Below are positions 1 to 64,000 of a DNA stretch of 64,000 nt, in pieces. Position 1 is the first letter of the stretch. Every line of letters begins with the position of its first letter. The notes under the pieces are model-generated. The model ran no database searches, had not been told where the DNA came from, and saw only the letters and a program-made list of their open reading frames with translations. A program made the translations under genes and the position numbers. This DNA is from Alienimonas chondri. GTDB taxonomy: Bacteria; Planctomycetota; Planctomycetia; Planctomycetales; Planctomycetaceae. The stretch covers positions 1-64,000 of the forward strand of contig NZ_WTPX01000005.1 in the NCBI RefSeq assembly GCF_013036045.1, read 5' to 3'.

Positions 1-163
1 AGCGCGTCGTACCCCACAGAACCCAATCGAACCCCCGCCCCCGCCCTCCAGCACGCGCACGGCGGGGCGCGGCGTCTTGACGGGCGTTCCTCCGCGTCGA
101 AGATCAGGTGTCGGCAGTTTGCGTTCGTCCCCGCCCCCGTCCTGGTCTCCCGCACCCGTCCCC

Positions 164-1690
164 ATGGCAGTACAAGGCAAATCCACAGGCCTGACCGTCG
201 GGTTGATTATCGCGGTGGTGATCGCGTTGATCGCCACGGTCGCGGCGTTCCTGTTCTATCGGAACTACACCCAGAACGAGACCCGCTACCAGACGATTCA
301 GACCGAGAAGGACAACGTCCAACGGGTGAACGAAACCCTGCGGGCCGAGCGCGACGCGATCAAGACGTCTCTCGGTATCACCGCGTCGGACACCGGTTTG
401 CAGGACGAAGGCGCCGGCACCGTGCTGGGCGAGGCGAAAGCCAAGATCGCGGCCCTGAACACCGGGCAGGGGGAAACGAACATCGTCTCGGTCGCCGAGA
501 ATCTCTCCGCTCTGTTGGAGCAGGAACGCATCAAGACCGGCTCGCAAGCCCTCGATATCGCGGAGCTTCGCCGGCAGATCAATGCGTTGGAGAGCAAGTA
601 CAGCCAAGAAGCCCAGCAGTACAACGCCGCCCGCATGAATGCGTTGGCGGACAAAAACGACGTGCAGACCAGCGCCGACGAACGTGTTCAAGCCGAGCAG
701 GCCCGCCGTCAGGAGATCGAGGATCAGCTCGCCGCCACCAAAGCGGAGCTGGAGGAGACGAAGGAGCAGATGGCGAACCAGACCGACGCTCTGAACGAGC
801 AGATCACGGAATATCGTCTCACCAACACCCGCTTGATCCGCAAACTGGCGGAGATCGAGACTCGCTCCTTCACCAGCCCGGACGGCAAGATCGTCAACCT
901 GCAACGCAGCACCGACACGGTCTATCTGAACATCGGCAGCGCCCAGAACCTGCGGCCCGGCGTGACCTTCAGCGTTTACGATAAGGATCTCGTCGGCCCG
1001 ACCGGCGGCGACGCCAGCGCTTTGAAGGGTTCGATCGAAGTTCTGAGCGTGGATGAGCAGATCTCCGAGGCTCGCATCACCGAAGTCACGACGTTGGAAC
1101 CGCTCTCCGTCGGCGACCTGATCTTCAGCCCCGCCTGGTCGCCGGGCCGCAAGAGCACGTTTGCCTTCGTGGGGATGATCGATCTCGACGGCGACGGCAA
1201 CACCGCCGGCGAACGCGACCGCCTGCGTCGCATCCTAAATGACGCCGGCGCCGAGATCAGCGTGTACGTCGATGACGAAGGCAACTGGGTCGACGGCGAC
1301 GGCGACCCGGACACCAATCAGCCGTTGGATGTGAACACGGAAATGCTGGTTCTCGGCACGATCCCCGATCCCTCCGAAGTCTCCGACCCGGCTCGCAAAG
1401 CCGCCTACACGCGGATGCGTTTGGCTCGTGAAGAGATCCGGTCGCAAGCGGAGCGGAACGGCATCGCGGTCAAGACCCTCAAGACGTTCCTCGACACGAT
1501 GGGCGTCTCGACCACCCGTCGCCGGTTCGTCCCGGGCGACGACCCGGACTTCAATCTCCGCGGCGATCGCAACCGGCAGATCGATCCGGATCCGGGGTCC
1601 GGCACCAGCGGCCTGTTCAGTCCGAACCGCGGCCGACTGGGCAGCGAAATCGATCCGCAGCCCAGCACCCGCTTCAACCCCCAGCGTTAA
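164..1690 (+). CDS. Membrane-anchored coiled-coil protein, unknown function
   Basis: I do not recognise the family. The 508-residue product has one N-terminal membrane segment (about residues 10-32) behind a short Lys-containing head, so it is probably a single-pass inner-membrane protein with its bulk outside the cytoplasm. Residues 40-240 are Gln/Glu/Lys/Arg-rich with heptad-like spacing, consistent with a long coiled coil. A compact part follows (about 245-425) with beta-like stretches and an Asp/Gly-rich DLDGDG loop resembling calcium-binding loops, and a second Asp-rich stretch. The last 50 residues are Gly/Arg/Pro-rich and probably disordered. ATG at 164 is chosen over an in-frame TTG at 77 because the membrane segment then lies close to the N-terminus. 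The gene is followed by a good intrinsic terminator. Confidence 0.8.
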   Translation: MAVQGKSTGLTVGLIIAVVIALIATVAAFLFYRNYTQNETRYQTIQTEKDNVQRVNETLRAERDAIKTSLGITASDTGLQDEGAGTVLGEAKAKIAALNTGQGETNIVSVAENLSALLEQERIKTGSQALDIAELRRQINALESKYSQEAQQYNAARMNALADKNDVQTSADERVQAEQARRQEIEDQLAATKAELEETKEQMANQTDALNEQITEYRLTNTRLIRKLAEIETRSFTSPDGKIVNLQRSTDTVYLNIGSAQNLRPGVTFSVYDKDLVGPTGGDASALKGSIEVLSVDEQISEARITEVTTLEPLSVGDLIFSPAWSPGRKSTFAFVGMIDLDGDGNTAGERDRLRRILNDAGAEISVYVDDEGNWVDGDGDPDTNQPLDVNTEMLVLGTIPDPSEVSDPARKAAYTRMRLAREEIRSQAERNGIAVKTLKTFLDTMGVSTTRRRFVPGDDPDFNLRGDRNRQIDPDPGSGTSGLFSPNRGRLGSEIDPQPSTRFNPQR

Positions 1691-1715
1691 ACGACAAAGC
1701 GGCGTTCCGCGTCCG

Positions 1716-1749
1716 ACGCCCCGTCCGCATCAGGCGGCCGGGGCGTTTT
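1716..1749 (+). terminator. Intrinsic terminator after the coiled-coil gene
   Basis: The 8-base arms ACGCCCCG and CGGGGCGT pair perfectly, with further pairing inside the loop (CCGC with GCGG), and are followed by TTTT. The hairpin starts 25 bases after the plus-strand stop and overlaps the 3' end of the convergent GTPase gene, so it may also insulate the two genes from each other. Confidence 0.75.
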
Positions 1750-3661
1750 CATGGGCGGCGTCGGAAGGTGGTCGCTTGGCGCCCGCTCCGGCGACTGTGG
1801 TTCCCGCCAACCGATTGCGGGCGTCGCCGGCTTCCCCCGCGAGGCGATGGAGCCGATCGGCTCCGGCTGCCGCGCGATTGACCGCGGCGTCGAGCTTCGG
1901 AAACAGTCCCGCGGCCCCGTAGCCGCGGGCGCTGCGGCCGGCGGAGATGCTGCGGGCCAACTCGTTGACTTCGCGGTCCAAGCCGCGTCGCAGGCGCCGG
2001 CTGAACAGCATCACCAGCAGCCCCGCCCAGAGGCTGGCGAAGACGGCGCCCGCGAGCCAGTAATCGCCGCCGTAGAGCGCAGGATCTGCGGCGTCGCTCG
2101 CCTCGGCGTCGCCGAAGAGCAGCGGATACAGGAACGTGTCCCAGAAGAAGTTCTTCGCCGCGCGCAGCAGGATTACCGCCGGCAGGCTCATCAGCAGGAC
2201 CTCGTACCAGATCCGCACGACGGTGCGACTGTTCTTCGCCGCGAGCGACTTGATCAGCCCGTCGACCCGTCCGCGTACCCCTTCGAGGAACCGACCCTCC
2301 GCGGCGACCCCCTGATCGCGGATCTGTTCGTCGGTGAGCGTCAGCAATTCGCTCGGCAGACCGGCGTCCGAGGTGAATCCCTGGAGTCGGAAGCGGGCGT
2401 CACGTAATAAGCCGTCGTCCTGCCCGAACGCCCCGAGCTGATCGAGGCCGGCGTCCGCGGCGTTGCCGGCGTGGTACTCACGCAGCTTCTGCCCGGCCAT
2501 CGTGGCGCCGACCAGCGCCACCGCGGCGGCGTTCCTCGCTCGAAATAAGCTGGACGAGGTGATGTACCCGCCGATGCCGTTGTAGAACCGCAGGGCGATG
2601 CTGAACGGGCTGACGCCCCAATCGGTCGCCACCGCGTCGGCCAGTCGCCGCTCCCACACGCCGGGGTTGCCGAGCAGTTCCTCCCGCAAGCGACTCGTCA
2701 TCGCGGTGGTGAGGGCTTCGCGTTCTTCCGTCAGCTTCTCGCCGACGCGATCCAACGCCGGGCGCCGGGCGCGGACGTTGGCGTCGGCCCGCTCCAACGC
2801 TCCGTGCAGCAGGTCGAGCAGGTTGGCCCGCCGCACCGCAACCCGGGCGTGCTCGGAGAGTTCGGTCCGCAGCGTTTCCTGGAGACGGGCGAACTCGCCG
2901 GTGGGCAGCCGGCCGGCGTCGCGTTCCGCCTTCGCTCGGACGGAATCGACGAAGTAGAGATCCTCCGGCGACAGCTCGAATCGCTCGCCGAGCACCCGTC
3001 GCCAGTCCTCGCGGATATCGCCGTCTTCGGCGGCGTGCGTTTGCACGAACAGCAGCCGGCAACCGCGGGCCGCGTGGGCCAATTCATCCGCGACACGGGC
3101 GTTGCGGTATTTCTGCTGCGTGCTGACCACCAGCAGCACGTCGCAGTGCGGCAGCAGTTCGCGGAGCCGACCGAGGTTCGTCGCGGCGCCCTCGCCCTCG
3201 GCCTGGACCTCAGTGGTATCCGGGTCCGGGCAGTCGATAAGGATGAACTCCCGCAGCGCCCCGGCGTCGGCCCGCTTCACTCGCACGCGGTCCAGCGGGA
3301 GACCGAGCGGTTCGAGATCGGTGTCCGGGTGGGCGACGAGCGTCGGGGTGGTGGTGGTCGGACGCTGCTTACCCGGCCGGGCGACCTCCTCGCCGACCAG
3401 CGCGTTCACCAAGGTGCTCTTGCCGGTGCCGGTGCCGCCGAAGGTGGCGACGACCAGCGGCGCCTCCAATCGCACCCGGACCGCTTCCGCCCGCGACAAC
3501 ACCCGCCGCAGCAGCCCGCGGGCGTCCGCCAACGGTTCCCAACTCGCTGCGTCTCGTTCGGCGCCGGCCGCGTCCACCGGCTCCTCCGCCCACTCGCGGA
3601 CACGGCGGAGCAGCCCGTCGATGCGGGCCAACTGATCGAGGCGGTCGAGGTCGGGAGACAT
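1730..3661 (-). CDS. Dynamin-like/YfjP-type GTPase A with C-terminal membrane segments
   Basis: A large GTPase of 643 residues. Walker A/G1 is GGTGTGKST at about 75-83, a Thr-rich switch I lies near 102-106, and the G3 region reads LIDCPDPD near 141-148, so the usual DxPG is DxPD. The G4 position is degenerate (QTHAAED near 207), which leaves guanine specificity uncertain. A long helical region follows, then two hydrophobic segments (about 480-505 and 530-555) that could insert in the membrane, then a basic helical tail. This arrangement is typical of bacterial dynamin-like and YfjP/EngB-like membrane GTPases. ATG at 3661 is preferred over TTG at 3673. It lies 30 bases downstream of a second GTPase of identical length, so the two are probably co-transcribed and may act as a hetero-oligomer (inference). 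Confidence 0.8.
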   Translation of the reverse strand: MSPDLDRLDQLARIDGLLRRVREWAEEPVDAAGAERDAASWEPLADARGLLRRVLSRAEAVRVRLEAPLVVATFGGTGTGKSTLVNALVGEEVARPGKQRPTTTTPTLVAHPDTDLEPLGLPLDRVRVKRADAGALREFILIDCPDPDTTEVQAEGEGAATNLGRLRELLPHCDVLLVVSTQQKYRNARVADELAHAARGCRLLFVQTHAAEDGDIREDWRRVLGERFELSPEDLYFVDSVRAKAERDAGRLPTGEFARLQETLRTELSEHARVAVRRANLLDLLHGALERADANVRARRPALDRVGEKLTEEREALTTAMTSRLREELLGNPGVWERRLADAVATDWGVSPFSIALRFYNGIGGYITSSSLFRARNAAAVALVGATMAGQKLREYHAGNAADAGLDQLGAFGQDDGLLRDARFRLQGFTSDAGLPSELLTLTDEQIRDQGVAAEGRFLEGVRGRVDGLIKSLAAKNSRTVVRIWYEVLLMSLPAVILLRAAKNFFWDTFLYPLLFGDAEASDAADPALYGGDYWLAGAVFASLWAGLLVMLFSRRLRRGLDREVNELARSISAGRSARGYGAAGLFPKLDAAVNRAAAGADRLHRLAGEAGDARNRLAGTTVAGAGAKRPPSDAAHENAPAA

Positions 3662-3691
3662 GGGGCGATCCAAATGGCGAACGGGCGGGCG

Positions 3692-5623
3692 TCAGCCCCC
3701 GATGCGTGCGGGCGCGGAAGTCGACTCGACGGTCTGCGGCTCGCCGCTGGTCGCCTGCAACTCCTCGAGCGCGTCGCCGACGGCCGCGAACGCTGCGGAG
3801 TCGGGCAGCCCCGCCGCGTGCGTGACGTCGGTGACCAGCGGCCCCAGCAGCGCGTCCCGGACCCAGCGTTCGAGCCAGGCCCGGCGGCTCTCCGCGAAAC
3901 GGCGTTCGATCCGCGCGACCTTTGCATTGACCTTCATGGTCAATGTCCCGGCGCCCGCCCCCGCCGCCTCGCCCGCCGCGACCGCCGCTCCGCCCACGAG
4001 CGTGTCGGCCACCACGGTGATCCCCGCGGCGGCCATCTCTGTCCCGATCACCCCGGTTCCGAGCAATCCGACCGTCAACGCCGGGCGGCCCATCACCGCG
4101 GCGGCGTCCAGCGTTCGCAACCAGCGGCCCGCCCGAGGGTTGTTAACGAGCATCGCGTCCATCTCTTTCTGCACTAACTCCGCCAGTTCGCCGTGCAGAT
4201 CGCAGGCGGCGTGATCGGTGCGGAGCCGCTCCAGCAGCTCCGCCCGCGGCGAACCGCCCAAGACCTTGGCGAGGCGGGGGGCGAGAATCGGATCGGTTTC
4301 GCGAAGGCTTTCGAGTTGCGTGAATAATCGCTCGACGGCGCGGCGAAACAGCGCGAACTCATCCTTCGCATAGTTCTCCAGCGGGGGCTGAGCCGGGCCG
4401 CGGACCTGCCGGTTCAATGCCCGGAACGGTTGGGCGAGCAATCCGCCGACGGCGCCGTAGGCGTCCGCGACGGTTTTCGTCATCCCGGTGCGACGGCCGC
4501 GCCACCAGTCGCGAACTTCTTCGACCATCACCGACGCCGGCACCGGCGGCCACTTCGCCTTGCTGTCGGTCAATTCGCCCATCAGGTGCTCGCCGGCGGC
4601 GGCGAAGCGACTCGCGGCGTCACGGACCTCCGCCAGCCACGCCGGCACGCCGTCGGAGGGACTCGCCAGGCGATCGACGGCACCCGACAACGTCCGCAGC
4701 TTCACCTCGTCGAAGTGCAACTCGGAGAGCGCCGTCCGCAGGCTCTCGCCGCCTCGTTCCTCGCCCAAGCCGGACGCATGCGTCCGGCTTGGATCAGCGT
4801 CGTCCGCCGGCGGCCACGGTCGTTCCTGGAAGGAAAGTCGCAGGTCCGCGGCGGCGGCGGCATCGTGCGGAGCGAGAAACAGCAGGTCCGGCTCGATCCC
4901 CGTGCGTTCCGCGAACGTACCGACCCACGTCGGCCAGTATTCCTCGTCGCCGGGTAGGTGGACCTGATTGAACACGACGACGACCGCCGCGTCCGCCCCG
5001 TGCACGGCCGCGCCGCCGGCCTCTCTGAAGAACCGCACGACGGCGGCGTCGTTATATTTCTGCTCGGTCAGCACGGCCAGCAGCACGTCCGCGGCGGTGC
5101 GGATCTTCGCGGCCCGCGCCCAGTTCACGGGGGCGTCGCTGTCCACGTCCGGGGTGTCGAGCAGCAGCAGATTCGTCGGCACCACGTCGCTCTCCGCCCA
5201 GAAGAGCAGATCGCGGTCGTCCGCCCGCAGCGCCGCATCCGCGTCGTCGGCGTCGATGCGCACCGGGACGAAGCCGGGAAAGACCTCTTCGAGCCGATGA
5301 GTCTCGCTGAACCCCGTGGGGACTAGGCAGGTCGGATGCTTCGTCCCGCTGGCGAACTTGCTGCTCGAACTGGCCGCGTAACCGGCGAGGTGATTGAAAA
5401 TCAGCGACTTGCCGAGGTTCGTCCCGCCCACGACGGCCACCACCAGAAACGCTCCGCCGCCGCCCGGGCCGGGGAGTTGAGGCAGCAGCTTGCCGTGCAG
5501 CGTGTCGTACCACGCCCGCTCCGTGGTCGGCGGGACTTCCAGGACGCGGGCCTGCCGATCGAGTTCCGCGACGGAATCGGCCAAACGACGGGCTGCGGCG
5601 GCGAACTCCGCAAGATCGGCCAT
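3692..5623 (-). CDS. Dynamin-like GTPase B, partner of the downstream GTPase
   Basis: A 643-residue GTPase-fold protein. G1 is GGTNLGKS at 66-73, and the G3 region is LLDTPDVDSD at about 155-163, again DxPD in place of DxPG. The G4 candidate is VFNQVH, so the NKxD motif is not canonical. The N-terminal 45 residues are helical. The C-terminal third contains a Gly/Ala/Val-rich hydrophobic stretch (about 530-580) that could associate with membranes. ATG at 5623 gives a sensible N-terminus; an in-frame upstream start at 5749 would run through an inverted repeat and is rejected. The gene precedes GTPase A by 30 bases, and the two proteins share the G3 variant and length but little obvious sequence elsewhere. 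The cellular role is unknown; membrane remodelling is the family expectation. Confidence 0.78.
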   Translation of the reverse strand: MADLAEFAAAARRLADSVAELDRQARVLEVPPTTERAWYDTLHGKLLPQLPGPGGGGAFLVVAVVGGTNLGKSLIFNHLAGYAASSSSKFASGTKHPTCLVPTGFSETHRLEEVFPGFVPVRIDADDADAALRADDRDLLFWAESDVVPTNLLLLDTPDVDSDAPVNWARAAKIRTAADVLLAVLTEQKYNDAAVVRFFREAGGAAVHGADAAVVVVFNQVHLPGDEEYWPTWVGTFAERTGIEPDLLFLAPHDAAAAADLRLSFQERPWPPADDADPSRTHASGLGEERGGESLRTALSELHFDEVKLRTLSGAVDRLASPSDGVPAWLAEVRDAASRFAAAGEHLMGELTDSKAKWPPVPASVMVEEVRDWWRGRRTGMTKTVADAYGAVGGLLAQPFRALNRQVRGPAQPPLENYAKDEFALFRRAVERLFTQLESLRETDPILAPRLAKVLGGSPRAELLERLRTDHAACDLHGELAELVQKEMDAMLVNNPRAGRWLRTLDAAAVMGRPALTVGLLGTGVIGTEMAAAGITVVADTLVGGAAVAAGEAAGAGAGTLTMKVNAKVARIERRFAESRRAWLERWVRDALLGPLVTDVTHAAGLPDSAAFAAVGDALEELQATSGEPQTVESTSAPARIGG

Positions 5624-5699
5624 GGAGGACAGTGGAAGGGGAGGAAGTCGGCGGGAGCGGGAAGGTACGACGAAGGGCAGCGTCTGTCGAAGCGAGCGC

Positions 5700-5794
5700 G
5701 TTTCAGGTGAAAGGTTGAAGGTGGGGCGAGCGGCGAGTGCGGAGGGCACTTCAGAGTCGCGTCCCTTTCAACCTTCTTTCCTTCCACTTGAAAC
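5700..5794. repeat. Long imperfect inverted repeat in the gap before GTPase B
   Basis: The left arm 5700-5721 (GTTTCAGGTGAAAGG followed by TTGAAGG) can pair with the right arm 5764-5794 (CCTTTCAA, then CTT-rich bases, then CCTTCCACTTGAAAC). The arms are nested in the correct order, with one G-U, one mismatch and a bulge, around a GC-rich 42-base loop. The arms are clearly poorer in GC than the surrounding genes. The right arm ends six bases from the stop codon of the zinc-ribbon gene. It could be a transcript-processing hairpin or terminator, or a small non-autonomous palindromic element; I cannot tell which. Confidence 0.5.
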
Positions 5795-5799
5795 CATTC

Positions 5800-6903
5800 T
5801 CAAGCCCATTGGCGCTTCAACTCCTCCAGCTCCTCGGTCCGGCCGGTCTCCTCCAGCAACGGCATGACCCGCTGATACGCCGGGGCGTAGTTCGAACAGT
5901 CGGACAGGCTGGCAAGAAAGGCGTCGGCCGCGCGGTTCAGATCGCCCTCGCCGGCCAGCGCCATTCCCAGGTTGTACTTCACCCCGGCGCCGGCCCCGAG
6001 TCGTTCGAGGATCGCGCGGTACTTGGCGATCGCTGCATCGAACTTCCCGGCTCGGGCCGCTTTGTTGCCGGCATCCAACCCCGCGTACGGGCCGCCCGTG
6101 AGGCCGCTGCCGTAGGTGCGAGCGAGTTGGGTGAGGGCGACCGGCACGCCCAGCACAAAGGGCGTATTGAGGACCAGCATTTTCCAGGCGTCCCCCCGCA
6201 TACAAGCCGGGCAGCGCCAGGTGGTCCGGGTTCGCCAACCGTAAACCACCAGCAGGAAGTAGAAGTAGAAGACGGTGAATTTCCGCGGCGCCGCATAGTA
6301 GCCGCAGTCGTCGCAGACCTTGTGGGCTTTCTCCCAGCCGGGCGGGTCGGCGGCGGTCCGTTCGTTCCACAGCGTGTCGCAGAACGAACAGAAGACCTGC
6401 GGCGACTTCGGCATATCGGACAGCACCACCGTTGCATCGCAGTGGGGACACCGAGCGGTACGAAACGCGGCCCCGCGTCCCTCTTTCTCCAACTCTTTCC
6501 GGTGCCCCTCCGCCCAGACGCCGCTGCGGGCGATATCCACGGCGGCCTTCAACGACTTCGCCGTCGCTCCGCCGGAGACCGTCAGGCCGAGCGTCGCCAG
6601 CTGGATACCCCCGTCGGCCGCCGGTTCGTCGAACTCGTCGTCCTGCTCATCCCCGCTCGGCCCCGTCGCCTCCGGGATCGCGAGGAAGAGCAATTTTTCA
6701 CGCGCCTGCACGTCGAGCAACGCCGGCGCCGGCAGAACGAGATCGTCCAGCGTGAGCGTCTCCCCGTCCCACGAACCTTTCTTTCGGAAGATCCCGGTGG
6801 GCTGCCCCTGCTCGTTCAGAAACTGAAATTTGAACCGGAGCGGTTCGGCGGGGGAGGGCGGCACGGCACAATCCAGCGACGAGCGAAATGGAACGTTCTG
6901 CAA
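5800..6903 (-). CDS. Zinc-ribbon, membrane and TPR-like protein, unknown function
   Basis: A 367-residue protein that I cannot assign to a named family. After about 145 residues without landmarks it has four CxxC pairs: C152/C155 with C172/C175 form one zinc ribbon, and C197/C200 with C231/C234 a second, which is split by a hydrophobic aromatic segment (about 208-222). A second hydrophobic segment lies near 243-262. The last 100 residues resemble tetratricopeptide helices (AGKFDAAIAKYRAIL, then a second copy). The start is TTG at 6903, with no nearby ATG. It lies between the PIN-PhoH gene (83 bases upstream) and the two GTPase genes on the same strand. A membrane-tethered scaffold is plausible but inferred. 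Confidence 0.7.
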   Translation of the reverse strand: MQNVPFRSSLDCAVPPSPAEPLRFKFQFLNEQGQPTGIFRKKGSWDGETLTLDDLVLPAPALLDVQAREKLLFLAIPEATGPSGDEQDDEFDEPAADGGIQLATLGLTVSGGATAKSLKAAVDIARSGVWAEGHRKELEKEGRGAAFRTARCPHCDATVVLSDMPKSPQVFCSFCDTLWNERTAADPPGWEKAHKVCDDCGYYAAPRKFTVFYFYFLLVVYGWRTRTTWRCPACMRGDAWKMLVLNTPFVLGVPVALTQLARTYGSGLTGGPYAGLDAGNKAARAGKFDAAIAKYRAILERLGAGAGVKYNLGMALAGEGDLNRAADAFLASLSDCSNYAPAYQRVMPLLEETGRTEELEELKRQWA

Positions 6904-6986
6904 AGTATCGCCCCTGCCGCAGACGTTCGAGGCGGCCCGGAGCGTCGGTGGGGGCGCCGCCCGGGGCGAGGCCGGCGAGGCGGGGC

Positions 6987-8561
6987 TTAAAGCAGATCGC
7001 TGGCGAGTTCAGCCAGTTCGCTGCGTTCGCCTTTCTCCAGCGTGACGTGGGCGTACAGGGGTTGGCCCGTCATCCGGTGAATCAGGTGCGACAGGCCGTT
7101 GGAGAGACCGTCGAGGTAGGGGTGGTCGATCTGCTTCACGTCGCCGGTGAGGACGATTTTCGTGCCTTCGCCGGCCCGGGTGACGATCGTTTTCACCTCG
7201 TGCGGCGTGAGGTTCTGCGCTTCGTCGATGATGAAATAAATCCGCGGCAGGCTGCGTCCGCGGATATAAGCCAGCGGGCTGATCTCCAGCTTGCCGGACT
7301 CCAGCATCAACGGAATACGCTTGGCCTCCTCGCTCTCGTCGCCCAGGGCATGGCGGATGACGGAGAGGTTGTCGTGCAGCGGCTGCATATACGGGTCGAG
7401 CTTCGCCCCGATATCGCCCGGTAGAAAACCCAGGTCGCGGTTCGACAGCGGTACGACCGGCCGGGCTAAGAGAATTTGCCGATATTTCGTCCGCTGGGCG
7501 AGCGCCGCGGCCAACGCCAGCAACGTTTTGCCGCTGCCGGCCTTGCCGGTGAGAGTCACCAGCCGCACGTCGTCATCCAATAGGGCCCGGATTGCGAAGC
7601 TCTGCTCCGCGTTGCGGGGGGTGATGCCGGAGGCCGACGCCTTCTCCACCCGATGAAACTCGCGCGGGCCGGGGAGATAGGTCGCGAGAGCGGACTTCGA
7701 CCCATTGCGGAGGATGAAGTTTTCGTTGGGAATCGGATCGACGACCTCCGGCAGTTCGTCGATCGGCACGCTGCCGGCGCCGGTATAGAAGCGATCCACC
7801 GTCGCCGTCGGCATGTGCTGGACGATTCGCTTCCCCGTATAGAGCGCCTCGTGGCTCTCCACCTTGTCGGCCTCCCAATCCTGAGCGATCAGGCCCAGCG
7901 CCTTGGCCTTCATGCGGAGGTTCGTGTCTTTGGTGACGAGCACGACGATCCGACGGCTGCCCTCGGCCCGATGCACGGCCATCGCCGCCGCGAGGATGCG
8001 GTGATCCGGCGTGTCTTCGGAGAACACGCCCTTGATCGCGGGGTCGTCCCGCCGCCCCATCACCACCCGCACCCGTCCCAACGGCGAGCCGTCGCCGGCG
8101 GTTCCCAGCCTGATGCCGGCCGTCGACAGCAGTTCGCCGGTCAATCCATCGAGTTCACGCAGGAACCGACGGGCGTGGAAGTGCTTTTCCTCGGCCCCCT
8201 TTTTGAACCGATCGAGCTCCTCCAGCACCGTCATGGGCACGGCGACGTCATGCTCCGCGAAGCTCCGCAGGCACTGCGAATCGTGCAGGACGACATTGGT
8301 ATCGAGCACGAACGTTTTCGGCACCGGCCCGGTGTCCGGCTGACGGACGTCGTCCTGATCGCCGGTCCGTGGCTGAACCGGAGCATGGGCGCCCGGTGGC
8401 TGGGGGGAAGAGGAACCGGAGTCGCCGTCGCCGCTCTCCAAGCCCTCTCCGAAGTCCAAAGACGGTAACGGCCGGTCCTCGGCGACGAGGCGATCCGATG
8501 GGATCGCGGCATCCGGGGCGACCGGCGAGGGAGGGGCGGCCAGAACGGACATGGACGGCAT
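6987..8561 (-). CDS. PIN domain-PhoH-type ATPase
   Basis: A 524-residue cytoplasmic protein of the YlaK/PhoH2-like class, which couples a PIN nuclease domain to a PhoH helicase-like ATPase and is associated with RNA metabolism. A disordered Pro/Ser-rich N-terminus (1-80) is followed by the PIN domain (about 82-235), with the acidic [11 protein letters not shown] motif near 84-94 and later acidic residues (EELDRF, TKDTN). The PhoH domain has Walker A GKAGSGKT at 339-346 and Walker [10 protein letters not shown] near 441-449, followed by a TGD motif. ATG at 8561 is used; ATG at 8552 is equally possible. It heads the minus-strand group that continues into the zinc-ribbon protein and the GTPases. 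The 285 bases upstream are shared with the divergent tadA gene. Confidence 0.92.
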
Positions 8562-8717
8562 CCGGGAATCGGGCGTCGGGGGAGACGAACGTCGGCGAGG
8601 CGAACCCTAGCTTTTCGCGAGACGACCACCGACCCCGTTTCGCGATCACGCGTTGTCAGGAAGCGATGAAGAAGGGACGGATCGCCGTGGCAAAATCCGC
8701 ACGAACGGTCCGCTCGC

Positions 8718-8737
8718 ACGTTGCCCAACTGCAACGT
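8718..8737. promoter_or_regulatory. Inverted repeat in the divergent phoH/tadA intergenic region
   Basis: ACGTTGC, six bases, GCAACGT: perfect 7-base arms in the 285-base gap (8562-8846) between two divergent genes. Position and symmetry fit a regulator binding site for either gene, but no further copy was seen in the window and no clear -35/-10 pair was found nearby. I see nothing else recognisable in this gap. Confidence 0.3.
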
Positions 8738-8846
8738 CCCCATCCTCTCCGGCGCCGTCCGCTCGACCGATCGGCGTGACCTAGGTTCTCAAACCGGCCC
8801 CTCCCCTTTCGCCGGTGTCGCCGCTTCCCCGATCTCCCGCGCTGCT

Positions 8847-10178
8847 ATGTCCGCCGCCCGCACCGCCGCCCGCCCCGGCCGCACCCCGACCGGCCGCCCC
8901 GGCGAGCAGATGGATTTCGAGGATCTGAAACGTCTAATCCATGGCAAGCTGGTCGATAAACTCGACCTGTCCCGCCTGGGCGATCTCGAAGGGGACACGC
9001 TTCGCCGCGAGATTCGTCTCGTCGTTGAGCACCTCTGCGACACCGAGAACCCGCTGCTGAACCGCGGAGAGCGGGAACGCCTGGTCGAAGAGGTTCTCGA
9101 CGAGACCTTCGGGTTTGGTCCGCTCGAGATCCTCCTCAAGGAAGAGGGGATCGCGGACATCATGATCAACGGCCCGAAGTGTATTTATATTGAGAAGGAC
9201 GGGCGCATCCTCAAAAGCCCGGTCACCTTCCGGGACAACGACCATTTGTTGCAGATCCTCGATCGGATCGTCTCCAAGGTCGGCCGTCGGATCGACGAAA
9301 CCAGCCCGATGTGCGACGCCCGCCTGCCGGACGGCTCTCGCGTCAACGCGATTATCGCGCCGCTCGCGCTCGACGGGGCGGCCATCACGATTCGGCGGTT
9401 CGGTTCCAACCCGCTGACGCTGGAAGACTTGCTGCGATTCGGCGCCTTTACGCCGGAGATGGTCATGTTGCTCGAAGGAGCGATGAAGGCCCGGCTCAAC
9501 GTGCTCGTCTCGGGAGGAACCGGCTCCGGTAAAACGACGCTGCTCAATACGTTGTCCAGCTTTATTCAGCCGGACCAACGAATTATCACGATCGAAGACG
9601 CCGCGGAACTTCAGCTTCAGCAACCGCATACCCTGCGGTTGGAAACGCGTCCGCCGAACATCGAGGGGAAGGGGGCCGTCACGGCGACCGACCTCGTGAA
9701 GAACGCCCTGCGAATGCGACCGGACCGAATCATTATCGGCGAGTGTCGCGGCCCGGAAGCCCTCGACATGCTGCAAGCGATGAACACCGGTCACGAAGGC
9801 TCGCTGACCACCATTCACGCCAACACCCCCCGGGACGCCGTCAGCCGACTCGAGACGATGATCTCCATGGGCGGGATCGAACTGCCCATCCGGGCGCTGC
9901 GCAATCAATTCGCCAGTGCCGTCGACCTGATTATTCAAGCAAACCGCCTCCAAGGCGGACCGCGTAAGGTGACGGACATCACTGAGGTGGTCGGTATGGA
10001 GGGCGACACGATCGTGATGCAGAAGATTTTTGAATTCGTGCAGGACGGAATCGGCGAGGACGGCAAAGCGTTCGGGCACTTCGAGAGTACCGGAGTCCGC
10101 CCCGCGTTTATGGATCGACTCGAATCGGCGGGCGTGAAGCTGCCGCACAACCTGTTCGCCGCACGGCGCCTCGGGTGA
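8847..10178 (+). CDS. tadA: Tad/CpaF-type secretion ATPase
   Basis: The hexameric ATPase that powers assembly of Flp/Tad pili or related secretion. The 443-residue product has the CpaF family order: a helical N-terminal domain (about 20-130), then Walker [11 protein letters not shown] at 222-231, an Asp box with acidic [11 protein letters not shown], Walker [10 protein letters not shown] near 293-301, and the His-containing [14 protein letters not shown] motif. ATG at 8847 is chosen because an upstream start at 8721 would add 42 Ser/Pro-rich residues unlike the family. tadB and tadC follow on the same strand at spacings of 99 and 58 bases. No pilin, TadZ, RcpA or TadE-type gene is visible nearby, so the rest of the machine must be encoded elsewhere. 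Confidence 0.95.
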
Positions 10179-10277
10179 TTCAGAAATAGAGGGCGTGGCG
10201 TCGAGGGCTGAAGCCCGCACGTCGCTCCCATCGCTCCGCGTTTCTTGCACGCCATACGCCTTTCGCCCCCCGTTCCT

Positions 10278-11243
10278 ATGTTCGCCTCCCCGCTGGTCAT
10301 CTCGCTGTTCGCCTTCGGGTTCGTCGCGCTGCTGGCGCTGGGGGCCTTGGCGACATGGCGGAACAGCGCCGCCACCGACGTTGAAGATCGTCTGGCGACG
10401 CTGGTAGGAGGGAAGAAGGCGGCTCCCAAGCTGAAGACCAGCGAATTGCTCGCCGAGGCGTCCGGCGGCATGACCGGCATCGCGGGGCGAATCGGCGGGT
10501 CTTTGACGAAGCTCGGCTTGATGCTGGAGCAGGCCGACAATCCGATGACGCCGCATACCTTCTTTATGGCCACGCTCGGCTGCGGCGGCGCAGGCTTCGC
10601 CGCGGCCGTGCTGGGCGGGGCGCCGGCGCCCCTGTACCCGGTGTCCGCGTTATTGGCCGCGTTCGGTCCGCTGCTGTACGTCATGTTCATCCGTCGGCAG
10701 CGCCATAAACGGTTCGCCGCACAGATGCCGGACGCCCTGGAACTAATCGCCCGGGCGCTCCGCAGCGGGCACAGTCTCGCCAGCGGCCTGCACGTCGTGG
10801 TCGAAGAGATGCCGCAACCGGTCAGCAAAGAGTTCAGCCTCGCCTACGAGGAACAGAACCTGGGGCTGCCGCTGGAGATCGCTCTGAAAAACATGTTGAA
10901 GCGCGTCCCCAACATGGACCTGAAATTCTTCGTCACCGCGGTCGCGATCCAACGAGCGGCGGGCGGCGATATGGCGGAAATCCTCGACAAGCTGAGCCAT
11001 TTGATTCGGGAACGCTTCCAAATTATGGGACAGGTGCAGGCGCTGACCGGCGAAGGCCGCATCTCCGGGTTGGTGTTGATGGCGTTGCCCGTCGCCACCT
11101 TCCTCGCGATCTACTACATCAACCCGGGATATATCGAACCGCTGTTTGAGGATCCCCGCGGCCGCATGATGATCGGCGTGGCGACGGTGCTGCAGGTGGT
11201 GGGCGCCCTGGTCATCAAGAAGATCGTCAACATTAAAATTTAG
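10278..11243 (+). CDS. tadB: Tad secretion inner-membrane platform protein TadB
   Basis: One of the two type II secretion F-domain platform proteins that sit in the inner membrane and engage the TadA ATPase. The 321-residue protein has an N-terminal membrane helix (about 3-24), a second hydrophobic pair (about 98-138, split by a small loop), the T2SSF domain (about 155-285, with ARALRSGHSLASGL and GGDMAEILDKLS, typical of the family), and C-terminal membrane helices near 270-315. ATG at 10278 places the first helix at the N-terminus. It lies directly after tadA and before tadC. Confidence 0.93.
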   Translation: MFASPLVISLFAFGFVALLALGALATWRNSAATDVEDRLATLVGGKKAAPKLKTSELLAEASGGMTGIAGRIGGSLTKLGLMLEQADNPMTPHTFFMATLGCGGAGFAAAVLGGAPAPLYPVSALLAAFGPLLYVMFIRRQRHKRFAAQMPDALELIARALRSGHSLASGLHVVVEEMPQPVSKEFSLAYEEQNLGLPLEIALKNMLKRVPNMDLKFFVTAVAIQRAAGGDMAEILDKLSHLIRERFQIMGQVQALTGEGRISGLVLMALPVATFLAIYYINPGYIEPLFEDPRGRMMIGVATVLQVVGALVIKKIVNIKI

Positions 11244-11301
11244 TCGCGTTCCGTACCGCTCGGTTCACAATCCATATTCGCCCCGCTCACTGCTGATCAC
11301 C

Positions 11302-12234
11302 ATGTCTCTCGTCGAATTGCTGCCCTACGCCGTCGGCGGGGCGATCCTGCTGGGAGCGCTCGGAGTGGCGGGATTGTTCTCCGGCACGTCCAATGCCGCG
11401 GAGGGGCGACTCGATCGGCTCAAGGATCCCCGTAAGCGGGGGGATCGCGACGAACGTTCGCGCGGGTCGGGATTGAAGGACGCCGCTCGCAAGGCGGCGC
11501 CGGCGCTCTCCAAGGCGCTGACGCCCAAGACGGAGAAAGAGGTCTCCGCGTTACGCCTCCGAATGGTTAACGCGGGGTTCCATAGCCCCGCGGCGCCTCA
11601 ACTGTATCTCGCGTTGAAGACGGCGGTCTCGCTCGGCGGACTGGCGGCGGGGTTCGTCTACGGGATGGCCAACTACGGGATGACGCTGAATACGGCGTTC
11701 TCCACGATCATTCTCGGCGGACTCGGCTTCTATCTTCCCGAGGGCGTCCTGTTCCTGATGGTGAAGAGCCGTAAGGAGCAGATCTTCCTCGGCCTGCCGG
11801 ACGTCTTGGACCTGATGGTCGTCTGCGTGGAAGCCGGCCTGGGGCTGGACGCCGGCATGCGGCGTGTCGCGGAGGAGTTAGAGGATACACATGCGGCGGT
11901 CTGCGAAGAGATTAATATCTGCAACAAACAGTTGAACCTCGGTTCGCCGCGGCGGCAGGTGCTGCACGACCTCGGCGTGAGAACGGGCGTCGACGATATG
12001 CGGGCGCTCGCCGCGGTGCTGATTCAAGCGGATAAGTTCGGCAGCAGCATCGGCGAGGCCTTGCGGACGCAAAGCGACTCCATGCGGACCAAGCGTCGCC
12101 AGCTTGCCGAGGAGCGTGCCCAGCAGACGGCGGTCAAATTAATCTTCCCGCTGGTTCTGTTTATTTTCCCCGGCATCTTTGCGGTGCTGGTCGGCCCCGC
12201 GGCCCTGATGATTATCGACGGCGTCCTCGTTTGA
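11302..12234 (+). CDS. tadC: Tad secretion inner-membrane platform protein TadC
   Basis: The second F-domain platform protein of the Tad system, 310 residues. A membrane helix at the N-terminus (about 7-27) is followed by a basic stretch, paired hydrophobic segments (about 115-152), the T2SSF domain (about 160-275, with PDVLDLMVVCVEAGLGLDAG and ADKFGSSIGEAL), and a final membrane helix (about 280-308). It starts 58 bases after tadB. Order tadA-tadB-tadC is the standard one and suggests a single transcript. Confidence 0.93.
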   Translation: MSLVELLPYAVGGAILLGALGVAGLFSGTSNAAEGRLDRLKDPRKRGDRDERSRGSGLKDAARKAAPALSKALTPKTEKEVSALRLRMVNAGFHSPAAPQLYLALKTAVSLGGLAAGFVYGMANYGMTLNTAFSTIILGGLGFYLPEGVLFLMVKSRKEQIFLGLPDVLDLMVVCVEAGLGLDAGMRRVAEELEDTHAAVCEEINICNKQLNLGSPRRQVLHDLGVRTGVDDMRALAAVLIQADKFGSSIGEALRTQSDSMRTKRRQLAEERAQQTAVKLIFPLVLFIFPGIFAVLVGPAALMIIDGVLV

Positions 12235-12278
12235 ATCCGCTGAGGCGCGTCGCCCTGCCACGGGAGAACCTCGGGGTC

Positions 12279-12307
12279 GGGATCGGGTAGACTCCGGCCC
12301 CGATCCC
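12279..12307 (+). other. Stable hairpin just upstream of the oxidoreductase start
   Basis: GGGATCGGG and CCCGATCCC pair perfectly over 9 bases around an 11-base loop, ending 11 bases before the GTG start at 12319. There is no T-run, so it is not a standard terminator. It could end the tad transcript inefficiently or limit ribosome access to the downstream gene. Confidence 0.35.
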
Positions 12308-12318
12308 TGGAGCGCCCC

Positions 12319-13776
12319 GTGGCCCGCTATTTCAAGTACAAGACCGCCGAAGATCTCACCGCGGACGCCGCGGAGCGGGGCGTGCCGCTTGAACTGACGG
12401 ACGATCTCGCGCCGTTGTTTGAGCCGCTCCAGGTTCCCGTTCCCGGCGGTCCGGTTCGCACCTTGGGCAATCGTCTGGCCGTTCAGCCGATGGAGGGCTG
12501 CGACGGCACGCCGGACGGGCGACCGGACGAATTGACCTACCGCCGATATCGCCGCTTCGGCGCCGGCGGGGCGAAATTGATCTGGGGGGAAGCGACCGCG
12601 GTCGCGGACGACGGTCGGATGAACCCCCGGCAACTCTGGATCGCGGACCACTCCGCCTCTGAAATCGCCGACATGCTGGCCGGCTGTCGCCGCGAGCACC
12701 GAAACGCTTGCGGCGGAGACGACGACCTCCTCGTCGGGCTGCAGCTGACCCATTCGGGGCGATATAGTTTTCGCGGGCCGCTGATCCCGGTTCGCGATCC
12801 GCTGCTCGATCCGCGGACGATGGATAAATCGACCGGCGCCCCGATCGGCGAGGACGTCCAGCCGCTCTCCGACGGCGACTTGCGCAGGATTCAGGACGAG
12901 TTCGTCGTCGCGGCGAAGCTCGCTCGGGAGGTCGGGTGCGACTTCGTCGATATTAAACAGTGTCACAAATATCTCCTCTGCGAACTCCTCGCCGCAACGA
13001 ACCGGCCGGGAGACTATGGCGGCAGCTATGAGAATCGCACTCGTTTTATTCGCAAGCTGATCGGTCGGATTCGCGCTGAAGTTCCCGATCTGTTGATCGC
13101 CAGTCGGTTCAACGCTTACGACGGCATCCCGTTTCACAAAGGGGACGACGGATTGGGCGTACCGGACGCCCATGCCCTGCCGTTGACCAACAGTTTCGGC
13201 ACCGATCCGCAGGATCACGCGAAACCGGATCTCGCCGAGCCGCAACGCCTGGCCGCCGATCTGGCGGAATGGGGCGTCAGCCTGTTGAACGTTTCCAGCG
13301 GGAACCCCTATGCCTGCCCGCATCTCGTGCGACCCGCGGAGAACCCGCCCACCGACGGCTATCACCAGCCGGAACACCCGCTCGTCGGGATTCATCGCCA
13401 CTTCACTTTAACCGCGGCGGTGCAGGAGGCGGCCGTCACGCCGGATGGCGCTCGCATTCCGGTCGTCGGCAGCGGGTACAGTTGGTTACAGGATTATGCC
13501 TTCGCCGCGGCGGCCGCGAACGTGCTCGCCGGCCGGTGCGATCTGGTCGGCTACGGTCGAGGATCGCTTTCCCATCCGGACTTCGCTAACAGCCTGAAGG
13601 AGTCCGGCACGTTAAATCGCAAGCAGGTGTGCCGGACGTTCAGTTACTGCACGAATATTATGCGAACGAAAGACCACCCGCTCGGCCAGTACCCGACCGG
13701 CTGCCCGCCGTTCGACCGCGAGGCGTACGACGCGATTTATAAAGAGGTCAAAGCGAAGATGGCCGCCCCGAATTAG
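12319..13776 (+). CDS. Old-yellow-enzyme-family NADH:flavin oxidoreductase
   Basis: An FMN-dependent TIM-barrel oxidoreductase of the NADH:flavin oxidoreductase/OYE family; the substrate is unknown (ene reduction or demethylation are known family activities). The 485-residue sequence shows RLAVQPMEG near the N-terminus, the QLTHSGRYS motif near 147-155 that carries the family's conserved His, a long central barrel with DFVDIKQCHKYL, and the late phosphate-binding GSGY and VGYGRGSLSHPDFA segments. The start is GTG at 12319, shortly after a stable hairpin. It is longer than the minimal family because of extensions at both ends. It follows tadC by 84 bases but has no obvious functional link to the Tad genes. 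Confidence 0.88.
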   Translation: MARYFKYKTAEDLTADAAERGVPLELTDDLAPLFEPLQVPVPGGPVRTLGNRLAVQPMEGCDGTPDGRPDELTYRRYRRFGAGGAKLIWGEATAVADDGRMNPRQLWIADHSASEIADMLAGCRREHRNACGGDDDLLVGLQLTHSGRYSFRGPLIPVRDPLLDPRTMDKSTGAPIGEDVQPLSDGDLRRIQDEFVVAAKLAREVGCDFVDIKQCHKYLLCELLAATNRPGDYGGSYENRTRFIRKLIGRIRAEVPDLLIASRFNAYDGIPFHKGDDGLGVPDAHALPLTNSFGTDPQDHAKPDLAEPQRLAADLAEWGVSLLNVSSGNPYACPHLVRPAENPPTDGYHQPEHPLVGIHRHFTLTAAVQEAAVTPDGARIPVVGSGYSWLQDYAFAAAAANVLAGRCDLVGYGRGSLSHPDFANSLKESGTLNRKQVCRTFSYCTNIMRTKDHPLGQYPTGCPPFDREAYDAIYKEVKAKMAAPN

Positions 13777-13924
13777 ATCGCGGGGCGTGGACGTGGTTGG
13801 ATGCACCGGGCGATTCCGTCGCCAGTGTCCCCGTCGCTTCGCCTCGAACACTTCGACTTTTTCTCACGGTCTTGACCTCAGCGGGCGGTTGCGACTTGCA
13901 CAAATATGTGAGCCGAAGCCGCCC

Positions 13925-16900
13925 TCACTCCGCCGTCGGCTTCCAGCGAAGAATGCGGAGTCCGCCGGCGGGATCGTGGGACTCGTAGGCCCCGAGATCG
14001 TGACGACCGAAGCTCGGGCGGATGGCCCCGATGAGGTCCACGTTCACCGTTCCGGTGAGGTCCGCGCCGGCGTTGATGGCCGGGGAGCCTTTGGCGAGGC
14101 GGTAGTCTCCGCTTAGGGCGTCGAAGAATATCGGGTCGTCGAGCAGATCGTTCGGCCCGGGCACGACGCCGGCGGCGGGAACGGTCCCATACATGAGGAC
14201 GGAGTCTGTATTCAACGTCCCCGCCCCTCGCCGGACGCCGTAGGCGCCGCCGACGAGCACGCTGTTGATTACTTTCGCCTCGCCCCCGTCCAAGTGCAGG
14301 CCGGTCTGAACGGCGTCGAGCGTGGCGTGCCGAAGCGTCAGCCGGCCGCCCTCTCCGACGTGCACGCCGCGCCCCACATGACGGGCGAGGAAGTTGTCGG
14401 CAAGCACTTCGATCGAACCGCTCGGAACCGGGCCGGCGCCGCCGTCGCTTACGTGCAGGCCGTCATACGGGCCGGACGAGGCGACGCACCGGTCGAGCGT
14501 GACGTCCGCGCAACGGATGCATGTAAAGCCTTCGCCCACCGTGGCCGCCCCGAACTGCTGCACCATGCAGCGGTCCAGCAAGACGGCATTGCAGTCCGAC
14601 AATTGCATGCCGCTCCGGCCGACGTCGGAGGCGAGACAACCGGCGAACACGGCGTCTCCCGCGATCATCCCGAAGCCGTCCCGGCCGCACCCCAAGACCT
14701 GACAGTCGATCAGGGTCGACATCGTCCCGTTCGCGATTAGGAAGCCGTCGTTCCCCACATCCGAGACGGCGCACCGGGTGAACGTCACGGCCCCGCCCGT
14801 CGCGGCGTCCGCGGAGACGTGGAATCCGTCGAGGCCGGCGGCGCCGACGACGCAATCCGTGAGGGAACCGTCGACGGCCTCGCCCGGGGGGCCGGCCAAC
14901 AGCATCGCGTCGCCGGTTTGGGAGGCGAACGTGCAGTTCGTCGCGGCGAACGGGCCGGAGGTCAGCACGCTGGCGGCAGAGTCGCGAGAGGTGAATTGAC
15001 ACCCCGTCAACGACACGGCGCCGGGGCCGGAGGCGATCTCGACGGCCTGATGATTCCCCGCATTCACCCAGTCGGAGATCGTCGCCCCGCCGTCCGTCAC
15101 GAACAACGCGACTCCGCATTGATTGGTCTGCACGTTCATCGGGGCGGTGATGACCGCGTCCTCGCCCGCCACGAAGATCCCCTGGGAACAGCCGGAGACG
15201 GCGAGGTTCGTATGAAGGGCCGGATCTAAGGGGCATTGATCCAGCAACACGCCGATCCCGGCGCCGCCGACGAGGTAACCGTCCCCGTCCAGCGCGGCCG
15301 TCCGCAAGACCGTGACGTCGTTCAGGACGACCTCGCCGAAGCCGGGCGCCGCGTCGGCGCCACGATGATATCCCACCCCGGTGAGGCAGTCGGTCGCGGT
15401 GAACCCGTTCAATACGACCGGCCGGGGGACTGTCTGGCCCGAATCTCGCTCAATATATAGACCGTATTGCGAGCAGCCGACCGCTTCGCAGTTCTCGATC
15501 ACGACGTCGACGGGCGTGCGGCTTTCCAATCCCACGCCCGCGTCGTTCACCGTCACGTTCCGCCAGGTGACGACGCCGGCCACGTCCGTCAGCCCCCGAC
15601 TGTCCGGGGCGCCGGCCGGGCCGAGGATCGCCACCCCGGCGACCCCGCCGTCGACCGTCCAGTTCGAATCGACGGCGGACACCGCGATCTGATTTCGCGC
15701 GAACGTGAGAGCGTCCGAGGCGCCCCAGTTCCACACGCAGTTTTGAAGCCCCAAAGCAGCGCGGCCGCAGTCGCGAAAGGTGCAGTTGCGGATGTCCGAG
15801 GTCGTGACGTCCACGAGCCTCAACCCGTCGTCGCCGCGGTCGAACGAGCAGCCGGTGACCGACACGTTCGGCGCTTGCATCACAGCGCCGACGCCGTCGT
15901 TCGCCGCGGCGTCGTGATCGAGAAAGGCGCTGTCTCGCAGGGTGACGGTTGCGGCGTTCGTGACTCTCAGACCCGCGTCGCCGTTCGTCAATCCGACGTC
16001 GCGGACGTCGACCGTCTCGATGTTGTCCGTTTCAATATGGAAGCGATTGTCGTTCCAGGTTTGCAGGCTCACCGTCAGGGTCTGCGAGACGTTCGCGTCT
16101 CCGTCCCAGGCGATTCCGAAGGCGTTGTCGGAGGCGGACACCGTGTCCAAGGCGTCAAGCTGGAAGGCCGGCGTGGATGTCGCCACCCGGAGGGCGGCGT
16201 CGGCGTGCCCGGTGATCGAAACCGACCGCATCGTCAAGCTGGGGCGCCCCGTCCAAATCCCGACGGTCCCGTCGGCGATCGTGCTTTCCCGCACCTCCGG
16301 CGGCGGACCGGCGCCGGAGGGCAGGTACAGACCGATCGCACAAAGGAGCAGGTCGCAGCGGAGGAGGACCGCATTCTCGCCGGACAGCACGCAGCCGAAG
16401 ACGGCGTCCATCACGGTGCAGTCGGTGAGGCTTGCGCCGGGGCCGCTTTCATAACGAACGCCTTGCTGCCCGCCGACCACGCCGCAGTCGGCGAGCGTTA
16501 ATTGCGAATCACTGGCGAAGAACCCGGAGTGAACTTCATCGCCGATCGCGATCTTGCATCTGGATGCCTCGAGGGCCGAGAACTCGAAACAGTACACGCC
16601 GTCGCCGGCCCCGCTGTATCGACAGTCGGTCAGGACGGCGGCCGTTCGATGAAGGACGAATCCCCATCGTCCGCCGTCGCAGGCGCAGTCCTCCAGGTAG
16701 ACGCCGTTGCTGTTCGACAGGATCACCGCGGAATCCGTGGCGACGCCGGCGGCGTGCGGTTTGAACGCGAATCCGCGGAATGTGTGCCCCGAGGAACCGC
16801 TGACGTAGAGCGCCGGCGACCCGGCGACTTTCGCCTCGACCGTCACCGAGCCGGCCGTTTCGGCGGTCCAGAGCGCGGGCTGCCCCCAGCAATTCGAGCC

Positions 16901-17152
16901 GGACACCGTCACGTTCTCGACGTACACGCCGGGTCCGACGAACACGCGATCGCCCGGAAGCAGGGCCGAGCCTGCTCGTCCGAGCGTGAGAAAAGGCAGG
17001 ATACTCGTCCCCAGCCCCAGCAGGTCGTTCCCGGACTTCCGTACGTAGATATCTCTCGACTCCGCCGTGCCGGCAAAGAGCAGCGAAGCGACGGCGGTCA
17101 GGATGACCGGGAAGCCTGCGGCTCGACGGCGATCGGCGATCGTCTCGGACAC
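13925..17152 (-). CDS. Secreted right-handed parallel beta-helix repeat protein
   Basis: A 1075-residue exported protein. The N-terminus has three Arg followed by a hydrophobic core and an AES-type cleavage site (about residue 32), a Sec signal peptide. The mature protein opens with RDIYVRKSGNDLLGLG, the usual start of DUF1565/Pel-like parallel beta-helix proteins. It continues with more than 25 beta-helix coils built on DC, N-C and SG turns, rich in Asp, Gly, Ser and Cys-containing DCxV/CTF repeats. The C-terminal end (PAINAGADLTG, DLGAYE) is the standard capping segment of these proteins. No catalytic pectate-lyase or glycosidase residues are clearly identifiable, so polysaccharide binding or cleavage is only a possibility. 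The start is GTG at 17152, 45 bases after the lipoprotein gene, probably co-transcribed. Confidence 0.88.
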   Translation of the reverse strand: MSETIADRRRAAGFPVILTAVASLLFAGTAESRDIYVRKSGNDLLGLGTSILPFLTLGRAGSALLPGDRVFVGPGVYVENVTVSGSNCWGQPALWTAETAGSVTVEAKVAGSPALYVSGSSGHTFRGFAFKPHAAGVATDSAVILSNSNGVYLEDCACDGGRWGFVLHRTAAVLTDCRYSGAGDGVYCFEFSALEASRCKIAIGDEVHSGFFASDSQLTLADCGVVGGQQGVRYESGPGASLTDCTVMDAVFGCVLSGENAVLLRCDLLLCAIGLYLPSGAGPPPEVRESTIADGTVGIWTGRPSLTMRSVSITGHADAALRVATSTPAFQLDALDTVSASDNAFGIAWDGDANVSQTLTVSLQTWNDNRFHIETDNIETVDVRDVGLTNGDAGLRVTNAATVTLRDSAFLDHDAAANDGVGAVMQAPNVSVTGCSFDRGDDGLRLVDVTTSDIRNCTFRDCGRAALGLQNCVWNWGASDALTFARNQIAVSAVDSNWTVDGGVAGVAILGPAGAPDSRGLTDVAGVVTWRNVTVNDAGVGLESRTPVDVVIENCEAVGCSQYGLYIERDSGQTVPRPVVLNGFTATDCLTGVGYHRGADAAPGFGEVVLNDVTVLRTAALDGDGYLVGGAGIGVLLDQCPLDPALHTNLAVSGCSQGIFVAGEDAVITAPMNVQTNQCGVALFVTDGGATISDWVNAGNHQAVEIASGPGAVSLTGCQFTSRDSAASVLTSGPFAATNCTFASQTGDAMLLAGPPGEAVDGSLTDCVVGAAGLDGFHVSADAATGGAVTFTRCAVSDVGNDGFLIANGTMSTLIDCQVLGCGRDGFGMIAGDAVFAGCLASDVGRSGMQLSDCNAVLLDRCMVQQFGAATVGEGFTCIRCADVTLDRCVASSGPYDGLHVSDGGAGPVPSGSIEVLADNFLARHVGRGVHVGEGGRLTLRHATLDAVQTGLHLDGGEAKVINSVLVGGAYGVRRGAGTLNTDSVLMYGTVPAAGVVPGPNDLLDDPIFFDALSGDYRLAKGSPAINAGADLTGTVNVDLIGAIRPSFGRHDLGAYESHDPAGGLRILRWKPTAE

Positions 17153-17197
17153 TTCGAGGGGCGGGGGGACGCAGGTCGGTGGGCGGAGGCCTGTCAG

Positions 17198-17935
17198 TTA
17201 CCGCTGCAGGGGCAGAGGCAGCGGTGGAGGCGGAAGGGGCAACGGCGGCAGCGTTCGCGGCGACGGCGGTGCGGAGTCGAGTCGACTTGGGGGCGGGGCG
17301 CCGGCCGGCTCCCGACCGGTGCGCCTCGGGTCGGGACGCCGCGTTCCCGCGCGTGGCGAAGCCGCGTAGCGATACCGCCGAGGGCGGACGTCGCTGGGGA
17401 AAGGCTGCGGGGGCACGATCAATTGCGGCGTGGACTCCTCGACCGGCTTCGACAGTCGCACCACGCTGCGCTCGTCGTCGTCGCCGAGCGCAAGCACGAC
17501 GAAGTCCGCGCCGGCTTCGAGCGCCGTCACGCCGCCGCGACTCTCGCCGAGGGGGACCAACAGCATCTCGCCCGCCTGATCGGCTTGACGGACCCACAAC
17601 TGGGCGACTCGCTCCCCGTCGATCTCCCAGAACCCTCGGAGGAAGATCTCCCTCGATTCGCCGTCGGGTTTCTCCTCTTCTTCAACGGGCTTGGGCAGGC
17701 TGAAGAAGTCCCAATCAACGACCTTCGGGAGGGGCGCGACGGCGTCTGAAGCAGCCGTCTCCGTCGGGGGAGCCTGTGGACCGATCGACGAACCGTCCTC
17801 GGCGATCGCTCCGAGCCGCGATGGGGAATCGACGACGCCGGGAGCCACAGGCCCAATTCCGTCGCACCCTCCTAAGCAGGTACTACTTAAGACGCACATC
17901 ATCGAGATCATCTGCGTCGGGATCAGTCGGCCCAC
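17198..17935 (-). CDS. Proline-rich outer-envelope lipoprotein, unknown function
   Basis: A 245-residue protein with an N-terminal hydrophobic stretch ending in STCLGGC, a lipobox-like site that predicts lipidation of the Cys near residue 24. The middle part (about 75-170) is a small domain with the flavour of a beta-rich fold (FFSLPKP, EIDGERVAQLWVRQ, DFVVLALGDDDE). The last 65 residues are Arg/Pro-rich and end in a run of Pro-Leu repeats. The start is GTG at 17935. It precedes the secreted beta-helix gene by 45 bases; both are exported, suggesting a joint surface role. I do not recognise the family. Confidence 0.6.
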   Translation of the reverse strand: MGRLIPTQMISMMCVLSSTCLGGCDGIGPVAPGVVDSPSRLGAIAEDGSSIGPQAPPTETAASDAVAPLPKVVDWDFFSLPKPVEEEEKPDGESREIFLRGFWEIDGERVAQLWVRQADQAGEMLLVPLGESRGGVTALEAGADFVVLALGDDDERSVVRLSKPVEESTPQLIVPPQPFPSDVRPRRYRYAASPRAGTRRPDPRRTGREPAGAPPPSRLDSAPPSPRTLPPLPLPPPPLPLPLQR

Positions 17936-18069
17936 AGGGCAGTCAGGCTTGGGGGGAGGTCGACAGTGCCGATCCTTCTCGTCACTTACTCCGGAGGCCG
18001 TTCATGGGAACGGGGCGGCATGGCGGGAATCCGTCGCCCAAAACCCTTAGAAATGTAGGTTCGCGAGTG

Positions 18070-18144
18070 ACTCCACAGTGGAGTTCGTTCGTTTCCCAAG
18101 TTTCGCTCTCCAGTTTCGCTTCAAGAAAACGGACTGATCAGTCC
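18070..18144. promoter_or_regulatory. Two perfect palindromes in the lipoprotein/imuA gap
   Basis: ACTCCAC-A-GTGGAGT (18070-18084) and GGACTGATCAGTCC (18131-18144) are exact dyads 46 bases apart, with a 9-base direct repeat between them. They could be operators of a divergent promoter region or small hairpins. No evidence links them to a particular regulator. Confidence 0.35.
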
Positions 18145-18368
18145 TGGGGCGGCTGAGAGCGACTCCGCATGGAACTGCCTCTGGCTCACGGAGAACTTGG
18201 ATCAGTGAGAACCATGGCCGCTGGACGCGGCGCTAGGGGCTTGCCGTACTCCGGTCTCGGCGGTCCGCCGCGCGATCGTCGACGCTGATTCGGGACGGCT
18301 TCGTTCGGGAGGGCGGCGAGATGCCCCGCGATTTTGACGTGTTCGGATGGACACACATTCTGCAGCGG

Positions 18369-18386
18369 GTACGCTCACGAGCGTAC
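18369..18386. promoter_or_regulatory. Candidate SOS-type operator before imuA
   Basis: GTACGCTC-AC-GAGCGTAC forms 8-base arms with a two-base centre and ends five bases before the ATG of imuA at 18392. imuA-imuB-dnaE2 cassettes are normally LexA-controlled, and a strong dyad next to the start is where a repressor site is expected. It does not match the classical enterobacterial or Gram-positive LexA boxes, so the identity of the binding protein is inference. Confidence 0.45.
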
Positions 18387-18391
18387 ACCAT

Positions 18392-19300
18392 ATGTTGTCC
18401 CTCTTCGCCCCCGCCGACCTCTCCCCCGTTCCCCCTGAGGAGCCGCGCAACCGGCTTCGTCGGGAGCGGGCAGCGAGTGTGGCGAAATCGTTACGGGGCG
18501 TGACGTTCTGCGGGACCGCCGACCGTGCGCAGTCGACGACCAACGAGAGCGCCGGGGCGTTGCCGCCCTCGATCGGCGGGACGGCGAGCCTCGTGGAGCT
18601 GGTCGCCGCGGACGGGGCGCCGCCCCCGTGGGGGTTCGCCGCCGCCTGTGTCGCGGGGGCGTTGAGAAACGCGGCGCCGGAAAGGAATCGATGCGCGATC
18701 GTCGTGATCGGCGACGGCGGGCTGCCGGCGGCGTGGGCAGCGCTGGGGGCGGGCCGGCGGGCGCTGGTTCGTCCGTCGTCTCTACGCGATCGGCTGTGGG
18801 CGCTCGAACGCTGTCTGAGGTGCCCCGGGCTGGCGGCGACGGTCGCGTTTCTGCCGGCGGGGAACGATCCGGTCGCGGGCCGGCGCCTGGCGTTGGCGGC
18901 GGAGACCGGCGCCGACGCCGGAGCGGGGATCGGCGTGCTACTCCGGCCGGCGGCGGCGCTCTCCGAAGCCTGCTGGGCGGATGTGCGACTGGAAGTCGCT
19001 CCCGCACCCGGTCCGGGCGTGCGGGAGCAGGACACCCTCTACCCACGCTGGCGCGTCCGCGTGCTGCGGCGGCGAGGAGCGTTTCGTCCCGAGGATTCTG
19101 AACGCAGCGTAATCCTGGAACTGAACGATGACGCGCATCTTGTGCCTGTGGATGCCGGACTGGCCGGTGCAGCGAGTCCGCCGCGATCAGACGACCGAGG
19201 CGCCGACCGACGCACCGACGAACGAACCGACGAACGAACCGACCGACGAACGCACCGCCCCCTCCGAGGCCGACGCCGGGAGTTCGCCCGTGCCGGCTGA
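18392..19300 (+). CDS. imuA: ImuA, RecA-like accessory protein of the mutagenesis cassette
   Basis: ImuA is the RecA-fold accessory partner of ImuB and DnaE2 in damage-induced mutagenesis. The sequence shows the expected elements: a Gly/Pro-rich start, a core with WGFAAACVAGAL and CAIVVIGDG, the WALERCLRCPGLAATVAFLP helix-strand, and a late WRVRVLRRRGAF strand. No intact Walker A is visible, which is usual for ImuA. ATG at 18392 is preferred over 18347 because a strong dyad lies between them. The frame stays open 173 bases into imuB; the ImuA-like sequence stops near the VDAG motif (about 19165) and the remainder encodes a DERT repeat and basic tail. The true C-terminus is therefore oddly extended. 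Confidence 0.75.
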   Translation: MLSLFAPADLSPVPPEEPRNRLRRERAASVAKSLRGVTFCGTADRAQSTTNESAGALPPSIGGTASLVELVAADGAPPPWGFAAACVAGALRNAAPERNRCAIVVIGDGGLPAAWAALGAGRRALVRPSSLRDRLWALERCLRCPGLAATVAFLPAGNDPVAGRRLALAAETGADAGAGIGVLLRPAAALSEACWADVRLEVAPAPGPGVREQDTLYPRWRVRVLRRRGAFRPEDSERSVILELNDDAHLVPVDAGLAGAASPPRSDDRGADRRTDERTDERTDRRTHRPLRGRRREFARAG

Positions 19301-20783
19301 CGCCGCCTCATTCTTGCCGCTCGTGCTGCATCGCCCCGGTCGGCGGGGGCGGGAGGTCGCGGCGTGCTGTCGGGAGTCTCGTCGGGCGGGGGTGCGAATC
19401 GGTATGCCGCTGGCCGAGGTGCCGCTGCACCTCCCGAACGCGACCGAGGCCGAGCACGCTCCCGCGGATGACCGGGCGGCGTTGGAGGATCTTGCCGTGC
19501 GTTTTGCCCAGCGGCTCTCGCCCCGGGTGGGGCTCGCCCAGACCGGCGACGACGCGGAACCCTGCGGCTTGGCGGCGGACGTGACCGGCTGTGCTCACTT
19601 GTTCGGCGGGGAACCGTCGTTGGTGCGGTTCGCCGTGCGGCTGGCCCGGTCCGAACGGCTCGCGGCCCGGGCGGCGATCGCCGGATGCGTGGGAGCCGCG
19701 TGGGGCCTGGCCCGGTTCGGGTCGGAGCCGGCGGCGGTTCTGTCGAGCGACGAGAAGGACGACCGGCTCGAACGCCTGCCCGCCGCGGCCCTGCGGCTGC
19801 CGGCGAAGCTGCTCCGGACGCTGCGGGAGTTGGGGGTCTGGGACGTCGGCGGCGTTCGCCGGCTGCCGCGGGCGTCGCTGCCGAGCCGGTTCGGACCGAT
19901 CGTCGCCGAGCGGCTGGATCAGTTCTTCGGCGTGATGCCCGAGGCGATCGAACCGGTCCGTCCGCCGGCGCCGGTGGTCGCGGTGTGGGAAGGCGCCCCG
20001 TTCGAGGAGCAAGGCCCCCCGGCGAGTCGAGAGGCGATCGCCCAAGTCTGCGACGAACTCATCGCGGGGGCGCTGGCGCGCCTGCTGGTCGGTCGCGGCG
20101 TGCGGGAGGCGACGTTCTCGTTTCTCCCGGAGGAGCGTAGCGAGCCTCGCACCCTCCTGCTGGCGACGGCCCGGCCGACGGACGATCCCGCCCGGCTTTC
20201 CTCGCTGCTCGCCCTGAGGTTGGATCGAACCGAACTCCCCCCGCCGCGGCGGGTCACGCTGACGGTCACCGCCCATGAACGGCTGCGGGTCGCTCGCGGC
20301 ACGCTGTTCGACGCCGGCGACGATGGGGAACGGGAGCTGGCCGACCTGCTCGAAACCCTTTCCGGGCGACTGGGGGCGGACCGCGTCTGCCGCGCCGAAC
20401 CGACCGGCGACCCGCTGCCGGAGCGATCTTTTCGACTGACGCCGGCCTTGGGCGGGGGAGCGGGCGGCGGCGGGATCGCGGAGTACCCGGCGCCGGCCGA
20501 TTGGTTGCCGGGCACGCGGCCGGCGACGCTGCTGGCTCCCCCGGAGCCGGTGCGGGTGCTCTCGCTGGTGCCCGACGGCCCGCCGTTCCGACTCACCCGC
20601 CGAGGCCATGGGACGGTCGAGATTCCGTCGGCGTGGGGACCGGAGCGGGTGCAGTCCGGATGGCGCTCCGGCCCACGGGTCGAGCGGGACTACTGGCGGG
20701 CGGAGACGGCGACCGGCGAGCGAACTTGGCTGTTCCGCGATCTGCGAACCGGCCGCTGGTTCCTCCACGGCCTGTTCACTTAA
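19128..20783 (+). CDS. imuB: ImuB, catalytically inactive Y-family polymerase homologue
   Basis: ImuB is the Y-family polymerase-like hub that links the beta clamp, ImuA and DnaE2. The start MTRILCLWMPDWPVQRV is diagnostic for the family. An unusual Thr/Pro/Glu-rich repeat (about residues 22-45, PTNEPTNEPTDE) separates it from the rest of the palm region (REVAACCRESRRAGVRIGMPLAEV). The fingers/palm part near 150-165 (ADVTGCAHLFGG) keeps only some acidic residues of true Y-family enzymes. A helix-hairpin-like LRELGVWDVGGVRRLPRASL follows, and the C-terminus ends in WLFRDLRTGRWFLHGLF, as in ImuB proteins. The gene overlaps the imuA frame by 173 bases and is followed by dnaE2 after 15 bases, so the three are one operon. 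Confidence 0.9.
   Translation: MTRILCLWMPDWPVQRVRRDQTTEAPTDAPTNEPTNEPTDERTAPSEADAGSSPVPADAASFLPLVLHRPGRRGREVAACCRESRRAGVRIGMPLAEVPLHLPNATEAEHAPADDRAALEDLAVRFAQRLSPRVGLAQTGDDAEPCGLAADVTGCAHLFGGEPSLVRFAVRLARSERLAARAAIAGCVGAAWGLARFGSEPAAVLSSDEKDDRLERLPAAALRLPAKLLRTLRELGVWDVGGVRRLPRASLPSRFGPIVAERLDQFFGVMPEAIEPVRPPAPVVAVWEGAPFEEQGPPASREAIAQVCDELIAGALARLLVGRGVREATFSFLPEERSEPRTLLLATARPTDDPARLSSLLALRLDRTELPPPRRVTLTVTAHERLRVARGTLFDAGDDGERELADLLETLSGRLGADRVCRAEPTGDPLPERSFRLTPALGGGAGGGGIAEYPAPADWLPGTRPATLLAPPEPVRVLSLVPDGPPFRLTRRGHGTVEIPSAWGPERVQSGWRSGPRVERDYWRAETATGERTWLFRDLRTGRWFLHGLFT
19214..19253 (+). repeat. 12-base tandem repeat shared by the imuA and imuB frames
   Basis: Two perfect copies of ACCGACGAACGA (19214-19225 and 19226-19237) are followed by a degenerate third copy. 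Because the unit length is a multiple of three it keeps both frames open: it encodes the TNEP repeat in the ImuB linker and the DERT repeat in the ImuA tail. Repeat number could vary between strains without frameshift. Confidence 0.7.
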
Positions 20784-20798
20784 GCACTGGAGGATCGA

Positions 20799-23700
20799 GT
20801 GCCTGACGAACGGCGTCCGCCGTCGCGCCCGCCCATGCCGTCCGCCCAGCCTGACGGAAAGGGGACCGTCGCGTTCACCAAAGCGGGGCTGACGCCGCCG
20901 TCGGGCACGCTCTACCCAGCAGTCGCGGGCCGAGCGCCGAGAACCGACCCGCCCCCGGAATCGCCGGGCGCCGGAGCGAACTACGCGGAACTTCGTTGCC
21001 GGTCGAACTTCACTTTCCTCGAAGGCGCCAGCCATCCGGACGAACTGGTCCAGACCGCGGCGGCGCTGGGCTACGCGGCCCTCGCGGTGACGGACGTGAA
21101 CACCCTCGCCGGCGTGGTGCGGGCCCACGTCGCCGCGAAGAAGGTCGGGCTGAAGTTGCTGGTCGGGGCGGAGGTCGTCTGCCGCGACGCTCCTCCCTGC
21201 GTGCTGTTGGCGGAGGACCGAGCCGGGTACGCGAACCTGTCGAAGCTGCTGACCGTCGGCCGCCGAAGGGCGGAGAAGGGGGCGTGCGACTTGCGGTTCG
21301 CCGACGTGGCCGACCACGCCGCCGGACTCACCTGCGGCGTCACCCTGACTCCCGGCCGGGAGACAAGCGGAAGGATCTTGTCTCCCTCTGACCTCCGAGG
21401 CATCTTCCCTGAGCGTTGCTGGGGGCTAGTGCAATTGAGTCGCGGGCCGGAGGATCGGCGGTCTCTGTCGCTTCAACTCGCCGCGGCGAAGGCGGCTCGG
21501 CTCCCGCCGGTCGCGGCGGGGGGCGTGCTGTATCACGAACCCGGCCGGCAGTTTCTGCATGACGTGCTGACGGCGACGCGGCTGGGGCGGCCGGTCTCGG
21601 AGCTGCTCGCCGAACTCGCTCCGAACGCGGAACGTCACCTCAAGGCTCGCGGCGATCTGCTCCGCACCTTTCACGGCCGGGCGGATTTGCTGGACGGCAC
21701 GCTCGCAATCGCCGACCGCTGCCGCTTCAGCCTCGATGAACTGCGATACGAGTACCCGGAGGAGATCGTCCCGAAAGGCGAAACGCCCGTCGGCTACCTG
21801 ACCCGCCTGACGTGGGCCGGAGCCGACAAACGGTATCCCGAAGGCGTGCCCGACGCGGTCAAGACGGCGCTCGGCCATGAGCTTTGGTTGATCGAGAAGC
21901 TGCGGTACGCGGCGTACTTCCTCACGGTCTACGACCTCGTGCGGTTCGCTCGATCGCGGGGGATTCTCTGTCAGGGACGCGGATCGGCGGCGAACAGCGC
22001 GGTCTGTTTCTGCCTCGGAATCACGGCGGTCGACCCGGCGGAGCATCACCTGTTCTTCGAGCGATTCCTCTCCGCTGAGAGGAACGAACCGCCGGACATC
22101 GACGTCGACTTCGAACACGAACGCCGCGAGGAGGTCATTCAGTACCTCTATCAGAAGTACGGCCGCGACCGAGCCGGCATCGCCGCGACCGTCATCACCT
22201 ACCGCCCGCGCTCGGCGATTCGCGACGTGGGCAAGGCGCTGGGGCTGAGCCTCGATCGGGTGGACGCCCTCGCCAAAAGCATCGGCCGCTACGGCGAGGA
22301 GGGCACCGGCGACAAGCTGCGGGAGCGATTCCGCGAAGCCGCCTTCGACCCGGATAGCCGGCTCGCCAAGCAGCTGATCGTGCTCGTCCGGCAACTCCTC
22401 GGTTTCCCGCGGCATCTCTCGCAGCACAGCGGGGGCATGGTGATGACCCGCGGCCGGCTGGACGAACTGGTTCCCGTCGAGAACGCCTCGATGACGAACC
22501 GCACCGTCGTGCAGTGGGACAAGGACGACCTCGAAGCGTTGGGGCTGTTGAAGGTCGATGTGCTGGCTCTCGGCATGCTGACGGCGATCCAGAAGTGCTT
22601 TCGGCTGCTGGACGTTCATCGGCTCGCCCCGGAGTTGCGGCGGTCGGCCAGGGCGGCGGACGGCCGCAGCCAAGTCTTGGACCTCGCCGACATCCCCGCC
22701 GACGACCCGGCGACCTTCCGGATGATCCGGCGGGCGGAGACGGTCGGCGTCTTTCAGATCGAGAGCCGCGCCCAGCGGGCCACGCTGCCGCGGACTCGGC
22801 CCGACAAGTACTACGACCTCGTCATCGAGGTCGCGTTGATTCGCCCGGGGCCGATCCAAGGCGGGATGGTGCACCCGTTCATCCGTCGACGGCGGGGCGA
22901 GGAGGAGGTCACCTACCCGGACGAGCGGGTCAAGGAGGTGTTGGAACGCACGCTGGGGGTGCCGATCTTCCAGGAGCAGTGCATGAAGCTGGCGGAGGTG
23001 GCCGCCGGGTTCACGCCGGGCGAAGCCGATCAACTTCGCCGAGCGCTCGCGGGGTGGCGAAAGAGCGGCCGGGACATTGGCGACTTCGAACGCAAGCTGA
23101 AAGACGGTCTGCGGGCCAACGGCTACGAGCAGGAGTTCGCCGACCGGCTGTTCGCACAGATCCAAGGCTTCGGTGAGTACGGCTTCCCGGAGAGCCACGC
23201 GGCGTCCTTCGCCTGTCTCGTGATGGTCAGCTGCTATCTAAAGTGCCGGCACCCCGCGGCGTTCTTCGCGTCGATCCTGAACAGCCAGCCGATGGGGTTC
23301 TATCAGCCGGCCCAACTCGTGAAGGAGGCGAAGCGGCAGGGGGTGATCGTGCGGCCCGTGTGCGTGAACGCCTCCGACTGGGACTGCACCCTCGAAGCCC
23401 GCGACCGGGAAGGGCACGTCGCGGATTCCTCTCTCCCCGAGCGCCCCGCAATGCGGCTGGGCCTACGACAGATCGCCGGTCTGCGAGAGACCCACGCGGA
23501 GGCGATCTCGCAGGCAAGAGCCGCAGGCGGGCCGTTCACGTCGGTGGCGGACTGCGCCCGCCGGGCGGGGCTGCCGCGGACGGCGTGCGATCTGCTGGCC
23601 GGGGCGGGGGCGTTCGCGGCGCTGAACCTCACCCGCCGACAGGCCCGTTGGCACGCTCTGCCGAACCGGGGGGAAGCGCCGCTGCCGGACGCCGCCGCCG

Positions 23701-24182
23701 GGACCGCGGAGCCGCACGATCCGACGCCCGCTCTCCCGGACTTCACCCCGCCGCAAACCGTCGCCGACGACTACGCCCGCACGGGTCTGAGCCTCAACGG
23801 CCACCCCCTCGCCGCGGTCCGCGAGCGCTTGAACGAACAGGGCGTGCTTCCCTGTCGTCGGTTGTCGGGGTTGAAGGACGGCACGACCGCGACCGTGGCC
23901 GGGCTGGTCCTCATGCGGCAACGGCCGGGGTCGGCGAAGGGCGTCACCTTCATCACGATCGAGGACGAGTCGGCGGAGGCGAACCTCGTGCTCTGGCCGA
24001 CGATCTGGGAGAAATACCACCGCCCCGCCCGCACCGCGGCGGCGTTGTTCGTCACGGGTACGGTGCAGCGGGACGACAGCCGCAAAACGTTGCACCTCGT
24101 CGTGGCCCGCCTCGCTGACCTCCGCGACGTTCTACGCACGGCCCCCGCCGGCGGCCGGCTACGAAGCCGGGATTTCCATTGA
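20799..24182 (+). CDS. dnaE2: Error-prone DNA polymerase III alpha subunit (DnaE2/ImuC)
   Basis: The C-family polymerase of the ImuA-ImuB-DnaE2 translesion system. The 1127-residue product has a PHP domain (about 65-275), the polymerase core with PPDIDVDFEHERREE near 431-445 (the two catalytic Asp of the PDxDxDF motif) and a third acidic site in VDVLALGML, the fingers/HhH region, and a C-terminal OB fold (VAGLVLMRQRPGSAKGVTFITIEDE). It lacks the long DnaE1 tail, as usual for DnaE2. The first PHP motif reads ELRCRSNFTFL where DnaE family members usually have HxH, so metal binding there is probably lost. The start is GTG at 20799, 15 bases after imuB. Confidence 0.95.
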   Translation: MPDERRPPSRPPMPSAQPDGKGTVAFTKAGLTPPSGTLYPAVAGRAPRTDPPPESPGAGANYAELRCRSNFTFLEGASHPDELVQTAAALGYAALAVTDVNTLAGVVRAHVAAKKVGLKLLVGAEVVCRDAPPCVLLAEDRAGYANLSKLLTVGRRRAEKGACDLRFADVADHAAGLTCGVTLTPGRETSGRILSPSDLRGIFPERCWGLVQLSRGPEDRRSLSLQLAAAKAARLPPVAAGGVLYHEPGRQFLHDVLTATRLGRPVSELLAELAPNAERHLKARGDLLRTFHGRADLLDGTLAIADRCRFSLDELRYEYPEEIVPKGETPVGYLTRLTWAGADKRYPEGVPDAVKTALGHELWLIEKLRYAAYFLTVYDLVRFARSRGILCQGRGSAANSAVCFCLGITAVDPAEHHLFFERFLSAERNEPPDIDVDFEHERREEVIQYLYQKYGRDRAGIAATVITYRPRSAIRDVGKALGLSLDRVDALAKSIGRYGEEGTGDKLRERFREAAFDPDSRLAKQLIVLVRQLLGFPRHLSQHSGGMVMTRGRLDELVPVENASMTNRTVVQWDKDDLEALGLLKVDVLALGMLTAIQKCFRLLDVHRLAPELRRSARAADGRSQVLDLADIPADDPATFRMIRRAETVGVFQIESRAQRATLPRTRPDKYYDLVIEVALIRPGPIQGGMVHPFIRRRRGEEEVTYPDERVKEVLERTLGVPIFQEQCMKLAEVAAGFTPGEADQLRRALAGWRKSGRDIGDFERKLKDGLRANGYEQEFADRLFAQIQGFGEYGFPESHAASFACLVMVSCYLKCRHPAAFFASILNSQPMGFYQPAQLVKEAKRQGVIVRPVCVNASDWDCTLEARDREGHVADSSLPERPAMRLGLRQIAGLRETHAEAISQARAAGGPFTSVADCARRAGLPRTACDLLAGAGAFAALNLTRRQARWHALPNRGEAPLPDAAAGTAEPHDPTPALPDFTPPQTVADDYARTGLSLNGHPLAAVRERLNEQGVLPCRRLSGLKDGTTATVAGLVLMRQRPGSAKGVTFITIEDESAEANLVLWPTIWEKYHRPARTAAALFVTGTVQRDDSRKTLHLVVARLADLRDVLRTAPAGGRLRSRDFH

Positions 24183-24313
24183 ACGTTCGGGCCGACCGGA
24201 ACCCGGCGCGAATCGACCGAGACGACACAGATTCGCAGCGATCGGCGGGGAGAAGCGGCCAGTAAGTGGCTGACGTTCGCTTCGGTCGCCGCGACAACCG
24301 CATCTCGACCAAT

Positions 24314-24386
24314 GGGCAGTGAGGGACTCGAACCCTCGACCTTCTGAATGTAAATCAGACGCTCTAACCAACTGAGCTAACCGCCC
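24314..24386 (-). tRNA. tRNA-Val (anticodon TAC)
   Basis: A full cloverleaf of 73 bases. The acceptor stem is GGGCGGT with ACTGCCC, the D arm contains AGCTCAGTTGGTTAGAGC, the anticodon stem is TCTGA/TCAGA around loop TTTACAT with anticodon TAC, and the T arm reads GAGGG-TTCGAGT-CCCTC. CCA is not encoded. It lies between the convergent ends of dnaE2 and the AAA ATPase gene. Confidence 0.95.
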
Positions 24387-24406
24387 GGCCTGCGGAGTTT
24401 AGCGAT

Positions 24407-25930
24407 TTACGCGGCCGTCACACGCGTGTCGCTCGCCTCGAACGACACGCGTGCGGTCGGAACCGCTTCGACGGGCTCCGGAGCGACTCGGGCGAACCGC
24501 AGCCGCAGGGCGGTGGCCCCGCAGCGCTCCTGGAACTGCGCTCCGGTGTCGCCGGCGCCGGCTTCGACCACCTCCTCCCAGCGATCCGGGTGCTCCGCGA
24601 GGATGCGTCGCGCGAGGTGAAAGCGGCCGTCTTCGTCCAGCGGGGGGAGTTCGACGACGCGATCGATCCGTCCCGGCCGTGTGGCGGCGCGGTCGGGCGT
24701 GCCCAAAGCGGGGTCGAGGCGCTCGGGGTGGTTCGTGGTGACCGCGATCAGCAGTCCGTCGGCTCGCTGCACGCCGTCGAGGCAATTCAGCAGGCAATCG
24801 AAGGTCAATCCGCCCTCCTTCACGGCGACGTTCTCGCGGCCGTGGAAAACTGCGTCGACATCTTCGAGAAGCGCGAGGCAGGGGGCTTCGGTCAGCATCT
24901 CCGCCCATCGCTCCCGCAGTTCGTCGTTCTTCAAACTGGCAAGGTCGTAGGCGTAGACCGGCAGATCGAGATCCTCCGCGACCGCCCGAATCAGCGCTGT
25001 CTTGCCGGTGCCCGGAGGACCGTGCAGCAACCAGCCGCGACGCCAGGGCAAACCGCGATCGCGATACCACTGCTCGCCCGCTTTCCAGTCGCGGGCCTCG
25101 GCGATCAGGCCGCGGGCCTCGGCGTTCAGGGCCAACGGGGCGTACGGGTTGGCGCCCCCATTCTCGGCGCCCAATTCATCGAACCCTCGGCCCAGGGGAC
25201 GGTGGGCAAGGCAGGGGCGGAGATCCGTGTGGCCCGTTCCGCCGCGGTTCCGTCGCACCTCCTTCATCACGCTGCCGCGATCGCCGGCGGTGCCGTACAC
25301 GAATCGCACCGTGTGACGCCGGCCTTCGGACGCCTGATGACGTGTCTCGAAGGCGTTGAAACGCTCCGCGGCCCGCTCCATCAAAGCGTCGGGGTCGAGC
25401 GTGCCGCGAAGGAACAGCAGCGTCAGCGGCTTCTCCTCCCAGTCGCGACAGGTCAGCCCGTCGTGCATCTCCTCATCCTTCGATTCGCCCCGCCGGACCC
25501 AGACCGCGGCCCGCTTCAAGCCGCGGCCCGTCCACCAAAGCCGGCCGGCGGAGGGCGTGACCTCCATCGGCACCAGCTGCACCCGCCGGGTGGGCCGCAC
25601 ATGCAGCATCCAGCCGAGGTAGCTCCGCGGTCCCCACTTCGAGGTGTGGAACGAACTACGAAGTTCCAACAACAGCGCCTCGGCCTGATAGCCGCGGACC
25701 GTCACGCTGACGATCGCGATCCGGGTGAGATGGGTGAGGAACTCCCGCACCTTCCCGAACGTGGCGGCCACCAGCGTGAGGGCGGCGGCGCCCCCGGCGA
25801 ACTGCCAGCCGTCGACCGCCGCAAGCGGCGGCAGGGGCAACGTGGCGAGGAGGTGCGTGGCGGGGATCACGGGGACGCCGACCCACGCCCCCCGGGAAGG
25901 GTTCGCGCGACACTGCAAAGATCGATCCAA
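24407..25930 (-). CDS. Membrane-anchored BCS1-like AAA ATPase
   Basis: A 507-residue AAA ATPase that resembles mitochondrial BCS1 in layout: a membrane segment near residues 41-58, a BCS1_N-like region (about 70-245, with HTSKWGPRSYLGWMLHVRP and LFLRG), then the AAA domain. Walker A is GPPGTGKT at 304-311, Walker B LALLEDVDA at 352-360, sensor 1 TTN at 398-400, and the arginine finger region RPGRID at 418-423. BCS1 translocates folded Rieske protein in mitochondria; the bacterial role is not established. The start is TTG at 25930; GTG at 25870 would bring the membrane segment closer to the N-terminus and is possible. It is divergent from the DUF11 gene and ends 20 bases from tRNA-Val. Confidence 0.82.
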   Translation of the reverse strand: MDRSLQCRANPSRGAWVGVPVIPATHLLATLPLPPLAAVDGWQFAGGAAALTLVAATFGKVREFLTHLTRIAIVSVTVRGYQAEALLLELRSSFHTSKWGPRSYLGWMLHVRPTRRVQLVPMEVTPSAGRLWWTGRGLKRAAVWVRRGESKDEEMHDGLTCRDWEEKPLTLLFLRGTLDPDALMERAAERFNAFETRHQASEGRRHTVRFVYGTAGDRGSVMKEVRRNRGGTGHTDLRPCLAHRPLGRGFDELGAENGGANPYAPLALNAEARGLIAEARDWKAGEQWYRDRGLPWRRGWLLHGPPGTGKTALIRAVAEDLDLPVYAYDLASLKNDELRERWAEMLTEAPCLALLEDVDAVFHGRENVAVKEGGLTFDCLLNCLDGVQRADGLLIAVTTNHPERLDPALGTPDRAATRPGRIDRVVELPPLDEDGRFHLARRILAEHPDRWEEVVEAGAGDTGAQFQERCGATALRLRFARVAPEPVEAVPTARVSFEASDTRVTAA

Positions 25931-25948
25931 GATCGTCGACTGACGCGC

Positions 25949-25998
25949 GGGGAGACTCCCCGGGGAGATCTCCCGCCTCTATGCAGAAAGATCTCCCC
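25949..25998. promoter_or_regulatory. Cluster of GGGGAGA inverted repeats between divergent genes
   Basis: GGGGAG-A-CTCCCC (25949-25961), GGGAGATCTCCC (25963-25974) and AGATCTCCCC (25989-25998) present the same GGGGAGAT half-site several times in both orientations within 50 bases, in the 168-base gap between the BCS1-like gene and the DUF11 gene. The arrangement suggests a multi-site operator or alternative hairpins. Confidence 0.4.
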
Positions 25999-26098
25999 GT
26001 CGATCGACTGAGCAGGATGTGCAAGCTCGGTAATTCAGTCGTCAGCGGCGATCGCCGCGGCGGCGGACTCGTTCATTGATCTTCCAATAAAGGACGCC

Positions 26099-27778
26099 AT
26101 GAGAACGCATTCACCCATTCGCACCCTCGCCGCGGGGTTCGCCCTCGCCGCAGTTGGCCTCTTCGCAGCGCCCGCCGCGGGGCAATCAGCGCAGTCTTCG
26201 GCGGAGAGCCAGGCCAACGCGGGATCGAACGCGGACCGGTCTTCAGCGACCCTGATGTTACAGGGACCGACCGGCGACGACGTATTGTCCGTCACCCGCA
26301 ACCCGCCCGGCCAGGCACGCGCCGGGCAGGACGTCTCCTACACCATTGACGTGGAAAACGTCAGTGGGTTCCCGGTGCAGGGCGTGTCCATCATGGAGAG
26401 CTTCAAGGGCGGCTTTGAAGTCGTTTCCGCGAAGCAGAAGTCTTCTAAAAAGGAGGGTTCGAAGAAAAACAGCTCAAAGAAGTCCAAGCAACGGTCCGGC
26501 GATCAATCCGCCGCCCAGTCCGGGCAAATGAAGTCCGGCTCCAAAGCGAAGGGGGGGAATGCTCAATTCCGCGTCGACCTCGGCTCCCTCGACGCCGGTC
26601 AGACGAAGACCGTCGCCGTGACCGGCACGGCCCCGAAGGAAGGTCAGATCCGGGCCTGTCTGTCCGCTGATTACCGGCCGACGCTGTGCACGAGCTTCGA
26701 CGTGGTCGCCCCGAATCTCAAGCTGACCCGCAAGGTTCTGATCGACGCCCGCGGCGAGCTGTCCGAGATGGGCATGAAGAACGCCGCGTACCTGTGCGAC
26801 ACGGTCGCTGTACGTTACACCGTGAAGAACGTCGGCTCCGGCGAGAGCCGCGGCGTGACGCTCAACGACGACCTGCCCCAAGGGCTGGTGACCGCGGATG
26901 GGTCAAAGTCCGAGATCTCGGAAGACCTCGGCGATCTCTCCGCCGGCGAAACCGTGACGAAGGAGTATCAGCTGACGCTCGCCGAGGGCCGCGAGAAGGG
27001 CGGCAAGTTCACGATGGCCGCCGCTACGGCCAAGAGCCAAACGGACACCGCCCGCAGCGGCGAGGACACGGCTCCGCTCCGTCTCCTCCAGCCGAACCTG
27101 ACGCTGAACATCGACGGCCCGCAGGAGCAGTACCTCGACCGCCCGGCCGAATACACCGTCACCGTTAAGAACGACTCGAAGGACCCCGCGCTGGACACGA
27201 AGGTGCAGCTGTCGACGCCGTCGGCCGCCTCGGAGTTCAACGTGCAGAGTCAGGACGCCGTGGGTCAACTGATCAACGTCGGCACGCTGAAGGCCGGTGA
27301 AAGCCGTGACTACACCGTCACGTTGACCGCGACGGACCCGTCGACGATCAGCCTGTCCGGCGAAGCGAACGCCTACTGCACCGATGCCGCGGAAGCCTCC
27401 GCGAAGACCAAGTTCAAGGGCGTCGCCGCGATCTTGCTGGAAGTGGTCGACCAGGTCGATCCCGTGCCCGTCGATGAGACGACGACGTATGAGATCTACG
27501 TGAAGAACCAGGGCTCCGCCGCGGACTCTGAGGTCGAACTGACCGCGAGTCTGCCGGACAACCTCGAATTCGTCGAGGGGTCCGGGGACTCCAAGATCAC
27601 CGCGGACGGCAACAAGCTGCGGTTCAAGAAGATCCCGACCGTCGCTCCGGGCGACATCCTCTCCTGGGAAGTGAAGACGAAGGCAACCAGCGCCGACAAG
27701 GTGCGCTTCCGCGTCGAACTGACCAGCGAGGCGAACCCCCGCGCGGTGTTCGAACTCGAACCCACCACGCTCTACTGA
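26099..27778 (+). CDS. Exported DUF11/CARDB-type repeat protein
   Basis: A 559-residue exported protein with a Sec signal peptide (basic start, hydrophobic core, cleavage near AAGQS at residue 27-31). It contains four Ig-like DUF11 units: about 58-180, 200-300, 320-415 and 435-545. Each carries variants of YTV-VKN-G, GV-L-D-LP and LGDL-AGET motifs typical of the family. The first unit is interrupted by a Lys/Ser-rich, low-complexity loop (about 106-150), which is unusual. DUF11 proteins of Planctomycetota are abundant cell-envelope proteins; a structural or adhesive surface role is inferred. A good Shine-Dalgarno sequence AAAGGA sits four bases before the ATG, and a strong terminator follows. 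Confidence 0.88.
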   Translation: MRTHSPIRTLAAGFALAAVGLFAAPAAGQSAQSSAESQANAGSNADRSSATLMLQGPTGDDVLSVTRNPPGQARAGQDVSYTIDVENVSGFPVQGVSIMESFKGGFEVVSAKQKSSKKEGSKKNSSKKSKQRSGDQSAAQSGQMKSGSKAKGGNAQFRVDLGSLDAGQTKTVAVTGTAPKEGQIRACLSADYRPTLCTSFDVVAPNLKLTRKVLIDARGELSEMGMKNAAYLCDTVAVRYTVKNVGSGESRGVTLNDDLPQGLVTADGSKSEISEDLGDLSAGETVTKEYQLTLAEGREKGGKFTMAAATAKSQTDTARSGEDTAPLRLLQPNLTLNIDGPQEQYLDRPAEYTVTVKNDSKDPALDTKVQLSTPSAASEFNVQSQDAVGQLINVGTLKAGESRDYTVTLTATDPSTISLSGEANAYCTDAAEASAKTKFKGVAAILLEVVDQVDPVPVDETTTYEIYVKNQGSAADSEVELTASLPDNLEFVEGSGDSKITADGNKLRFKKIPTVAPGDILSWEVKTKATSADKVRFRVELTSEANPRAVFELEPTTLY

Positions 27779-27840
27779 GAGAATGATTTGACGACGGAAC
27801 GGTCGATCACCCGATCGGCCGGATTGACTGGAAACCTTCG

Positions 27841-27872
27841 ACCCGATCGCACCCCGCGATCGGGTCGTTTTT
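27841..27872 (+). terminator. Intrinsic terminator of the DUF11 gene
   Basis: ACCCGATCGC and GCGATCGGGT form a perfect 10-base stem around a 5-base loop, followed by CGTTTTT. It lies 62 bases after the stop codon and is directed on the plus strand; the opposite strand has no T-run. Confidence 0.9.
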
Positions 27873-27916
27873 CGTTTCGGGGTCCGGAAACGCAGACCGA
27901 TCGGTCGCCGCTGCGC

Positions 27917-29458
27917 CTACTGCACGCCGGGCAGCCCCCAGTATCGGGCGGCCCAGTAAGCGTGCAGGTAGTCGATCCCGGCGGCCCATTTGTCGAGCAC
28001 CGGGCCGGTCTGGCGGTAGGTCAAGTTGGGATTCGCCTTCCAGACGTAGCAGTCCCAAGGCCGTTGCTCCACCACCCAAACGTCCGGCCGTTCGCCGTTC
28101 TTCTCCACGATGGCCGACCGCCGGGAGAGCGGGAACCGCCGCAGGTGTTCGACGCCCTCTTCGATCTCGTGACGGGCGATCGCGAATTCCGCTTGCTGCT
28201 CGCGGGGATCGGGCAGGATGGCCGCGGCCCGCCGTCCGTCCATCAACAGCCCGCCCCAGAGGAAGGAGAGCAGACTGTTTCGTTCCCCCCGCACGCCGCG
28301 CATTGCATACAGCGGCGTGCGCCCCATTTCGTAGAGGAACTGACCGTCCGCGGCGGTATTCGCGGAGCGAGCCAACTCCCACTCCAGCAGCAGGGCCGTA
28401 TACCCGGCCGTGAAGACATGGTGGCGGTCGTTCATCCCTTTCACCACGGCGCTGGCGCCGATCCGTTGCGGGCGAACGAGCTGCGTCGGCACCTCGTAGT
28501 ACACATGGTGCTTCGCTCTGAGATCCTCGAACGCCTCCTTCACCCGGCGGACGGCGTTCGGGTCGATATTTGGGGCGTTGGCGCCCAAGCCCGCTCCGCC
28601 GGCGACGACGAGGTAGGCCACCTGCGCGTTGAACGGGATCGACTGCGGCCCCAGCCGCGGCGTGATGTCGCCGTATTCCGTGCGTTTGCCGTTCGCTTCG
28701 GTCAGGTGGTAATCGTGCCGGACGAGGTGGTCCGCCAGGATGAGTGAGAGCCGCTGTGCGCGGCCGAGGTCGACCGGGTCGAGCGCCGACCCGCACAACA
28801 ACTGGCAGACGATCAGCCCGCCGGCGATCTGATTGACCGTGCCTTTGGCGGCGTCGGAATGGACGTAGATCACCGGTCCGTTCGCCGGCCGATACCGCAT
28901 CGTCAAGCTCCCCACAGGCTTGTCGGACTGCGTGAAGCAGCGGGCCGGCAGTCCCTTCTGCCCGGTCACCTCCATGCCCAGTTCAAGACCATAGATCAGC
29001 GTGCGCACCCACTCCAACGCCGCGGGGTCGCGGGTGACCGCGTACCGGTAGCTCATCGCGGCGAGCAATGCGCCGTTCCACGTGAGCGTGTCCGGACCGG
29101 GGTTGAAGGTTCCCTCACCGCCGGGAGTCTTGGGGAGGAACGCCGTTTGGTGGACGATTCCGACTTGCGCGCCGGTCGATTTCGGGGCGAACAATTCGAG
29201 GTGATGACGCCGAATCACCCAGTCGTAGTACGCCGCCTTCTCCGCGAGCGGGATCTGTCGCGTGCCACCGAAGTACGCGGTGAGAGCCTCTTCAAACGCC
29301 GCCAGAGCCGCCGCGGAACGGTCGTCGGTGGGGGCCGCCGGGCGGGCGACCGCCAAACGGCCCGTCTCGGCGAACGGGCCGGGGTCTCCGGGCAACTGGG
29401 GGCCGGGGGGTTGAGCCGGCAAGACGGCGAGCAACAGGCAACTGATCGGACCGGTCAT
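27917..29458 (-). CDS. Secreted alpha-helical protein, possible alpha/alpha-barrel enzyme
   Basis: A 513-residue exported protein of unknown function. The N-terminus MTGPISCLLLAVLPAQPPGP looks like a short signal peptide. The mature part consists of many amphipathic helices with conserved-looking aromatic and His residues (YDWVIRRHHLELF, LTWNGALLAAMSYRYAV, NDRHHVFTAGYTALLLEWELAR, YLHAYWAARYWG), suggesting an alpha/alpha toroid as in polysaccharide lyases or glycosidases. This is a fold guess without identified catalytic residues. ATG at 29458 is chosen because a start upstream would add a charged, non-signal-like leader. It follows the HEAT-repeat lipoprotein gene by 83 bases. Confidence 0.6.
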   Translation of the reverse strand: MTGPISCLLLAVLPAQPPGPQLPGDPGPFAETGRLAVARPAAPTDDRSAAALAAFEEALTAYFGGTRQIPLAEKAAYYDWVIRRHHLELFAPKSTGAQVGIVHQTAFLPKTPGGEGTFNPGPDTLTWNGALLAAMSYRYAVTRDPAALEWVRTLIYGLELGMEVTGQKGLPARCFTQSDKPVGSLTMRYRPANGPVIYVHSDAAKGTVNQIAGGLIVCQLLCGSALDPVDLGRAQRLSLILADHLVRHDYHLTEANGKRTEYGDITPRLGPQSIPFNAQVAYLVVAGGAGLGANAPNIDPNAVRRVKEAFEDLRAKHHVYYEVPTQLVRPQRIGASAVVKGMNDRHHVFTAGYTALLLEWELARSANTAADGQFLYEMGRTPLYAMRGVRGERNSLLSFLWGGLLMDGRRAAAILPDPREQQAEFAIARHEIEEGVEHLRRFPLSRRSAIVEKNGERPDVWVVEQRPWDCYVWKANPNLTYRQTGPVLDKWAAGIDYLHAYWAARYWGLPGVQ

Positions 29459-29541
29459 GCCCTTTTCTAGTCCGTCGGCCCCCCCGCGGGAAAGTCGGCG
29501 AGTTTCCCGCCCGCCGGTTTCCCTCCCGCCGGAGGGGACGG

Positions 29542-31341
29542 TCACCGATCGTCGCCAGCGGCCGATCCGGCCATCAGACGGCGATTGACGTTTCCGCGAG
29601 CCGTCCGCATATGCTTGGCCAGGGCGCGGTCCGTTTCGAGCTTCGATTGGGCGAGGAGGCGGTCGGCGGACTTCTCCGTCCCAATCTCTCCCAACAGCGT
29701 CGCGACGTCGGCACGAACCTTAGGATCAGGATCGGTCAACCGGTCGATCACGGCGTCTTCCGCCGCGGCGCCCAGGTCACGCAGCACGTCGACCGCGGCC
29801 TCGCCCATCCAACGCTCGTCCGCGACGGCGACCGCGGCTTCGGCCGCGGCCTTCTTCGCAGCGGGGTCGTCGACGTCGGCCAGCTTCCGCAGCAGTTTTT
29901 CCTTGTCATTGTGCCAGAGATCCGAACCTTCGATCTGCTTGCGGATCATGTCCGCATAGCCATCCGGACGCCAGGTGATCAACAGGCTTGAGAGATCGTC
30001 CCGTTCCATGCGTTCGGGCGCTCGCATGGAGAACAGCAACGCTTCCCCGACGACGGCGCGTTCCTGCTCCGTCGCCTCCTCCGGCAACGTGCGGGCGAGG
30101 TGCTTGATCGCCTCCTTCCTCGCCCAATAGTCGTCGCTGTTCCGGAGCACCCGCGCCGCCCAGATGGTCTCCGCTTCGCCGGGCGCCGGCTCCCGGTCGG
30201 ACGCGACGCCGCTGGAGGATCGCATCCCCGACCCGCCGCGCGCCAGTTCCTTCACGTCCGCGGGGATCTTGGCGACCACCTGAATCACCCGGGCATTGGC
30301 GTCGAAGTCCGTCACGTCGCCGAATTCGATCCGCTCCTTGTAGGCCTCCACGTCCTCGACCGGAGCCACGGACAACGTGATCTGATCGCTGGTGGAGAGC
30401 CACCGGTGCTTGGCGACGCTCAGCAGGCGGTCGCCCTCCGGCGACATGTCCGGCGCCCCGGCCTCTTTTTTGATCCACGCCTGCCGGTCGGAGTCGCTGC
30501 CGAAACTCGTGTCGTACTTCACGACCACGCGGACCTGCTTCTCGGGCGGGTAGAGGTCGGCCAGCTTGTCCGGCTCGCCGTCGGGAAGCACCCCCGGCAA
30601 CACGGACCGCAGCGTCACCGAGCGGGAGGACGAATCGACCGAGACCTGCTCCACGCCGTGGGCCGCCGCTTCGACACGGCCGAGATCGGAGACGGGAAAG
30701 AGGTAGTACACCCGCTCCTTGTCGCCGGTCGGGCCGGCGACGACGCGTGAACGACCGATCTCCGCTTCGACGATCTCATAGTTGTACCAGACCGGCCCGA
30801 AGCCGGCGCTGCCCTTCACGGCCTCCTGCTCGGCTCGTTTGCGGTTCGCTTCGGTGGCCGCGCGCGAGCCGGACGTCTGTTCGGAGTAGAATTGGCTCGC
30901 GGCTTTGCGAAGTTGCTCGTAGAGGAAAGCCGGCTCGCCCTCCGCGTAGCCGATGTCGGTTACGATCACCGTCGCGGCAAGGCGTTTTTCATTCGCGTCG
31001 AGGCTGTTTTCGAAGGCCCGTCGGCCGTTCTCAATCTCTTTCGCATACGACGATGCGCTCCGGGGAGCGTCGTCGCGGACGCGAGTCGGATTGGAAGAAA
31101 AACCGACGCCGGGATTTGCGTTCCGCGTTGCAGGCGTCGATTGGCTGTACGACGAGTTGCTGGAAGCGACCGGCGCCCCCTGCGGGGTCTCGCCGACGAG
31201 CGTGCCGGCGCCGTCGCACCCCGCCGAAGCGGCCAGCGCCGCCGCGACCATTGCGGGCAGAGCCCCACGGGTCAAAACCGAGCAGGGGACGACGACAAGC
31301 GAGCGCGGCACGACGGCCTCCGGGATCGGGGATTCGGTCAC
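29542..31341 (-). CDS. HEAT-repeat lipoprotein, unknown function
   Basis: A 599-residue protein with a hydrophobic N-terminal segment ending AALAASAGC, a lipobox that predicts a lipid-anchored envelope protein. A disordered Ser/Asn linker follows, then a central alpha/beta region (about 90-395). The C-terminal third is helical and includes HEAT-type repeats (AVDVLRDLGAAAEDAVIDRL, RADVATLLGEIG). GTG at 31341 is chosen because the frame further upstream would overlap the divergent ispH gene, and the next ATG would leave no charged n-region. The 118-base gap to ispH must hold both promoters. It is probably co-transcribed with the downstream secreted protein. Confidence 0.72.
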   Translation of the reverse strand: MTESPIPEAVVPRSLVVVPCSVLTRGALPAMVAAALAASAGCDGAGTLVGETPQGAPVASSNSSYSQSTPATRNANPGVGFSSNPTRVRDDAPRSASSYAKEIENGRRAFENSLDANEKRLAATVIVTDIGYAEGEPAFLYEQLRKAASQFYSEQTSGSRAATEANRKRAEQEAVKGSAGFGPVWYNYEIVEAEIGRSRVVAGPTGDKERVYYLFPVSDLGRVEAAAHGVEQVSVDSSSRSVTLRSVLPGVLPDGEPDKLADLYPPEKQVRVVVKYDTSFGSDSDRQAWIKKEAGAPDMSPEGDRLLSVAKHRWLSTSDQITLSVAPVEDVEAYKERIEFGDVTDFDANARVIQVVAKIPADVKELARGGSGMRSSSGVASDREPAPGEAETIWAARVLRNSDDYWARKEAIKHLARTLPEEATEQERAVVGEALLFSMRAPERMERDDLSSLLITWRPDGYADMIRKQIEGSDLWHNDKEKLLRKLADVDDPAAKKAAAEAAVAVADERWMGEAAVDVLRDLGAAAEDAVIDRLTDPDPKVRADVATLLGEIGTEKSADRLLAQSKLETDRALAKHMRTARGNVNRRLMAGSAAGDDR

Positions 31342-31459
31342 CAATGTACGAGCGTTGATTCGTCGAACAACTGGCGGTTCTCCGAACGTGCCGCGACCGT
31401 CGCGGCCTCCTCCGGTTAGACTGATTTCGCCCACTCTTCGTTCCCGCCGCGCCGCTCCG

Positions 31460-32470
31460 ATGCACATCCTTCTCGCCAACCCTCGCGGATTTTGCGCCGG
31501 GGTGAATATGGCGGTCGACGCGCTGGATCTGGCGGTCGAGCGCTTCGGAGACGGCGGGCCGAACGCCGGCGCCGGGATCTACGTTTACCACGAGATCGTT
31601 CACAACAAGGCGGTCGTCGAACGCTTCACAGACGTCGGCGTGACCTTCGTGGAGGAGGTGGAGGACGTGCCGGAGGGCAGCGTGCTGATGTACTCCGCCC
31701 ACGGCGTCAGCCCCGCGATCCGCGACGCCGCCAAGGCCCGCCGCTTGTTCACCATCGACGCCACCTGCCCGTTGGTCACGAAGGTGCACATCGAAGCGAT
31801 TCGCTACGCTAAAGAGGGCTATCACATCGTGCTGATCGGCCACGAGGGCCACGACGAAGTGATCGGCACGATGGGCGAAGCGCCGGAGAGCATCACCCTG
31901 GTGGACAGTCCGGGGGAGGTGGACAAACTCGACTTCGCGCTTCGCCCCGACGGCACGCCGGCTCCGTTGGCCGTGCTGACGCAAACGACCCTGTCCGTCG
32001 ATGAAGCCGGCCGGGTGATGGACCGGCTCCGCGAGCGTTTCCCGCACCTCGAAACGCCCCGCAAGGAAGACATCTGCTACGCGACGACGAATCGTCAGGA
32101 AGCCGTCCGCTTGCTGGCGGAGCGCAGCGACCTGTTGCTGGTCCTCGGCAGTCGTAACTCCTCGAACAGCCTGCGGCTGGTGGAGATCGGCAAGGAGTGC
32201 GGAATCCCCGGGTACCTCCTGGACGGCCCGGAGGAACTGCGGGACGAATGGTTTCTCGCGGAGGACGGCACGCCGGTCGGCACGGTGCTCGTCACCGCCG
32301 GCGCCAGCGCCCCCGAGCGGGTCGTCTCCGGCGTGATCGAACGATTGCGGGAGCAATACGGAGCGACCGTCAGCGAAGAAACCCTGCGAACCGAACACGT
32401 GCGGTTCCCCCTCCCGAAGGAACTGCGGCCGGAGGTGCCCGGCAAGACGGTGGTCACGTTGAAAGCATAG
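31460..32470 (+). CDS. ispH: 4-hydroxy-3-methylbut-2-enyl diphosphate reductase IspH (LytB)
   Basis: Last enzyme of the MEP isoprenoid pathway. It uses a [4Fe-4S] cluster to convert HMBPP to IPP and DMAPP in the cytoplasm. The 336-residue product starts directly with MHILLANPRGFCAG, which carries the first cluster cysteine (C12). H44 in YHEIVHN, H81 in SAHGVS, C103 in DATCPLV, the TQTTLS segment, the third cysteine in DICYATTNRQ, and SRNSSNS are all present, as in functional LytB. ATG at 31460 is chosen over longer in-frame starts because it matches the family start exactly. No other isoprenoid gene is next to it. Confidence 0.97.
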   Translation: MHILLANPRGFCAGVNMAVDALDLAVERFGDGGPNAGAGIYVYHEIVHNKAVVERFTDVGVTFVEEVEDVPEGSVLMYSAHGVSPAIRDAAKARRLFTIDATCPLVTKVHIEAIRYAKEGYHIVLIGHEGHDEVIGTMGEAPESITLVDSPGEVDKLDFALRPDGTPAPLAVLTQTTLSVDEAGRVMDRLRERFPHLETPRKEDICYATTNRQEAVRLLAERSDLLLVLGSRNSSNSLRLVEIGKECGIPGYLLDGPEELRDEWFLAEDGTPVGTVLVTAGASAPERVVSGVIERLREQYGATVSEETLRTEHVRFPLPKELRPEVPGKTVVTLKA

Positions 32471-32586
32471 GTGGAGCATGCCGGCGCCAGTCCGACAGGG
32501 AGTTCGGGCGTCGCGAACTTGCGGCGACGGCGCGTGTCCGTAGGATGCCGCCCCGCCGTCGCGTTTTTCGCGGCGTGCGGCAGACC

Positions 32587-32673
32587 GGAGAGTTGCCGGA
32601 GTGGTCGATCGGGCAGGATTGCTAATCCTGTGTACCTTTCGGGGTACCGCGGGTTCGAATCCCGCACTCTCCG
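32587..32673 (+). tRNA. tRNA-Ser (anticodon GCT)
   Basis: An 87-base class II tRNA. The acceptor is GGAGAGT with ACTCTCC and discriminator G, the anticodon stem is CAGGA/TCCTG around loop TTGCTAA (anticodon GCT, reading AGC/AGU), a long variable arm (TGTACCTTTCGGGGTAC) follows, and the T arm is GCGGG-TTCGAAT-CCCGC. CCA is not encoded. It lies between ispH and the molybdenum operon. Confidence 0.96.
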
Positions 32674-32867
32674 CTTGAGGTTGTCGGAGGTTGGAATAAA
32701 GGTCGGCGCGGTCGCCGGGGAGAGGTGCCCCGGGCCGTAAAATGCCGGCGGCGGTCGCGCGATGGTCGCGGCGACAGCCCGGCCTGCTCCTGGGGAATCC
32801 CCCCGTCGCGGGATACTCGAGGCGAGCTACAACGGGCTGCCCTGGAACTTCTTGTTCGAGACAGCCG

Positions 32868-33671
32868 ATGCCGCCCCCCGCTCGCTCATCCGCTCCGGCG
32901 GGTCGACATCCGGATCTTCCCCCATGCTGCGAGGGAGACGGGTCTCTGAAAACGGAACCGGTCTCGGGGGTCTCTCGGCGAACGTTCCTCGGCTCCGCCC
33001 CGGCGGGGGCCGCTCTCGCCGGCGTCGCCGCCGGAGCCGGTGCTGCCGCATCGGATTCGCCCGAGACCTCGGAGAAGGACGCCGCCGCCGTCGAATTGAC
33101 CCTCAACGGGGAGGCCCGCTCTGAATCATTCGATCCACGGGTCACGCTGGTCGACCTGCTCCGTGAACGGATCGGCCTGACGGGCACGAAGAAAGGCTGC
33201 GATCACGGCGCCTGCGGTTCCTGCACCGTGCACATCGAACGGCCGGGCGATGAGGGGCCGTCGCGACAACTCGCCTGTTTGACGTTCGCCGCAACGCTGG
33301 ACGGCGCGAAGGTCACTACCATCGAAGGCCTGCCTGCGAGCGTGGGGAAGGGCGGCGAGGAACTGCACCCGTTGCAAGAGGCCTTCCTCCGTTGCGACGC
33401 CTACCAGTGCGGCTATTGCACGCCGGGGCAGATCATGAGCGGCGCCGCGCTGCTCCGCGAAGACTCCGCCGGCGGCGGGCACGCGAACAGTCGGGAGCAG
33501 GTTCGCGAATGGATGAGCGGCAACCTCTGTCGCTGCGGCGCCTACCCGAACATCGTCTCCGCGGTCCGCCAAACCGCGGGGGAGGAACCGGAAGCCGATC
33601 CCTCCGCCGACGTCAAAATCCTCTCCGCCGCCGACGCGGCCTCCGACCGCGACGAACAGGGGAGGAACTGA
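32868..33671 (+). CDS. Tat-exported [2Fe-2S] subunit of a PaoABC-like molybdenum hydroxylase
   Basis: The iron-sulfur subunit of a xanthine-oxidase-family enzyme, which transfers electrons from the molybdenum centre to the FAD subunit. A Tat motif SRRTFLG followed by an Ala/Gly-rich core predicts export with bound partners. Two clusters are present: a plant-type site CDHGACGSCTVH with a later Cys (LACLTF), and the second site CGYCTPGQ with CRCGAYP. ATG at 32868 gives a long leader before the Tat motif. A CTG at 32946, eight bases after a strong GAGGGAG ribosome site, would put the twin Arg at the usual distance, so the start is unsettled. It is the first of nine co-oriented genes. The Tat signal makes it more like PaoA than cytoplasmic XdhC-type small subunits. 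Confidence 0.9.
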   Translation: MPPPARSSAPAGRHPDLPPCCEGDGSLKTEPVSGVSRRTFLGSAPAGAALAGVAAGAGAAASDSPETSEKDAAAVELTLNGEARSESFDPRVTLVDLLRERIGLTGTKKGCDHGACGSCTVHIERPGDEGPSRQLACLTFAATLDGAKVTTIEGLPASVGKGGEELHPLQEAFLRCDAYQCGYCTPGQIMSGAALLREDSAGGGHANSREQVREWMSGNLCRCGAYPNIVSAVRQTAGEEPEADPSADVKILSAADAASDRDEQGRN

Positions 33672-33674
33672 CCG

Positions 33675-34697
33675 ATGGTCCCTTTCACGCTCACGACCCC
33701 GCCCGACGCGGTCCCGAACGCCGACGGTCCCACGTACCTCGCCGGCGGCACGACGCTGGCGGACCTGATGAAGCTGAACGTCCTCCAGCCGGATCGGGTT
33801 GCGCACCTCCGCGGGTTTCAGTCGACGGCGATCGAAGAGATCGACGGCGAATTATGGGTCGGCGCCGGCTGCACGATGGCCGCGCTCGCGGATCACCCAA
33901 TTGTGCGGGCCAGGCTGCCGGCGGTTCGGCATGCGTTGATCCTCGCGGCGTCGCCGCAGATCCGAAATATGGCGACGGTCGGAGGGAACCTGCTCCAGCG
34001 AACCCGATGCCCGTACTACCGGCACACGGAATTCCGCTGCAACAAACGTGAACCGGGCAGCGGTTGCGACGCGCAGGAAGAGGGGGCCGATCGCTCGTTG
34101 ATGGCCGTGCTGGGCACGTCGGAGCGCTGTATCGCGAACTACCCAGGGGACTTCGCCGTCGCGTTCGCTGCGCTCGGCGGCACGATCGAAACCGCTCACC
34201 CCGACGGGAACCGCTCCATTTCCGCAACCGACCTGCACCGGCTCCCCGAAGACACGCCGCACATCGAGACCGTGTTGAGGCCGGGCGAGCTGATCAGCCA
34301 GCTCGTGCTGCCGCTCTCGCCTGCGGCGGCAAACGGGTGGTACTGCAAGGTCCGCGAACGCAGCAGCTACGCCTTTGCCCTCGCCAGCGCCGCGGTGGGG
34401 TTGGAGTTGGACGGCGATCGCGTAACGAGTTGCCATATCGCGCTCGGCGGCGTCGGAACGAAACCGTGGCGTTCGCCGGAGGCGGAAGCGGTTCTCACCG
34501 GTCAGCAGGCGACCGACGAGCGCATCGAAGCAGCGTCCGAAGCCGCCCTCGCCGACGCGAATCCGCCGAAGGGCACGGAATACAAGGTGACGTTGGCAAA
34601 ACGCACGCTCGCCTTCGCCCTGAAGCGACTCCGCGATGAGGGGCCGCCGGACGATGCGACGTTGCTCGCCCTCCAGCACGGCCGCGAGTTCGGCTGA
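33675..34697 (+). CDS. FAD and [4Fe-4S] subunit of the PaoABC-like hydroxylase
   Basis: The 340-residue medium subunit binds FAD through YLAGGTTLADLM (about 21-32) and SPQIRNMATVGGNLLQRTRC. Four cysteines at 112, 122, 131 and 152 (RTRCPYYR, FRCNK, GSGCDAQ, SERCIAN) match the extra [4Fe-4S] cluster known in PaoB and in 4-hydroxybenzoyl-CoA reductase, and are absent from ordinary xanthine dehydrogenase FAD subunits. The C-terminal CO-dehydrogenase-flavoprotein-like domain starts near 225. The gene begins three bases after the small-subunit stop. The cluster cysteines are the main reason for calling the complex PaoABC-like. Confidence 0.92.
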   Translation: MVPFTLTTPPDAVPNADGPTYLAGGTTLADLMKLNVLQPDRVAHLRGFQSTAIEEIDGELWVGAGCTMAALADHPIVRARLPAVRHALILAASPQIRNMATVGGNLLQRTRCPYYRHTEFRCNKREPGSGCDAQEEGADRSLMAVLGTSERCIANYPGDFAVAFAALGGTIETAHPDGNRSISATDLHRLPEDTPHIETVLRPGELISQLVLPLSPAAANGWYCKVRERSSYAFALASAAVGLELDGDRVTSCHIALGGVGTKPWRSPEAEAVLTGQQATDERIEAASEAALADANPPKGTEYKVTLAKRTLAFALKRLRDEGPPDDATLLALQHGREFG

Positions 34698-34744
34698 TTC
34701 GTTTCCGTTTCGCGACGCCCCGGCCTCCTCCCGCCCCACGATCG

Positions 34745-37045
34745 ATGTTCTTCGACACCCCCGCCTCCGGCTTCGCCCCGCTTCCCCGGCTCGCGGACGA
34801 CGCCGGGGCGATCGGCCGTCCCAAGGTGCGTCGATCCGGTCGGGAAAAGGTGACCGGGACCGCCGCCTACACCGCGGAGCGCGACGGTCGGCACAGCCCC
34901 GATTCGTTCCCCGGCCTGCTGCATGCCGTCGCGGTGCCGGCGACGATCGCCAAAGGGCGCGTGACCGGAATCGACGCCTCCGCGGCGGAGGCGATGCCGG
35001 GCGTTCGACACGTGCTCACGCCGGCTAACAGTCCGAAGCTCAAGGTGCCCGAGGGACCGCCGGGGCTGGGTTTTCAAAGCATCGAGCCGGCCGGCCCCGC
35101 CGGCGTCGAGTCCCAGGAGATCGTTCACGGCGGGCAATACGTCGCCGCGGTGATCGCGGACACGTTCGAGGCCGCCCGGGACGGGGCCCTCGCCGTGAAG
35201 GTGACGTACGAGGAAGAGCCGAACCCCGTCATCGCCATCGAAGCGGTCAACGGCAGCGAGGAACGGCCGAACTCTCTGATGGGCGATCCGCCGGTGATGG
35301 AGGAGGGCGACGCGGAGACCGCCGTGAAAGAGGCCGCCCTCTCCGTCGATCTGCAGTTCAAGACGGACACGAATCACCACAATCCGATCGAGCCGCACGC
35401 CACGATCGCGGCGTTCGGGAAGGACGCGAACGGGTCAGAGACGCTGAGCGTTCGCGAAACCACCCAGAACCTCTACGGCACCCGCGGCTCCCTCGCCGAG
35501 GCGTTCGGATTGAAGCCGGAGCAGGTGGAGGTCGTGTGCGACTTCGTGGGCGGGGCGTTCGGATCGAAGGGCGTGATGTGGCCGCAGGCGTTGCTGGCCT
35601 GCAAGTGCGCCAAGCTGGCCGGCGCCCCGGTGAAGCTGGTGGTGACGCGGCGGCAGATGTACGGCGGGACCGGCCATCGTTCGCCCACGCTTCACCGGGT
35701 CGCGCTGGGAGCGAAGGAGGACGGAACCCTGACCGGCATCGTGCACGAGGGCTTCACGACCAGCAGCATCCGCGACGACTACACCGACGCCGTCGTCCTG
35801 GCGACCAAGATCCTCTACGCGGCGCCGGCCCGGCGCTTGTCCCAGCGAATGGGGCGATTGAACACGCAGTTGCCCACCTTCATGCGGGCGCCGGCGGAGA
35901 CGCCGGGGATGTACCCGCTGGAGTGCGCGATGGACGAACTCGCCGCGGCGGCGGGGATGGACCCGATCGAGCTTCGACTGAGGAACGAGCCGCCGAAAGA
36001 TCCCATGACCGGCAAACCGTTCTCGGGGCGTCATTTCGTCCAATGTCTGAAGGCCGGCGCCGACCGCTTCGGCTGGGCCGACCGACCGTTGCAGCCGCGG
36101 AAGCGGAAGAAGGGACGCTGGTTGATCGGAACCGGCGTCGCCGCGGCGACGTACCCGGCGTTCGGGTTTCCCACGGAGGTCGAACTGACGCTGCGTGCCA
36201 ACGGCACCGTCCGAGCGGTGTGCGCGACGCACGAACTTGGCACCGGCACCGCGACGGTGCAGGCTCAGGTCGCGGCCGATTTGCTGGGCGTGTCGGCGGG
36301 GCGGGTCGACTTTGACCTCGGGTCCACGGCGTATCCGAAGGGCGGCGTCTCCGGCGGCAGCGCGACGACGCTGTCCGTCGGCTCCGCCCTCCGCGACGCC
36401 GCCGAGAAACTCAAGGCGGCGCTCCTCAAACATGCCCCCCAAGACTCCCCGCTCTCCGGAGCGAAACCGGGCGACGTGACGTTCGATTCCGGCAAGTTGG
36501 TCCTGACCGAGTCCGGGAAAGGGGCGTCCCTCGAAGACCTGCTCGAAGCCGCGGCGAAGGCGGAGCTCTCCGCGAAAGGCAGCTACGCCCCCGGCAAAAG
36601 CGAGTTTTCCAAGCACAGTTTCGGGGCGACGTTCGTCGAAGTCGGCGTCGACGAGGAGTTCGGTCTCGTCCGCGTGCGTCGCATGCTCGGGTGCTACGCC
36701 TGCGGCACGATCCTCAACCGCAAGCTCGGCCGCAGCCAGTTCCTCGGCGGGATGGTGATGGGAATCGGCTCCGGTCTGTTGGAGGTCACCCATCACGACA
36801 CGCGGCTGGCCCGTTGGACAAACGACAACCTCGCCGAGTATCACGTGCCGGTGAATGCGGACGTACCCGACCTCGACGTCATGTGGATCGACGACCCGGA
36901 CTTCAACGCCTCCCCGATCGGGGCCAAGGGCATCGGCGAGATCGGCATTACCGGCGTGAACGCTGCGTTGGCGAACGCCGTCTGGCATGCGACCGGCAAG
37001 CGGCATCGCACCATCCCGATCACCCCCGAAGCGGTGATGGCTTGA
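34745..37045 (+). CDS. Molybdopterin-binding catalytic subunit of the PaoABC-like hydroxylase
   Basis: The 766-residue catalytic subunit carries the molybdenum cofactor and oxidises the substrate (aldehydes in PaoABC; the true substrate here is unknown). It has the hammerhead domain (about 15-130), the first cofactor domain with VVCDFVGGAFGSKG near 260-273, PTFMRAPAETPGMYPLE, and GGVSGGSATTLSVG in the second cofactor domain. The C-terminal GAKGIGEIG holds the catalytic Glu near 732. It is of normal length for the family and has no Tat signal of its own, so it would be exported together with the small subunit. Its stop overlaps the moaA start. Confidence 0.93.
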   Translation: MFFDTPASGFAPLPRLADDAGAIGRPKVRRSGREKVTGTAAYTAERDGRHSPDSFPGLLHAVAVPATIAKGRVTGIDASAAEAMPGVRHVLTPANSPKLKVPEGPPGLGFQSIEPAGPAGVESQEIVHGGQYVAAVIADTFEAARDGALAVKVTYEEEPNPVIAIEAVNGSEERPNSLMGDPPVMEEGDAETAVKEAALSVDLQFKTDTNHHNPIEPHATIAAFGKDANGSETLSVRETTQNLYGTRGSLAEAFGLKPEQVEVVCDFVGGAFGSKGVMWPQALLACKCAKLAGAPVKLVVTRRQMYGGTGHRSPTLHRVALGAKEDGTLTGIVHEGFTTSSIRDDYTDAVVLATKILYAAPARRLSQRMGRLNTQLPTFMRAPAETPGMYPLECAMDELAAAAGMDPIELRLRNEPPKDPMTGKPFSGRHFVQCLKAGADRFGWADRPLQPRKRKKGRWLIGTGVAAATYPAFGFPTEVELTLRANGTVRAVCATHELGTGTATVQAQVAADLLGVSAGRVDFDLGSTAYPKGGVSGGSATTLSVGSALRDAAEKLKAALLKHAPQDSPLSGAKPGDVTFDSGKLVLTESGKGASLEDLLEAAAKAELSAKGSYAPGKSEFSKHSFGATFVEVGVDEEFGLVRVRRMLGCYACGTILNRKLGRSQFLGGMVMGIGSGLLEVTHHDTRLARWTNDNLAEYHVPVNADVPDLDVMWIDDPDFNASPIGAKGIGEIGITGVNAALANAVWHATGKRHRTIPITPEAVMA

Positions 37046-38091
37046 GTTCCCTCCTCAGTCCGGGGCGAACTCAGACGTCCGGTCCTTCGCTGCCAGTCAT
37101 CGACGCCACGTCGCTGACCGATCGGCACGCGCGCACCTTCCGTAGTCTGCGAGTTTCGCTCACGCCGGCGTGTAACTTCGCCTGCGTTTATTGCCGGCCG
37201 GCGGACCACCGCACGTTTCAGCACGGCTCCGACCTGTTGAGTTTGGGCGAGATCGCCCGAACGGTCGGTGTCGCCGCGCAGCTCGGATTTCGCAAGGTCC
37301 GACTGACCGGCGGCGAACCGCTCGTCCGTCCGCACGTCCCGGATCTCGTCGCTGATCTCAAGTCGATCCCCGGCATCGAGCAGGTCGCCCTGACGACGAA
37401 CGGGTCGCTGCTTCCGAAGCACGCCGCTCGTTTGAAATCGGCGGGGCTGGATCGGGTGAACGTGTCGCTCGACTCCCTCGACCGTGAAGCGACCGCGAAG
37501 CTCGCCGGTCGCGACGTGCTGGACGAAGTGCTCGCCGGACTCGACGCCGCCGCCGCGGCCGAATTGCCGGTGAAGCTGAACGTCGTCCCGGTGCGGGGCG
37601 TGAACGACCACGAGACGCTCGATCTGGCGTCGTACGGGGCGGAGCGGGGTTGGGAGGTGCGTTTCATCGAGTACATGCCGATGGGCCGCGTCGCCTCCTC
37701 TCTACCTGACGCCACCGTGCCGTCGGCGGAGCTGCGGGAACGACTTGCCGAACGGTTCGATCTGCACCTCGATCCCGCCGTGCCCGCCAGTGATCCGGCC
37801 CGCGGGTGGGTCTGCCGCCGCACCGGCGCCCGCGTCGGCTTCATCTCCAGCCTGACGGAGCACTTCTGCGCGGCCTGCGATCGCATGCGGCTGACCGCGG
37901 AGGGGCAATTACGTCCCTGTCTGCATCAGGACGCCGGGGTAAACCTCCGCGATCCGCTGCGTGACGGCGCGGACGACGCCGCCTTAGCCGCTCTCTTCAA
38001 GAACGCGGCGAACCAGAAGTGGGCGGGGCACGAGATGACCGCCGCGACGCCCCGGTTTTCGGATCGCGACATGATTTCGCTGGGGGGCTGA
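37042..38091 (+). CDS. moaA: GTP 3',8-cyclase MoaA
   Basis: The radical-SAM enzyme that starts molybdenum cofactor synthesis by converting GTP to the 3',8-cyclo intermediate. The 349-residue product has the N-terminal cluster motif CNFACVYC (C44, C48, C51), LTGGEPLVR for SAM binding, the C-terminal second-cluster cysteines FCAACDRMRLT and LRPCL, and the conserved C-terminal Gly-Gly (ISLGG) needed for MoaA activity. The start is TTG at 37042, overlapping the previous stop as TTGA, which indicates translational coupling. No moaC (the next enzyme) is present in this window, so it must be elsewhere. Confidence 0.95.
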   Translation: MSSLLSPGRTQTSGPSLPVIDATSLTDRHARTFRSLRVSLTPACNFACVYCRPADHRTFQHGSDLLSLGEIARTVGVAAQLGFRKVRLTGGEPLVRPHVPDLVADLKSIPGIEQVALTTNGSLLPKHAARLKSAGLDRVNVSLDSLDREATAKLAGRDVLDEVLAGLDAAAAAELPVKLNVVPVRGVNDHETLDLASYGAERGWEVRFIEYMPMGRVASSLPDATVPSAELRERLAERFDLHLDPAVPASDPARGWVCRRTGARVGFISSLTEHFCAACDRMRLTAEGQLRPCLHQDAGVNLRDPLRDGADDAALAALFKNAANQKWAGHEMTAATPRFSDRDMISLGG

Positions 38092-38095
38092 CGCG

Positions 38096-39064
38096 GTGCG
38101 GTCGCTCCGGGAGGTGTTGGCGTTCGCCGATCGACTCGAACCCGGCGAGACCGCCGCGGTCTGCACCGTCGTCCGGGTCACCGGCAGCGCCTACGGTCGG
38201 CCGGGCGCCCGATTAATTCTCACGCCGGACGGAAGCCGCGCGGGGTACGTGTCCGGCGGGTGCTTGGAGAAAGAACTCGCCCGCCGCGTTTGGGAGGCGA
38301 CCGCGGAGGGACCGCGGACGCTTGCGTTCGACACCCGCGGCAATCCCCGCGTCCCCGGCGGCGCCTACAACGCCGGCTGCGACGGCGTGATCGAGATCCT
38401 CTGCGAGCGCCTCGACCCGCCCGTAGATCCCGATCCTGGCGACCCCGTCGGCCGCGACCCCGGCGGCTTGAACGCGGTGCGGCGGTCGATCGAGACCGGC
38501 GAACCGATCGAGCGCACCGTCGACGGCTTCCGGGAAACGATCGAACCGCCGCGCCCCCTCACGATCTTCGGCGCCGGTGATGACGCCCGCCCGCTTTGCG
38601 AATTGGCCGGGGTGATGGGCTGGGCCGTGACGGTCGTCGCCAAGCAGCCGGAACTCGCCCTGCCGACGCGTTTTCCGGCGGCGGATCAGGTGATTTGCGC
38701 CGACCCGGCCGCGGTCCTCGATCGGCTCTCGTTGCGACCGCACAGCGCCGCGGTCGGGCTGACCCACGACTACGCCGGCGACGTGCGATTGCTGGCCGGA
38801 CTGCTGGACAGCGAGATCGGGTACGTCGGCATGCTCGGACCGAAACGCCGAGCCGGGCGTCTGATGACGGACCTGCATGCCGCGGGAAGCCTGCCGTCCC
38901 CGGACCGATTGGCGAAGCTGCAGGCTCCGGTGGGATTGGACATCGGAGCGAAAACGCCCGAGGAGATCGCCGCCGCGGTGATCGCGGAGATCGTCGCCCA
39001 TTTCCGGGGGCGGGGGGGCGGATTCCTCTCGCAGCGCAACGCCCCGATCCATGACGCGGCTTGA
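38096..39064 (+). CDS. XdhC/PaoD-family molybdenum cofactor insertion chaperone
   Basis: XdhC and PaoD proteins bind mature molybdenum cofactor, promote its modification and deliver it to xanthine-oxidase-family enzymes. The 322-residue product has the XdhC_CoxI domain (about 1-105, GSAYGRPGARLI, GYVSGGCLEKEL), then a Rossmann domain (about 155-300) with IFGAGDDARPLCELA and GMLGPKRRAGRL. A cysteine-containing YNAGCDG segment is conserved in the family. The start is GTG at 38096, five bases after moaA. Its neighbours (hydroxylase subunits and a MocA-type enzyme) mirror the E. coli pao system, where PaoD works with MocA. Confidence 0.92.
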   Translation: MRSLREVLAFADRLEPGETAAVCTVVRVTGSAYGRPGARLILTPDGSRAGYVSGGCLEKELARRVWEATAEGPRTLAFDTRGNPRVPGGAYNAGCDGVIEILCERLDPPVDPDPGDPVGRDPGGLNAVRRSIETGEPIERTVDGFRETIEPPRPLTIFGAGDDARPLCELAGVMGWAVTVVAKQPELALPTRFPAADQVICADPAAVLDRLSLRPHSAAVGLTHDYAGDVRLLAGLLDSEIGYVGMLGPKRRAGRLMTDLHAAGSLPSPDRLAKLQAPVGLDIGAKTPEEIAAAVIAEIVAHFRGRGGGFLSQRNAPIHDAA

Positions 39065-39127
39065 CGCATTCGTCAGACAGGGCCGGGCGCGACTGTGAAA
39101 ACGCCGCGTTCCACCCACAATGCCCGC

Positions 39128-39757
39128 ATGCCACGCCCCGGTCCGCCGCAGAAGCTCGCTCCGGTCGACGATTGCGCGGCGCTGATCCTCGCCGCGGGGG
39201 CGTCGAGCCGGTTCGGTTCGCCAAAGCCTTTGGCCGAATGGAACGGGAAGACGCTGGTCGCTCATGCCGTCGACACCGCGGAGGCGGCCGGATGCTGGCC
39301 GATTACCGTGGTGGTCGGGGGCGAAGCGACGCGAGTGGCGCGGGCCGTCCCGGCGTCCGCCGGGGTGACGATCAATCCCCGTTGGGCGGACGGGCAGGGG
39401 ACCAGTCTGGCCGCGGGCATTGCGGCGCTCACCGGCGGGATGGAGCCGAGCCGCACGCTGATTTTGCCGGTCGATCTGCCGCAGCTGACCGCCGACGACC
39501 TGCGGCAGGTGATCGAGGCGAGCAAGACAGCGACCGCCGCCGCAGCGAGCTTCGACGACGGCGCCGGCGGGCAGGCCTTCGGTCCGCCGGTCTGCGTGAC
39601 GCCGTCGCTGTACCCGGCGCTCCGCGACTGCACGGCGGAGGGTGGGGCGAAGCCGATCCTCACAGTGCTCGGCGACGACCTTGCCCGCGTCCCGCTCGCG
39701 GCCGCCGCCCACGACGTCGACACCCCCGCTGACCTCGCCGCCTTGACGCCCCGATGA
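39128..39757 (+). CDS. MocA-type molybdenum cofactor cytidylyltransferase
   Basis: A 209-residue nucleotidyltransferase of the MobA/MocA group. The N-terminal LILAAGASSRFGSPKPL loop resembles MocA (AAG rather than the LAGG of MobA) and LPVDLPQLTADD is the Mg-binding segment. MocA attaches CMP to molybdopterin to give MCD, the form used by PaoABC; MobA makes MGD. The context with PaoABC-like genes and the XdhC-type chaperone supports MocA. ATG at 39128 is preferred to GTG at 39095, which would add an unrelated leader. It overlaps moaD by four bases (ATGA). Confidence 0.85.
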   Translation: MPRPGPPQKLAPVDDCAALILAAGASSRFGSPKPLAEWNGKTLVAHAVDTAEAAGCWPITVVVGGEATRVARAVPASAGVTINPRWADGQGTSLAAGIAALTGGMEPSRTLILPVDLPQLTADDLRQVIEASKTATAAAASFDDGAGGQAFGPPVCVTPSLYPALRDCTAEGGAKPILTVLGDDLARVPLAAAAHDVDTPADLAALTPR

Positions 39758-40029
39758 GCGCGACCGATTCGCCCGCAGCGACCCGCAGGTTGACCGTGCG
39801 GTTGTTCGGTCCGCAGGCCCGGCTCGCCGGCGCGGACGCGGTGACGATCACCCTCCCGGAGAACGCCACGGTCGCCGAGATCCGATCCGGATTGAGCGAG
39901 GCCTGCGAACCCCTGCGGCCCTCGTTGAGCGGCAGCCGCATCGCGGTCAATCACGAGTACGTCTCCGAGAGCGAGCCGGTCGCCTTCGATGCGGAGGTGG
40001 CGTTGATCGGTTTGGTGAGCGGCGGATGA
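39754..40029 (+). CDS. moaD: Molybdopterin synthase small subunit MoaD
   Basis: A 91-residue ubiquitin-fold sulfur carrier of molybdopterin synthase. The RLFGPQARLAG start of the fold, the VAEIRSGL helix and the required C-terminal Gly-Gly (GLVSGG), which receives the thiocarboxylate, are all seen. It starts in an ATGA overlap with the MocA-type gene and ends in an ATGA overlap with moaE, the usual arrangement for stoichiometric production of the MoaD-MoaE complex. Confidence 0.9.
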   Translation: MSATDSPAATRRLTVRLFGPQARLAGADAVTITLPENATVAEIRSGLSEACEPLRPSLSGSRIAVNHEYVSESEPVAFDAEVALIGLVSGG

Positions 40030-40424
40030 ACGGCGCCTCGCCCCCGATCTCGCTGTCCCCCGGTCCGCTGGCGCCGATCGGCTCGGCGTCGCCGTCGACC
40101 TACGGGGCCGTGCTGACGTTCGAGGGGGTGGTCCGTCCCTCCGAACCGGACGGGGCGGCATCGCGACCGCTCGCCGCGCTACTGTACGAGGCGTACGAGC
40201 CGATGACGACGCAGGAACTCGCCCGTCTGGCGAAAACCTGCGAAGCGGAATTCGAGGCGATTCTGTCCGTCGAACACAGCGTGGGCGAGGTGCCGGTGGG
40301 CGCTTGCAGCTTTCGGCTGCGCGTCGCCACGCCGCACCGCGCCGCGGCGTTGGCCTGCTGCGCGGCGTTCGTCGATCGGATGAAGCGCGACGTGCCGCTG
40401 TGGAAGATTCCGGTGTGGGCGTGA
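40026..40424 (+). CDS. moaE: Molybdopterin synthase large subunit MoaE
   Basis: The 132-residue catalytic subunit of molybdopterin synthase, which adds two sulfurs to cyclic pyranopterin monophosphate. Typical motifs are GAVLTFEGVVR near the N-terminus, LLYEAYEPMTTQEL, VEHSVGEVPVGACSFRLRVA, and the late RMKRDVPLWKIPVW with the catalytic Lys residues. It is slightly shorter than average. It overlaps moaD by four bases and the next gene by four bases. Confidence 0.92.
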   Translation: MNGASPPISLSPGPLAPIGSASPSTYGAVLTFEGVVRPSEPDGAASRPLAALLYEAYEPMTTQELARLAKTCEAEFEAILSVEHSVGEVPVGACSFRLRVATPHRAAALACCAAFVDRMKRDVPLWKIPVWA

Positions 40425-41581
40425 CGGCGCCGCCGGACGCGGTCCCCGCTGAGGCCGACGGGTTGCGGTTCGGACCGGCGGAGTGGTCGGGCGGCCTGGG
40501 CGACCTCGGAACGTTTCTGCCGGTGACGGTCTCGCTCTGTCTGGTGTGCGAGTTGAACTTGGCCGTCGTGCTGATCTGGGCCGGCGTATTGAACGCTGTG
40601 ACCGGCGTTCTGTTCCGTCAGCCGATTCCCGTGCAGCCGATGAAAGCGATCGCCGCCCTGGCGATCGCCGGCGGACTGAGCGCCGGGGCCGTGCGGACCG
40701 CGGGAGTGGGCGCCGGGCTGGTCGTGGCACTAATCGGCATGCTGGGCGTCGCGGATCGGCTTGGCCGGTGGGTTCCCGCTGCGATCGTTCGTGGATTGCA
40801 GTTGGGCGTCGGCGGGGCGTTGGCGATCCGCGGCGGGAGTTGGCTGATCGAGGAACCGGCGACGTTGTGGTTGGCGGCGCCGGTCGCCGCCGCTGTGCTA
40901 CTCGCTCCCCGATGGCCGCGGGCGCCGCTGCTGATGGGCGTCGTGTTCGCCGGGCTGACGATCGGGGCGACGTCGACGGCACCGGAAACGCCCGCTCCAC
41001 CTGCGATTTCCTTCCCGACGAGTGGGGAATGGCGTACCGGACTGCTCGAACTCGCCCCGGCCCAATTACCGCTGACGCTCCTGAACAGCGTGGTCGCGGT
41101 GTGCGTGCTGTCCGCCGACTACTTTCCCGGCCGCGGCGTCCGTCCCGGGCGGATGGCGACGTCGGTCGGCGTGATGAACCTTCTCACCGTGCCTCTGGGC
41201 GGCATGCCCGTCTGTCACGGCGCCGGCGGGCTAGCGGCCCAATATCACTTCGGCGCCCGCACCGGCGGGGCGGTCGTGCTGCTGGGCGGGGGGAAGATCC
41301 TCGCCGGCCTCGCCCTGCTGACGGCGCCCGCCGGGGCGATCACCGCGTTTCCCCGACCGATCCTCGCGGTGCTGTTGATCGCCGCGGGCTGGCGCCTCGC
41401 GAGCGCTTCGGAAGCCGCCGCCGGATGGACAGCCGTCGCGGTGACGCTCGTCACCGGCGCCGGGGTCGCGTTCGCCGGCACGCTCTGGGGCGTGGGGGCC
41501 GGGTTCCTGCTCTGGTGCGTGCTACGACTCGTCGCTCGCCGCTCTCCTCAAACTTTGGGAGAGAGCGGCGAACGATCGTGA
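40421..41581 (+). CDS. MOT1-type molybdate transporter
   Basis: A 386-residue polytopic membrane protein of the MOT1/SulP-related molybdate transporter family. The signature GDLGTFLPV lies near 26-34 and QPIPVQPMKAIAALAIA near 65-81, both diagnostic of MOT1. About ten hydrophobic segments follow, with a second conserved GGMPVCHGAGGLAAQYHFGART loop near 265-287. The start is GTG at 40421, overlapping the moaE stop. It supplies molybdate to the cofactor and hydroxylase encoded by the same operon. The end of the gene contains a convergent hairpin. Confidence 0.9.
   Translation: MTAPPDAVPAEADGLRFGPAEWSGGLGDLGTFLPVTVSLCLVCELNLAVVLIWAGVLNAVTGVLFRQPIPVQPMKAIAALAIAGGLSAGAVRTAGVGAGLVVALIGMLGVADRLGRWVPAAIVRGLQLGVGGALAIRGGSWLIEEPATLWLAAPVAAAVLLAPRWPRAPLLMGVVFAGLTIGATSTAPETPAPPAISFPTSGEWRTGLLELAPAQLPLTLLNSVVAVCVLSADYFPGRGVRPGRMATSVGVMNLLTVPLGGMPVCHGAGGLAAQYHFGARTGGAVVLLGGGKILAGLALLTAPAGAITAFPRPILAVLLIAAGWRLASASEAAAGWTAVAVTLVTGAGVAFAGTLWGVGAGFLLWCVLRLVARRSPQTLGESGERS
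41537..41570. terminator. Candidate bidirectional hairpin between transporter and rpsN
   Basis: CGCCGCTCTC and GAGAGCGGCG pair perfectly over 10 bases around a 14-base loop that can itself pair partly. The hairpin lies within the last codons of the transporter gene and just beyond the rpsN stop on the other strand. No T-run follows on either strand, so it is a weaker terminator call; it may act with Rho or protect transcript ends. Confidence 0.4.
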
Positions 41582-41582
41582 A

Positions 41583-41852
41583 TCACCAACTGGCCTTGGT
41601 CATTCCGGGGATCAGGCCGTCGAGGGCCATATCCCGCAGCATGATCCGGGAGATCTGGAACTTGCGGTAGGTGCCCCGCATCCGGCCGGTCAGCTTGCAG
41701 TAGCGGCGGTACCGGGTCGGGCTGCTGTTGCGGGGAAGCGCGGCCAGGCCGTCGTAATCGCCGGCCGCTTTCAGCCGCTCGCGCTTGGCGGCGTAACGCT
41801 CGATCAACCGAGAGTTGCGCTTCATTTTCTCAATTTTGCCCTTCGAAGCCAT
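41583..41852 (-). CDS. rpsN: 30S ribosomal protein S14
   Basis: An 89-residue S14 of the small subunit head. The sequence reads [19 protein letters not shown] at the start and has the family end [11 protein letters not shown], with [20 protein letters not shown] in the middle. The CxxC zinc-binding pairs of the short S14 type are missing, so this is the C-minus (zinc-independent) form. It is away from any ribosomal protein operon, with a DUF2256 gene upstream on the same strand. Confidence 0.95.
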
Positions 41853-41963
41853 TTTGCGGGGTCCCGCGACGCGGGGTTCTTGTCGTGAAGTTTGTACGGG
41901 GGAGCGGACGGACCGACCGCGGAGCGGGCATCATAGGGAGGTCGCCGTGGACCGCAACCGCGG

Positions 41964-42146
41964 TCACTCCGCAGGCGCTGTCCGTTTCGACGCCCTGCGG
42001 CAGGCCTCGGAGCAGTAGCGAACCTGTTCCCAGTCTCGCTCCCACTTCTCCCGCCACGAGAACGGACGCTCGCAGACGGGACAGGTCTTTGTCGGCAGAT
42101 CGCCCTTGGAAGGGCGACGCGGTTCGGCGTTGGACGGTTTGGACAC
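41964..42146 (-). CDS. DUF2256-family small zinc-finger-like protein
   Basis: A 60-residue protein. The core [20 protein letters not shown] (residues 16-35) followed by a paired Cys site (YCSEAC, C45/C49) is the DUF2256 signature; C22, C25, C45 and C49 could bind one metal ion. The start is GTG at 42146, the only sensible start that gives the usual family length; the open frame runs far upstream into an overlap with the next gene, which I reject. The function is unknown. It lies 111 bases upstream of rpsN on the same strand. Confidence 0.75.
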
Positions 42147-42251
42147 AGAGAGTGTCTGCGGGCGTGATTGACCGGGCGGCGCCGGGATCTTACCGTCCGC
42201 GGTTCGCCCCGGCGGCCGGATCGCCGCCTTAGTCTCTGAACAAACCGACGG

Positions 42252-43166
42252 ATGAAGCCCGAAGAGCGGCAGGCCCTCCAGCAGAACGAACTGGAGCAGG
42301 AATACGTCGGCCACCTCAAACCCTTCCTCGAGAAGTACGGCCGACTGGTCGCGCTCGCCGCGGTTGCGGTGGTGCTGCTGTTCGTGGCGATCAGCGTGTT
42401 CCGCGGCGCCTCGCGAGGCACTCTGGAGGCCGGCTGGGGCGGGCTGTTCGATGCCGGCGACAATGTTGCGGCCGTCGAAGCCGTCGCCGACGAGGAGTTG
42501 GGCGAAGGACTGACGAACGCAACCGTCTGGGCGCACCTGCGAGCCGGCAATCTCTTCCTCGGCAGCGCGTCGCGGTCCGCGTTCAGTGATAAAGCCGCGG
42601 CCGAAGACGGATTCGAGTCCGCCAGGAAGCATTTCGAGGCGGCTCTCGCCATCGACGACGCCCCGTCCGCGGCCCGCGCCCAGGCGTTGTACGGTTTGGC
42701 GAGTGTGGAAGAAGCCGTTTCAGACGGCGACGTCTCCGCGGCGACGAAGACGTACACCCGGCTCGTCGAGGATTACCCGGATTCCCCGCTCGTTCCCGCC
42801 GCGGAGTTGCGGTTGGAAGCTCTCGAACGCCCGACCACCGGCCCGTTCCTGGCCTGGCTCGCCAAGCAGGAACCGAAGCAGGAAGACATCGCCCGCCCGC
42901 TGGACAATGTTCCGACCGGCGAAGGCGATGACGACGCGCCGATCCCCGGCGTCGATGCGGACGCGGATGCCGGCTCCGAATTGGAGGCTCCGCCCGCGGG
43001 CATGACGCCGGACGTTCCCGCCGCCGGCGACGAGACCGCGTCCGCAGAGAACGCTGCTGAGGACGACGGCGAGCCGAAGCCGGCCGAGCCGGTCGCGAGC
43101 GAATCGTCCGAGGACGAAGCCGAGGCTCCCGCTGAAGACGACGCGCCGGCTGACGGCGGTGAGTGA
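42252..43166 (+). CDS. Membrane-anchored TPR-like protein with acidic tail
   Basis: A 304-residue protein with one membrane segment (about 31-50) after a charged N-terminus. The next 150 residues resemble the YfgM/TPR_21-type tetratricopeptide region ([48 protein letters not shown] split over two repeats). The last 100 residues are Asp/Glu/Ala/Pro-rich and probably disordered. YfgM-type proteins help periplasmic folding at the Sec translocon; that role is only a possibility here. The gene overlaps the pseudouridine synthase gene by eight bases, so the two are coupled. Confidence 0.75.
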
Positions 43167-44154
43167 CGCGGAAAGAAGATCCCTGGTCGTCGGCCCCGAT
43201 CAGGTCGGGGAACGGGCGGACGTGGCGCTCGCCGGGCTGTTTCCCGAGCACAGCCGGTCCGCGTTGCAAAAGGCGGTGAAGGCGGGCGCCGTCACGTTGA
43301 ACGATGCGCCGGTCAAGAGCGGCCATCGCCTGAAAGAGGGGGACGTGCTGAGCGGAACCGCCCCCGAGGCGGCCGCCCCCACGGTGCCGCCGGAAGATCT
43401 GCCGCTGAACGTCCTTCACGAGGACGAGCGACTGATCGTGGTGAACAAGGCTGCGGGCATGATCGTGCATCCGGGGCGCGGGAACCCGACAGGAACGCTC
43501 GCCGCGGCGTTGCAGCATCGGTTCGACACGCTTTCCGACGCCGGCGGCGAGCATCGCCCCGGGATCGTGCATCGGCTCGATCGCGACACCAGCGGCGTGC
43601 TGGTCGTGGCGAAGGACAACCGGGCCCACGCGGACCTCAGCGCCCAGTTCGCCGCCCGGACGGTGAAGAAGGAGTACGCGGCGATCGCCCGCGGTATCCC
43701 GGGGTTCGACTCCGACTGGATCGAAACGCATGTTCGCACCGATCCCAAGATGCGGGAGCGGATGCAGGTCTGCGAGGCCGGCGGCAACGCCCGCTCGGCG
43801 CGAACGTTCTACGAGGTCGTCGAGCGGTTCCCCCCGAAGGACGGTCGCGGCACCGGCTACACGTTGTTTCGGCTCTTCCCGCACACCGGCCGCACGCACC
43901 AGTTGCGCGTGCATTTGCGATATCTGGGACACCCGATCGTTGCGGACAACATGTACGCCGGCGGGAAGGTATTGACGGACGCGGAAGCCCGCGGCGCGAC
44001 GGAACCCGGCGGTCGGGGTCTGATCCGTCGTCAGGCGCTGCATGCGAGGCGGCTGGAATTCGATCATCCGGAGAGCGGCGAGCGCGTGGCGTTCGAAGCG
44101 CCGCTGCCCACTGACATGTCGCGAGTGCTCGACGCCCTGCGCGACGCCCGCTAG
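43159..44154 (+). CDS. RluA-family pseudouridine synthase
   Basis: A 331-residue RNA pseudouridine synthase with an N-terminal S4 RNA-binding domain (about 13-70, with [17 protein letters not shown]) and a catalytic domain. The catalytic motif [15 protein letters not shown] near 138-152 contains the nucleophilic Asp. The later [11 protein letters not shown] and [10 protein letters not shown] segments complete the RluA family pattern. Domain layout and length resemble RluD (23S rRNA helix 69), but the target is not provable from sequence. The start is GTG at 43159, inside the previous gene's end. The FAH-fold gene starts 10 bases downstream. Confidence 0.93.
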
Positions 44155-44164
44155 CCTGCCGGGC

Positions 44165-45019
44165 ATGCTCCTCGCCCGCTTCTCGACCGCCGACGACCCC
44201 ACACCTCGGATTGGCCGGATCGACGGCGACTCCGTCCAGGAACTCGACGCGGCCGGCGACGGACTCACGCTGTCCGCCTTACTGCACGCTGAGAACCCGG
44301 CCGCGTTTGTACAGAGCTTGGGCGCCGGGCCGGTGCATTCGCTGGGAGCGGTCCGGCCCCTCTCGCCGCTGGACGTTCAGGAAGTTTGGGCGGCCGGCGT
44401 GACGTACAAGCGATCGCAGGTGGCGCGGATGGAGGAATCCGAGGCCGCCGCCGACCACTATGACCGCGTCTATTCCGCCGATCGGCCAGAACTGTTCTTC
44501 AAATCGACGGCCGCCCGGGTCGTCGCCCATGGCGGGCCAATCCGGGTTCGCGCCGATAGCGACTGGACGGTCCCGGAGCCGGAGCTGACGCTGATGATCT
44601 CCCCCGCGGGGAAGATCGTCGGTTACACCGTCGGCAACGACGTCTCCTCCCGGGACATCGAGGGCGAGAACCCGCTCTATCTTCCGCAGGCGAAGACCTA
44701 CGACGGGTCCTGCGCCCTCGGACCGTACGTGCTGTTAGCGGAGGAGCCGCTCAAACCGGCCGAGACGACGATCGAACTGCTAATCGAACGCGGCGGGGCC
44801 GAAGCATTCCGCGATTCGACCGATCTGTCGCAGATGAAGCGGTCGTTGGAAGAACTCGTCGGCTGGCTCACCCGGGAGTATTCCATCCCGGACGGCGCCG
44901 CGTTGATGACCGGCACCGGCCTCGTGCCGCCCGGCCAGTTCACGCTCGAGAACGGCGATGCGGTCAGCATTACGATCGCCGGAATCGGCACGCTGCGGAA
45001 TCCCGTCGAACGTTCGTAG
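44165..45019 (+). CDS. Fumarylacetoacetate hydrolase-family protein
   Basis: A 284-residue enzyme of the FAH fold, which binds Mg or Mn and acts on acylpyruvates, sugar acids or similar compounds. The core appears as [18 protein letters not shown] (near 79-96), [13 protein letters not shown], and [22 protein letters not shown] with the metal-binding Glu residues, then [10 protein letters not shown] near the C-terminus. The exact substrate cannot be assigned; a ketodeoxy sugar acid dehydratase is a common alternative for family members of this type. It is convergent with the transglutaminase gene, seven bases away. Confidence 0.88.
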
Positions 45020-45026
45020 GGTCGAA

Positions 45027-45905
45027 CTACTGTTGGTTTTGCGAAGGCTGCTGGGAGTAGCTCACGCCTTCGGTCATGACCACGTCGAGGTCGAAGTCGA
45101 TCTCGGTCTCCGCCTGACCGCTGTAGCCGCCGGAGATCGGCATGCAAAACTGCGGGTCCGCGGAAGCGGTCACCGTGACGTGCCGGTCGGCGACGGCGAG
45201 GCCGCGCGTCGGATCGAACGCCCGCCAACCGCCGCCGGGTAGGAACACCTCGGCCCAGGCGTGCAGCTCCGGTTCGCCGCCCGCTTCCGGCGGACTGGTA
45301 TAGCCGCTGACGAAGCGACAGGCCAGATCCTGCGTGCGAGCCGCATCGATGAACAAGACGGCGAGATCGCGGCAGGCTCCGCCGCCTTCCAGTACCTCGG
45401 CCGGCGTGAACGGCTCGCCGGTCTCCCGATACCGCACCGGACAGCGGCGGTGAATCTCGTTGTTCAACGCGATCAGAAAGTTGCCCGGCTCCGGGTTCGC
45501 CTCCGCCAATTGAGCGGCCATCTTCGCCACCGGATCGCCGGCGGGAATCTTGCCGGGCACCCGCGCCATCGAGGGGATCAACAGCGGTCCGAAATCCCCG
45601 TAATCGACCGGCATCTCCCGGGATTCGACGAGGAAGTCGAAGGGGTTCTCGCGGACGATTTCCACGGTCAGCAGCGCCGTGATCCGCAGGTGATCGGTCT
45701 GCCCTGAGAACCAGACGACCTCCGTCGAGTTCCCCTCGGCGTCGAGCTGTTCGGTCCGGCCGACCGGCTGCGGATCGATCGACAGGGTGTGCGCGATGCA
45801 GCGCTGGCCGGCCCCGTCGCGCGGGCGAAACCGCAGCGTTTGCGGACCGAGGGTGACCGGCGAACTGTAGCGATAGCGGGTCGTGTGACGGACGTTGAAG
45901 CGCAC
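45027..45905 (-). CDS. Transglutaminase-fold protein of the Anbu/ATP-grasp cluster
   Basis: A 292-residue cysteine-protease-like protein of the bacterial transglutaminase group (COG1305). A beta-rich N-terminal domain (about 1-85) is followed by the catalytic core with GGGACRDLAVLF (Cys near 178), ELHAWAEVF (His near 215) and WRAFDPTRG (Asp near 231), so the triad is intact. Members in such clusters are thought to cut or cross-link peptides. GTG at 45905 has better spacing to an AAAGG ribosome site than TTG at 45908. It is the last gene of a four-gene minus-strand cluster with Anbu, alpha-E and ATP-grasp. Confidence 0.92.
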   Translation of the reverse strand: MRFNVRHTTRYRYSSPVTLGPQTLRFRPRDGAGQRCIAHTLSIDPQPVGRTEQLDAEGNSTEVVWFSGQTDHLRITALLTVEIVRENPFDFLVESREMPVDYGDFGPLLIPSMARVPGKIPAGDPVAKMAAQLAEANPEPGNFLIALNNEIHRRCPVRYRETGEPFTPAEVLEGGGACRDLAVLFIDAARTQDLACRFVSGYTSPPEAGGEPELHAWAEVFLPGGGWRAFDPTRGLAVADRHVTVTASADPQFCMPISGGYSGQAETEIDFDLDVVMTEGVSYSQQPSQNQQ

Positions 45906-46020
45906 CAAGAACCTTTAGGATAAAGACGGCCCCGGGGAACTCGATGGTTCGGCCGGGGGGACGGCGGCGTATTGTACCCGGCCCGTCAGCGCCGAATCGG
46001 GGCGAACCCTCTCCCCGCCG

Positions 46021-46851
46021 TCAGGTTCCGTACCGGTCCGGGCTGTGGGCCTCCAGCACGTCGCCCCATTCGGGCGGCACGGCGTCCCGCAGCGGATCCA
46101 GCCAACCGCTGGGGATCGAACGAATGCTGTTCCGCAATCGGTCCTGCCACCAGTCGGTGATCTCGCTGAGGTCCGCCTGATGGAACCGGCGCTCCACGGT
46201 GCGAAAACCGTCTCTTTTATAGAGCACGATGTCGATCGGCGGGCCGACGTCCGCGGCGCTGATGCGAGTCGAATCGAACGCCAGGCACCCCACCTTGAGG
46301 GCGAACCGCATCGGGTCTTCGTACTTCAACGTCCGATCCAGCACCGGCTTGCCGTACCCGCCGGCGCCGATGATCTGATAGGGCGTATCGCGTTCCACGG
46401 AGATCCAGTTCCCCTCGGGGTACACGAGAAACAGGCGGTGCTGATCGTCGCCGTGCATCTGCCCGCCCAGCAGCGCATGGATGTTGAGATCCAGCTTCGC
46501 CTCGCGGAGCGCCTCGCCGTCCTCCTTCGCGACGCGGCGGATCTGAGCGGCCAGCAGGTTCGCCACCTCGAACAACCGATGTTCCGTGATGCGGCCGGGG
46601 GTCGCGAGTTCATTCTCGAAATACGTCAGCGCTTTGTCCCGGGCGCTGCGCAACCCGCTGGTCATCACGAAACAGGAGCCGGCCGGGCGGGTTCCCCCAT
46701 GCGTTTCGTAGCCGGGGGCGTCCTCGGCGAGCGGCGGGAAGTCGTAGATCGTCACCTTCTTCGAGGAAATGACCTCGCTACCGGTGGTGACTCGGGTATC
46801 GGACAGACCGACGATGCCGTCCTCGACCTTCATCGCGAGGCAAAACGTCAT
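46021..46851 (-). CDS. Anbu-type proteasome-like peptidase
   Basis: A 276-residue Ntn-hydrolase of the Anbu family, the bacterial relative of HslV and 20S beta subunits. The N-terminal MTFCLAMKVEDGIVGLSDTR places Thr2 as the nucleophile after Met removal, with Asp18 and a Lys in the SSKK stretch (31-32) as the expected partners. A later GAGGYGKPVLDR segment is typical. Anbu forms helical or ring oligomers; its substrate is unknown. It lies between the alpha-E gene (75 bases) and the transglutaminase gene (116 bases), an arrangement known from other bacteria that carry Anbu. Confidence 0.92.
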   Translation of the reverse strand: MTFCLAMKVEDGIVGLSDTRVTTGSEVISSKKVTIYDFPPLAEDAPGYETHGGTRPAGSCFVMTSGLRSARDKALTYFENELATPGRITEHRLFEVANLLAAQIRRVAKEDGEALREAKLDLNIHALLGGQMHGDDQHRLFLVYPEGNWISVERDTPYQIIGAGGYGKPVLDRTLKYEDPMRFALKVGCLAFDSTRISAADVGPPIDIVLYKRDGFRTVERRFHQADLSEITDWWQDRLRNSIRSIPSGWLDPLRDAVPPEWGDVLEAHSPDRYGT

Positions 46852-46926
46852 GGGCGAGGCGGGCTCCGAAGATCCGACGGGGGCCGTCGGGGAAGGAAGG
46901 GGGAAGTCGCCGAGTGTACCGCGACC

Positions 46927-47892
46927 TCACCCGCCCTGCGGAGCGAAGAACGTCTCGGAAATCGCCGTCCCGGACTCGTTCAGTTGGCGCTGGGTCGAAT
47001 CGAGGAATTCGTGCATCCCGCCGGCGACGATCTCATCGGGCCGGGTGAACGCCAATCGGGCGTGCAGCTTGCCGAGGCGTTGTTCCGCGACGCTGGCGAA
47101 CGTGCCCGGCGGGGTACCGGTAATCGCATGCAGCGCCCGATCCGCCCGCGACAGACAGTTCAACACGCTGCGGGGGAAGTGCAGGTCCAGCACGAGGAAA
47201 TCGACCACGTCCTGCGGCGTAATCCGGCCGTGCTTCTGCCGATACATCTGCAGCGCCCCGGCGCTGCGAAGCAATGCCGCCCACTGGAGCGAATCGAACG
47301 GCGTGCCGACGTCTTCCGAGGAGGGCAGCAGCAGGTAGTACTTGACGTCAAGGATGCGGGTCGTTTTGTCCGCCCGTTCGATGCTGCGGCCGAGCCGGCA
47401 GAACTGCCAGGCCTCGCCGTGGGTCATCGTCGCATCGGTCACGCCGAGGAACTGCTGCCCGGCCTGTCGAACCTTTTCGAAGAACTCGTGCGGCTCGTCG
47501 ATCGGCCCCTCGCCGCGGCGGGCGTCGCAGGCTTCGGAAACCATCAGGTGAAAGCGATTCAGGTGCTCCCACATCTCCTCGGAGATGCACTCCCGCACGG
47601 TGCGGGCGTTCTCACGGGCCGTCGCCAGACAACTACGGACGCTGTTGGGGTTCTCGCCGTCGATCGCGAGAAAGCGAATCACGTTCCGCCGGGTCGCCTC
47701 ATCGTAGCGCCGCGAAAAGGCGGCTTCGTCGCCGCTTGTGATGACTAAGGGGTGCCACTGCTCACCTTCGCCGCCGCGGTCCGGCAGGTCTAGCGAGAGG
47801 TTCAGGTTCACTCCGATGAAGCGGGCGACGTTCTCCGCCCGCTCCACGAGGCGAGACATCCAATAAACTGATTCTGCGACGCGAGAGAGCAT
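46927..47892 (-). CDS. Alpha-E domain protein (DUF403)
   Basis: A 321-residue all-helical protein with the family start MLSRVAESVYWMSRLVERAENVAR. Further conserved helices are seen (WEHLNRFHLMVSEACDARR, AWQFCRLGRSIERADKTTRILDVKYYLLLP, DVVDFLVLDLHFPRSV). Alpha-E proteins (COG2307) almost always neighbour circularly permuted ATP-grasp and transglutaminase genes and are predicted to take part in peptide synthesis or modification, but the biochemistry is not established. It lies downstream of the ATP-grasp gene across a gap filled by a long hairpin. Confidence 0.93.
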   Translation of the reverse strand: MLSRVAESVYWMSRLVERAENVARFIGVNLNLSLDLPDRGGEGEQWHPLVITSGDEAAFSRRYDEATRRNVIRFLAIDGENPNSVRSCLATARENARTVRECISEEMWEHLNRFHLMVSEACDARRGEGPIDEPHEFFEKVRQAGQQFLGVTDATMTHGEAWQFCRLGRSIERADKTTRILDVKYYLLLPSSEDVGTPFDSLQWAALLRSAGALQMYRQKHGRITPQDVVDFLVLDLHFPRSVLNCLSRADRALHAITGTPPGTFASVAEQRLGKLHARLAFTRPDEIVAGGMHEFLDSTQRQLNESGTAISETFFAPQGG

Positions 47893-47914
47893 ATGTTGAG
47901 AGAAGTCGAGATAG

Positions 47915-47997
47915 GGCGAGCGGGGGGCGTCAGCCCCCTGAGAGATGTAAGCGGTCGTTGGTTGAGCGCCTCAGGGGGCTGACGCCCCCTGCTCGCC
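47915..47997. repeat. Long inverted repeat (REP-like) inside the ATP-grasp/alpha-E gap
   Basis: The 28-base arms at 47915-47942 and 47970-47997 are complementary with a single mismatch; each arm itself contains the smaller dyad GGGGGC-TGAC-GCCCCC. The loop is 27 bases. The structure fills most of the 104-base gap and its right arm touches the ATP-grasp stop codon. It could reduce expression of downstream genes or stabilise the ATP-grasp transcript, or be one copy of a dispersed palindromic element. Confidence 0.8.
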
Positions 47998-49514
47998 TAG
48001 CTGAGCACCCAGGTGTCCTTGCTTCCGCCGCCCTTACTGCTGTTCACGATCAGCGAACCGGGGGTCAGCGCGACCCTCGTCAAACCGCCGGGCAGGACGT
48101 AGGTCTCCGGTCCGCGGATGATGAACGGTCGCAGATCGACATGGCGACCGGCGAGGTTCAGTTCGCCGTCCGCGGTCGGCTCGCACAGCACCGGCACCCG
48201 GGAGAGCGCCAGCGTGGGTTGGGCGATGTAGTCCCGCGGATCGTCCTTGATCTTCGCGGCGAACTCCTCGCGCTCCGCCGCGGTGCTGGCCGGGCCGATC
48301 AACATGCCGGCGCCGCCGCTTTCGTTCGCCGGTTTGACCACCATGCGTTCGAGATTCGCCAAGACGTGCTTCAACCCGTCGGCGTCTCCGCAGCGATGGG
48401 TGGGCACGTTCGGGAGGATCGGATCCTCGTTCAGGTAGTACCGGATCATGTCCGGGACGTAGGTGTAGATCACCTTGTCGTCCGCGACGCCGGTGCCGGG
48501 GGCGTTGGCGAGGGCGACGCGGCCCGCCCGGTAGGCGTCCATCAGGCCGGGGACGCCGAGCATGCTGTCCTTGCGGAACGCCGCCGGGTCGAGGAACTCG
48601 TCGTCCACGCGGCGGTACAGCACGTCGACCCGCTGCGGCCCGCGGGTGGTACGCATCTGGACGAACCCGTCTCGCACCATCAGGTCGCGGCCCTCGACCA
48701 GCGGGATTCCCATCTGCTGGGCGAGGAAGCTGTGCTCGAAGTAGGCGCTGTTGTAGATGCCCGGGGTGAGCACCGCCGCGACCGGGTTTTCGACCCGTCC
48801 GCCGCACAGCCACTGCAGACAGTCCAGTAGCTTCCAGGGGTAATCGTCGACGGGGCGGATGTCGTTGCCGCTGAACAGCCCCGGGAAGGTTTGCTTGAGC
48901 AACTGCCTGTTTTGCAGGACGTACGACACGCCGCTGGGTACCCGCAGGTTGTCTTCCAAGACGTACAGCGTGCCGTCGCCGTCGCGGACGAGGTCCGTGC
49001 CGGTGATGTGACACCACACATCCCGCGGCGGCTTCAGCCCGATGCAGGGCTTCTTCAATCCTTCGCCGCTCTCCACGGCGGAGCGGGGCACGACGCCGTC
49101 GTTCAGGATCCTTTGATCCCCGTACACGTCGCCGATGAAGCGATCCAACGCTTCGATCCGCTGCTTCAAACCGCGTTCGACCGTGCGCCATTCCTCCGCG
49201 GTGATCACGCGGGGCAGAATGTCGAACGGGATAATCCGTTCTTTCCCCCGGGCGTCGCCGTAGACGCTGAAGGTGATACCCAGGCGCCGCATCGCGGTTT
49301 CCGCGGCGGCCTGTCGTCGGGCCAGATCCCCCGGGGCGAGCTCGGCGACCCGCCGGCAGAGGCGTTCGCTCGCGGGGCGGGGGGAACGATCCTCCGCGAC
49401 GGTTTCGTCGAAGAAGCCGCCGAGGTCGTAATGTTCGAAGATATTCTGGTCCGCGGTCGAGGACGGTTGCGAGGCGTCCGGGTTGATAGACTGAGTTTGA
49501 AACATCGGGAGCAT
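47997..49514 (-). CDS. Circularly permuted ATP-grasp protein (DUF404/DUF407)
   Basis: A 505-residue member of the COG2308 circularly permuted ATP-grasp group, predicted to form amide (peptide-like) bonds. Conserved parts are IIPFDILPRVI and WRTVERGLKQRIEALDRF near 75-110, the DGTLYVLEDNLRVPSGVSY metal- and ATP-binding segment near 165-183, LTPGIYNSAYFEHSFLAQ, and the glycine-rich VVKPANESGGAGMLIGPAS near 395-413. ATG at 49514 starts the conserved region at a normal distance; the frame upstream is not conserved-looking. First gene of the minus-strand Anbu cluster. Confidence 0.93.
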   Translation of the reverse strand: MLPMFQTQSINPDASQPSSTADQNIFEHYDLGGFFDETVAEDRSPRPASERLCRRVAELAPGDLARRQAAAETAMRRLGITFSVYGDARGKERIIPFDILPRVITAEEWRTVERGLKQRIEALDRFIGDVYGDQRILNDGVVPRSAVESGEGLKKPCIGLKPPRDVWCHITGTDLVRDGDGTLYVLEDNLRVPSGVSYVLQNRQLLKQTFPGLFSGNDIRPVDDYPWKLLDCLQWLCGGRVENPVAAVLTPGIYNSAYFEHSFLAQQMGIPLVEGRDLMVRDGFVQMRTTRGPQRVDVLYRRVDDEFLDPAAFRKDSMLGVPGLMDAYRAGRVALANAPGTGVADDKVIYTYVPDMIRYYLNEDPILPNVPTHRCGDADGLKHVLANLERMVVKPANESGGAGMLIGPASTAAEREEFAAKIKDDPRDYIAQPTLALSRVPVLCEPTADGELNLAGRHVDLRPFIIRGPETYVLPGGLTRVALTPGSLIVNSSKGGGSKDTWVLS

Positions 49515-49629
49515 GGCTGTTCCGACGCGGGGTGAGCGGCCCCTGCGTGTCGGTCGTATGTTCTCCCCAGTGTAACGAGCATTCACGTACCTCCCCCAAC
49601 TGATCTTCCTTCAGCGCGAGTTTCGATCG

Positions 49630-50484
49630 ATGGACGCCGCCGCACCCAGGTTCGACGCCACCCCCGACGTGTCGGCGGAGGCCCGCGATCTCCGCTTTCG
49701 CCCCGGCGATCCCGCCTCCGCGACGACCTTGACCTCGGATCAGGTCGTCCACTTCAACGAACGCGGTTTCGTCGCCCCCCTGCCGGCGTTCGAACCGGAT
49801 GAGGCGGACCGCGTCCGCGCTTACTTCGACGGCTTGCTCGCGGAGGCTTTGGCCGCGGGGAAGGACAGCTACTCGCTCTCGACCGCGCATCTCACGCACG
49901 GCGGCGTCTACGACCTGCTGACGCATCCCACCTTCGTCGGGTACGCGGCGGACGTTCTCCGCGAGGCCGGCGCCCCGGAGGCGGGCGTGATCGGCTGGGG
50001 ATCCCACTTCTTCTGCAAGCTGCCGGGCGAGGAGAAGCAAGTCGGCTGGCACCAGGACGCCAGCTTCTGGCCCCTGTCCCCCAGTCACGCGGTCACGATC
50101 TGGCTCGCGATCGACGACGCCGACGAGGACAACGGCTGCATGCGGTTCCTGGCCGGCTCGCATCACAGCGGGCACCTGACCTACCGCGAAAGCACGCCGG
50201 AGGATCATTCCGCCTTGAACCAGATCGTCCCCGACGCGGAGCAATACGGCGAGGAGGTCTACGACGAACTCGAAGCCGGAACCTGCAGCGTGCACAGCGA
50301 CCTGCTGTTGCACGGCAGCGCGTCGAATCCCAGTCCCCGCCGCCGCTGCGGATTGACGCTGCGGTACTGCTCGGCGGGCGTGCGGGCCGGTCAGGGTTGG
50401 AACGCGAAGGGCATCGTGGTGCGAGGCGAAGACCCCAGCGGTCACTGGGCGAACCCGTCCCGCCCGGATGGCCCGGGCTGGTGA
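49630..50484 (+). CDS. Phytanoyl-CoA dioxygenase (PhyH)-family protein
   Basis: A 284-residue Fe(II)/2-oxoglutarate dioxygenase-like protein. The family landmarks are LTSDQVVHFNERGFVA at the start of the domain, GWHQDASFWPLSP with the metal-binding HxD near 140-145, AIDDADEDNGCMRFLAGSHH, and SVHSDLLLHGSASNPS with the distal His, followed by the RRRCGLTLRY segment that can hold the 2-oxoglutarate-binding Arg. The substrate is unknown; such proteins hydroxylate a wide range of small molecules. It is divergent from the ATP-grasp gene and convergent with the PARG gene. Confidence 0.9.
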   Translation: MDAAAPRFDATPDVSAEARDLRFRPGDPASATTLTSDQVVHFNERGFVAPLPAFEPDEADRVRAYFDGLLAEALAAGKDSYSLSTAHLTHGGVYDLLTHPTFVGYAADVLREAGAPEAGVIGWGSHFFCKLPGEEKQVGWHQDASFWPLSPSHAVTIWLAIDDADEDNGCMRFLAGSHHSGHLTYRESTPEDHSALNQIVPDAEQYGEEVYDELEAGTCSVHSDLLLHGSASNPSPRRRCGLTLRYCSAGVRAGQGWNAKGIVVRGEDPSGHWANPSRPDGPGW

Positions 50485-50496
50485 GCGAATCGCGGT

Positions 50497-50525
50497 CGTT
50501 CGTGCGAATTACCCTCCGACGAACG
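50497..50525. terminator. Candidate hairpin between convergent PhyH and PARG genes
   Basis: CGTTCGT and ACGAACG pair perfectly over seven bases around a 15-base loop. The hairpin starts 13 bases after the PhyH stop and overlaps the last codons of the PARG gene. It lacks a T-run, so terminator function is uncertain. Confidence 0.3.
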
Positions 50526-51333
50526 TTTGTTCAAAGGCGTTGATCGTTGCGCCGTCGGGGCGATCCAGCACCGCCATCGCGACGGTTCGGAAGGTGCCGC
50601 GGAAGGGGCCGTCGAGCAGTTCCTTCCACAGATTCGCGACGAACACGGGATCGTTGCGAAACACTCCGCAGCCCCAGGCGCCCAAGACAAGATCGACGTG
50701 CCGGCGGTGCGCGGCGACGGCCAGAACCCGGCCCGCGCGTTCGCGGAAGACCGCGGGCAGTTCCGGGAGCCGAGTCGGGTGGTTCTGAGCCACGGCCCCG
50801 GCGTTCGGGGCGGGGGCCGTGAAGATCGACGCTCGATACGGCTCCGCGAGTAGTTCGTCCGCGTCGTCCCGAAAGACCGGCACGCCGGGCGAGTACGCCA
50901 TTCGATGCGAGTAGAACGCCCCGCCGTCTCGGCGGTTGTGCTGGTAGAACCCGTCGAGGTCTTTCACGCAGGCGTACAACCCGGTCGCTCGCCCGAGGCT
51001 TTCCTCTTGGGCCTGCGCCCCGCTGAGGAACCCGCCGCCGGGATTCTTTGCGGAGGCGAAGTTCAACGCCAACACGTCGGCGTCTGGATTGTCATGCGTG
51101 AGGCGTCGGCACGCGGCGAGCGTCGTTTCGTTACGCACCTCAATCGTCGTGTCGTACGATCCGGGAGAGGAGGGCGGGCCGGGGGGATCGCAGATTAAGG
51201 TCGTGCCGGCGACCGCTTCAGCGAGCCATGCTCGGATGGAGACCTCGTTCTCCATCGGGTCGAAGTAGAATCCGTCTTCCAACAGTTGAAGCGTGTCGGC
51301 GGCGACGGCTTTGCGGGCGGCGCGATTACTCAT
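50509..51333 (-). CDS. Microbial-type poly(ADP-ribose) glycohydrolase (TIGR02452)
   Basis: A 274-residue macrodomain-fold protein. The bacterial PARG signature GGG-x7-QEE is exact (GGGFLSGAQAQEE, residues 99-111), with LALNFASAKNPG before it and AWGCGVFRNDPVFVANLW near the C-terminus. Enzymes of this type hydrolyse poly(ADP-ribose) chains. ATG at 51333 leaves 53 bases to the divergent hemW start; a longer frame to 51372 would nearly reach hemW. No poly(ADP-ribose) polymerase is visible in the window. Confidence 0.9.
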   Translation of the reverse strand: MSNRAARKAVAADTLQLLEDGFYFDPMENEVSIRAWLAEAVAGTTLICDPPGPPSSPGSYDTTIEVRNETTLAACRRLTHDNPDADVLALNFASAKNPGGGFLSGAQAQEESLGRATGLYACVKDLDGFYQHNRRDGGAFYSHRMAYSPGVPVFRDDADELLAEPYRASIFTAPAPNAGAVAQNHPTRLPELPAVFRERAGRVLAVAAHRRHVDLVLGAWGCGVFRNDPVFVANLWKELLDGPFRGTFRTVAMAVLDRPDGATINAFEQTFVGG

Positions 51334-51386
51334 GGCGGACGGACAGCCGCGTTGGTTGCCGGGTTCGGGCATCGTACCGTGGCGTC

Positions 51387-52520
51387 GTGCATCGCTCCGC
51401 CTACACTCATGTCCCGTTCTGCCGTCACCGCTGCGGGTATTGCGATTTCACTCTCGTCGCCGGCCGCGACGATCTCGCCGGGCGCTATCTGACGGCGCTC
51501 GATCAGGAATTGAATCGTGTCGCTCCGCCCACGCCCGGCGGACGGGTGGAGCTGGATACGTTGTTCCTCGGCGGCGGCACGCCCACGCGGTTGGACGGGC
51601 CGCAATTGGATCGTCTGTTCGATGCGCTGTTCCGCCGCTACCGACTGGCCGAGGGGGCGGAGGTCACGGTCGAAGCGAACCCCTCCGATATCACGCCGGA
51701 CCTCGTCGGTCGGCTCGCCGATGCGGGCGTGAACCGGGTGAGCCTCGGCGTGCAGTCTTTCGACGCCGCGGCGCTGACCACCCTCGAACGCGACCACGCT
51801 CCCACGGACATCCCCCGGGTGCTGGAGACCGTTCGGCGCCGCATCGACAACGTCTCGCTGGACCTGATCTACGCCGTCCCCGGTCAGGATCTGCGAAGCT
51901 GGGAGGCGACGCTGGACGCGGCTCTTGCCTTGGAACCGTCGCACCTCTCCACCTACGGCTTGACGTTCGAGAAGGGCACCGCCTTCTGGTCCCGCCGCCG
52001 TCGTGGGGAACTGATCACCCCACCGGAGGAGTCCGAGCGAGCGATGTACGCCGCGGCGATGGACCGCCCCGCCGCCGCCGGTTTTCATCAATACGAACTG
52101 AGCAGCCACGCCCGCCCTGGCCGCGAATGCCGCCACAATCGGGCGTACTGGTGCGGCGACGACTTCGAAGCGTTCGGCCCCGGCGCCGCGAACCTGATCG
52201 ACGGGGTGAGGCGAACGAACCACCGCGGGGTGCTGGGGTGGCTGAAGCGGGTCGAAGCGGGCGAGTCGTCCTGGGTCGAAGAAGAACGCCTCGCCCCGGA
52301 GGATCGCGCCCGCGAGCTCGTGATGCTCAATCTCAGAAGGACGGAGGGCGTGGAGCGGGAGGACTTCCAGCAGCGCACCGGCTTCGCGATCGAGGGTTTG
52401 TTGCTGGGCGATCTCGAGGAGCAGGAATCACTCGGTTTTGTGACGCGCGACGACGCCGGCGTTCGGCTGACGCGGGAGGGCCGCTTTGTCGCGGACGGGG
52501 TGATGGCGGCGTTTCTGTAA
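51387..52520 (+). CDS. hemW: Radical-SAM heme chaperone HemW
   Basis: A 377-residue HemN-like radical-SAM protein. The start MHRSAYTHVPFCRHRCGYC contains the cluster motif CxxxCxxC (C12, C16, C19) directly after HVPF, as in HemW. GGGTPTRLDG, VTVEANPSDITPDLV and NRVSLGVQSFDAAAL follow, then the C-terminal HemN_C-like region. HemW inserts or traffics heme; it lacks features of oxygen-independent coproporphyrinogen oxidase (HemN) such as the longer N-terminus. The start is GTG at 51387 because the sequence upstream is not conserved. Confidence 0.93.
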   Translation: MHRSAYTHVPFCRHRCGYCDFTLVAGRDDLAGRYLTALDQELNRVAPPTPGGRVELDTLFLGGGTPTRLDGPQLDRLFDALFRRYRLAEGAEVTVEANPSDITPDLVGRLADAGVNRVSLGVQSFDAAALTTLERDHAPTDIPRVLETVRRRIDNVSLDLIYAVPGQDLRSWEATLDAALALEPSHLSTYGLTFEKGTAFWSRRRRGELITPPEESERAMYAAAMDRPAAAGFHQYELSSHARPGRECRHNRAYWCGDDFEAFGPGAANLIDGVRRTNHRGVLGWLKRVEAGESSWVEEERLAPEDRARELVMLNLRRTEGVEREDFQQRTGFAIEGLLLGDLEEQESLGFVTRDDAGVRLTREGRFVADGVMAAFL

Positions 52521-52641
52521 CCGCTCAATTGATTGCGATCGGAACGCTGGGCGGCTCACGCCGATTCAGCGGATCAGCGAACGGGAACGGGCGCGAGGGG
52601 AGCGAATCGTCCCGCTCCGGACGCACATCCTCAGACCCGGG

Positions 52642-55542
52642 TTGGGGCAAACGACGCGGGAAGCAATAATCGAAGTTCTCCGCCCGCCGGCCGCACGCCG
52701 CCGGGAGTCGCTCACGCCCGCAACCCACGGACGACCCTTGCCGGCCCCCCCCTCGGATGTCGCCGCCGAAGACCGGCCGGGCCGCCGGTCCCCCGGCGTC
52801 CCTCGCGCCGCTTGGGCATTGGCGGCGTTCTGCCTCGCCGTGCCGGCGGTCGGCTGGGGACTCACCCAGATTCGACTCGAAAACGACGTCGAAAGCTGGC
52901 TCCCGGAAGGCGATCCGGACGCCGCGCGACTCGCCTGGTTCAAAGAACATTTTCCCAGCGAAGACACGCTGGTCGTGAGTTGGAAGGGCGTCCAAGCCGG
53001 CGACCCTCGATTGAAAGACTACGCGAACGCCCTCCGGGGAACCCGGGACGAAGACGGCGTGCAGCGCGGCGGGAGTCGGTTGGTCGATCGCGTGGTCACC
53101 CCCTCGGAACTGGCCGCTCGGATGGTCGACGCCGGGGTCGAGCCGGACGACGCCGTCGATCGGGTCACCGGCCTGCTGACCGGCGGCGGCCCCTTGCGAG
53201 TCGTGCTCTCGGAAACCGGCCAGGCCGATCCGGCGACGGCCGCCGAACGAATCGCCGCCGCGGTGCGGGTCGCCGCGGACGTCGAACCGGAAGTATTGAC
53301 GGCGGCGGAACCGGAGACGTTCGCGGCGAACGCGATCGCCCTCGAAGCCGAGACGGACGACGAACCGTCGTTCTCCTTCCCGGTCGCGGCCGCCCACGAT
53401 CTGACGGTCCGCTGGCCGCACATGGATTCCGCCCCCGAGACGGTGGCCACTGCGAAGAGCGCCGCGGAGGGCGCGCGGGATGCCGAGGGGCGGGCCTACG
53501 TCGCTGAGGTTTTCCGTATCGCCGGACAGCCGGCGGCGGTCTCCGTTTCGTTGTCGGAAGCCGGCGCCGCGGATCCGAAAGCCGCGGTCGCGGATCTCCG
53601 CGAAGCGGCCGAGGCGATCGGGGTTCCCGCCGAAGACCTGCACATCGGCGGGCGGACCGTCACCGCGATCGCGCTCAATCAGGCGCTCAAGCGAACCGCC
53701 GTCAATCGAGACGTGCCCGGCTGGAAGCTCTGGGAGCGTAGCCCAGTGCTGATGTCGTTCCTCGTCTCGGCTGGGCTGGCGTTCTGGTTGCTGGGCGGGG
53801 TCCGGGTCTCCCTGTGCGTGCTGGGAGCGACGCTGTTCACGGTGCTGGCTTCGCTGAGCGTCGTGCCGTTGACCGGCGGGGGGATGAACATGGTGCTGGT
53901 CGTGATGCCCTCGCTGCTGTTGGTGTTGAGCCTGAGCGCGGGGGTACACCTCGTGAACTACTACCGGCACGCCGCGGAGAACGGCGAATCGAACGCCGTC
54001 GCCCGGGCGCTCTCGGTCGCTCGCACGCCCACGGTGTTGGCGGCCTGCACGACCGCGGTGGGCCTCATTTCGTTGGCCGTCAGCCCGTTGGTGCCGGTGC
54101 GGGAGTTCGGCATCTATTCGTCGATCGGCTGCGGGATCATGCTCGCCGTCGTGCTGTTCGGCCTGCCGGCGCTGCTGGAGCACCTCGCCCCGCCGCCTTC
54201 GTCGCGCGGCGGGGGCAAATCGCTGTGGCCGGCGTTCGCCGCGCGATTGGTCCGTCATCGCCGTCTCGTCATCGCGACCTGTCTGCTGGTCGCCGCGGGC
54301 TGCTCGCTGGGCCTGACCCGGTTCCGCACGGAGACGAAAGTCATCAAGTACTTTCCGTCCTCGGCCCAGGTCGTTCAGGACTACGCCTACTTCGAGGATC
54401 GCATCACCGGCGTGATCCCCGTGGACGTCATCGTGCGGTTCGACAAGGACTCGCTGGACGATCCGCAGCAACCGTTCACGAATCGCATGGAGTTGGTCCG
54501 GGCGGTGGCGGATCGAATCGAGCGCCACCCGGAAATCAGCGGGGCGATTTCGCTCGCCAGCTTCCGCCCCCCCGCGGAAGTCTTGCCGGAGAACGCCGGT
54601 CGATTCGCCCGCATCGGCTACTTCCGCCGAGCCGCGGAGACGGAACGCCGCGTCCGTGAGGAACCGGCGTCGGCGGGTTTCCTGACCACCGCACACCTCC
54701 CGACGCCCGCCGACAAGGACGGCGAATCCATGGCGGTGCCGGGCGACGAACTGTGGCGAATTAGCGCCCAGGCGAACATCCTCACCGACGTCGATTACGC
54801 CGTGCTGACGGACGACCTCAATACCGCGGCCGCGGAAGTGTTGAAGGACGAACCGGGCGCCGGGTACGCGGTGACGGGCTTGGTGCCGCTGTTCCTGCGA
54901 ACCCAAGAGGCGGTACTGGAAGGGCTGATCGACAGCTTCGGCTTGGCCTTCGCCGTGATCGCGGTGGTGATGAGCGTCGTGCTGGGCTCCGTCCGGGCCG
55001 GGCTGACCGCGATGCTGCCGAACATCCTGCCGGTCACCGCCGTCTTCGGGTTGGTGAGCTGGTTCGCCGTCCCGGTGGATATCGGCACGATGATCTCCGC
55101 CAGCGTGGCGCTGGGCATCGCGGTGGACGGTACGCTGCACCTCGTCGCCGCATTCCGACACGCCCCGGCGGAACTTGAACGGGAGGAGGCCGCCGCCTTT
55201 GCCCTCAACGAGTGCGGACCGGCCTTGTGGCAGACGAGCCTGATCGTCGGCATCGGCCTGTTGATGCTCGCCCCGGCCGAACTGCTGCTGGTGAGCCGGT
55301 TCGGCTGGCTGATGTCCGCGTTGATCGCCGCGGCGCTGATCGCCGACGTGATCCTGCTGCCGGCGCTGCTGGCCGGTCCGATGGGGTCGCTGATTCGCCG
55401 GAAGACCGATGAGGAAGGCGACGATGCAGACGCCGACGAGCCGCCCGTGGCCGGCGAAGCGCCCCTCAAAATCGGCGAGGCGGCGAGGGTCGCCAAGCCG
55501 GAACCGCGCCCGCAGTTGGCGGCTTTCACCCGCCCCGCCTGA
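52642..55542 (+). CDS. RND/MMPL-superfamily exporter
   Basis: A 966-residue polytopic transporter. After a Pro/Arg-rich N-terminus comes membrane helix 1 (about 56-74) and a large periplasmic domain (to about 365), then a helix block (about 368-516) with GVHLVNYYRH. Helix 7 and a second periplasmic domain follow (about 540-760), then the last helix block (about 764-915) with GTMISASVALGIAVDGTLHLV. The internal duplication and layout match the predicted RND-superfamily exporters related to MMPL/HpnN; the substrate (lipid or hopanoid-like) is inference. The start is TTG at 52642; TTG at 52738 would trim a disordered leader. It is transcribed in the same direction as hemW, 121 bases downstream. 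Confidence 0.88.
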   Translation: MGQTTREAIIEVLRPPAARRRESLTPATHGRPLPAPPSDVAAEDRPGRRSPGVPRAAWALAAFCLAVPAVGWGLTQIRLENDVESWLPEGDPDAARLAWFKEHFPSEDTLVVSWKGVQAGDPRLKDYANALRGTRDEDGVQRGGSRLVDRVVTPSELAARMVDAGVEPDDAVDRVTGLLTGGGPLRVVLSETGQADPATAAERIAAAVRVAADVEPEVLTAAEPETFAANAIALEAETDDEPSFSFPVAAAHDLTVRWPHMDSAPETVATAKSAAEGARDAEGRAYVAEVFRIAGQPAAVSVSLSEAGAADPKAAVADLREAAEAIGVPAEDLHIGGRTVTAIALNQALKRTAVNRDVPGWKLWERSPVLMSFLVSAGLAFWLLGGVRVSLCVLGATLFTVLASLSVVPLTGGGMNMVLVVMPSLLLVLSLSAGVHLVNYYRHAAENGESNAVARALSVARTPTVLAACTTAVGLISLAVSPLVPVREFGIYSSIGCGIMLAVVLFGLPALLEHLAPPPSSRGGGKSLWPAFAARLVRHRRLVIATCLLVAAGCSLGLTRFRTETKVIKYFPSSAQVVQDYAYFEDRITGVIPVDVIVRFDKDSLDDPQQPFTNRMELVRAVADRIERHPEISGAISLASFRPPAEVLPENAGRFARIGYFRRAAETERRVREEPASAGFLTTAHLPTPADKDGESMAVPGDELWRISAQANILTDVDYAVLTDDLNTAAAEVLKDEPGAGYAVTGLVPLFLRTQEAVLEGLIDSFGLAFAVIAVVMSVVLGSVRAGLTAMLPNILPVTAVFGLVSWFAVPVDIGTMISASVALGIAVDGTLHLVAAFRHAPAELEREEAAAFALNECGPALWQTSLIVGIGLLMLAPAELLLVSRFGWLMSALIAAALIADVILLPALLAGPMGSLIRRKTDEEGDDADADEPPVAGEAPLKIGEAARVAKPEPRPQLAAFTRPA

Positions 55543-55616
55543 CCGCGGGGTCATTCGCCGCGGTCCCTCAGCGCCGTAAGATGGGATGCCAGCCGCACCC
55601 AACCGCCCCGTGGCCG

Positions 55617-55982
55617 ATGCCGAACGAGTACGTCGAACCAGTCGGAAACCGCATCCTCGTCCGCAAGGATGAAAGTCGCGGTCAAACGCGCGGCGGCATC
55701 GTGCTCCCCAGCGATGCGGAGATCCCCACGATCACCGGCCGGGTGGTCGAGATCAGCGCGATGGTCGAGCGCGACGCGGACTTTCCGGTTCGCAAGTACG
55801 ACAAGGTGCTGTACCACCCGAAGCGGTCGATCCCCGTGGATCTGGAAGCCGACAACCGCCTGTTCGTCGTGCCGATCGCGGACGTCTGCGCCGTCTTCCG
55901 CCGCAGCACGGAGCCGGTCGGAACGGGAGAGCTGGAGATCGCGGAGGAGTCCGGCGAGGGCGGCGCGGCGGGAACCGCTTAG
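55617..55982 (+). CDS. GroES-like co-chaperonin, orphan
   Basis: A 121-residue Cpn10-fold protein. VEPVGNRILVRKDES at the N-terminus, the mobile loop QTRGGIVLPS that contacts GroEL, and VRKYDKVLYHPKRSIPVDL and RLFVVPIADVCAVFRR at the C-terminus cover the whole family pattern. It carries a 25-residue acidic Gly/Glu tail not usual in GroES. No groEL is adjacent, so it is a solitary copy; Planctomycetota often hold several. ATG at 55617 is preferred to 55581. Confidence 0.85.
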   Translation: MPNEYVEPVGNRILVRKDESRGQTRGGIVLPSDAEIPTITGRVVEISAMVERDADFPVRKYDKVLYHPKRSIPVDLEADNRLFVVPIADVCAVFRRSTEPVGTGELEIAEESGEGGAAGTA

Positions 55983-55995
55983 ACGGTCGCCGGCG

Positions 55996-56220
55996 TCACC
56001 GGTTCGCCAGGGCCTTGTAACCCATCAACAGGCCGAACGAGAGAGCCGCGCCGAGCAGCGCCCCGACGAACGGCACCCCAAAGACGATCATCACGGCCGC
56101 GGACGAGACGAAGCAGACGAGAACGGCCACGAACGCCCAGACGATGAAGGACTGCCCCTCCATCTCCGCCGCCTTGCCGGTCACGTAGCAGACCAGACCG
56201 ACAAGGATCAGTTCCAACAT
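55996..56220 (-). CDS. Small two-helix membrane protein
   Basis: A 74-residue protein with hydrophobic segments at about 2-16, 25-46 and 48-66 and a short acidic loop (KAAEMEGQSF). It starts with ATG at 56220, 52 bases after the rplU stop on the same strand. I do not recognise the family. Size and position suggest a small inner-membrane protein; the regular hydrophobic/Gly pattern supports a real gene rather than chance. Confidence 0.6.
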   Translation of the reverse strand: MLELILVGLVCYVTGKAAEMEGQSFIVWAFVAVLVCFVSSAAVMIVFGVPFVGALLGAALSFGLLMGYKALANR

Positions 56221-56272
56221 CGCAGCGGTCCTGAGGAGTCGCGCCGACGGCCCTGAACGAACCGAAGACGGC

Positions 56273-56617
56273 CTACGCCTCCGCCTTCTCTTCGAGGCCG
56301 GGGACGTTCACGCCGGTCACCTGCACGGTGGTGTACTTTTGGCGGTGACCCGTGTGGCGCCGGCTGTTTTTCCGGCGGCGGATCTTCTGGATCTCCAGCT
56401 TCTGGCCTTTGTCCATGGCCCGCACGACCTCCGCGGTGACGGTGGCGCCTTCGATCAGCGGGGCGCCGATCGTGCTGGAGCCGCCGCCGTTGGCGAGCAG
56501 GACGCGATCGAACGTGACAGTCCCGCCGTCCTCGACGTCCTTGCGGTAGTCGATCGACAGTTTCTCGCCGGGGGCCACGCGGTACTGACGGCTGCCGTCT
56601 TCGATGATCGCAAACAT
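56273..56617 (-). CDS. rplU: 50S ribosomal protein L21
   Basis: A 114-residue L21 with the family start MFAIIEDGSRQYRVAPGEKL, VTFDRVLL, and the basic C-terminal RNA-binding segment KIRRRKNSRRHTGHRQKYT. The C-terminal extension (GLEEKAEA) is short. rpmA (L27), the usual neighbour, is not present. An intrinsic terminator ends the upstream RNase gene, so rplU probably has its own promoter in the 74 bases between hairpin and start. Confidence 0.95.
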   Translation of the reverse strand: MFAIIEDGSRQYRVAPGEKLSIDYRKDVEDGGTVTFDRVLLANGGGSSTIGAPLIEGATVTAEVVRAMDKGQKLEIQKIRRRKNSRRHTGHRQKYTTVQVTGVNVPGLEEKAEA

Positions 56618-56691
56618 GATATTCGTCCGGGATTCGCCCGGCGGCTCGGTTCCGGCCGGGATGAATCCGGGCGCGGCGTCGGAGAGGGAAA

Positions 56692-56725
56692 GAAAAACGC
56701 CGGAGTCCGACCGGACTCCGGCGTT
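56692..56725 (-). terminator. Intrinsic terminator of the RNase E/G gene
   Basis: Read on the minus strand, AACGCCGGAGTCC and GGACTCCGGCGTT pair perfectly over 13 bases around a four-base loop and are followed by TTTTC. The hairpin lies 24 bases after the RNase stop codon and before rplU. Confidence 0.93.
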
Positions 56726-56748
56726 ACAGGGGTCGATAGTCTACGCGG

Positions 56749-58347
56749 TCACTTGCCGCCCCGCGAGGGCAGGGGGGGCAGGTTTTTCACCGGGCGGCCG
56801 TTGTCGTCGGTCGCAGCGAGGGCGAGGAACTCCGGGTGGGTGTCCGCCTTGGCGCTGATCGCGATGTGAATGTCGCGATCCTCCTCCAGGTTCATGATTT
56901 CCCGCCGCTTGCGATTGTTCAGATCGTCGGCGACGGCCTCGTGCACGGTGACGGTCAATTCCGCCACGTTCTTCATGCCCGCAGCGGCCAGCAGCACGCG
57001 CATCACCTCGATGGACATGCTCTCCGGCGTCTTCACCTGGCCGGTGCCGCTGCAACAGGGGCAGTCGTTGAACAACGCACGGCCCAAGGACGGGCGGATC
57101 CGCTGCCGGGTCATCTCGACCAGGCCGAACGCGCTGGGTCGGGAGACTTTAGTGCGGGCGCGGTCCCGTTCGAGGTGCTGCTCGAAGGCCCGCAGCAGCC
57201 CTTTGCGGTGCCGTTCGGCCCGCATGTCGATGAAGTCGTTGACGATCACGCCGCCCAAGTCGCGGAGCCGCAGCTGCCGGGCGATCTCCGCCGCGGCGGC
57301 GAGGTTCACCTTATAGGCGCTCTCCTCGGCGTCCTTCGTCCCGCGAGCCGAACCGCTATTCACGTCGATCGCCACCAGCGCTTCGGTCTGGTCGATCACG
57401 ATCGACCCGCCGCCCTTCAGCGGCACCTGCCGCTGCTGGATGTTGGCGATCTCGTCTTCGATGCCGTGCGCCTGAAACAGCGGGCTGCTGCCCTCATGCA
57501 GCTTCAGACGGGAGGACATCTTGGGCATCATCGCGTCCATGAAGTCCTTCGCGCGATCGAAGGCGTCTTCGGCGTCGATGTGAACCGCGTCGATGTCCGC
57601 GTTGAAGGTGTCCCGAATGGTACGGATCATGATGTCCGTCTCCTCGTACACCGTGCACACGCCGTTGGAGTCCTCGACCTTCTCCGCGATGCTCTGCCAG
57701 AGCTTCGTGAGATAGGTGAGGTCGTTCTTCAGGTCGTTTTGCGTGCGGCCGAGCGCCGCGGTCCGAACGATGAAGCCCACGCCCTTCGGCGGGTTCATAT
57801 CGCGGAGCATGCGGCGGAGTTCGCGGCGCTCGTCGTCGTCCTCGATCTTCCGGGAGACACCCACCCGACCGAGGTTCGGCATCAGCACCAGATAGCGGCC
57901 GGGAACGCTGATCTTCGTGGAGAGCGTCGGGCCTTTGTTGCCGAGACCTTCCTTGATGACCTGAATCAGCACTTCGCTGCCGCGACGGAGAATCTCCTGG
58001 ATCTGCGGCTTGCTCTGCCGGCGTTCGCCACCGCGGTCTCCGTTCCGGCCGCCGCGCCCGCGCGGGCCGTCGAAGTCGTCGTCCGGGTCGCCGTCCGGGC
58101 GAAGGTGCTTGAAGTACTGGTACTCGATGTCGGAGACGTGCAGGAAGCCGTTACGCCCCTCGCCGAAGTCCACAAAGCACGCCTGAATCGACGGCTCGAC
58201 GTTGACCACCTTCCCCTTATAGATATTCCCGACGAGGTTCTCGCCGCTGGATCGCTCCAGATAAAGCTCCTCCAGTCGGCCATCCTCGACGATGGCGATG
58301 CGGGTCTCCTCCGGCTGGAGGACGTTGACGAGCATCTCTTTCTTCAC
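56749..58347 (-). CDS. Rne/Rng-family ribonuclease
   Basis: A 532-residue endoribonuclease of the RNase E/G family acting in rRNA maturation and mRNA decay. An S1 domain (about 36-125) begins with GNIYKGKVVNVEPSIQACF and is interrupted by an Arg/Gly-rich insert (about 85-110). The catalytic domain has AIDVNSGSARG and IVNDFIDM, whose Asp residues bind Mg, and the zinc-link CPCC near 437-440. It lacks the long RNase E C-terminal scaffold, so it is closer to RNase G in length. The start is GTG at 58347, ten bases after an AAAGG site; ATG at 58335 is the alternative. It ends in a strong terminator. The long leader (309 bases) could serve autoregulation as in rne, but no specific structure was recognised. 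Confidence 0.93.
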   Translation of the reverse strand: MKKEMLVNVLQPEETRIAIVEDGRLEELYLERSSGENLVGNIYKGKVVNVEPSIQACFVDFGEGRNGFLHVSDIEYQYFKHLRPDGDPDDDFDGPRGRGGRNGDRGGERRQSKPQIQEILRRGSEVLIQVIKEGLGNKGPTLSTKISVPGRYLVLMPNLGRVGVSRKIEDDDERRELRRMLRDMNPPKGVGFIVRTAALGRTQNDLKNDLTYLTKLWQSIAEKVEDSNGVCTVYEETDIMIRTIRDTFNADIDAVHIDAEDAFDRAKDFMDAMMPKMSSRLKLHEGSSPLFQAHGIEDEIANIQQRQVPLKGGGSIVIDQTEALVAIDVNSGSARGTKDAEESAYKVNLAAAAEIARQLRLRDLGGVIVNDFIDMRAERHRKGLLRAFEQHLERDRARTKVSRPSAFGLVEMTRQRIRPSLGRALFNDCPCCSGTGQVKTPESMSIEVMRVLLAAAGMKNVAELTVTVHEAVADDLNNRKRREIMNLEEDRDIHIAISAKADTHPEFLALAATDDNGRPVKNLPPLPSRGGK

Positions 58348-58656
58348 GGGACACGCACCTTTCAATGGTATTGGAAAGATGACGGCCCGAACCCGTTTCC
58401 CGTTCCGGTCCCCCGTGAAGCGCCGAGGACGGACCGAATGCGGTCGCCTCCGACTTCCAGGGGACGGGCGGACGCCCACGATGCGCAGCGATCGGCTGGC
58501 GGCATGGGATAATGCGGGGTCGAACCGTCAAGAAGACGGGCGCGACGACGTGGCTCGAACGTGTGTTCGACGCCGACGCGGGAAGCGACGTGTGAAGCTG
58601 TACGGGATCGGCCCTGCGAACCGACCGGAGTCGGTGCGAGCGGAGAAAACGAATCA
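58348..58656. other. Non-coding leader between ptsI and the RNase gene
   Basis: 309 bases without a supported gene. It contains the ribosome binding site of the RNase gene at its end. A TTGACG element (minus strand, near 58530) could be a -35 box, but I find no -10 element at proper spacing. A small stem (ACCGAC-TCCG-GTCGGT) lies near 58621-58636 just after ptsI. I recognise nothing else. Confidence 0.5.
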
Positions 58657-60474
58657 TCACCGGGCGGCCCCCGCCCAGTGGTCGGAGCGCTTGGACTTCG
58701 GACGCACCAACGCCGCCCGGTCGTCCGGCTCCGGTCGGCCGGAGCGGGTTCGCTCGACCTCGTCTCGGAGGTAGTTTTCCACGTCTCGGGCCAGTTCCAG
58801 CCCTTCGGCGTGGGCGGCGACGCCTTCGCACCCGGCGACTTCGAGTCGCCCGGCGAGGTCTTTGAGCTCTGGGATGACGTGCGGCGTCACGCTGATCTGG
58901 CGAATCCCCAGCCCCAGCAACAGCGGAAGAAATTTCGGATCGCTGCTCATCTGCCCGCAAATCGTCACCGGGACGTCGTGACGGGCGGCGGCTTCGACGA
59001 CCCAACGGATCAAACGCAGGACCGACGGGTCGCCGGCGGAGTAGAGATTCGCCAGGTCCGGGTCGGCCCGGTCTGCAGCGAGGGTGTATTGGATCAGGTC
59101 GTTGGTGCCGATGCTGAAGAAGTCGACCTCGCGGGCGAAGTCGTCCGCCCGCAGCGCCGCGCTCGGCACCTCGACCATCATTCCGATCGGAATGTCGCGG
59201 CGGAACTCGATCCCCTCTTCGTCCAAGTCTTCCATCACGTCCGCGAGGACCATCTTCGCCTGACGCAGCTCCAACAGCGTGCTGACCAGCGGGAACATCA
59301 CGCGGACGTCGCCGAAGGCGCTCGCCCGCAGGACGGCCCGAAGCTGCGTCTTGAACGACGGCAGGTTCTGCAGGCTGAGGCGGATGCTCCGCAGGCCCAG
59401 AGCGCTGTCGAGATGCCCCGCGATGCCGCGGCGCATGCTGTCGGAGACCTTGTCGGCCCCGAGGTCCATCGTGCGGATGACCACCGGACGGCCGGCCATC
59501 GCGGTGACGACCTTGCAGTACGCGTCGTAGTGCTCTTCCTCGGTCGGCTCGGCGTCGCCTTGCAGGTACAGGAATTCCGTCCGGTACAGGCCGACGCCGT
59601 CGCTGCCGCGATCGGTGCAATGGCCGACCTCCTCGGGGAATTCGATGTTCCCCATGATGAAGATGCGCTCGCCGTCGCGGGTGCGCGGCTGCACGTCCCG
59701 GTAGGTCTGAAGCCGGATCGACTCCGTCCTGCGGGCCTCGGCGCGGCGGCGGTAGTCGGCGAGGGTTTCCTCATCCGGATCGATCAGCAGTTCGCCCCGC
59801 TGCCCGTCGACGATGACGGTTTCGCCGCCCGCCACGTCGGAGAGGAACCGCCCGACGCCGACCACCGCCGGCAATTCGAGGGCGCCCGCGAGAATGGCCG
59901 TGTGGCTGGTCCGGCCGCCGCCCTCGGTGACGAACGCGAGGATCTTCGACCGGTCCAGCGACGCCGTTTCGCTGGGCGTCAGGTTCTTCGCCAGCAGGAC
60001 GACCGGGTCCGTCAGGTTCTTCAGCTCGTCGCGGCCCTGCCCGAGCAGCTCGCGGAGCACTCGTTTTTCCAAGTCGAACAGGTCCGCCGCCCGCTCCGCC
60101 ATCTGCGGGTTGCCCATCTCCTGCAGGGCCTTGGTGTACTTGCGGATCACCCGGCTGGCGGCGAACTCCGGCGAGTAATTCTTCTTGCGGATGTAGGCCC
60201 GCACCTCGTCCTGAAACGAGGCGTCCCGCGCAAGTTGGCCGTGGGCGGCGAAGATGGCGCCGTACTGAGCGCCGAGCCGATCGGCCGCGATCTGTTCGTT
60301 CTCGCCGATTTCCGTGGAGATTCGCTCCAGGGCGCGATCCAGGCGATCCAGCTCCGACTCGACCGCATCGACCCGCACGTACTGGCTGGGGATCCGAAAC
60401 GTCTCGACGCCCAGCACCACGGCCGGACCCACGGCAACCCCCGGGGAGACGGCGATCCCTCGCTTGAGCAGCAT
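58657..60474 (-). CDS. ptsI: PTS enzyme I (phosphoenolpyruvate-protein phosphotransferase)
   Basis: A 605-residue enzyme I that autophosphorylates from PEP and passes the phosphate to HPr. The N-terminal part begins GIAVSPGVAVGPA, the active-site His is in EGGGRTSHTAILAG near 185-198, the PEP-binding TIM barrel contains RTEFLYLQGDAEPTEEEH and MVEVPSAALRAD, and the active-site Cys is in TICGQMSSD near 500. ATG at 60474 is chosen as the family start. It follows ptsH by 134 bases. No sugar-specific permease is present, so it belongs to a regulatory (PTS-Ntr-like) relay with HPr and EIIA. Confidence 0.95.
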   Translation of the reverse strand: MLLKRGIAVSPGVAVGPAVVLGVETFRIPSQYVRVDAVESELDRLDRALERISTEIGENEQIAADRLGAQYGAIFAAHGQLARDASFQDEVRAYIRKKNYSPEFAASRVIRKYTKALQEMGNPQMAERAADLFDLEKRVLRELLGQGRDELKNLTDPVVLLAKNLTPSETASLDRSKILAFVTEGGGRTSHTAILAGALELPAVVGVGRFLSDVAGGETVIVDGQRGELLIDPDEETLADYRRRAEARRTESIRLQTYRDVQPRTRDGERIFIMGNIEFPEEVGHCTDRGSDGVGLYRTEFLYLQGDAEPTEEEHYDAYCKVVTAMAGRPVVIRTMDLGADKVSDSMRRGIAGHLDSALGLRSIRLSLQNLPSFKTQLRAVLRASAFGDVRVMFPLVSTLLELRQAKMVLADVMEDLDEEGIEFRRDIPIGMMVEVPSAALRADDFAREVDFFSIGTNDLIQYTLAADRADPDLANLYSAGDPSVLRLIRWVVEAAARHDVPVTICGQMSSDPKFLPLLLGLGIRQISVTPHVIPELKDLAGRLEVAGCEGVAAHAEGLELARDVENYLRDEVERTRSGRPEPDDRAALVRPKSKRSDHWAGAAR

Positions 60475-60608
60475 GGCGGACGTGAAAGAATGAGGAACTG
60501 GTCGGCCCGATCGGGCGACGTTGAAGAGTGTACCGCCGTCAAGACGTGGGGGGCAGTCCGAGGGACGCGCCCGCACGGGAACGCGGCGGGACGACCGCCA
60601 GAAGTTCG

Positions 60609-60905
60609 CTAATCCGGCGACGTTGCGGAGATCAGCGCGGCAATCTCTTCGACGGCCTCATTCGCTCCGGGCCCTTCGGCCCTGACCGTGACCGATTCTC
60701 CGCAGGCGGCCGCGAGCGTCAGGAGTTGGATCATCGCCTTGGCGTCCGCGTCCGTCTCCCCTTTGGAGATGCTGACGGAGCAGGCATAACGGGATGCGGC
60801 CTGGGTCACCAACGTGATCGGCCGCATGTGCAGGCCGTCCGGGTTCCCGACCTGCACGGTGCAGGTCGCGACGTCGCTGGCGGCGGTGTTCCTCTCGTCG
60901 GACAT
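60609..60905 (-). CDS. ptsH: HPr-family phosphocarrier protein lacking the Ser46-type site
   Basis: A 98-residue HPr with the phosphorylated His in NPDGLHMRPITLV (His26, equal to His15 of E. coli HPr). The N-terminus is about 11 residues longer than usual. At the place of regulatory Ser46 (31 residues after the His) the sequence reads ADAKAMIQLL, so it has Ala (57). Control by HPr kinase on this residue is therefore not possible. It lies between EIIA (159 bases) and EI genes in a permease-free PTS cluster. ATG at 60905 is the only sensible start. Confidence 0.92.
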   Translation of the reverse strand: MSDERNTAASDVATCTVQVGNPDGLHMRPITLVTQAASRYACSVSISKGETDADAKAMIQLLTLAAACGESVTVRAEGPGANEAVEEIAALISATSPD

Positions 60906-61064
60906 CGTCTCTGGGGTAGAGGCGAACCGTCCTCGGACAGTTCGCCGAACTCTGTGGACGCCGAGCAGTACGCTCAACGGGGGCGGACGGCGACGCCGGT
61001 AAAAGTCGGGGGACGCGGGCCCCCAAGCCTGGTTTCTCAGACCCGGTCTTCCTCAGCCACAGCC

Positions 61065-61538
61065 TCAGCTGATGTGGCCTTCGTCCGCCTCGCGGAGCAG
61101 TTCGACCACTTCGTCGGCGGTCTTCGCCTGCTTGAGAAAGTTGCAGAACGTGTCGTTCTTGAGGTGCCGGGAGACCGTCTCCAGCGCCCGCAGATGGTCG
61201 CGGGTGTTCTCCGGCGGGCTGACGAGCAAGATCATGATGTAGACCGGTTCGCCGTCGAGGCTGGCGAAATCGATCCCCTCGTGCACGAGGCCGACCGTCG
61301 CCGTGAGCCGATCGACGGCGGGGTGCTTCGTATGGGGAACCGCGACGCCGTTGCCGATGCCGGTCGAACCCAGTTCTTCCCGCTTCAACACCGCGGCGAC
61401 GATGGCGGGTTCCTCATCCCCCGGCAGCTTGCCGGCATCCTTCAGCGAAGCGACCAATTGCGCGATCGCGTCTTCCTTCCCCGCCGGTTTGAGGTCGGGA
61501 ACGATGGCGTCAGTACAGACGAAGTCGAGCAGATTCAT
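61065..61538 (-). CDS. PTS EIIA (fructose/nitrogen-regulatory type)
   Basis: A 157-residue EIIA-Ntr/fructose-type protein. The phosphorylated His is in GNGVAVPHTKHP (His69); LKREELGSTGIG precedes it, and the family segments DGEPVYIMILLVSPPENTRDHL and a C-terminal helix follow. Without IIB or IIC partners in the cluster it probably regulates other proteins (as in PTS-Ntr) rather than transporting sugar. It starts with ATG at 61538, 73 bases after hpf, the same neighbour seen in many proteobacterial rpoN-hpf-ptsN regions. Confidence 0.92.
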   Translation of the reverse strand: MNLLDFVCTDAIVPDLKPAGKEDAIAQLVASLKDAGKLPGDEEPAIVAAVLKREELGSTGIGNGVAVPHTKHPAVDRLTATVGLVHEGIDFASLDGEPVYIMILLVSPPENTRDHLRALETVSRHLKNDTFCNFLKQAKTADEVVELLREADEGHIS

Positions 61539-61611
61539 GGCGACGGGTGCGGTTCGGAGCCGCGGAAGGCACGCCGGAGGAGGCGGGGACGCGAGAAATA
61601 GAGACGGAAGA

Positions 61612-62064
61612 CTAGGTGGCGCTGGGCGGCTTGGCGACGCCCCCGGGGGTGACGGACAGGTCCGCTTCGGCCGCCGCGGGGGGGAGGCCGTCGTCGTCAT
61701 CGTCGTCGTCCAGCGCAGGATCGTCGGCGAACGGATCGCCGGCCACGTCGCGAGCGGACGGATCGCCGTGGTGTTCCTGAATCCGCTTCTTATAGCGGCG
61801 AATCTGCCGCTCCATCTTGTGGAGGCAGGATTCAAACGTCGGAATGACTTCAGCGCCCTCGTCGTGTGAGGTGAAGTCGTGCTTGTGCTCCGCATCGACC
61901 AGCAGTTCGACGCGAACGCGATCGCCGGCGTGCTCGAACTCCACCGTGGTGACGATCTCCGTCACGCGTTCGAACAAATGGACCAGCTTGTCGCATTTCC
62001 CCGAGATGAAGGCACGGGTGTCGTCGTTGAGCTGGCCGTGTCGGACGGCGATCTTAGTTTGCAC
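61612..62064 (-). CDS. hpf: Ribosome hibernation-promoting factor (HPF/RaiA type)
   Basis: A 150-residue HPF that binds idle 30S subunits. The domain begins MQTKIAVRHGQLNDDTRAF and includes CDKLVHLFERVTEIVTTVEFE and a basic KMERQIRRYKKRIQEH helix near 95-110. After the domain a 50-residue acidic, Asp-rich tail replaces the C-terminal dimerisation domain of long HPF, so it is a short-type protein with an unusual acidic tail. The start is GTG at 62064 with a strong AGGTAGGTG ribosome site seven bases upstream. It is the first gene of the regulatory PTS set. Confidence 0.9.
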   Translation of the reverse strand: MQTKIAVRHGQLNDDTRAFISGKCDKLVHLFERVTEIVTTVEFEHAGDRVRVELLVDAEHKHDFTSHDEGAEVIPTFESCLHKMERQIRRYKKRIQEHHGDPSARDVAGDPFADDPALDDDDDDDGLPPAAAEADLSVTPGGVAKPPSAT

Positions 62065-62285
62065 AGGGGCACACCTACCTCGGCCGATCGGGCCGGGCCG
62101 CCGCCCGCGACGACGCGGCCGGACTGGCCGCCGCGGGGCAGTGTCATCGACTGCGCCAGCGACACGGCCGACGGCCGCCGGGCGGTCCGGAAGGGGCATG
62201 GAGTCTATCGCCGCTGTTCAGCGACGCAACGTCGCCACCCCCTCAAGCGCCGGCGCGGCCGGCCGCGCCGGCCCGGGAGCGCCGT

Positions 62286-62591
62286 TCAGAATGCGTCGAC
62301 CGACCCGGACCGGTCCCGTCCGTGCCCCGGGGCGACCGGCGTGGCCTTCAGCGGTTCCGGCGCCGGCGTCAGTTCCGGCAGCGGATCGAAGTGCCCGGCG
62401 TAGCGCACCGCGTGGGCGCCGTCGTCGTCGGTCGGACTCTCCGCGAAGGGGACCGTCCGCGGTGCATCCGCCATCGTCTCTCGTCCCGCGGAGCGGCAGC
62501 CGATCGTCATCCCCAGCAGACCCAAAGCCGCCCAACTCGCCGGCCCGGCCGCGAGGCCCGCAATCCGACGGCGGCGAGCGGGGAAAGGCAT
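62286..62591 (-). CDS. Small lipoprotein, unknown function
   Basis: A 101-residue protein. The N-terminus (MPFPARRRRIAGL, then a hydrophobic core and MTIGC) is a typical lipoprotein signal with lipid attachment near Cys32. The mature part is Pro/Asp-rich without a recognised domain. ATG at 62591 is used. It lies between hpf and rnpB. The signal is convincing; the rest could be a fast-evolving surface protein. Nothing else is visible in the 233 bases between its start and rnpB. Confidence 0.55.
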   Translation of the reverse strand: MPFPARRRRIAGLAAGPASWAALGLLGMTIGCRSAGRETMADAPRTVPFAESPTDDDGAHAVRYAGHFDPLPELTPAPEPLKATPVAPGHGRDRSGSVDAF

Positions 62592-62824
62592 GCGCGGCGA
62601 AGCTGGGAACGGCTGGAGGGAGCGACGAATCGTGGATATCGACCGTCGCCGGACCCCCGCCCAACCTCGGACCACGCTTCGCCCCCGAACTGTGAACCGT
62701 CGGCCGATCATGGCGGCGCCGCCGGATCGACCGCCTCGGCCGACAAAACGAAAGACTCGTTGCGCGAAGAAACCCGTCGCGTGGGGACGAACGGAAAGGA
62801 TTCGCGAGGACTCGCGCGCTAAAG

Positions 62825-63318
<494 letters not shown>

Positions 63319-63469
63319 ATCGCCCGGTCCGCTCCGGCACGCGTACTGTAACCGGTCCGGAACGCCGAACCATCCAGTCCGGCTGGGGTCCGCCCCGGTG
63401 ACGGCCGACGCACGGCTCCGTATCCTTACCGCTCTTGTCCCCGGCCTCTACTTGCCCCCCGAGCGTCCC

Positions 63470-63970
63470 ATGTCCGCCGAATTGCTGGGAGAACTGATCC
63501 CGACCGGCGGCGGCGATCCGATCCCGTTGCGACGCTCCCCCCTGACGATCGGTCGCAGGTCGCGATGCGACATCGTCCTCGCCTTCGACAACGTCTCCGG
63601 CAAACACTGTCAGCTGGAACTCAAGGACGGCTACTGGCACGTCGCCGACCTCGGCAGCTCGAACGGCATCCGCGTAGACGGTTCTCGCTGCATGGAAAGC
63701 GCCCTGCCGCCCGGTTCGATGCTGCGGATCGCCAGGCACGAGTACGAAATCGCCTATACCCCGCAGGGCGACGGCCCGGCCCCGGAGGTGATGGGCGGCG
63801 AGCGATTCGGCGGCAGCCTGATGCAGCTCGCAGGCCTGGAGAAGCCGGAACGGCCCGCCCCCGCGAAGCGGTCGTCCCCCAAAACGCTGGCGTCGACCGA
63901 TTTGCCGCCGGGCGACGACGAGGAGGAAGACGAGGCCCTGCGCCTGTTGTTAGGCGGCGACGATGACTGA
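63470..63970 (+). CDS. FHA-domain protein
   Basis: A 166-residue protein with one FHA domain (about 18-95): IPLRRSPLTIGRRSRCDIVL holds the GR pair, VSGKHCQLEL the SxxH motif, and LGSSNGIRVDG the conserved N-G turn, all residues that bind phosphothreonine. The C-terminal 60 residues are Pro/Asp/Glu-rich and end in a run of Asp. ATG at 63470 gives a compact domain at the N-terminus; the upstream frame would overlap rnpB. It is presumably a phosphothreonine reader in Ser/Thr-kinase signalling, but no kinase is in the window. An ATG at 63992 might begin a further gene cut off by the window end. Confidence 0.88.
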   Translation: MSAELLGELIPTGGGDPIPLRRSPLTIGRRSRCDIVLAFDNVSGKHCQLELKDGYWHVADLGSSNGIRVDGSRCMESALPPGSMLRIARHEYEIAYTPQGDGPAPEVMGGERFGGSLMQLAGLEKPERPAPAKRSSPKTLASTDLPPGDDEEEDEALRLLLGGDDD

Positions 63971-64000
63971 TCTCTGGGATATCCGTCGCTGATGGCTCGA

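Follow-up and report, generated by a model that had tools for sequence, protein, structure and literature searches.

A conserved tandem of predicted dynamin-like GTPases with a DxPD G3 motif in Planctomycetota

Two neighbouring genes of Alienimonas chondri, designated here A and B, encode proteins assigned to the dynamin superfamily, with a predicted mitofusin/BDLP-like fold in which a helical bundle surrounds the G domain. Together they probably constitute a bacterial dynamin-like heteromer with a role in membrane remodelling, where B is the anchored GTPase and A is its partner. The genes lie in the window, i.e., the whole stretch of 64,000 nucleotides of contig NZ_WTPX01000005.1 that was analysed. 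The A-B pair itself is real and old, and judging from the sequences the planctomycetal proteins look like the DynA/DynB-type pair of Actinomycetota, the Streptomyces proteins being compared by description only.

The Gene Pair

The original prediction of two co-directional GTPases of 643 residues each, separated by 30 bases, was confirmed, both genes, the strand of which it had not given, being on the minus strand with 643 codons counted from the ATG (Table 1). The translated sequences also contain, as predicted, G1 together with a G3 in which Asp stands in place of the usual Gly (DTPD in A and DCPD in B), a degenerate G4 in both proteins, and hydrophobic C-terminal regions, represented by one Gly/Ala-rich stretch in A and two transmembrane-like (TM-like) segments in B. 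The positions of the PhoH and Zn-ribbon/TPR genes ahead of the pair on the same strand were likewise correct. In sequence comparison A and B are paralogues with 28% identity over 202 residues (E 2e-9). Their equal length is a coincidence, since lengths among the relatives range between about 546 and 700 residues, with 634 and 638 for the orthologues of the same genus. No sigma-70-like promoter site was found at positions 1500-8900, and terminator-like matches in this region were at a near-chance level.

Table 1. Features of the A-B locus (positions in the window).
Feature	Position	Strand	Remarks
Gene A, candidate DynA-type partner GTPase	3692..5623	minus	643 aa; G1 GGTNLGKS, G3 DTPDVDSD, degenerate G4
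G1 (P-loop) of A, GGTNLGKS	5405..5428	minus	Asn is a mark of the A family
G3 of A, DTPDVDS	5138..5158	minus	from sequence
G4 position of A, NQVH	4958..4969	minus	guanine-specifying Asp missing, likewise in most A proteins
Gly/Ala-rich hydrophobic stretch of A, possible membrane paddle	3944..4102	minus	predicted from hydropathy
A-stop to B-start gap, 30 bases	3662..3691	minus	4-base stop/start overlap instead in many relatives
Gene B, candidate DynB-type membrane GTPase	1730..3661	minus	643 aa; G1 GGTGTGKS, G3 DCPDPDTTE, two putative TM segments
G1 (P-loop) of B, GGTGTGKS	3416..3439	minus	from sequence
G3 of B, DCPDPDT	3215..3235	minus	from sequence
G4 position of B, THAA	3029..3040	minus	degenerate within the window's own family, whereas most other B proteins have NKxD
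First TM-like segment of B	2162..2230	minus	predicted from hydropathy
Second TM-like segment of B	1994..2065	minus	predicted from hydropathy
PhoH gene	8561-6987	minus	upstream of A/B
Zn-ribbon/TPR gene	6903-5800	minus	upstream of A/B

Nucleotide-Binding Motifs

The DxPD form of G3 was present in all planctomycetal A/B proteins checked (89/89), whereas 12 single-gene dynamins of Planctomycetota possess DTPG; the weak single-gene matches of the phylum-wide search, where read, were such DTPG dynamins. The BDLP-like single genes of the phylum differ from A/B in the same way, having DTPGTNS together with G1 GExxxGKS. Therefore DxPD is a signature of the family. The original prediction had allowed that DxPG in close homologues would point to a sequencing error or local change; no DxPG occurred among the planctomycetal homologues checked, and the universality of DxPD in this set rules such an origin out. 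Because their G3 is DxPD and not DxPG, A and B are kept out of the canonical BDLP/Cj-DLP subgroup, the G4 of which, [NT]KxD, is found neither in the window's A (NQVH) nor in its B (THAA).

Since the G3 Gly is replaced, hydrolysis of GTP by A/B is not to be assumed. The G4 Asp is retained by 17/20 and 12/12 B proteins and by 4/19 and 0/12 A proteins of the two phyla, Planctomycetota and Actinomycetota. This loss in most A proteins, along with the Asp in place of the G3 Gly, could mean that A is just a scaffold, a nucleotide-dead pseudo-GTPase, and leaves GTP hydrolysis to B, which we regard as doubtful: the A proteins keep the P-loop Lys/Ser, the switch-I Thr (30/31), and the G3 Asp, which argues for nucleotide binding by A, and the G3 motif is altered in B just as much. 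The same retained residues, taken with the loss of the G4 Asp, are the reason to describe A as a partner, while the description of B as an anchored GTPase follows from its two TM-like segments and from the G4 that is intact outside the window's own family.

Fold and Family Membership

The original prediction proposed a search of both proteins against the Dynamin_N and MMR_HSR1 profiles. At E<=1e-3 the Pfam profile Dynamin_N matches 18/21 B and 13/22 A members; the window's B reaches 28.4 bits when searched with its frame (cut-off 27) and 24.6 bits as a single protein, and the window's A itself has no match to this profile. The other Dynamin_N match of the window's genome, considered as a second dynamin, is Der/EngA and was rejected. 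The profile built on the B family matches Cj-DLP1 (3e-9), Mfn1 (6e-8), and BDLP (9e-7).

The top PDB matches of both predicted models belong to the dynamin superfamily (mitofusin, Fzo1, IniA, and BDLP). The models were obtained from shallow alignments, with mean pLDDT of 57 and 55, and are weak outside the G domain. The B model matches Mfn1 with a Foldseek E of 3.6e-10 (VIA Z 18.7, 272 residues, rmsd 7.1); the best Foldseek match of the A model is IniA (E 3.9e-7), and its comparison with Mfn1 and Fzo1 gives Z 17 over model residues 1-629. No family of Pfam, NCBIfam, or PADLOC names the A-B pair, and none was found in the literature searched.

Two other assignments were weighed against these data. 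According to the first, A-B would not be a housekeeping remodeller but a GTPase system of conflict or immunity, similar to LeoABC, GIMAP, or IRG, with membranes as its target when the cell is infected or its envelope damaged. Protein P0001 does match the LeoA and LeoBC models weakly, and Foldseek ranks structures of GIMAP2 and IRG further down; however, the former matches cover the P-loop region only (about 30–65 residues), no match to a LeoABC or other defence GTPase model was found beyond it, and the best folds are those of mitofusin, IniA, and BDLP. Moreover, the pair is near-universal in the window's own family (B in 24/25 genomes and A in 22/25, the gaps falling in fragmented assemblies) and has no recurring neighbours of any sort, so that an immunity role appears improbable. 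Even less credit can be given to ribosome-assembly GTPases of the Era/Der kind: MMR_HSR1 is indeed the commonest Pfam match (21/21 B and 21/22 A), but it spans the G domain only, no RNA-binding domain was found in A/B by Pfam and NCBIfam scans, the helical C-terminal halves with hydrophobic segments match mitofusin and Fzo1, and the window's genome has its own Der.

Pairing and Gene Order

Full-length B was found in 40/199 Planctomycetota genomes, and A was present in every one of them (40/40). At 56 tandem loci A always precedes B, and in 34 of these the stop and start codons overlap by 4 bases or 1 base. In about half of the window's own family the two genes are not adjacent; both are nevertheless retained when separated, for example, at a distance of 1.2 Mb in the one-contig genome G005.

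It had also been proposed that the PhoH, Zn-ribbon/TPR, and two GTPase genes form a four-gene membrane module. In the window and in G001, a genome of the same genus, the four genes do share one direction, and within the genus a common transcript is possible. Yet these are the only two genomes in which PhoH and Zn-ribbon/TPR adjoin the pair: outside the genus their homologues are missing, lie on a different contig, or are separated from it by hundreds of kb, and no third gene is found repeatedly next to A-B across the loci compared, so the co-occurrence check refutes a conserved module of this kind.

Actinobacterial Tandem and Other Known Systems

The same A-then-B pair, mostly with DxPD, is present in Actinomycetota. 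In the phylogenetic tree A groups with the first actinobacterial gene and B with the second one (support 100/99); separate duplications in the two phyla are disfavoured by 32 log units but not firmly rejected by the AU test (p 0.066). This tree lacks IniA and the Streptomyces DynA/DynB, and the likeness to the Streptomyces pair rests on the published description, in which DynB has two TM segments and is the partner of DynA (PMC8748795). Of the original prediction, the dynamin-like pair with a shared DxPD stood; the remark that it does not look like a well-described pair was less accurate, as its nearest known kin resemble the actinobacterial DynA/DynB-type tandem.

The actinobacterial tandem resembles A-B in having two neighbouring GTPase genes that run in one direction and follow the same order with the 4-base overlap, G3 DxPD in most loci, a first protein that contains a single hydrophobic segment and lacks the G4 Asp, as in A, and a second protein with two TM segments, as in B, in which the G4 Asp is kept. 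On the other hand, its identity to the window proteins is just ~20–25%, two of the actinobacterial pairs carry other G3 motifs, most planctomycetal A proteins differ by an Asn in the P-loop, and in the window both G4 motifs are degenerate.

Most genes for bacterial dynamin-like proteins (DLPs) occur as operon pairs, and one such pair, forming the Cj-DLP1/2 heterotetramer, tethers membranes (PMC6104087). This Campylobacter pair is also encoded side by side and matches A/B by profile and fold; however, its members are joined by a Campylobacter-specific assembly domain (PMC6104087), and orthology to A/B is not indicated. Mycobacterial IniA, the structure at the top of A's Foldseek list, forms with IniC another actinobacterial DLP pair in one operon (PMC6715688), but the operon in question, iniBAC, is separate and inducible. 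Cyanobacterial BDLP and mitofusin/Fzo1 have in common with A/B a G domain, a helical bundle, and a hydrophobic segment.

FtsZ and the Proposed Function

DynA/DynB-type pairs of Actinomycetota support FtsZ-based division. The FtsZ search of 199 Planctomycetota genomes gave no match above the cut-off; there were 8 weak matches, none of them in A-B carriers. Since no sampled carrier has detectable FtsZ, the planctomycetal pair must work without it, while the actinobacterial pair works with FtsZ, and for this reason A-B is classed as related to the actinobacterial pair but distinct from that divisome component. Set beside Actinomycetota, this suggests that FtsZ is dispensable for a pair of this kind.

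In the proposed mechanism A and B would bind nucleotide and pair via their G domains and helical bundles; B would anchor the complex in the membrane, the hydrophobic stretch of A may dip into it, and the bilayer could be tethered or constricted by repeated dimerisation of the G domains. We infer the hetero-assembly and membrane remodelling, as well as any role of A-B at a division or budding site. A broader proposal, that A-B is an FtsZ-independent constriction or fission machine for planctomycetal budding, division, or inner-membrane invagination, that it descends from an ancestral pair shared with actinobacterial DynA/DynB, and that the DxPD switch II sets a different GTPase cycle, is unlikely as a whole.

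As a conserved mitofusin-like gene pair, A-B offers a concrete handle on the division of FtsZ-less Planctomycetota and on the shaping of their membrane invaginations, and its DxPD/G4 pattern defines a departure from the GTPase cycle of dynamins that can be tested.

The A-B gene pair and its neighbours

The two neighbouring GTPase genes, A upstream and B downstream, are indeed co-directional, 643 residues each and 30 bases apart, as described in the original prediction, both being located on the minus strand. Their equal length is a coincidence of the window, since the orthologues vary in length. Pairwise comparison of the window proteins shows the G domains of A and B to be paralogues (28% identity across 202 residues, E 2e-9), and the profiles of the two families align at E 7e-41.

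Genes of the A-B region in the window
Feature	Coordinates	Strand	Description
Gene for predicted coiled-coil protein	77-1690	plus	predicted membrane-anchored product; convergent with B, 39 bases from B stop
Gene B	1730-3661 (read 3661-1730)	minus	643 residues; G3 DCPDPDT
Gene A	5623-3692	minus	643 residues; G3 DTPDVDS
Zn-ribbon/TPR gene	6903-5800	minus, as A/B	upstream of the pair
PhoH2-like gene	8561-6987	minus, as A/B	upstream of the pair
ORF	8721-10178	plus	resembles CpaF/TadA-type secretion ATPase, judged by sequence; divergent from PhoH gene

A four-gene membrane module of the pair with the PhoH and Zn-ribbon/TPR genes was also suggested as possible; however, the window genome and its single same-genus relative (G001) are the only ones in which all four stand side by side. 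Near-full-length homologues of the Zn-ribbon/TPR product (P0003) were found in a few genomes of the window's family, on contigs differing from those of A and B, PIN-PhoH homologues are likewise located away from the pair, and clustering of all neighbours at 40 loci indicated no further gene consistently recurrent next to A-B. Thus, the module consists of two genes, not four.

Co-occurrence and gene order

In the window's family B was found in 24/25 genomes and A in 22/25, the gaps falling in fragmented assemblies. Among 199 Planctomycetota genomes 40 possess full-length or nearly full-length B, and A is present in all 40 of those; A without recognisable B was met in one genome (G112). The order is A then B in every locus where both are readable (n = 56, including a few overlapping copies of a single locus), with the nearest B start at most 40 bases from the A stop in 46/56 and a 4- or 1-base overlap in 34/56. 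The genes are separated in about half of the genomes of the window's family, and in the one-contig genome G005 they lie 1.2 Mb apart; both are retained nonetheless, as expected for subunits of one complex. Genome G122 contains two complete pairs on different contigs (L112, L113), so the pair is able to duplicate as a unit. Besides the pair, genomes G102 (L115, L207) and G170 (L120, L203) carry one more A-type gene, which stands alone and belongs to a separate A subclade (GGANVGKS/GGTNVGKS, DSPDFD).

The DxPD signature

The predicted Asp in place of Gly in G3 is present in both window genes and, judged by the homologous sequences, is a mark of the family rather than a local change, because DxPD was read in 89/89 distinct full-length planctomycetal A/B proteins matched by phmmer, none having DxPG (the 90th match was Der), while twelve single-gene dynamins of Planctomycetota showed DTPG and a different P-loop, mostly GExxxGKS. 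Some A proteins that were checked separately also have DxPD (DCPDMTT, DCPDLTA, DAPDIST). The replacement should change the contact of switch II with the gamma phosphate.

In two families of the same class (L085-L088, L090, L098) a distinct A subtype with WDCPDMTTW or WDCPDLTA and P-loop GGAGxGKS was observed. Single-gene BDLP-like proteins (L184-L196; mostly GExxxGKS and DTPGTNS) are widespread across other families of the phylum, and most of the genomes that have them show no detected A-B pair.

Relation to the actinobacterial pair

Among the matches listed in a scan of named genomes, Arthrobacter, Georgenia, and an Actinomycetaceae MAG possess the same tandem; when the survey was widened, 13/60 Actinomycetota genomes and Nonomuraea had it. 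The first gene product has GSTGAGKS, D[AT]PDxDS, and one hydrophobic segment; the second has GATGSGKS, DLPDxDS, and two TM segments. At 2/13 loci G3 deviates in at least one of the two genes (L181, DMIDVDS and DTPPPG; L182, DLPPLE and DLPDMDS).

The G-domain tree unites planctomycetal A with the first gene of the actinobacterial tandem and planctomycetal B with its second gene (support 100/99), so the duplication probably predates the split or the pair travelled as a unit. Separate duplications in the two phyla were 32 log units worse, which at p 0.066 is not a formal rejection. Streptomyces DynA and DynB are partners, DynB having two TM segments and frequent homologues in actinobacteria (PMC8748795); this description, as distinct from sequence, matches the actinobacterial tandem pair.

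Asymmetry and fold

The P-loop Lys/Ser, switch-I Thr, and G3 Asp are retained in both families alike. The G4 Asp is kept in 17/20 planctomycetal B and 12/12 actinobacterial second-gene proteins versus only 4/19 planctomycetal A and 0/12 first-gene proteins; B of the window's own family likewise shows a drifted G4 (THAA, THAD, TRAD). Where A has one Gly/Ala-rich stretch, two TM-like segments are present in B. Because of these two differences B looks like an anchored GTPase and A like its modified partner.

The predicted models, built from shallow alignments, are good in the G domain only (mean pLDDT 57 for A and 55 for B). The best Foldseek matches of both nevertheless belong to the dynamin superfamily, B matching Mfn1 (E 3.6e-10) and A matching IniA (E 3.9e-7) and Fzo1 (E 1.1e-6). 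In VIA-align comparison with Mfn1, B gave Z 18.7 over 272 residues (rmsd 7.1) and A gave Z 17.3 over 322 residues (rmsd 6.2), the latter alignment spanning residues 1-629 of the model and taking in the N- and C-terminal helices. The B sequence profile matches Cj-DLP1, Mfn1, and BDLP.

Proposed function

Paired bacterial dynamins are already known: bacterial DLPs are mostly encoded as pairs, the Cj-DLP1/2 tetramer being a membrane tether (PMC6104087), and Streptomyces DynA/DynB stabilise the FtsZ ring in sporulation septa (PMC8748795). Action of the planctomycetal pair through FtsZ is unlikely, since 0/199 Planctomycetota genomes had FtsZ over the cut-off and the 8 weak matches fell outside A-B carriers, while 13/14 control genomes were positive. 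A literature search of incomplete coverage returned no publication on this pair; as far as found, what is new is that such a pair occurs phylum-wide in a lineage lacking FtsZ, that its G3 carries the DxPD signature, that its two proteins differ in G4, and that it is tied to a pair of Actinomycetota. The most likely mechanism, proposed with reasonable confidence, is that A and B form a heteromeric, dynamin-like remodeller of membranes in which B is the anchored subunit and A its partner; the complex may act at the division or bud neck, at the invaginated inner membrane, or in membrane repair.
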